In this document: positions 1 through 22,448 of the stretch, piece by piece | Layout: every line of letters begins with the position of its first letter | Numbering within the stretch: the first letter of the stretch is position 1 | Virus record (IMG/VR): IMGVR_UViG_3300010389_000156 | Span: 1 to 22,448 of that record | Strand: one strand, 5' to 3' | Source of the DNA: a virus | DNA length: 22,448 nt | Notes under the pieces: generated by a model | Seen by the model: the letters and a program-made list of their open reading frames with translations, nothing else | What the model was told of the DNA's origin: nothing | Database searches by the model: none | Translations under genes and position numbers: made by a program

Positions 1-311
1 GTAGATGAATGTAAATGATTGTGCCATTCTTCTTTAAAATTATTTTCATCACTTAAATAAGCCCAACACATATTTGAAGATCGTGGGTGAATTGTAAATG
101 AAAAATTTTTTTTACATAATTTTAAAAATTTTTGATACAAATTTTTAAAAGAAGATGTTGGATCATCTTTTATTGGATAATTGTTTCCAATATTGGGGTT
201 AAAATATTTTTTATTATCCACAACTGTATTAATCATGGATTTTTTATTGAAAAATGGAATATAAAAATTTTTAACTTTATAAATTGGAAAATTATCATTT
301 AAAAGAATCAT
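1..311 (-). CDS. 2OG-Fe(II) oxygenase-like protein, 3' end outside the window
   Basis: This open frame of 103 codons runs off the left edge of the window, so only the N-terminal part is visible. The start is an ATG at 311 to 309 that overlaps the original TGA stop (310 to 308) of the preceding hydroxylase frame in an ATGA arrangement, which suggests translational coupling. The visible end contains a WHNHLHSS motif at residues 96 to 103, preceded by a Trp-Ala-Tyr stretch. This is the kind of His-rich motif followed by Ser residues seen around the iron site of phage 2OG-Fe(II) oxygenases with a double-stranded beta-helix fold. The distal His and the 2OG-binding Arg would lie outside the window. 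The substrate is unknown. By hand count bases 1 to 300 are about 21% G+C, clearly lower than the structural genes. The oxygenase assignment is inferred from the motif only. Confidence 0.6.
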   Translation of the reverse strand, partial: MILLNDNFPIYKVKNFYIPFFNKKSMINTVVDNKKYFNPNIGNNYPIKDDPTSSFKNLYQKFLKLCKKNFSFTIHPRSSNMCWAYLSDENNFKEEWHNHLHSS

Positions 312-370
312 TTCAATCTTGGTCCTACAGTCCAACCAACCAAACTCTTACGAACACCTTTAGTTACTTT
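308..370 (-). pseudogene. Cut-off C-terminal tail of the PKHD-type hydroxylase
   Basis: Directly after the TAA at 373 to 371 the same reading frame stays open for 20 codons and ends at TGA (310 to 308). It encodes KVTKGVRKSLVGW followed by TVGPRLK. This is the conserved end of PKHD and prolyl-4-hydroxylase-like proteins. It includes the Arg and Ser of the RxS 2OG-binding element (residues 198 and 200 of the undisrupted frame). The natural TGA overlaps the ATG of the next gene, as expected for the ancestral gene end. The tail is therefore read only if the TAA is suppressed or is a sequencing error. Confidence 0.75.
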
Positions 371-943
371 TTAAACTCGTTGTTGTGTACGAGAATCAAA
401 AAGAATAATAACACCTCTTTGCCTTGGTGCAATATAAGATTTACCTCCCTCATCAAGAAGTTGAAGATTACCCCCTTCATAAGTATCAGGATCTGAAAGG
501 AGTAAACTAAAAGAAAGTTTTCTTACTTTCTCACAATTCTCATTTACAAAATCATTTAAAATATCTCCATCGTGACCACGATTTCCTTCAGATGCTGGTT
601 TATAGAATGAAGAAATTCCAGCATCATTATGCCATCCATAATACTCACCTTCTCCATAAACAGTATATTGAAGAGATTCACCATCAATATTTGTTAGATC
701 ATACAAAAAGTTCTCACGATTTGCTCTTTGCACATAATGCGAAACAAATCCTGCAACCCAATGTGAAGTTGGAACCCAAGCATTTTTTGCATTTCTTTTG
801 TCTTTATCTAAAGTTCCATAATCACCCCCACCAACTCTAGAATCTTGTAAAAGAGGATCAAAATTATCTTTAAGATCTTCCTCAATTATATCTATAATTT
901 TATTTGGAAGATTTGTATAATACCACATAGATTGAAAAGCCAT
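371..943 (-). CDS. PKHD-type (prolyl 4-hydroxylase-like) 2OG-Fe(II) oxygenase, truncated by an internal stop
   Basis: The 190-residue product matches the Fe(II)/2-oxoglutarate dioxygenase pattern of the PKHD (PiuC/YbiX-like) type found in many marine T4-like phages. Such enzymes hydroxylate protein or small-molecule substrates using 2OG and O2. Visible elements are the HxD iron ligands in WHNDAG (His105, Asp107), a strand rich in Ser and Leu at about 143 to 151, and a YEGGNL turn near 155 to 160. The distal ligand is usually His in an HRV motif, but here the sequence is QQRV, so position 188 is Gln. The frame then ends at TAA (373 to 371), just before the RxS element that binds 2OG. Loss of both makes the visible product probably inactive. 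The start ATG at 943 has GGAG six bases upstream, and a sigma70-type promoter lies at 977 to 1005. Function may also be non-enzymatic. Confidence 0.8.
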   Translation of the reverse strand: MAFQSMWYYTNLPNKIIDIIEEDLKDNFDPLLQDSRVGGGDYGTLDKDKRNAKNAWVPTSHWVAGFVSHYVQRANRENFLYDLTNIDGESLQYTVYGEGEYYGWHNDAGISSFYKPASEGNRGHDGDILNDFVNENCEKVRKLSFSLLLSDPDTYEGGNLQLLDEGGKSYIAPRQRGVIILFDSRTQQRV

Positions 944-976
944 CTATATCTCCAATTTTGTACTTGTAATAATTAA

Positions 977-1005
977 ATCATAAACCAATCCAATAGAAAA
1001 GTCAA
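977..1005 (-). promoter_or_regulatory. Sigma70-type promoter ahead of the oxygenase pair
   Basis: On the minus strand TTGACT (1005 to 1000) is followed after exactly 17 bases by TATGAT (982 to 977). This is a near-consensus -35/-10 pair with optimal spacing. It lies in the 65-base gap between the stop of the tail-assembly-like gene at 1009 and the hydroxylase start at 943, so the transcript would begin near 970. The flanking fibre genes carry late-type motifs instead. The pair of elements is seen directly; activity is inferred. Confidence 0.6.
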
Positions 1006-1008
1006 TTT

Positions 1009-1389
1009 TTACTGTGGTCTTTCTGGCCATTCAATAATATAAGGTTCTTCATGATTTTGTGGTATGTTTCTAAGATTTTCTCTATATGTTGTCCAAAGTC
1101 CTTGTTCTTCTGTTGTCATAGAATTCCATTTATCTGGTAAAACACATATATCAGATTCTTGAAGTAATTGATTTCTTTTAAGTCTTACTTCTTCCCAAAA
1201 TTTTTCTTCAATTAAACTATGTGATGGTGGTATTATAGTATCATTTTCATATCCCCATCCTATACCATATTTATTTTCTCCAGGATCAATCCACCCGTGC
1301 AGATCAGCCTCTTCCTTTATAGACAAAATAACATTAGTGATTATGCCGTTTTCGACAATTAAATATTCTTTCATTTCTTGATTTTCCAT
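1009..1389 (-). CDS. Tail fibre assembly / tail assembly chaperone-like protein
   Basis: The 126-residue product has an N-terminal half with MKEYLIVENGIITNV and a C-terminal half with RNQLLQESD, then TTYRENLRNIP and IIEWPERP. The Leu-Arg-x-Ile-Pro and terminal Trp-Pro-x-x-Pro pattern is typical of the small phage tail assembly proteins (the Phage_tail_APC / tail fibre assembly type) encoded next to receptor-binding fibres. These proteins assist folding or attachment of the fibre tip and are usually absent from, or minor in, the mature virion. It lies directly after the glycine-rich tip protein, whose TAA stop abuts this ATG. GGAG sits seven bases before the ATG at 1389, which supports that start over the internal Met six codons later. 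The exact fibre served is inferred from position. Confidence 0.65.
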   Translation of the reverse strand: MENQEMKEYLIVENGIITNVILSIKEEADLHGWIDPGENKYGIGWGYENDTIIPPSHSLIEEKFWEEVRLKRNQLLQESDICVLPDKWNSMTTEEQGLWTTYRENLRNIPQNHEEPYIIEWPERPQ

Positions 1390-2322
1390 TTAATTTCTCC
1401 AAGCAATAATTTGCACTTCCCCTCTTCCACCACGACCTTGAGTTGCTGGAGTCGCAGGATCTTCCATAGATGCTCCTCCCCCTCCTCTTACTGATCCATT
1501 TCCATTAGGATAATTACCGCCATTACCACCATATAAACTACTACCGCCGTTTGCAAAAGGTCCTGGATCATTCCCCGGAATAAAAGGTGGTGTAGATGGG
1601 GGATTTAAGACTCCACCACCAGCTCCACCATAAATGGAATATCCAGCTCTTCTAAAATTTACATAATCTGTTGGAGCTGGTGTATTTGGAGATGAATGTT
1701 GTCCTCCAGCCCCACCACCCCAATAGGCAGATCCAACCCAAGTAGTTCCTGAAGGACCAAAAACTGATGGTAGACCACCACCACCGGTTATAATATTTCC
1801 TCTAAGAAAAGGTGAAAAATTACTAAGAACATTTCCAGGATTTGATGGGGGATTAATAAATTGTCCACCCTCACCAGCCTGGCTGAGGGCGCCGCTGCCA
1901 CCACTTGCTGTTAAATAAGTTCCAAAAGAACTACTCCCCCCAGGATTGCCATAACGAGTCCCTGCAGGTGGAAAAAAAGGAGGTGCAGGAGCATCAGCTT
2001 GTTGACCACCAGCACCTATAGTTACTGTAACTGGTCCTGTTATTTCTGGCGCTAGAACAAACAATTCAGCATAACCACCGCCGCCACCACCGGAACCTGG
2101 ACCAAATTGAAAAGAAGATGTTTTAGCACCACTTCCACCTCCACCCCATACTTTAATGAGATAAAAAAGATCATTGGAATTTTTTGTAAAAGTACCAGAT
2201 CCAGTAAAAGTAGTTTGAACTACATAAGAAGGTAGATTAATAGGAACACTGGGATCAATGGTTACATTTTTCAGTACTCTAGTATTACTAATAACCTCTG
2301 TTGAAGATATTTGAATTGCCAT
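1390..2322 (-). CDS. Glycine-rich tail fibre tip / adhesin-like protein
   Basis: This 310-residue protein starts with a short non-repetitive N-terminus (MAIQISSTEVISNTRVLKNV) that resembles the attachment segment of marine phage fibres. From about residue 58 it changes to a long glycine-rich body with clusters such as VWGGGGSG, GSGGGGGGY, YWGGGAGG and GGNGGNYPNGNG, interspersed with Pro-rich turns (APAPPFFPP, PPSTPPFIPG). The end GRGGRGEVQIIAW is typical of glycine-rich phage and bacterial surface domains, where a final beta strand closes the Gly sandwich. By analogy to T-even gp38-type adhesins, such domains contact the host receptor. It follows the S74-capped 664-residue fibre and precedes an assembly protein, which fits a tip role. 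A GGGGG run eight bases upstream may act as ribosome binding site. Function is inferred from composition and context. Confidence 0.65.
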   Translation of the reverse strand: MAIQISSTEVISNTRVLKNVTIDPSVPINLPSYVVQTTFTGSGTFTKNSNDLFYLIKVWGGGGSGAKTSSFQFGPGSGGGGGGYAELFVLAPEITGPVTVTIGAGGQQADAPAPPFFPPAGTRYGNPGGSSSFGTYLTASGGSGALSQAGEGGQFINPPSNPGNVLSNFSPFLRGNIITGGGGLPSVFGPSGTTWVGSAYWGGGAGGQHSSPNTPAPTDYVNFRRAGYSIYGGAGGGVLNPPSTPPFIPGNDPGPFANGGSSLYGGNGGNYPNGNGSVRGGGGASMEDPATPATQGRGGRGEVQIIAWRN

Positions 2323-2393
2323 AAATTATACCCCCACCACATCTATAAAAATTTTTACCATCTTCGTGTCTCCACTCGGTAATTTGCTGTTAT

Positions 2394-2401
2394 TATTTAT
2401 A
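2394..2401 (-). promoter_or_regulatory. T4-type late promoter TATAAATA
   Basis: The minus strand reads TATAAATA exactly at 2401 to 2394, the consensus -10 element recognised by the T4 late sigma factor gp55. It lies 71 bases before the ATG of the glycine-rich protein at 2322, in an otherwise non-coding gap. Consensus match is seen; usage is inferred. Confidence 0.6.
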
Positions 2402-2473
2402 ATAATTAATAGCTAAATTAACTTTCAACCTCGACAAGGCAGATTATAAACACAATCAAATATCCATGTCAAG

Positions 2474-2579
2474 TCACATCTCAATAGGACCTGGATATCT
2501 CACACCACCTCCAGATGAACCGTTATATAGATCTCCATCTCCACCGCCACCCCAGACATTAACCTCCACTCCTGTCCCA
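2474..2579 (-). pseudogene. Remnant of a glycine-rich fibre segment
   Basis: Just beyond the TAG of the 664-residue fibre, and one base out of its frame, the minus strand stays open to a TGA at 2476 to 2474. It encodes about 35 residues containing VEVNVWGGGGDGDLYNG and then SSGGGVRYPG. This resembles the VWGGGGSG stretch in the glycine-rich protein encoded next. No convincing start for a free-standing gene is seen: a GTG with AGGAG nearby exists but would give only about 31 residues. The best reading is a leftover of an older tip gene after deletion or recombination. A frameshifted extension of the upstream fibre is possible but less likely. The rest of the 2323 to 2579 gap holds only the late promoter and no other gene that I can support. 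Confidence 0.45.
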
Positions 2580-4574
2580 CTATGAGATTTTTGATTCTAA
2601 TTCTTTAACTTTAGTACTCAATTCCTTCACTGCTTCAATAAGAAGTGCAGTAATATTTCCATAAGAAACAGATTTGAATCCATTCTCATCTTCAGAAACA
2701 AACTCAGGAGCAATTTCCTCAATTTCTTGTGCAATCACACCTATTTGATGCTTTCCATCAAGATCAATTCTATCATACTCTACACCTCTCATGGAAAGAA
2801 CTTTTTCTAATGAATTGGTAAGAGTCTTAATATTTGTCTTAAGTCTCATATCAGAACTGGAATTAATATCACCAGTTGCTGTGAAAGTTCCTGTGGATCT
2901 TCCAAAAGTAAATCTGTTGGTTGTTCCATCCCTGACAGCCCAACTTGTGACACCAGATGAATTTAAATCCAAGTAGAGATTGGACCCATCACAGAACATC
3001 TCAGCATCATCTCCTGACCCAAAATTAAGTTGAATATTATCATTAAATCTTAGATTTCCTGATGTCTTTTGGTCAGCAGCATCAGATCTTAAGAATTGAG
3101 TGTTATCAATGCCATCCAAAGCATTGGCATTTGATGCAGTTCCATTCAATGATGCAGTAATAGTTCCTGCTGTAAAGTTTCCAGATGCATCTCTAGCAAC
3201 AATTGCTGATGCAGTATTTGCACTAGTAGCATTAGATGTTACTGTAAATGTAGAAGCACCAGAACCATTATATGTTGTGGAACCAGAGAGTCCAGTTCCA
3301 CTTGTATTCATAGTAAGAGTATTGAGATTGCTTCCAAGAGAAACTCCAGAAATAGTGGAGTTAGCAAGATTAGCATTTGTAATACCTGCGCTTCCACTTA
3401 AATTGGAATTAGTGAGTCCAGTAATTCCACTTCCAGACCCTGTGAATGAAGTGGCAGTTACAACACCAACAACATTAATTCCAGTAGCATTGGCAGTAAT
3501 AGTAGATCCTACTTTAATTGTATTACCAACATTTACTTGACCTGTAAGTGTACTAACTCCAGAAACACTGAGGTTGCCACTTGTTACTAAGTTTGCAAAA
3601 TCAGCAACTGTAGCAATGCCAGTAACTGTTGCATTAACTACATTCAGATTGGTTAATGTACTAACTCCTGTGACATTGATATTCTCTACTACCAATTGAG
3701 TTGTACTGATTCCAGTAGGAAGAGGATCTGCTTCTTTTAAAACATAGATGGTGGATCCCATCCCTGCCTGATTTGATGCCTGATAGTAAAGAGTGCGTGG
3801 TGCATCAAATGGAACTCTGAATGTAATAATTCCTACCTGAGCTCCATTATTTTCTACACCATGATCAAATCTACTTCCTGCTCCTGTTGTTGGTGTAGTT
3901 TTAATATAAAAAGGATATCCTGTCGCATTTACATTGAATCTATAATTTTGTCCTCTAATTAAAAAGATTGGGGGATCATCTCTGTTTACTGTAAATCCAA
4001 TACCTGTTGATTGATATTGGTATGCTGCTGACCCGTTATTAATAATATCAAACTGTTTATATACTTCCTCATCGCTTGCAGTAAGAATACCAGTAACAGT
4101 GAGATTAGTAAAGGAAATAGTTCCACCAACAGTTACTTGTCCATCAAAAGAATTGCCAGTTATATTTCCAGTTACAATCAGATCACCATAAAGATGTGCT
4201 GCGGTTTGTCCAATAGATGCTGAACTATAAACATCTAATGGATATGCTGGAAGTGAAGTATTAATGCCAATTGAGGATGATGATCCAACAATAACTTTAA
4301 GTGCTGTTCCACCAGTCCCTACATTGAAATTACTGCCAACTGTAGCAATTCCTGAGAAGTTGGCACCACTTCCACTAATATCATGAGTTGCTATGATTGA
4401 ACCATCATCTGCTTTTATTGTTCCATAAGCAGTGAGGTCTCCAATAACATCCACCTTTGATGTTGGAAGTGTTGTTCCAAAACCAACTTTATCTGAATCA
4501 TTAGTTGCATAGATCAAATCTGTAGCGATCTCTATGCCGTTCTTTACGACAAAGTTCTTTTGTGTTGCTGCCAT
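2580..4574 (-). CDS. Tail fibre with C-terminal S74 intramolecular chaperone
   Basis: The 664-residue protein begins with KNFVVKNGIEIATDLIYAT, a fibre N-terminus common in marine T4-like phages. It continues as a long beta-rich shaft with recurrent Gly-Val/Ile-Ser/Ala-Thr units (for example VTGVSTLTNLNV and VTGIATV). The C-terminal 92 residues are an S74 peptidase / intramolecular chaperone of endosialidase. SDMRLK places the Ser nucleophile at residue 574 and its Lys partner at 579, followed by GVIAQEIEEIAPEFV and a coiled-coil-like end. In this family the chaperone trimerises the fibre and then cuts itself off just before that Ser, so the mature fibre would be about 573 residues. A consensus late promoter lies 37 bases before the ATG at 4574. 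The start has little Shine-Dalgarno signal. The body is repetitive and could vary by recombination. Confidence 0.85.
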   Translation of the reverse strand: MAATQKNFVVKNGIEIATDLIYATNDSDKVGFGTTLPTSKVDVIGDLTAYGTIKADDGSIIATHDISGSGANFSGIATVGSNFNVGTGGTALKVIVGSSSSIGINTSLPAYPLDVYSSASIGQTAAHLYGDLIVTGNITGNSFDGQVTVGGTISFTNLTVTGILTASDEEVYKQFDIINNGSAAYQYQSTGIGFTVNRDDPPIFLIRGQNYRFNVNATGYPFYIKTTPTTGAGSRFDHGVENNGAQVGIITFRVPFDAPRTLYYQASNQAGMGSTIYVLKEADPLPTGISTTQLVVENINVTGVSTLTNLNVVNATVTGIATVADFANLVTSGNLSVSGVSTLTGQVNVGNTIKVGSTITANATGINVVGVVTATSFTGSGSGITGLTNSNLSGSAGITNANLANSTISGVSLGSNLNTLTMNTSGTGLSGSTTYNGSGASTFTVTSNATSANTASAIVARDASGNFTAGTITASLNGTASNANALDGIDNTQFLRSDAADQKTSGNLRFNDNIQLNFGSGDDAEMFCDGSNLYLDLNSSGVTSWAVRDGTTNRFTFGRSTGTFTATGDINSSSDMRLKTNIKTLTNSLEKVLSMRGVEYDRIDLDGKHQIGVIAQEIEEIAPEFVSEDENGFKSVSYGNITALLIEAVKELSTKVKELESKIS

Positions 4575-4611
4575 ATTAGTTGGGCTTCACTATCCACCCA
4601 TAGGTTTTTTC

Positions 4612-4619
4612 TATTTATA
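4612..4619 (-). promoter_or_regulatory. T4-type late promoter TATAAATA
   Basis: The minus strand reads TATAAATA exactly at 4619 to 4612, 37 bases before the ATG of the 664-residue fibre. The TAA stop of the preceding 534-residue gene (4617 to 4615) is embedded inside the motif. The match is direct; function is inferred from T4 late promoters. Confidence 0.65.
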
Positions 4620-6219
4620 ATCTGAAGGTGATGGATGAGGTTGCAGACACATTTCCACCCAAATTTGAACTAATTATGGTTGCTACTCCATTAGTATATC
4701 CACTTCCTCCTCCACCACCTGCACCAGCAGTTCCTCCTTCTCCTCCAGTTGCCCCATTTCCTCCATCGCCACCATTTGTCAAACCATCACCAGCAGTTGT
4801 TGTGACTGTATATCCAGGCTTAAATCCCCTGATAATTGCGTCACTAGAAGAAATTTCAGTTCCATCATTAATTCTGAACTTAATTGGAGATCCTGAGTTA
4901 TCTGAACAAGCAGAAATTCCTTGATTGATCCAGTAAGTTCCTCTAGAACAAGAGATTGCTCTACCTCCTGCTGGAGAAGTTGCAATACTATCACCAGGAT
5001 ATAAAGTTATTCCTGAACCTGCCAATACGGATCCATGAATTCCAGTCAAACTCAAATTGCCTGGTGCAATTCTTGATCCACCAGCACCTGCATCAGTTCC
5101 ACTTCCATTTGCACCAGCAAGATCTACACCTCCACCAGCACCTCCATTACCAGAAGTTCCTGCATTTCCACCCTGTCCAACTGCAACAAGAAGTTCAGAT
5201 CCTTCATACACAAATACTGAAGAATTATTTGAAATTCCCAGGATAGTGTATTCACTATCTTCTGTCAATGCAATTTCTACGGTAGAAGTTCCCCCTTCTC
5301 CTCCATTATTTGCATTATTATCAGATCCTCTGGCAGCACTTATGTCCATCTTCAAAGTGATATTTTTTTCTTTTGGATAAAAAGTAATAATATTATAATT
5401 ACTATTTGCAAATGTTGCGTCAGTTAAGGTGAAACTTCCATCATCAAGATCAGTTTCTTGTGTAGAATAAAGAGAAGAATTGGAAGAAGAAAATGCTTCA
5501 AAGATTATTAAACTTCTTGGTGCAGTGTAAATGAAATCAGCTTCTGCAGAAGAGGATGTTATAGTTTCTCCCTCAAAATTTGTAAAGGCATAAAATCTTA
5601 CTTTATCATTTTCAGTTCCAACTTTTTCTATTTCTATAAATTTTGAATTTGAGTTTGGTATTACTGATCCATTCAAAGTCCAATAGTATTGGAGAGGATA
5701 TGAAATATTGTCTATAGATGCATCTGCACTAAAAGTTGCTGGTTCTCCTGGTGGAGAACTCTTTGTTGTCGGATCAAGAGTGATTGTAATAGTAGGTCTA
5801 ACTTTTAAAGTTGCTACATTGGAATCTAAAGGACTATTAACTGCTTTTCCTGTAGTTTTATATGAATTGAATGCTCTTTGAGATGCATAACCTCCAGGAA
5901 TATAAGTAGACCTTAAATATAGATTTCTATTCTGTGATGCTGAAATGTTACTGATAGTTAATATTGTTGATCCTGCGCCAACAATATTTGGACCATTGGT
6001 TAATGGTCCATTCTGATCATACCACCTATATTCTATAATCCCGTCTACAGTTCCATCCCCTTTCTCATTGAGAGATGCCACAGAATATCCACTAAAGGTA
6101 GCTATACCACCCACATTCACTATTGCACCTTCGGGATGACTTGTAAATGAAAGAAATGGACCATTCAAGTATAGACTTGTAGGTGGTATTCTAAATCCCC
6201 TAAAACCAAATGGAATCAT
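4615..6219 (-). CDS. Structural protein with Ig-like domains and a glycine-rich C-terminal tip
   Basis: The 534-residue protein starts with a short hydrophobic N-terminus (MIPFGFRGFRIPPTSLYLNG). Two Ig/PKD-like regions follow, at about 25 to 140 and 145 to 235. The pattern is alternating strands with YRWYDQNG in the first and LQYYWTLNGS in the second, typical of the Trp in the core of such folds. From about residue 300 it becomes glycine-rich (GGNAGTSGNGGAGGG, GGNGATGGEGGTAGAGGGGG) and ends in a beta strand SSITFRL. Ig-like domains on phage tails are thought to bind carbohydrate, and Gly-rich ends often form receptor-contact tips. It sits directly after the giant S74-capped fibre, mirroring the later fibre plus Gly-rich pair. 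GGAG lies 11 bases upstream of the start. A virion adhesin role is inferred. Confidence 0.65.
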   Translation of the reverse strand: MIPFGFRGFRIPPTSLYLNGPFLSFTSHPEGAIVNVGGIATFSGYSVASLNEKGDGTVDGIIEYRWYDQNGPLTNGPNIVGAGSTILTISNISASQNRNLYLRSTYIPGGYASQRAFNSYKTTGKAVNSPLDSNVATLKVRPTITITLDPTTKSSPPGEPATFSADASIDNISYPLQYYWTLNGSVIPNSNSKFIEIEKVGTENDKVRFYAFTNFEGETITSSSAEADFIYTAPRSLIIFEAFSSSNSSLYSTQETDLDDGSFTLTDATFANSNYNIITFYPKEKNITLKMDISAARGSDNNANNGGEGGTSTVEIALTEDSEYTILGISNNSSVFVYEGSELLVAVGQGGNAGTSGNGGAGGGVDLAGANGSGTDAGAGGSRIAPGNLSLTGIHGSVLAGSGITLYPGDSIATSPAGGRAISCSRGTYWINQGISACSDNSGSPIKFRINDGTEISSSDAIIRGFKPGYTVTTTAGDGLTNGGDGGNGATGGEGGTAGAGGGGGSGYTNGVATIISSNLGGNVSATSSITFRL

Positions 6220-6243
6220 TAGTATCTACTCTCCCTATGAGGA

Positions 6244-6251
6244 TATTTATC
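6244..6251 (-). promoter_or_regulatory. Late promoter-like motif GATAAATA
   Basis: The minus strand reads GATAAATA at 6251 to 6244, one base from the T4 late consensus and 24 bases before the ATG at 6219. The TGA stop of the giant fibre (6252 to 6250) overlaps its first two bases. The same variant occurs ahead of the giant fibre itself at 12505 to 12498, which supports it as a real signal. Confidence 0.5.
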
Positions 6252-9200
6252 ACTTAGAATCAATCTTATTATTCAATTCTTTAATTGCCTCAATAAGAAG
6301 TCCAATTAAACCATTATAGTTGACAGATTTTAAATTATCAGATTCATCAACAAGTTGTGGAAGAATTTTTTCCACTTCTTGTGCTATAACACCCATGGAT
6401 TCTTTTCCACTTGATTTCCAATTAAAGTTTACACCATCAATTTTGATAATTTTATCCAGGGCATTATCAATTACACTAACATTTTCTTTCAGTGATGAGT
6501 CTGATAATGAGTTGATGTCATTGATAACTCTAAGATTATCATAAATTGTAACAGTTTTGGATCCAGAATCATATGTCCAACCATCAAATGGAGTAGTTCC
6601 TGCAACACCAACTGTGAAGTTCTGTCCACCAACACCACCATAAAGTGTTGTGCCACCATTAAAACTCATGAAGGAGTAGATATCTTCTGCATTTGCTACT
6701 GCAGTGACATCTGGAGTCAAACCACCTGGCCAATAAACTTGAACTGCATTGCTAAGAGAATCTACAAAGGTATTGATTCCTACTCCAAATGCAGTTCCAC
6801 TTTGAACTATCTTGAGAGTGAAACCAAATGTTGATCCAGAAACTGGATTTATAATCTGAAATTCATTTACTGCAGATGTCACATCTAACTGGAAAGAATT
6901 TCCAGTTGAAAGGTCAATAATGGCAGTTCCAGAAGAGATAGTTACTGGTTGAATATTCTCATAATATGCAGAGAACTTGGCTCTTCCTGCAACATCAAAG
7001 TCCTCAGTAGGAGTTGCTAATCCAATTCCAACACCTCTAGAAGTTGCTGAGAATACTGTCTGACTTGTTCCAACTCTTAGTGCAGTTGTTGCAGTAATTA
7101 TTCCAACTTGAATTTGTCCACCAGTTGCCTTGATGTTAGATGCACTCAGAGTTCCGTTTACTGTAGCATCTCCATCAAATGTTGCCTTAGAAATAAATCT
7201 AGATTGATTTCTAACATAAAGGTCAGTTGTTGCTGCTCCAGTTGTACCAACTTCAAGAGTGTAATTTCCTGTTGGATTAGTTGTTCCAACTCCAACACTT
7301 CTATTGTCGTAGGGAACTACATCACCACTACCAGCATCAATAAACCATCTACTATCATTAGAAAGATTTGTAATTCCAGATCCATCACCAACCAATTTAG
7401 TAGCAGTAAGAACACCAGAAATATTTGAATCACCAACTACATTCAGTTTGTATCCATTTGCAGTGGTTCCAATACCAACACCATCAACATCAACACAGAA
7501 CTCAGAAGTTCCAGAACCAACCTTAAGAGTACAATCTCCTACTGAAGTAGTTCCAATACCAATTTTTCCAAAGATAAATTGGTTACTATTTTGATCAAGA
7601 CTGATTGTTCCAAATGGATACCATCCTCTATCAAGAGTATAAGTCCAACCAATAGTTCCACCCTTTGTTGGATTTGCATTATAAACTACATCTCCAGGAT
7701 TTCCTGCTAAACTTGGAGTAGCAATTCCTACTGTATAATTTCTTGATACTCTCGCATCTCCCTGCAGGTAGATTGAATTGGCTTCTATACCTTGATCAGA
7801 AGTTGAGGTGAGCTTTTCATTGAAAACAACAGGACCATTGAATTCAGAAAGGATATTATTATTAATACCACCATCAACTTTAATTGATCTGCGGAATCTT
7901 CCTTCAAGAGGCTCAATGACGTCAATACCATTACTTGCAATTGATCCCTGAGTAATGTCTTCACCAGTTATAGTTTGAATTGGAGTATCATATACTTCCT
8001 CTCTTCCTGTAATAGAAGAAATCTTCTTATTACCAATGAAGAAGTCCCCATTATCATTCATACCAGTGTAAACATTTACACCTGCATTGGTAATAAATGA
8101 TTGTGCTCTGAGTTGTTGTGAGAGGTTTAATTGTTGTGTTTGTTTATCTGGGAATGCAGTTGAATAGTTTCCAGGACCATAACCAATATATTCAAATGTG
8201 TGTCCAGATGCACGAATAATTGAATTTCTTCTAAGTTCAATTGGTAACTTAGAAACTCTCTTCACTACACTTTCATCTTCATGAGTTGCAGCAATAGTTC
8301 CAAATAATCCCCTAAAGACCTTAACTGGATTTCCAGTTACTGTGGTCTTGATTCTCATAATCTCATCATCAACCTTAATATAATCACCAATTTCAAAGTT
8401 ATACTCAGTTACATTTCTGATGTTGATTTCATCAATTGTTGTGCTAGTGACAGGTGAAGAAATGACAGTAGAAATGCCAGCATAAATTTCTACCTGTCTT
8501 CCATTAAATTCATTATCGGAGGAGACAATAGCTCCTGCCTGAGAAGTAGGTCCAGGAACATAAGCACTAAATGTACCAGCAGTTGCAGGTGATAAAGTGC
8601 TTATACCAACATTAATGACAAATGTTGTAAGTCCAACATTGTTTGTTACAATGAACTCATTGTTATAGAATTCAGATGTTGCACCACCAATTCTTACTGC
8701 ATTATTAGCTCTAAGACCATGTGCTTGATTTGTAGTAACAGTTGCAAGTCCACTTACATTGTCATAAACAAATGTACTAATTCCTAATGTTTTACCAGTT
8801 ACATAAGCAAATGCATTTGCTGTTATAACTGCACCAATTCCATTTGTATTGATTCCACTGATAGAATCTACAGGAGAAACTGTGATTGTTTTGCTTGATG
8901 GGACTGCAGTAATATTATAGAGTTGATTATATTCCTGATAAGTATCTGACCTTATACCAGATACTCTTAAAGTATCAGATACATTATTATAGATTCCTGT
9001 GACAGTAACTGTTCCTTGTGAGAATCCAGTTGTAGTTGCTGTACCAACAACATTCAAAGTTTCACCAACAACATACTTGGATCCACCATCCATGATCTTA
9101 ACAGCAGTAATGCTTCCAGATGCATTAACAGTAATTCTAGCAGTAGCACTTCCTCCCAAGATAGAACCAGAGAGGGTTGCATTATACAGATTCTCTACAC

Positions 9201-12200
9201 CACCAGTTCCATTACCATAACCAGCACCAGCATTTGTAATGCTTACTGTTGTGATACGATTCAGACCATGATCTCTATCTGTGTGAATTGTTAATGCAGT
9301 TCCAACAGCATTGGTCACTACATCAGTAATTCCAACACCGACTTCATCATAGAACTTTTCAAGAGTTTCTCTAGTAACACTATCTCTTGCATCATTAATA
9401 TCTACTTCACCAAGTTTATCGCCATTGGGAATAGCAAATGAGATTGCTGCCTCTGGATCAGAAGTTGGGTTATCCTTATCGTATTGAGGATAAAGATTCT
9501 TAATTGGTTGTGAGAAAGAATAATATGGATCAGTAAATGGTGCTACTGGAGGAATGTTGGAAGAATTGAGAATTGTCAGATAGTAAATTCCATCCTGCTC
9601 ACCATTCACATACTCCTGAATCTGCTCTACATTCTGAATGTAATAATCATTATTTAATTTTTTACGCTTGAATGTAGGGAGACTTGTTGTTCTGCTTGAT
9701 GTATTATTTGTAAATGTTCCTGGATCAGTTGAAACACCAGATATTGTAAATCCTCTAGAACTTGTAATACCAGTAACTTTAAAGAGTCCATTGTATCCAG
9801 ATTGAGCAATTCCAGTAGGGTTATTTGTACTGGTTACATTATCAATCTCTACTGTAGAACCAATGGAGAGTTTATGTGCTTTCTCTGTAAAGAAAGTAAC
9901 AGATCCAGATGAATACTTTGCATCAGCAATGAACTTGAAGTTTCTTATCTGTGACTCATTGCTCATAGACACAGATGATGGATTATATGGAAGCGCAACT
10001 TCTGTGTCAGAATCACCAATTACTTTATTTGATTCTTGGATAACAAAACTGGTTTTAGGTGCTCTTGCAGTAGCAATTCCAGATGCTGCAGGGATTACAT
10101 ATCTAAATTTATAAATTCTTTCATCTGAAGATCTTGGATCTGGTGTTCTTGTAATGAAAGTTCTTGATGTTGCATCTCCAAGAGCAGTTGTTCCAAGACT
10201 TACTAAGACTGGATACAGACTATTATCTGATGATGCTGTACCTACTGTTACATACCATTGATTTGTAGCAGAATCATACTGAATTGGGTGACCAATATCA
10301 CCAGAAATTTTATCACTTACTCTACTTTCAACAGTTAAAGTGCCACCAAGCTTATTGATTGCAATTGCATTGCCAGAAATTGCATCATTGAGAGTCTTTG
10401 CAATTTTGATCTGATTTGCATTTAATCCATTAGTAATAGCATAATATACTGTATTATTGTTCAATCCATCAGGAATTCTTGTATTGTCACTAAGAATTCT
10501 GATAGTCTCCCCATTTAAGAAATTGTGGTTTTGGGCAAATGTCAGTATGTTTGAAGTAATGCTATTTCCTGTTCCTACATTTCTTCCTACTTTTGCTACT
10601 TTGACAGAGGTTACCTGATTTGCACTCTTATGAGTATCAGGCATTACAATTCTAGCACCATATGGTGTATTGGTGCCACCTCTTACAATCAATACATTTA
10701 ATCTATCATCAACCTTTGCGCCAATTCTATACCCCTGAATGACCGATGGGGGTTTAGCATCTTCGTTTGTTTGATTATAAAGATACAATCTGCTGGTTGA
10801 TCCAACACCAACTGTTCTTGCAATGTCAATTGCACCATACTCAACATTAATTGGTGTAGACTGATTCTTTTCTGGTGGGATAATATTGGTGATGTAACCA
10901 GCATCATCTTGAGAGAATGCATTTTCTCTAAATCCATCAGATCTCAGTGCTGTTTGTCCAAAGTTTGAGTTGGAGTTAGTGATTGAAAAATCACCACCAC
11001 TCTCAACAACAAATTGATCTGAGAATCCAATAGCAAAAATAGAAACTAACTGAATAAAAGCATTATTTGATGCTTTGATATGGAAGTTTCTATATGATGG
11101 TTTATATCTTGCTAATGAATCACTATGGATATTATCAACAGTTGTGGAATCATCATAACTTCCACTAGTGGTATTATATTTGACAAATGCATCATCATCA
11201 ATCTGAAGGCTGATACCAGTGAACTGTGCAACAACCATTGACTTGAATCCTGCTGCTTTGGATCCATCTGCGTGCATACCACAGAGACCATAGACAGATC
11301 TCATTGATACATTGAAGATATAAGGAGATGCACCAGAAACTGTATCAGTACTCAGAACAATGTTTGCACCAGTTGCTGATGGTGAAGCATCTGCAGGAAC
11401 AGTAGGAATTTCGTATCTAAATGCAGTGACTTCGCCATCAGTATTGATAGATACAATCTCAGTTACCTTATATGTTCCATTGTAGTCAGTATCAGTGACA
11501 TCATTGATCTGTACTACTGTATCTGCATTCAAACCAGAAATTCCAGCAGAGAGATATGCTGTAACAACAGATGATGCAGTTACACCATCACCTGCCTGAA
11601 TGCTGCTGATACCAACACTTCCACTTACAGGACCAACAATACGATATTCATCAACCTTTGCCTGAATATCTACACCAGTTGCAGGATAATCTGGAGTGAT
11701 TGGTCTTCCAGAAGATGGTCCATATGCAATACCAATCTTTTCATAATACATATCAAGATCAGTTCTATTTGTAGAGTAATTTACTATGAACTGATCATTG
11801 ATTTTGACAGCATTTACACCATCAACATACTCAAAAGCAGTGAGTTTGTGGTGGGAGAATGTTGGTGCAAATTTTGTTGTAGTGTAATCCTTATAGATAT
11901 TGCTATTTTGGTCTGCATCCAAAATAGTGAAACTATAGAAATATGTTCCACCAGTAATCTTAAAGATAGAAGCTCTTTCAATATCATCATTTACTGGGTT
12001 TGGAACATAAAGAGGTCTAATCTTACACTTACGAAGATCTTGACCTACAATAGAAACGCCTCTAGGGACAATAACGCCACCACGAATACTGTTCAGTTTG
12101 TAAAGAGCATTGTTGGTGTTGGCAATATCAAAATCTGTGAATGGATCAAACTGCGAAAAGTCTGTTGTAGTTGTACCATCTCTCAACTTAAAAACAGATC

Positions 12201-12468
12201 CATCAGGAATCCATCCAGGTCTGTTGTCTATCAAGTGTTCACCAGGAGCAAGCATGATAGTGGTCTTTTCAAATCTATCATTTTCAAATCCTCTTTGATA
12301 AGAGAATCTAGATGCCTCTACTAATGCTCTCTGGATCGTCTTGAATGGACGAGCCATTGAGTTGCCCTGATTAGTGATATTATCAGTTGCATCTAAACTA
12401 TTTGGATCAACATAAATGATATTTCCACGAACGTTCTTCAGGAAATTATCCAAACGTGATAATGGCAT
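6250..12468 (-). CDS. Giant tail fibre: pectin-lyase-like N-terminus, long shaft, S74 chaperone end
   Basis: At 2072 residues this is the largest gene of the window. The N-terminus (FLKNVRGNIIYVDPNS, then RPFKTIQRALVEASRFSYQRG and IMLAPGEHLIDNRPGW) is characteristic of a large virion protein found in T4-like cyanophages. Its pattern of strands and turns suggests a right-handed beta-helix (pectin lyase-like) over roughly the first 500 residues. The middle carries repeats, including ITNAGAGYGNG and IMDGGSKYVVGETL near residues 1075 to 1150. The C-terminal 86 residues are an S74 intramolecular chaperone: SDSSLK gives Ser1989 and Lys1994, followed by MGVIAQEVEKILPQLV. Self-cleavage would release about 84 residues after trimerisation. 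A late-type motif lies 29 bases before the ATG. Receptor binding or enzymatic digestion of surface glycans by the helix is possible, but no catalytic residues could be assigned. Confidence 0.85.
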   Translation of the reverse strand: MPLSRLDNFLKNVRGNIIYVDPNSLDATDNITNQGNSMARPFKTIQRALVEASRFSYQRGFENDRFEKTTIMLAPGEHLIDNRPGWIPDGSVFKLRDGTTTTDFSQFDPFTDFDIANTNNALYKLNSIRGGVIVPRGVSIVGQDLRKCKIRPLYVPNPVNDDIERASIFKITGGTYFYSFTILDADQNSNIYKDYTTTKFAPTFSHHKLTAFEYVDGVNAVKINDQFIVNYSTNRTDLDMYYEKIGIAYGPSSGRPITPDYPATGVDIQAKVDEYRIVGPVSGSVGISSIQAGDGVTASSVVTAYLSAGISGLNADTVVQINDVTDTDYNGTYKVTEIVSINTDGEVTAFRYEIPTVPADASPSATGANIVLSTDTVSGASPYIFNVSMRSVYGLCGMHADGSKAAGFKSMVVAQFTGISLQIDDDAFVKYNTTSGSYDDSTTVDNIHSDSLARYKPSYRNFHIKASNNAFIQLVSIFAIGFSDQFVVESGGDFSITNSNSNFGQTALRSDGFRENAFSQDDAGYITNIIPPEKNQSTPINVEYGAIDIARTVGVGSTSRLYLYNQTNEDAKPPSVIQGYRIGAKVDDRLNVLIVRGGTNTPYGARIVMPDTHKSANQVTSVKVAKVGRNVGTGNSITSNILTFAQNHNFLNGETIRILSDNTRIPDGLNNNTVYYAITNGLNANQIKIAKTLNDAISGNAIAINKLGGTLTVESRVSDKISGDIGHPIQYDSATNQWYVTVGTASSDNSLYPVLVSLGTTALGDATSRTFITRTPDPRSSDERIYKFRYVIPAASGIATARAPKTSFVIQESNKVIGDSDTEVALPYNPSSVSMSNESQIRNFKFIADAKYSSGSVTFFTEKAHKLSIGSTVEIDNVTSTNNPTGIAQSGYNGLFKVTGITSSRGFTISGVSTDPGTFTNNTSSRTTSLPTFKRKKLNNDYYIQNVEQIQEYVNGEQDGIYYLTILNSSNIPPVAPFTDPYYSFSQPIKNLYPQYDKDNPTSDPEAAISFAIPNGDKLGEVDINDARDSVTRETLEKFYDEVGVGITDVVTNAVGTALTIHTDRDHGLNRITTVSITNAGAGYGNGTGGVENLYNATLSGSILGGSATARITVNASGSITAVKIMDGGSKYVVGETLNVVGTATTTGFSQGTVTVTGIYNNVSDTLRVSGIRSDTYQEYNQLYNITAVPSSKTITVSPVDSISGINTNGIGAVITANAFAYVTGKTLGISTFVYDNVSGLATVTTNQAHGLRANNAVRIGGATSEFYNNEFIVTNNVGLTTFVINVGISTLSPATAGTFSAYVPGPTSQAGAIVSSDNEFNGRQVEIYAGISTVISSPVTSTTIDEINIRNVTEYNFEIGDYIKVDDEIMRIKTTVTGNPVKVFRGLFGTIAATHEDESVVKRVSKLPIELRRNSIIRASGHTFEYIGYGPGNYSTAFPDKQTQQLNLSQQLRAQSFITNAGVNVYTGMNDNGDFFIGNKKISSITGREEVYDTPIQTITGEDITQGSIASNGIDVIEPLEGRFRRSIKVDGGINNNILSEFNGPVVFNEKLTSTSDQGIEANSIYLQGDARVSRNYTVGIATPSLAGNPGDVVYNANPTKGGTIGWTYTLDRGWYPFGTISLDQNSNQFIFGKIGIGTTSVGDCTLKVGSGTSEFCVDVDGVGIGTTANGYKLNVVGDSNISGVLTATKLVGDGSGITNLSNDSRWFIDAGSGDVVPYDNRSVGVGTTNPTGNYTLEVGTTGAATTDLYVRNQSRFISKATFDGDATVNGTLSASNIKATGGQIQVGIITATTALRVGTSQTVFSATSRGVGIGLATPTEDFDVAGRAKFSAYYENIQPVTISSGTAIIDLSTGNSFQLDVTSAVNEFQIINPVSGSTFGFTLKIVQSGTAFGVGINTFVDSLSNAVQVYWPGGLTPDVTAVANAEDIYSFMSFNGGTTLYGGVGGQNFTVGVAGTTPFDGWTYDSGSKTVTIYDNLRVINDINSLSDSSLKENVSVIDNALDKIIKIDGVNFNWKSSGKESMGVIAQEVEKILPQLVDESDNLKSVNYNGLIGLLIEAIKELNNKIDSK

Positions 12469-12497
12469 CTTACTCGCACAGAGATTCTACTTGTTTT

Positions 12498-12505
12498 TAT
12501 TTATC
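12498..12505 (-). promoter_or_regulatory. Late promoter-like motif GATAAATA
   Basis: The minus strand reads GATAAATA at 12505 to 12498, 29 bases before the ATG of the giant fibre and six bases after the hairpin terminator of the small-gene cassette. This places a late transcription start exactly where the cassette ends. One mismatch to the T4 late consensus. Confidence 0.55.
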
Positions 12506-12511
12506 TACTAA

Positions 12512-12539
12512 AAGACCCCCCAATTTCTTGGGAGGTCTT
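12512..12539 (-). terminator. Intrinsic terminator of the small-gene/tRNA cassette
   Basis: In minus-strand RNA the sequence forms a 12-bp stem, AAGACCUCCCAA paired with UUGGGGGGUCUU, closed by a GAAA loop and followed by two more U residues. One pair is a G-U wobble, which becomes a C-A mismatch on the plus strand. Together with the U run this favours function on the minus strand. It lies 41 bases after the stop of the 57-codon gene. Confidence 0.75.
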
Positions 12540-12580
12540 AAAGCACACGGAAGGGATTTGGTTCAGTATCACCTTTTATA

Positions 12581-12754
12581 TTATATCACATTTTTCTCAC
12601 TTAGCAAGTACTCTACAGTATTTGCAATATCATTCATAGCATCTCTAAGGTCTGGTCTCTGTCCTGATTCTTGTTTGCAGACAGGTCTAGAACAATCAGA
12701 TAAAGTCCACCTCCAAAGACTCATTTCTTGACAATACCATAAATTTATTTTCAT
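12581..12754 (-). CDS. Small hypothetical phage protein, 57 residues
   Basis: The frame opens with MKINLWYCQEMSLWRWTLSD and ends with PDLRDAMNDIANTVEYLLSE plus four residues. It has a Trp-rich N-terminal half, Cys residues at 8, 21 and 26, and an acidic amphipathic helix at the end. From memory, small proteins with this Trp-rich start and the LRDAMNDIANTVEYLL end occur in cyanophages, but no function is known to me. The start ATG lies 10 bases after the stop of the 89-residue gene, with a weak purine run (AAGAGA) upstream. It is the last gene before the terminator at 12539 and would be transcribed with the tRNA and the other small genes. The coherent frame and tight spacing argue that it is real. 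Confidence 0.65.
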   Translation of the reverse strand: MKINLWYCQEMSLWRWTLSDCSRPVCKQESGQRPDLRDAMNDIANTVEYLLSEKNVI

Positions 12755-12764
12755 ATTTCTCTTA

Positions 12765-13034
12765 TTAATCAGTAGGCAACATTTCTGGATTTTCTAGTTC
12801 TAGATTAAACAGCATTGGATGGCATTGTTCCTCAATTAAGTAAAAGGATGACTTGTACAGGTCATCAGTATTAAATCTTCTTTCCTTATCTGCTAGTTTA
12901 ATTATTTCAAAATCATATTGATAACTATCTGGAACATCATCAAAAGTAAAAGGAACTTGATTTATGAAATACATAAGAACAATTTCAGTTCCTTGATTAT
13001 ACCAAACATACTTGGTATCAATACGGTATTTCAT
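12765..13034 (-). CDS. Hypothetical protein, 89 residues
   Basis: The product begins MKYRIDTKYVWYNQGTEIVL and continues through an aromatic, acidic sequence to NLELENPEMLPTD. I do not recognise a family. It has no signal peptide or clear membrane segment and looks like a small soluble alpha/beta protein. A longer frame could begin at a TTG at 13076, but that codon lies two bases from the 3' end of the tRNA and would have to be read from the processed end. The ATG at 13034 with CGGAA upstream is preferred. It sits between the tRNA-Leu and the 57-residue gene in the sigma70-type cassette, so early expression is inferred. Such proteins in T4-like phages often modify host functions, but nothing here shows that directly. 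Confidence 0.6.
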   Translation of the reverse strand: MKYRIDTKYVWYNQGTEIVLMYFINQVPFTFDDVPDSYQYDFEIIKLADKERRFNTDDLYKSSFYLIEEQCHPMLFNLELENPEMLPTD

Positions 13035-13077
13035 AGTGGTTCCGTACTTTTGGTTATTTAGAGTACAATACTCCAAG

Positions 13078-13160
13078 TAGGACGAAAGGGACTTGAACCC
13101 TTAAGGGCAATGCCCGACAGATTTTAAGTCTGTTGTGTATACCAATTCCACCACCGTCCC
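13078..13160 (-). tRNA. trnL: tRNA-Leu (anticodon UAA)
   Basis: The minus strand folds as a class II tRNA. The acceptor 5' strand GGGACGG (13160 to 13154) pairs with UCGUCCU, with G-U at the first and last pairs. The anticodon stem ACAGA/UCUGU holds the loop CUUAAAA, so the anticodon is UAA. A long variable arm (GGGC with GCCC around AUU) is typical of tRNA-Leu. The T arm AAGGG/CCCUU has the loop UUCAAGU. The discriminator is A and CCA is not encoded. It reads UUA leucine codons, which suit an AT-rich phage. It lies 8 bases after the stop of the 59-residue gene and 43 bases before the next ATG, so it must be cut out of a shared transcript. Confidence 0.93.
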
Positions 13161-13168
13161 ATAAAAAC

Positions 13169-13348
13169 TCAGAAGAAACTGAGTTGATCACTAGAGTCTA
13201 GAACATAAGTGGAAGGATTGAGACGACAGTATTCATTAAATGTAATCTTCATCTCTTTCCAAGTTAGACCACAATTTGCTGCTGCCTCAGGAACATTCCA
13301 TTTTGCTGAGAACAGCATCTCCATTGACTTCCTTGTTTCAGGTCTCAT
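13169..13348 (-). CDS. Small hypothetical phage protein, 59 residues
   Basis: The frame begins MRPETRKSMEMLFSAKWNVP and continues EAAANCGLTWKEMKITFNEY, ending in Ser-Phe-Phe. The N-terminal two thirds looks like a small helical helix-turn-helix-type fold (EAAANCGLTWKEM), as seen in short DNA-binding or regulatory proteins. That reading is only an inference from pattern. The ATG lies five bases after the stop of the 72-residue gene, suggesting coupled translation. The stop lies eight bases before the tRNA-Leu. Codon structure is coherent and no frame on the other strand competes. It belongs to the sigma70-type cassette. Confidence 0.65.
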   Translation of the reverse strand: MRPETRKSMEMLFSAKWNVPEAAANCGLTWKEMKITFNEYCRLNPSTYVLDSSDQLSFF

Positions 13349-13353
13349 ACTTA

Positions 13354-13572
13354 TCAGAATGGGTTAGCATAGTGTACAATATCTTCAGGCATCACTGCAC
13401 GAATGACCTCAAGAACATTCATGAACTGCTCTACTGTATCACAGTCCACAACCTTTTCATCACCCTCATTAGAGTATAGATAAAATACTCTCTTCAGAGG
13501 ATCAACAACACACCTTGTAATCCATTCTTCATCTTCATTATCAACAATGAAGTCTTCTCTGCTGTAACTCAT
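13354..13572 (-). CDS. Hypothetical protein, 72 residues, first gene of the cassette
   Basis: The product starts MSYSREDFIVDNEDEEWITR, is strongly acidic in its first third, and ends RAVMPEDIVHYANPF. I do not recognise the family. The frame can be extended 14 codons upstream to a TTG at 13614. That codon lies within the spacer of the sigma70-type promoter (13597 to 13625), upstream of the expected RNA start near 13590, so it cannot be used from this promoter. The ATG at 13572 is chosen instead, giving a leader of roughly 15 to 20 bases and little Shine-Dalgarno signal. It is probably expressed early together with the tRNA-Leu and three other small genes. Confidence 0.65.
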   Translation of the reverse strand: MSYSREDFIVDNEDEEWITRCVVDPLKRVFYLYSNEGDEKVVDCDTVEQFMNVLEVIRAVMPEDIVHYANPF

Positions 13573-13596
13573 TGGTGTTGTGTTGACTACCTTTTT

Positions 13597-13625
13597 ATTA
13601 TAGGGCAGAGACAAGGCAGAGTCAA
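13597..13625 (-). promoter_or_regulatory. Strong sigma70-type promoter of the small-gene/tRNA cassette
   Basis: On the minus strand TTGACT (13625 to 13620) is separated by exactly 17 bases from TATAAT (13602 to 13597). This is a perfect -10 and a five-of-six -35 at optimal spacing, one of the clearest signals in the window. It lies in the gap between the 115-residue late gene (stop at 13640) and the 72-residue gene. Host RNA polymerase with its housekeeping sigma factor would be expected to use it early in infection. Confidence 0.75.
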
Positions 13626-13639
13626 GGACAGAGTGCCAC

Positions 13640-13987
13640 TTATGAAAGTGTCAGTGTTGCAGTGCCAACACCAGCTACACTAAAAGAAAGAGTAGTTCCT
13701 GACCAAGTAATACTTACAGCAGTAGTAAGTCCAGAACTAATGAATCCATTGGCAGTTACAATGCCAACACTGAGGTTTGGTCCCCCAGAAAGACCTTGTG
13801 CAAGAGTTGCAGTTCCTGCAGTTGCTGCATAAGTAGCATTTGCAACTGTACCACTTAAAGTGGTGCCATTACCAAAAGTACTGTAGATTTCATCAAAATT
13901 GTCATTGGTCTTTGTACTGGCTACTCTCAGAGTATCACCAGTTCCGTCATTAGGACTAGAACCAACATTAAGTGTCTGCTTTGCCAT
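13640..13987 (-). CDS. Short fibre-type structural protein
   Basis: The 115-residue product starts with MAKQTLNVGSSPNDGTGDTL and continues RVASTKTNDNFDEIYSTFGN. This module of about 45 residues is found at the N-terminus of many marine phage tail fibre proteins and probably attaches them to the baseplate. The remainder is Ala/Thr/Gly-rich beta sequence (YAATAGTATLAQGLSGG, VAGVGTATLTLS) without a recognisable tip. It is short for a fibre, so it may be a minor baseplate or short-fibre subunit, or an old fibre that lost its distal part. AAGGAG lies 10 bases before the ATG, and a late-type AATAAATA motif lies 21 bases upstream, which fits a late virion gene. Confidence 0.7.
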   Translation of the reverse strand: MAKQTLNVGSSPNDGTGDTLRVASTKTNDNFDEIYSTFGNGTTLSGTVANATYAATAGTATLAQGLSGGPNLSVGIVTANGFISSGLTTAVSITWSGTTLSFSVAGVGTATLTLS

Positions 13988-14008
13988 GTTTATTAAACTC
14001 CTTGATTG

Positions 14009-14016
14009 TATTTATT
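14009..14016 (-). promoter_or_regulatory. Late promoter-like motif AATAAATA
   Basis: The minus strand reads AATAAATA at 14016 to 14009, one base from the T4 late consensus and 21 bases before the ATG at 13987. It overlaps the TAA stop (14017 to 14015) of the preceding 399-residue gene. Confidence 0.5.
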
Positions 14017-15214
14017 AGTTAAGGTCAATGGTGACATTAGTGCTATCAATAGTAATCTTCTCTGTATCAATAGTGCTGCCTGGATAATCTGGAAGCTGTG
14101 GATCAACTACTTCTGTTGCACTGATTGCTGTTGTGATTGCAACTTGCTCTTCAGAGTTTCTAATCTTAATCCTTTCATATGACCAGATTCTTAATTGCTG
14201 AGAGTGTTTTCTCCGCTTGGTTGCATTTGCTCCATCAAACCATGTCCCAATACCAGATCTTAAACCAGTAATCTCTGCTTCTAAAGCATCTATTTGACTG
14301 GCAAGAGTGCTGCAACTTTGAGTTGATGCAATAGAAAGAACTCCACTTCCTCCAGGAATAGGTAAGAATGAAAATGTTGGAGTCAATTGATTTGTTGATG
14401 TATTCCAACTAATGCTTATTGGTGCAGTTGGTCCATCTACATCCCAACTACCTGTCTGAATACCAGTAAATGTACTCAATACACTTTCATATTCTGGATT
14501 AGGAGTAAAAATACCATTAACGCTATCAACAGATCCAAAAATTGTAATGACCCCAGTTCCAGGTCCAGTGATCTCATAATATCTACCTAAAGTATCTCCA
14601 CCATCCCATCCTTCAGTGCTCCAATTCCCCTCATCATCACTCACATAATATGTGACATATTCATCATTCCATTTAGAATTTTTAAAAAGAGCATTTTTCT
14701 TTCCTTGCCCAGAATTTCCAGTTGTTAAAATTGGAAATTTCAAATTTTCCAATGGATTATCGTTAGGAGCCTCTCTTCTTTCTAATCTGGGATAACGCTG
14801 TATTCTAATAAAATCACCTCTGACGTTTCCATATGCAATAGCAGGAGTGGGAGTTCCCCCAACACCAGCATTAGCAGGAATCACATCTCTATCAGAATCA
14901 ATATTAGTATCAATAGCAGATTTTTCTGATGCCAGACTACAATTTGGAAGACATAAACCAGGAACAAATGCCCCCAATGCAAGTTGGCACAACCCCACAA
15001 TCTCAGATTTCTTTTGATTGATTAAATCAACTTGTGATTCAATTGCAGCAAGCACTTCTTCATCAAGTTCCTTTGCAACTATCTGATAATAATTTGCTGC
15101 TGTAGACGCAATTCCTATGGGATTTGAAAGTACTTCAGTATCCTCAGTTCTGTTTTGACTTTCAGATGTTAATCCAGTAACAATATAATTACCTATTGTT
15201 GATAATGTAGACAT
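14015..15214 (-). CDS. Putative virion structural protein, 399 residues
   Basis: The protein begins MSTLSTIGNYIVTGLTSESQ, followed by a helical segment of about 50 to 80 with many Glu and Gln residues and a Cys-containing stretch LCQLALGAFVPGLCLPNC. The middle (about 190 to 290) is beta-rich with YVTYYVSDDEGNWSTEGWDG and then TGPGTGVITIFGSV. A second helical segment near 305 to 350 contains SQIDALEAEITGLRSGIGTW. No enzyme motif is visible. Its place between baseplate and fibre genes on the late strand suggests a baseplate-associated virion protein, perhaps a fibre connector with coiled-coil parts. Its stop codon overlaps the next late promoter motif. The family is not known to me by name. Confidence 0.6.
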   Translation of the reverse strand: MSTLSTIGNYIVTGLTSESQNRTEDTEVLSNPIGIASTAANYYQIVAKELDEEVLAAIESQVDLINQKKSEIVGLCQLALGAFVPGLCLPNCSLASEKSAIDTNIDSDRDVIPANAGVGGTPTPAIAYGNVRGDFIRIQRYPRLERREAPNDNPLENLKFPILTTGNSGQGKKNALFKNSKWNDEYVTYYVSDDEGNWSTEGWDGGDTLGRYYEITGPGTGVITIFGSVDSVNGIFTPNPEYESVLSTFTGIQTGSWDVDGPTAPISISWNTSTNQLTPTFSFLPIPGGSGVLSIASTQSCSTLASQIDALEAEITGLRSGIGTWFDGANATKRRKHSQQLRIWSYERIKIRNSEEQVAITTAISATEVVDPQLPDYPGSTIDTEKITIDSTNVTIDLN

Positions 15215-15235
15215 GCCTATGGGTTATTATTGAGT

Positions 15236-15243
15236 TATTTAGA
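15236..15243 (-). promoter_or_regulatory. Weak late promoter-like motif TCTAAATA
   Basis: The minus strand reads TCTAAATA at 15243 to 15236, 21 bases before the ATG at 15214 and overlapping the TAA stop (15241 to 15239) of the oxygenase gene. It has one mismatch at the second, normally invariant base, so it is weaker than the others. The position and stop overlap copy those of the better motifs. Confidence 0.3.
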
Positions 15244-15916
15244 TTTGTTTCCATTGACTTGGGTGTGTGGACCCTTGGTGATGATTGTAATATTTTGCTT
15301 TAAGAGTAATTCTAATATCTCCAGCAATTACGATTCTCTCATCATTCATTATATGATCTTTTTTTGTAAAATGAACCACATCACTTGGAAAAATAACAAC
15401 TGTGCCCTCATGTGGGGTTATAGTATAAAAGTTGCAATTGTATTTGTTGAATGAATACAGAGTATTGTTGGAATCTGATACTTCAAATAACCCACCAACA
15501 CATTCATTTCTATTCTTTTCTTGACGAAGACAAAACTTATCAGATGTTGTATCAGTTTTCAAATAATAAACAAAACTTAGATTGGATTCATTGTGAAAAT
15601 GGGGAGGAATGGATGGTGTTTCATTATTTTTGTGATACCCAACCCAAGATTTGATCACATGATAATCTAGTTTTGAATGATCTACATTTAGGTGAAAAAA
15701 ATAATTATCTATGGATTTTTTTAGATCATCAAAGAAAAAGTTATATTTTGGGTCAAGATGTAGAAAGATTTTGCCAGAATATTCTGGACTTTCATTTCTA
15801 TATCCATCAAACCAATAGTTACGAAGAGAGTCCAGATTATCTTTTTTGAATTCTTTATGACATTCGATACTATCTTGATAGATTACCAAAGGAAAGATCT
15901 CATGTACTTTATTCAT
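15239..15916 (-). CDS. 2OG-Fe(II) oxygenase-like protein
   Basis: The 225-residue product matches putative phage 2OG-Fe(II) oxygenases of the TIGR02466 kind. The core reads PPHFHNESNLSFVYYL at about 104 to 119. Candidate iron ligands are His106 or His108 with Glu110, and the distal ligand is probably His182 (SDVVHF). Arg194 (NDERIVIAGDIRI) may bind 2OG. Between them is the usual GTVVIFPS strand at about 171 to 178. A TTG one codon earlier is open, but the ATG at 15916 overlaps the TGA of the preceding gene as ATGA, so ATG is preferred. The gene sits inside the baseplate and spike operon, which hints at a virion or tail protein substrate. The substrate is unknown and the ligand assignment is by pattern only. 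Confidence 0.7.
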   Translation of the reverse strand: MNKVHEIFPLVIYQDSIECHKEFKKDNLDSLRNYWFDGYRNESPEYSGKIFLHLDPKYNFFFDDLKKSIDNYFFHLNVDHSKLDYHVIKSWVGYHKNNETPSIPPHFHNESNLSFVYYLKTDTTSDKFCLRQEKNRNECVGGLFEVSDSNNTLYSFNKYNCNFYTITPHEGTVVIFPSDVVHFTKKDHIMNDERIVIAGDIRITLKAKYYNHHQGSTHPSQWKQI

Positions 15917-16728
15917 CAATCAGCATTAACGATATATTCATTATTATCTCCTGGATAGTCTACTTCTGTCAATCCCTTATATTCAGAGATATTTGGTGAT
16001 ACATCCTTCCTTTCGCCATATACTACATAACTGCAATTAATTGGACCACCAGCATTATTCTTTACAATAATTTTTGTTCCCCAATCAATTTTTTCCACAA
16101 ACAATTCTTGATATGATCCTATTGGAGTTAGGGATACATCAATACTTTCTGGGTCAACTAAATGACGCCAATAGTCAGGAAGTTCAATAACTGTTTTGTC
16201 TTTAAGTTTTCCTCTTACATATACATCTGCACTTGGACCTTCAACACAAACATATCTCAATCTATGATTCTCTTTTGATGGATGTGGTATATCAAAAGAC
16301 TTCTTTGAGTTTGCAATTGACCTTGTAGTTTGCATATAAGATGCTGCATTTCCAACTCCACTAATATTAACTACAGCATTACATATAACATTGTCATTGG
16401 CAATAATAATATCATTACAAACAATTTTATCATTTACAATGATCTTGCCATTGAATATCGTATTTTGAATATTAGCAATAAGGTTTGGGAGATCACCACT
16501 ATTCTTCTCTAAAGTAACAATAGAAGTTGATGTTCCATACAAATGGAAATATGCATAGTCAGACTGTTCTTTATAAAAGACTATACCAATGTCTGAAAGT
16601 TTGAATGTGAGATCTTCTGGAAGATCTTCATGCCAAAATCCCTCTTCAGATACCTTTTCATAAAAATAATCACCAGTCTTATTTAATGGACCAGTAAATG
16701 TTCCAAAGTCCTTATACTTAAATCCCAT
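15916..16728 (-). CDS. Baseplate/tail protein, second copy of a tandem pair
   Basis: The 270-residue protein shares its C-terminal domain (about 142 to 250) with the preceding gene. Both have IPHP, then EGP, VYVRG, LVD, VSLTPIGS, PINC and ERKDV in the same order and spacing. The N-terminal part differs. It has aromatic-rich residues 1 to 70 and a repetitive strand stretch near 91 to 123 (IIVNDKIVCNDIIIANDNVI) that looks like stacked beta turns of a left- or right-handed helix. This domain is common in tail-associated proteins of marine T4-like phages, as far as I recall, without an established function. The gene starts at an ATG overlapping the stop of the first copy (TAATG) with GGAG upstream. 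It is probably a spike-tip or fibre component. Confidence 0.65.
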   Translation of the reverse strand: MGFKYKDFGTFTGPLNKTGDYFYEKVSEEGFWHEDLPEDLTFKLSDIGIVFYKEQSDYAYFHLYGTSTSIVTLEKNSGDLPNLIANIQNTIFNGKIIVNDKIVCNDIIIANDNVICNAVVNISGVGNAASYMQTTRSIANSKKSFDIPHPSKENHRLRYVCVEGPSADVYVRGKLKDKTVIELPDYWRHLVDPESIDVSLTPIGSYQELFVEKIDWGTKIIVKNNAGGPINCSYVVYGERKDVSPNISEYKGLTEVDYPGDNNEYIVNAD

Positions 16729-17429
16729 TACCCATCAATCTCCGTTACTAACTTGGGAACATCTTTTCTTTCTGCAAAAATATGATAGTAGCAATTAATA
16801 GGAAGTCCTGGTTTTGCTTGGATCACCACTTGGTTATCCTGAACTCTTTTTACTGTCAAATCCTGATGGGAACCAATCGGAGTAAGAGAAACTGTAATAG
16901 AACTTTCATCTACCAGTTTTCTCCAAACATCTGGAAGAATAATAGTATTTTTGTTATGAAGTCTTCCTCTTACATAAACAGAATTCTCTGGACCTTCAAG
17001 ACAAGCATAGACTAATTTCTTTCCATTTTTATCTGGATGAGGGATGACAAAGTTTTTAGTCTTTGCCATGATTACTTCTGCGTAGATAATCTTCGACTTA
17101 ATCAACTCTACTGTCAATAGTTTATCTACTTTCAAAAAGTCTTTAATCCTAGCATATGTTTTAACAAACAATGCATAGAATGGTTTGGGTTTCATTTCAG
17201 AATTTTCATTCTGACCAATCATCACATTGGCAATTCCATTTTGTGGACCAGCAGGAGCTCCATCTGTTTCTGCAGTTTTGATATCAAACTGACCATCAGG
17301 ATCCCCAACAATCAGTGGTCCTTCTACATATCCAGAACCACGAACTTCCAATGGTCCACGACCAAGAAGTTCTGGTTTTCCAAGTCCAAGAAAAAATCTT
17401 TTTCCTACAAATAGGTCAGGTACTTTCAT
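16728..17429 (-). CDS. Baseplate/tail protein, first copy of a tandem pair
   Basis: The 233-residue protein starts MKVPDLFVGKRFFLGLGKPE and has a Gly/Pro-rich N-terminal part with a VEGPLIVGDPDG turn. A helical stretch follows at about 86 to 110 (ALFVKTYARIKDFLKVDKLL), then the shared C-terminal domain at about 124 to 228 (KNFVIPHP, YACLEGPENSVYVRGRL, VSLTPIGSHQDLTV, PINCYYHIFAERKDV). It follows the spike-like gene with a TAATG overlap. Its ribosome binding site, AAAGGAGG six bases before the ATG, is the strongest in the window and suggests high expression. The shared domain might serve as a trimerisation or folding unit comparable to S74 ends, but no catalytic residues can be assigned. Confidence 0.65.
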   Translation of the reverse strand: MKVPDLFVGKRFFLGLGKPELLGRGPLEVRGSGYVEGPLIVGDPDGQFDIKTAETDGAPAGPQNGIANVMIGQNENSEMKPKPFYALFVKTYARIKDFLKVDKLLTVELIKSKIIYAEVIMAKTKNFVIPHPDKNGKKLVYACLEGPENSVYVRGRLHNKNTIILPDVWRKLVDESSITVSLTPIGSHQDLTVKRVQDNQVVIQAKPGLPINCYYHIFAERKDVPKLVTEIDG

Positions 17430-18010
17430 TACAATCCTCCTTTATTTTTTTCTTCATTATTTGATTCCACTTTAGATCCATTGACTTCTGTTGCACCATC
17501 TGCACAATCAACCAGACCTCCGTATATATTTAATATAGCTTTACCAATCACATCCACAGTTTTTTCTGAAAAAATCTTAGTTGAAACTTTTGAGTTTACA
17601 TCAATAGTCTGTGCTTTAATTACAACCTTATCATTACCTTCAATGGTAACATTTCCATTATTATTATCAGATCCACTTGCAATAATATCAATATTGATCC
17701 CTTCAATTCTCACTCTTCCATTTGGTGCCCTCAATACAAGATCACCACTAATAGCATCAATATAGACACCAGGCTTTCCCTTACCTACATTATCTCCAGC
17801 CAATACTTGAAAACTACCTGGAGACCTAAAGATAGTTCCATACTTACGATGATCTTCACCAGATGCATCCATTGACATATAATGAAGTGGTTCTGAACCA
17901 CTTCTCAACAAAACAGACGATAAAGTATTGTCCTGATGAATATGACCAAACTTCAATTCACCATTTCTATTACCATATCTAATTGTATAATAGTTTTTAG
18001 TTTGTGACAT
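17429..18010 (-). CDS. Beta-helical spike-like protein (gp5 C-terminal analogue)
   Basis: The 193-residue product has a globular first half (YYTIRYGNRNGELKFGHIHQ, HYMSMDASGEDHRKYG). From about residue 85 it has a run of short strand repeats: ISGDLVLRAPNGRVRIEG, GNVTIEGNDKVVIKAQT, TKIFSEKTVDVIGKAILNI. Alternating valine/isoleucine with polar turns is what is seen in the beta-helical needle formed by the C-terminus of T4 gp5 and by VgrG proteins. The gene starts 14 bases inside the end of the gp5-like gene, which suggests coupled translation and co-assembly. This implies that the membrane-piercing spike is a separate polypeptide here. AGGAAAG lies four bases before the ATG. The role is inferred from repeats and context. 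Confidence 0.65.
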   Translation of the reverse strand: MSQTKNYYTIRYGNRNGELKFGHIHQDNTLSSVLLRSGSEPLHYMSMDASGEDHRKYGTIFRSPGSFQVLAGDNVGKGKPGVYIDAISGDLVLRAPNGRVRIEGINIDIIASGSDNNNGNVTIEGNDKVVIKAQTIDVNSKVSTKIFSEKTVDVIGKAILNIYGGLVDCADGATEVNGSKVESNNEEKNKGGL

Positions 18011-20369
18011 TAAACTTTCCTACACAATCAATAACTGTGATAAGATCTCCAGTTACTGGTTTCTCCACATTTTCTCCAATTCTATCTATGCACAATCTTG
18101 GAGAGAGAATTGCATTAAATCCTGTTTCACTTTGGATGTATATTTCAGGAAGTTCTGTGAATCCTTCACCACCCTTAGTAACTTTGATTCCAGTAAGAGT
18201 ACCAAAATCATCAAATGTTGGAACTGCTTCTGCACCATTACTTGGCTCAATAACAATCTCATCTCCAGGTCTGTAATTGATTCCTGGATTATTGATAATA
18301 ACTGCACAAAGATACATGATAGCAGGATATGATCCAAGACTTGTGATTGGGTAAGATCCAATCAGAGGCGTTACAGGTCTTTCTGGTGTAGTAAAGTTTC
18401 CTCCATTTAAAACTTCATGAGGAGCACCACCATTTATCAGTTCCCCTGAGTCAGTAATAACAGTAGTTCCTGGAGGAATAGTAACTGTATCTCCTGGAAC
18501 AACATTGACTACATTTCCAGGAGGAATAGGAACTTCATAAATCCCATCATCATGTCTGACAGTGCTATCGTCTGGATTTGCCCAGGTTCTACCATCTCCA
18601 CCAAGACTACCATCAAATGTAGGAAGATAACCAGTTCCACCTTCAAGAATTTCAATACCAACAATTCCTGTAGTTCTTGTGCCAGGTGGAAGTGTTCCTG
18701 TTGGATCTGTTGTAGTTTGACCTACAACAACCTCACCAAAAACTGGTATAATCACTGCACCAGATCCCTTCCCACAATCATCATTGACTTTAGCAAAGGA
18801 TTTTCCTGCAACATAATTGACACCAGCATTAACAAGATCTGCACCAATTACAGAACCTCCACCACTTACAATTAAGTTAAAAGCAGCTCCTCTTCCTCCA
18901 CCAAAGAATTGTGCAGTTGGTGGACCACATGCTCTTGGTCCAGTGAAACATGATCCCGCACCAGAAGCTGCATCTTGCAAAACAGAATTGAAGTCTATAT
19001 TGAAATCAAAATTGTCTGCATTGAATGATGAATTGATTGTACCTGAAACTGAATCAGCAAAATTTGTTACTTTATCTATAATTCCAGTAAGATCCGCAGT
19101 AGCATTTTCTGCTGCACCACTCCAGAAGTCCCAAGCATCTACTTCAGCACATTCTGGTTTCTCTTCACAACTTAAGAAAGAAAGAACATCAATGATAATA
19201 TCAAGTCCCCCTCCAGCAATGGATGCAACTCCTCCTAGAGCAGCATTGATAGCACCAAATGCCTGCCCCATTACGCCATCAATCAAGTCAGCAATTCCTG
19301 CAAATAGGGATCCTAAGAAGTTATCCACAAGACAAGTTGCAGTATTGATGATTCTATCAAGTGCGCCAAGAAGAAAGTCTTTTACTATATTTAAAAGTGC
19401 AGCAATGATCTTTTTAAACAAACAAGCAATGAGATCATTTGCAGTTTCTACTTCTTCCTTTAACTCTGCTTGTTCATTTGGGAATAGTGTATTGTATACT
19501 TTTTTCACATTGTCATTTATTTGTTTGATAATTGCCTTTTCTATTTGAGTAATAATCCATTTCAGACTACTGGCAATATACTCAGAATACTCATCAACCT
19601 TCTTATTGATAGATTCTTGTATATCTGCAGTCTTTTTAGCAAGAGCATACTGATATCCATAGATTGATTTTTTTATCTTTTCAATATCTTGGATAGCATT
19701 TTGAATATCTTTCTGTATTTTTCCAACCTTGGACTTACAATCTTCAGTAGTTGCTATTGTCCTACTTCTTTCAGGATCTTCCTTTTCTTCATCATCTGCC
19801 CAAGAAACTAAAGAATTTGATGCCGCCTCATTGACAACTGTTGATCTATCTGTTCCTCCACCTGTTTCAGATAAAGGCAATCCCCCCTCTTTTGGATCGG
19901 GCATTATTTGTGAAACTGAGATTGGGTCTTCTGAAGAATAACCAGTAAAAGGAATAAATCTAGCCCTAGGTACATTGGACATCACTTGGTTATATTCATT
20001 AGAACCAAGAGCACCCATAATTACTGGTTGTTGTGCATCTTCGCCATCCATGAAGAAACCAAACACAAAAGTTCCTTGTGTAAGGTTTGCGGATTGGAAT
20101 GCTCCACCATTTCCTCCACCAGATGTCACAGGATACATTACCTGTGCCCAAGGAAGTGCATCATCAGGTAGTTCTTCTGGATCTGCAGTATGGTAACCCA
20201 TAATGCGAACCTTATATCTCTCAGCAAATCCAGGAAGATCTCCAGTATTCCGAGATCCATATCCAAGATTATTTGGTTCCCAAGATTTTGCAGGAGCAAT
20301 CTGACCTAACCACCAGATAAATCCGTCTCTACCTACAAAATGCCTTTTAAATAAACCTTGCTCTATCAT
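17997..20369 (-). CDS. gp5: Baseplate hub protein gp5-like (OB-fold), without a lysozyme domain
   Basis: The 790-residue protein opens with an OB-fold of about 125 residues like that of T4 gp5 and VgrG: GFIWWLGQI, RYKVRIMGYH, LPWAQVMYP, GTFVFGFFMDGEDAQQPVIMGAL. In T4 a lysozyme domain follows. Here, from about 200 to 430, there are long helices instead, first charged and coiled-coil-like, then hydrophobic (LFKKIIAALLNIVKDFLLGA, LGGVASIAGGGLDIIIDVL). No Glu-Asp-Thr lysozyme signature is visible. From about 500 to 780 lie repeated beta units with a Gly-x-x-Tyr turn (NAGVNYVAG, EGGTGYLPT, NPGINYRPG, KGGEGFTEL). It should form the hub under the tail tube with the gp27-like protein encoded 12 bases upstream. 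GAGGAA lies eight bases before the ATG. Hydrophobic helices could insert into or line a membrane during injection, which is inference. Confidence 0.8.
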   Translation of the reverse strand: MIEQGLFKRHFVGRDGFIWWLGQIAPAKSWEPNNLGYGSRNTGDLPGFAERYKVRIMGYHTADPEELPDDALPWAQVMYPVTSGGGNGGAFQSANLTQGTFVFGFFMDGEDAQQPVIMGALGSNEYNQVMSNVPRARFIPFTGYSSEDPISVSQIMPDPKEGGLPLSETGGGTDRSTVVNEAASNSLVSWADDEEKEDPERSRTIATTEDCKSKVGKIQKDIQNAIQDIEKIKKSIYGYQYALAKKTADIQESINKKVDEYSEYIASSLKWIITQIEKAIIKQINDNVKKVYNTLFPNEQAELKEEVETANDLIACLFKKIIAALLNIVKDFLLGALDRIINTATCLVDNFLGSLFAGIADLIDGVMGQAFGAINAALGGVASIAGGGLDIIIDVLSFLSCEEKPECAEVDAWDFWSGAAENATADLTGIIDKVTNFADSVSGTINSSFNADNFDFNIDFNSVLQDAASGAGSCFTGPRACGPPTAQFFGGGRGAAFNLIVSGGGSVIGADLVNAGVNYVAGKSFAKVNDDCGKGSGAVIIPVFGEVVVGQTTTDPTGTLPPGTRTTGIVGIEILEGGTGYLPTFDGSLGGDGRTWANPDDSTVRHDDGIYEVPIPPGNVVNVVPGDTVTIPPGTTVITDSGELINGGAPHEVLNGGNFTTPERPVTPLIGSYPITSLGSYPAIMYLCAVIINNPGINYRPGDEIVIEPSNGAEAVPTFDDFGTLTGIKVTKGGEGFTELPEIYIQSETGFNAILSPRLCIDRIGENVEKPVTGDLITVIDCVGKFNVTN

Positions 20370-20381
20370 GGATTATGTTCC

Positions 20382-21809
20382 TCAGTTATTTGGTTTTTTT
20401 CCATAGAGACTATCTGAGACTAAATCTAGACTGGTAAAAGTGTCTTCAGTTGTTGTCTTGTGACAAACACTTGCTACCATATATATCCCAGAAAGTTGGT
20501 TGTCAGGTCTATCTGAGTGAGTCAGATCAGCAAAGTCACATTGAATTCTACTTCCTGCAGTAATATTAAAATCTCCAGGAACAACAATGTTCAATTGAAT
20601 AGAGAATAACTGATTGTATCTCATTATTGATTGAACCATGATATTTTTTGCATCATAGTTATTAGCAGTCTGATCATCTTTCCAAGCCTTTAATTGATCA
20701 TTGGAACTGGTTCCTGAAGGCATTACACCAGTATCCAAAACATGACTCATCAATCTAGTTGGAGAATCTGTGATATTTTCTACTTTTGGTATAGATCTTA
20801 ACTTATTTGTATAATTTATTTTTTGATCATCAAATTTAAATTCAACTACCTGATAATTCATCGACAAAGGATCAAAAAATATAGATCTATTATTATAAGA
20901 ACCAAGAGTCAAATCCTTTGCAATATCAATTGTTTTGTTAAAACTATAACTTAAAATATTCTGATAGTCTTCACCATTTCTCGCAGATCCAGTATTATTG
21001 TAGGTATATTTTTTAATAGGTTTGTTTGTTACAGAGTCAAATTGGTCTTTTGATAAAAGTTTATCAATAGATCTAAAGCACATGAACTCTTTGGTTTGGA
21101 AGAACAAATACCCAGCTCCTCCTCCAGATAGTGATTTTCCTTTATCATCTACTCCTTCAGGAACTGCTTTTGATGCCAACCAAGTGCAAACATAAAAAGG
21201 TTTTCTATCATTCCCTATAAAATTATAGTCAAATGCAGTGGGATCAACAGCTAAAGGCATTGAATTAAGATTTAATTCATTAAGAATTGATCCAATATTT
21301 TCTGATATCTTACCCTCATACTTACCAGTAACTCTCACCTTTTCATTTTGAATGTACTCAATAGGAACCAGATCTAAAGCAAACATATCTTTTTGAGATG
21401 CATTTCCAAGATCTCTTATTCTGTTAATATACATTCCAGAAGATACAGAGATGACTCCTTGAGATAAAGGATTTGAATTGACAATTTCAAAGTCTACTCT
21501 TTCTCCTCCTCTTAAATTTAAAAGAGAAAGTAATCCAGGTGTTTTTTGTGCAGATACCTCCTCCTTATCTTCTTCACCATCTCTTACATCACTATTTGCA
21601 ATATAACCAGTATCAATTAGAACAACAGTAGCACTTATAGTGTTTGACAGAACACTTTCATAAAAGTAAAACTCAGCAATAGCTCCTCTAACATCAAGTC
21701 CTGCAGAACCATCAAAATTAGAAATTGTGAACTTTCTAAAGTCAGCTGGTCCCACTGACATGTTTGTGACAAATGGTATTTCTGCTAATGGATCTTTAGT
21801 TATTGTCAT
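20382..21809 (-). CDS. Baseplate hub protein, gp27-like
   Basis: The 475-residue protein has the sequence character of the tail hub family (T4 gp27, phage Mu gp44, VgrG N-terminus). An early segment FTISNFDGSAGLDVRGAIAEFYFYESVL fits the first hub barrel, with INRIRDLGNASQKD and FALDLVPIEYIQNEKV at about 130 to 160. A C-terminal segment near 410 to 465 (GDFNITAGSRIQCDF, GIYMVASVCHKT, FTSLDLVSDSLYG) matches the final strands of such barrels. It is immediately upstream of the gp5-like gene, the T4 arrangement of hub and spike partners, with 12 bases between them. Its ATG abuts the TAA of the M23-like gene, and AGGGA lies just upstream. The exact family name is inferred; the hub role is well supported by order. 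Confidence 0.65.
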   Translation of the reverse strand: MTITKDPLAEIPFVTNMSVGPADFRKFTISNFDGSAGLDVRGAIAEFYFYESVLSNTISATVVLIDTGYIANSDVRDGEEDKEEVSAQKTPGLLSLLNLRGGERVDFEIVNSNPLSQGVISVSSGMYINRIRDLGNASQKDMFALDLVPIEYIQNEKVRVTGKYEGKISENIGSILNELNLNSMPLAVDPTAFDYNFIGNDRKPFYVCTWLASKAVPEGVDDKGKSLSGGGAGYLFFQTKEFMCFRSIDKLLSKDQFDSVTNKPIKKYTYNNTGSARNGEDYQNILSYSFNKTIDIAKDLTLGSYNNRSIFFDPLSMNYQVVEFKFDDQKINYTNKLRSIPKVENITDSPTRLMSHVLDTGVMPSGTSSNDQLKAWKDDQTANNYDAKNIMVQSIMRYNQLFSIQLNIVVPGDFNITAGSRIQCDFADLTHSDRPDNQLSGIYMVASVCHKTTTEDTFTSLDLVSDSLYGKKPNN

Positions 21810-22448
21810 TTATCCCTGCTTATATAAGAACCCAAGAACTTGGTATGTATAATAAGTATTTAACACCTGTTCATGAGTTGGACCAGATGAACTAGGTTGC
21901 ATCACATTACTTGCAACTTGAGGTTGCTGCTGTTGTTGCGATTGTGTTGGAATTGGAACTAATGCAGGAGTTCCTGCTGGTTGTTCATAAGGAGCATATT
22001 GTGATACTGCTGGAGTAGAAGTAGATGGTTTTGTTTTAGCAACTTGAATATTTCCAAGATTGTTTAAAAATGCTATTGGATCTACAGTTCCAGAAAAGGA
22101 TCCAGATGCAGTAGCTCTTCCAGTTCTGATTTCATAATGAAATACGCCAGTTTGACTTGTTCCCCTTTGAACTGGAGTTCCTGGAGAAATAATATCACCC
22201 TTCTTTACTAAGTTGACATCACCTTCAGCGATCCTCTCTGTATGATTCAGATCAGCATTATATACATCTACAACATTACCATATCCCCCTCCAGCATTAT
22301 TAGAATATATTACTTCTCCACCTATTCTAGAATAGAAAGTATCATTTGGTCCAGCATCAAAATCCTGTCCAGCATGTTTTCTTTTTCCTCCTGATCTTGA
22401 TGCACCATACATTTGTGCTGCACCATGTGTTGGATCAATTCCTGTTGG
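21810..22448 (-). CDS. M23 peptidase-fold tail protein, probably inactive, 5' end outside the window
   Basis: The frame is open to the right edge, so the true N-terminus is missing; at least 12 more codons precede the ATG at 22412. Numbered from that Met, the first 120 residues follow the M23 (lysostaphin/LytM) fold: HAGQD at 13 to 17 gives two zinc ligands, GGEVIYSNNAGGGYGNVVDV gives the core strands, and FHYEIR at 91 to 96 gives the third ligand, His92. The family normally has HxH there; the first His is Val90. The upstream Tyr-x-His element is also missing (ERIAEGD). So zinc may bind but both catalytic His are gone. The C-terminal part is a Gln/Pro-rich linker (STPAVSQYAPYEQPAG and a QQQQQP run). 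It lies ahead of the hub genes and may act as a structural or peptidoglycan-binding tail tip. Confidence 0.65.
   Translation of the reverse strand, partial: PTGIDPTHGAAQMYGASRSGGKRKHAGQDFDAGPNDTFYSRIGGEVIYSNNAGGGYGNVVDVYNADLNHTERIAEGDVNLVKKGDIISPGTPVQRGTSQTGVFHYEIRTGRATASGSFSGTVDPIAFLNNLGNIQVAKTKPSTSTPAVSQYAPYEQPAGTPALVPIPTQSQQQQQPQVASNVMQPSSSGPTHEQVLNTYYTYQVLGFLYKQG

What the first reader, a model, noticed from the sequence alone, without database searches (positions are those of the whole stretch)
12512..13625. Insulated sigma70-driven cassette of four small genes and a tRNA inside the late tail region
A near-perfect promoter (TTGACT, 17 bp, TATAAT) starts the unit and an oriented hairpin terminator ends it, six bases before the late motif of the giant fibre. 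Late virion genes lie on both sides on the same strand. This looks like a self-contained early unit inserted among late genes. Its small unknown proteins (72, 59, 89 and 57 residues) are candidates for host-takeover factors, and one has a helix-turn-helix-like segment.
Basis: partly seen in the sequence, partly recalled or inferred. Interest (0 to 1): 0.6.

Follow-up and report, generated by a model that had tools for sequence, protein, structure and literature searches.

The report
Phage RNA antisense to host tRNA
Between a conserved set of small genes and the giant tail-fibre gene, this virus of marine cyanobacteria carries a short promoter-driven RNA that is a near-perfect antisense copy of one host transfer RNA, the one reading the valine codon GUG that the host uses about six to seven times more often than the virus, so it may switch off the host's translation selectively.

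Summary
The reported unit is real: sigma-70-like promoter P1, four small ORFs, tRNA-Leu(UAA), terminator, late motif, giant fibre. It is not an insertion but a conserved block of T4-like cyanophages. P1 is kept in 42 of 45 non-redundant loci, against 2.8% of shuffles. Early timing is untested.

A second promoter (12607-12580, minus) starts a ~63-nt RNA ending at the same terminator. Its unstructured 5' part is antisense to host tRNA-Val(CAC), from the anticodon loop through the acceptor stem. The predicted net binding gain is -20 kcal/mol, against -14.4 for tRNA-Val(GAC) and -6 or weaker for the other tRNAs tried.

In 36 of 49 homologous regions chosen without regard to RNA, this tRNA is the best antisense match among 41 host tRNAs. 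All variants keep the loop antisense and one stem strand; none of 33 keeps both. It occurs at other sites in Syn9, S-SM1, Syn19 and others. It was found in 11 of 14 Synechococcus and 0 of 9 Prochlorococcus myoviruses (p=0.0003). GUG is 39 per 1000 codons in the host but 6-7 in the phages.

Best explanation: an anti-tRNA small RNA. Expression and effect are unproven.

The parts
13597..13625 (-). Promoter P1, TTGACT-17-TATAAT, start of the small-gene unit
   Evidence: conserved at this place in 42/45 non-redundant loci, shuffles 2.8%
13354..13572 (-). Small gene A72 (72 aa), phrog_662, Pfam DUF7294
13169..13348 (-). Small gene B59 (59 aa), phrog_1308/1920, T4-GC 160, very widespread in cyanomyoviruses
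   Evidence: 388 phage records
13077..13160 (-). tRNA-Leu(UAA)
   Evidence: ARAGORN, Rfam 55 bits
12765..13034 (-). Small gene C89 (89 aa), phrog_4134, T4-GC 730
   Evidence: 80 phage records
12581..12754 (-). Small gene D57 (57 aa), phrog_2818
   Evidence: 79 phage records
12580..12607 (-). Promoter P2, TTGCTA-16-TATAAT with extended -10 TG; overlaps the end of D57
   Evidence: equivalent sites score >=10 in 26/33 homologous loci vs 6% of shuffles
12510..12573 (-). Anti-tRNA small RNA (about 63 nt; predicted start near 12573)
12559..12573 (-). Antisense block 1, GGTGATACTGAACCA: pairs with the 3' acceptor strand and T-arm of host tRNA-Val(CAC)
12544..12557 (-). Antisense block 2, ATCCCTTCCGTGTG: pairs with anticodon loop, 3' anticodon-stem strand and variable region
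   Evidence: 12-nt exact Watson-Crick run; Val(CAC) ranks 1 of 41 tRNAs
12510..12539 (-). Intrinsic terminator hairpin and T run, shared by the P1 and P2 transcripts
   Evidence: 6 of 10 pairs show two-sided changes in 20 homologues
12498..12505 (-). Late-promoter motif GATAAATA of the giant fibre gene
   Evidence: NATAAATA is the cyanophage late motif (PMC2984593)
6250..12468 (-). Giant tail fibre gene (2072 aa), downstream neighbour
   Evidence: phrog_529, E=0

Best explanation
The last part of the cassette is a small RNA gene. P2 and the terminator predict a ~63-nt RNA with a mostly single-stranded 5' half antisense to the host's tRNA-Val(CAC). It first contacts the anticodon loop (UCACAC, pairing with GUGUG(A)) and then invades the stem, holding the 3' half of the tRNA from the anticodon loop to the acceptor stem in a near-continuous duplex. 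That would block charging and decoding, or mark the tRNA for decay. GUG is the main valine codon of Synechococcus and rare in these AT-rich phages, so host translation should suffer more than phage translation. The same unit supplies a phage tRNA, consistent with remodelling of the tRNA pool. Shown by sequence: promoter position, terminator, complementarity, specificity, conservation, host distribution and codon contrast. Inferred: that the RNA is made, binds the tRNA in cells and inhibits it.
For: A pattern taken from the phage RNA hits cyanobacterial genomes at the antisense strand of one gene, and ARAGORN calls that gene tRNA-Val(CAC) in 73 loci. For 8 of 8 RNA variants Val(CAC) is rank 1 of 41 WH7803 tRNAs by duplex energy; exact runs are 12-16 nt in variants A, B and C, where shuffles average 8. 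Net gain after unfolding both RNAs is -20.0 kcal/mol (window; Val(GAC) -14.4, next -6.0) and -16.8 (S-SM2 type B; next -6.7). Without RNA-based selection, Val(CAC) is top in 36 of 49 fibre-upstream regions. Of 33 with the core, 17 keep only the 5' stem strand, 16 only the 3' strand, none both. 20 type-A RNAs keep the antisense core; the terminator keeps pairing through two-sided changes. Promoters: 26/33 vs 6%. In other phages the element sits elsewhere with its own terminator and often a late motif just upstream: Syn9 between gp134 and gp135 after the capsid gene, S-SM1, S-SSM5, Syn19. Among contig hits many lie directly 3' or 5' of phage tRNA genes. Present in 11/14 Synechococcus and 0/9 Prochlorococcus myoviruses, Fisher p=0.0003. 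Six sampled best matches from Cyanobiaceae genomes of 0.9-1.7 Mb are tRNA-Val(GAC), not CAC. GUG 39/1000 codons in WH7803 vs 6.9 in S-SM2 and 5.8 in the window. No Rfam family.
Against: No expression or binding data. Variant D matches in short blocks (longest 9 nt), not significant by run length alone. S-PM2, S-RSM4 and S-ShM2 infect Synechococcus but gave no recognisable copy. tRNA-Val(UAC) may also read GUG, so loss of CAC could be tolerated. tRNAs are abundant, folded and protein-bound, so much RNA would be needed. Leu(CAG)/CUG shows a still larger host-phage difference and is not targeted. The host of the window phage is unknown; WH7803 served as proxy. Phages compared are related and were not a random sample. 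Type B contigs were chosen by an exact seed, so their seed identity is partly by construction.
Confidence: 0.6

Rival explanations
1. The antisense stretch is a relic of a tRNA attachment site (or of a decayed tRNA gene on the other strand) and has no RNA function.
For: tRNA-Val(CAC) looks used as an integration site: partial 3' copies occur in bacterial contigs L341, L343, L356, L366, L374 and tRNA-identical 3' parts in some viral contigs (L092, L121, L147, L148). Type A carries the 3' half of the tRNA, as an attP would.
Against: Types B and C carry the other side or only the anticodon arm. Parts of the tRNA (T-loop, stem partners) are missing while the loop and one stem strand stay intact, 17:16 with never both. 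Promoter and terminator are conserved around it and the element recurs at unrelated sites. These are lytic T4-like phages; no integrase appeared among the window genes scanned.
Confidence: 0.12
2. The RNA protects rather than disables the tRNA: it covers the anticodon loop and shields it from a host anticodon nuclease used in defence.
For: The invariant part is exactly the antisense of the anticodon loop; anticodon nucleases are known anti-phage effectors (e.g. PMC12409363, PMC11042736, listed; established knowledge).
Against: A covered tRNA cannot decode; the phages hardly need GUG; no nuclease specific for Val(CAC) is known to me in these hosts. It does not explain pairing that extends to the acceptor stem.
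Confidence: 0.1
3. It is a tRNA-sensing attenuator (T-box-like): tRNA-Val binding to the leader decides whether transcription passes the terminator into the fibre gene.
For: A GUG-containing anticodon-pairing segment is followed by a terminator and a gene.
Against: The fibre has its own late motif after the terminator. The terminator arms vary freely and no conserved alternative pairing with the seed is seen. The downstream gene differs between phages. Pairing includes stem strands, unlike codon-anticodon reading in T-boxes.
Confidence: 0.06
4. One reading: an early operon of small host-takeover proteins; the terminal RNA is incidental.
For: P1 is conserved and strong; the small proteins are conserved families.
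Against: Says nothing about P2 and the conserved antisense; no function or early timing shown; B59 has no detectable HTH family match. This view is compatible with the anti-tRNA RNA and does not exclude it.
Confidence: 0.12

Closest known systems
Trans-acting bacterial and phage small RNAs (e.g. P22 sar, phage-derived sRNAs reviewed in PMC12197685)
   Same: Short, predicted own promoter, unstructured pairing region, intrinsic terminator.
   Different: Target is a host tRNA instead of an mRNA; pairing covers up to half of the tRNA. The review's main text contains no mention of tRNA.
CfrI, the antisense RNA of cyanophage S-PM2 (Millard 2010, cited in PMC12197685)
   Same: Antisense RNA of a T4-like cyanophage.
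   Different: CfrI is linked to the phage's own psbA and about 225 nt; the RNA here would act in trans on a host tRNA. S-PM2 itself gave no copy of it.
Inactivation of host tRNA-Leu reading CUG after T2/T4 infection (Sueoka and Kano-Sueoka, 1960s; recalled, not retrieved here)
   Same: A T-even-type phage removing a host tRNA for a G-ending codon common in the host and rarer in the phage.
   Different: There the tRNA is cut; here base pairing by an RNA is proposed.
CreT/CreA RNA toxins that starve cells of a rare tRNA (recalled, not tested)
   Same: A small RNA lowers the availability of one tRNA.
   Different: CreT works through rare codons in a mini-ORF on ribosomes, not by antisense pairing to the tRNA.
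T-box leaders
   Same: RNA recognises a tRNA through its anticodon and is followed by a terminator.
   Different: No T-box domain, antiterminator or fixed downstream gene.

Membership tests
Trans-acting antisense small RNA | Own promoter | tested here: met
   P2 or equivalent in 26/33 loci vs 6% of shuffles; many contig hits instead follow or precede phage tRNA genes
Trans-acting antisense small RNA | Intrinsic terminator | tested here: met
   two-sided changes kept in 6/10 pairs
Trans-acting antisense small RNA | Accessible pairing region complementary to one target | tested here: met
   mean unpaired probability 0.83 for the window seed (type A L023 core only 0.45); Val(CAC) rank 1 of 41 for 8/8 variants
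Trans-acting antisense small RNA | Expressed and alters the target in cells | not testable with these tools
   needs infected cells
T-box riboswitch | Mutually exclusive terminator/antiterminator and T-box sequence | tested here: not met
   no Rfam T-box match; no alternative pairing in alignments A1/A2
tRNA attachment site (attP) | Contiguous identity to the tRNA 3' end | tested here: not met
   identity broken by deletions in type A; types B and C lack the 3' end
T4-like cyanophage (Kyanoviridae) gp5-fibre locus | Conserved small-gene families and tRNA-Leu between structural genes and giant fibre | tested here: met
Host sigma-70 (early) promoter | Conserved -35/-10 with 17-18 nt spacing | tested here: met
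Host sigma-70 (early) promoter | Transcription start early in infection | not testable with these tools
   no time-course data held for these genes

The most novel reading that the evidence does not exclude
T4-like cyanophages of Synechococcus carry a widespread family of 'anti-tRNA' RNAs that base-pair with the host's tRNA-Val(CAC) and take it out of use, slowing GUG-rich host translation while sparing AT-rich phage genes. Sigma-70, late-motif and tRNA-array contexts suggest expression at several stages, depending on the phage.
Probability: 0.5. Interest if true: 0.92.

Novelty: categorically new. Interest (0 to 1): 0.85.

Why it matters
It would be, to my knowledge, the first natural virus-encoded RNA that targets a host tRNA by antisense pairing, giving phages a protein-free, codon-selective way to redirect translation. 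It would also give one reason why cyanophages carry tRNA arrays: the antisense RNA often sits within or next to them, so the phage may both remove a host tRNA and add its own. The absence of Val(CAC) from sampled small Cyanobiaceae genomes and of the RNA from nine Prochlorococcus phages makes host range and tRNA content directly comparable. It is testable with one Northern blot, since Syn9 and S-SM1 are named isolates that carry the element.

Tried and rejected
(1) 'Early cassette inserted among late genes': rejected as an insertion because the gene order is conserved. (2) GUGUGAAGGA as partner of host sRNA Yfr1 (motif recalled): dropped, since type A does not fit and tRNA-Val explains all types. 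(3) Anti-Shine-Dalgarno role of CCUUCC: dropped for the same reason. (4) The P1 leader GGTAATCAA as a general early-promoter motif: in S-SM2 it follows only this promoter; its role is unexplained. (5) Known RNA family: no Rfam match at gathering score except tRNA. (7) HTH in B59: no family match. (8) Two-mismatch hits of the seed in Prochlorococcus phages, S-PM2, S-RSM4 and S-ShM2 show no terminator behind them and were judged chance. (9) Literature: no report of phage RNA antisense to tRNA found in the held library; the Syn9 transcriptome paper (PMC5029184) is not held.

Full report
The window (G000, a 22,448-base IMG/VR record) comes from a T4-like cyanophage, with its main genes on the minus strand. 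The described unit is there: P1 (TTGACT-17-TATAAT, 13625-13597), ORFs of 72, 59, 89 and 57 residues, tRNA-Leu(UAA) and a terminator a few bases before the late motif GATAAATA and the 2072-residue fibre. Each small ORF belongs to a PHROG of unknown function; relatives occur in 45 to 388 phage records, essentially all from cyanophages.

Is it an inserted early unit? I fetched 80 viral contigs through the 59-residue protein. The order A72, B59, tRNA-Leu, C89, (tRNA-Thr), D57, fibre is the conserved arrangement in most of them and also in S-SM2 and, without C89, RN05-S; other tRNAs and genes have been inserted into it. P1 is kept just before A72 in 42 of 45 non-redundant loci at >=10/12 (shuffles 2.8%), even where the upstream gene is unrelated. 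So the promoter is real by conservation, but the unit is ancestral. Nothing here measures timing, and no terminator separates P1 from the structural gene before it.

The overlooked part. Many loci have a second promoter between D57 and the fibre, followed by 45-75 nt ending at the terminator. In the window it is an extended -10 site at 12607-12580. Across 33 homologous regions a comparable promoter scores >=10 in 26 (6% in shuffles). The short RNAs share GUGUG but otherwise fall into variants: A (window: GGTGATACTGAACCAAATCCCTTCCGTGTG), B (GTGTGAAGGAAGTGCG), C (CCTTCCGTGTGAA) and D. Their terminator stems keep pairing through changes on both sides.

Identity of the sequence. It is the antisense strand of tRNA-Val(CAC), GGGCGATTAGCACAGTGGTAGCGCACTTCCTTCACACGGAAGGGGTCACTGGTTCGAATCCAGTATCGCCC; ARAGORN assigns it in 73 loci. 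Variant A is antisense to the 3' half (acceptor strand, T-arm strand, 3' anticodon stem, loop), variant B to the loop, 5' anticodon stem and D-arm side.

Specificity. Against 41 distinct tRNAs of Synechococcus WH7803, tRNA-Val(CAC) is the best partner for 8 of 8 variants; exact runs are 12-16 nt for A, B and C, where shuffles average 8, while D has only 9 nt. Counting the cost of unfolding both RNAs, the window RNA gains 20.0 kcal/mol with Val(CAC), 14.4 with Val(GAC), 6.0 or less with the others; the S-SM2 RNA gains 16.8 versus 6.7. A test free of RNA-based selection used 49 non-redundant regions upstream of the fibre, nearly all in loci fetched by protein: Val(CAC) was the top antisense match in 36, with runs of 9-17 nt against 7-10 for the runner-up. 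In the whole S-SM2 genome this site is the only antisense match of 13 nt or more to Val(CAC); the other listed matches fall in phage tRNA genes or look like chance matches elsewhere.

Signs of function. First, 33 of 33 RNAs with the core keep one strand of the anticodon stem beside the loop and none keeps both (17 versus 16). A decaying copy would not be expected to do that; an RNA that must stay open for pairing would. Second, the same core with a terminator lies at other genome sites in other phages: Syn9 (between gp134 and gp135 after the capsid gene), Syn33, S-SSM5, S-SM1, Syn19, S-RIM8, WH25-B, SynMITS9220M01, S-CAM1, and in several a late motif stands ~10 nt before it in place of a sigma-70 site. 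Third, of 159 contig hits, 59 lie next to phage tRNA genes, most often tRNA-Asn, tRNA-Thr, tRNA-Gly or tRNA-Leu. Fourth, it was found in 11 of 14 Synechococcus myoviruses and 0 of 9 Prochlorococcus myoviruses (Fisher p=0.0003). Among 201 Cyanobiaceae genomes about 110 carry a near-identical Val(CAC); in most others the best match is 89-90% identical, and six sampled from those are tRNA-Val(GAC).

Why this tRNA. GUG makes up 60% of valine codons and 39 per 1000 codons in the WH7803 genes sampled, but 8-10% and 6-7 per 1000 in the window and S-SM2. Of host tRNAs that read a single G-ending codon, only Leu(CAG) shows a larger difference. Removing Val(CAC) would therefore hit the host more than the phage. 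This is inference from codon counts in 38 host genes.

Status. Shown by sequence: promoters, terminator, antisense identity, specificity, conservation, one-strand rule, distribution. Not shown: that the RNA is made, binds the tRNA in cells, and what follows. A shield against anticodon nucleases, a T-box-like attenuator and an attachment-site relic were considered and are less likely for the reasons given. I found no earlier report in the held library, and Rfam has no such family; much literature is outside that library, including the Syn9 transcriptome paper.

Noticed in passing
window 13596-13580 and L001-L085 (after P1): P1 is followed after N4-8 by a conserved leader RGTAN, mostly GGTAATCAA (42 of 45 non-redundant loci); in S-SM2 no other 11/12-or-better promoter is followed by GGTAATCA. 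Role unknown.
   Followed up: partly
L210, L211, L213, L223, L248 and similar: Variant B of the antisense RNA also sits as a 5' leader with a hairpin before phage tRNA genes, so RNase P could release it from the tRNA precursor.
   Followed up: partly
L091, L096, L103, L139, L153 and similar: Variant A directly follows the 3' end of phage tRNA-Asn or tRNA-Thr without an evident promoter of its own, and its GGCGATACTGCC can form a small 5' hairpin.
   Followed up: partly
L341, L343, L356, L366, L374; viral contigs L121, L147, L148: Partial copies of the tRNA-Val(CAC) 3' half in bacterial and viral contigs look like attachment-site scars of integrating elements using this tRNA.
   Followed up: no
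L016, L048, L062 (variant D): A divergent RNA that replaces CCTTCC by AAAA-type sequence yet keeps the acceptor, CAGTGACCC and loop matches to tRNA-Val(CAC).
   Followed up: partly
window 13640-13987: The 115-residue protein before P1 has a T4 gp9/gp10-like N-terminal part (PF07880) on a short, otherwise unassigned protein.
   Followed up: no
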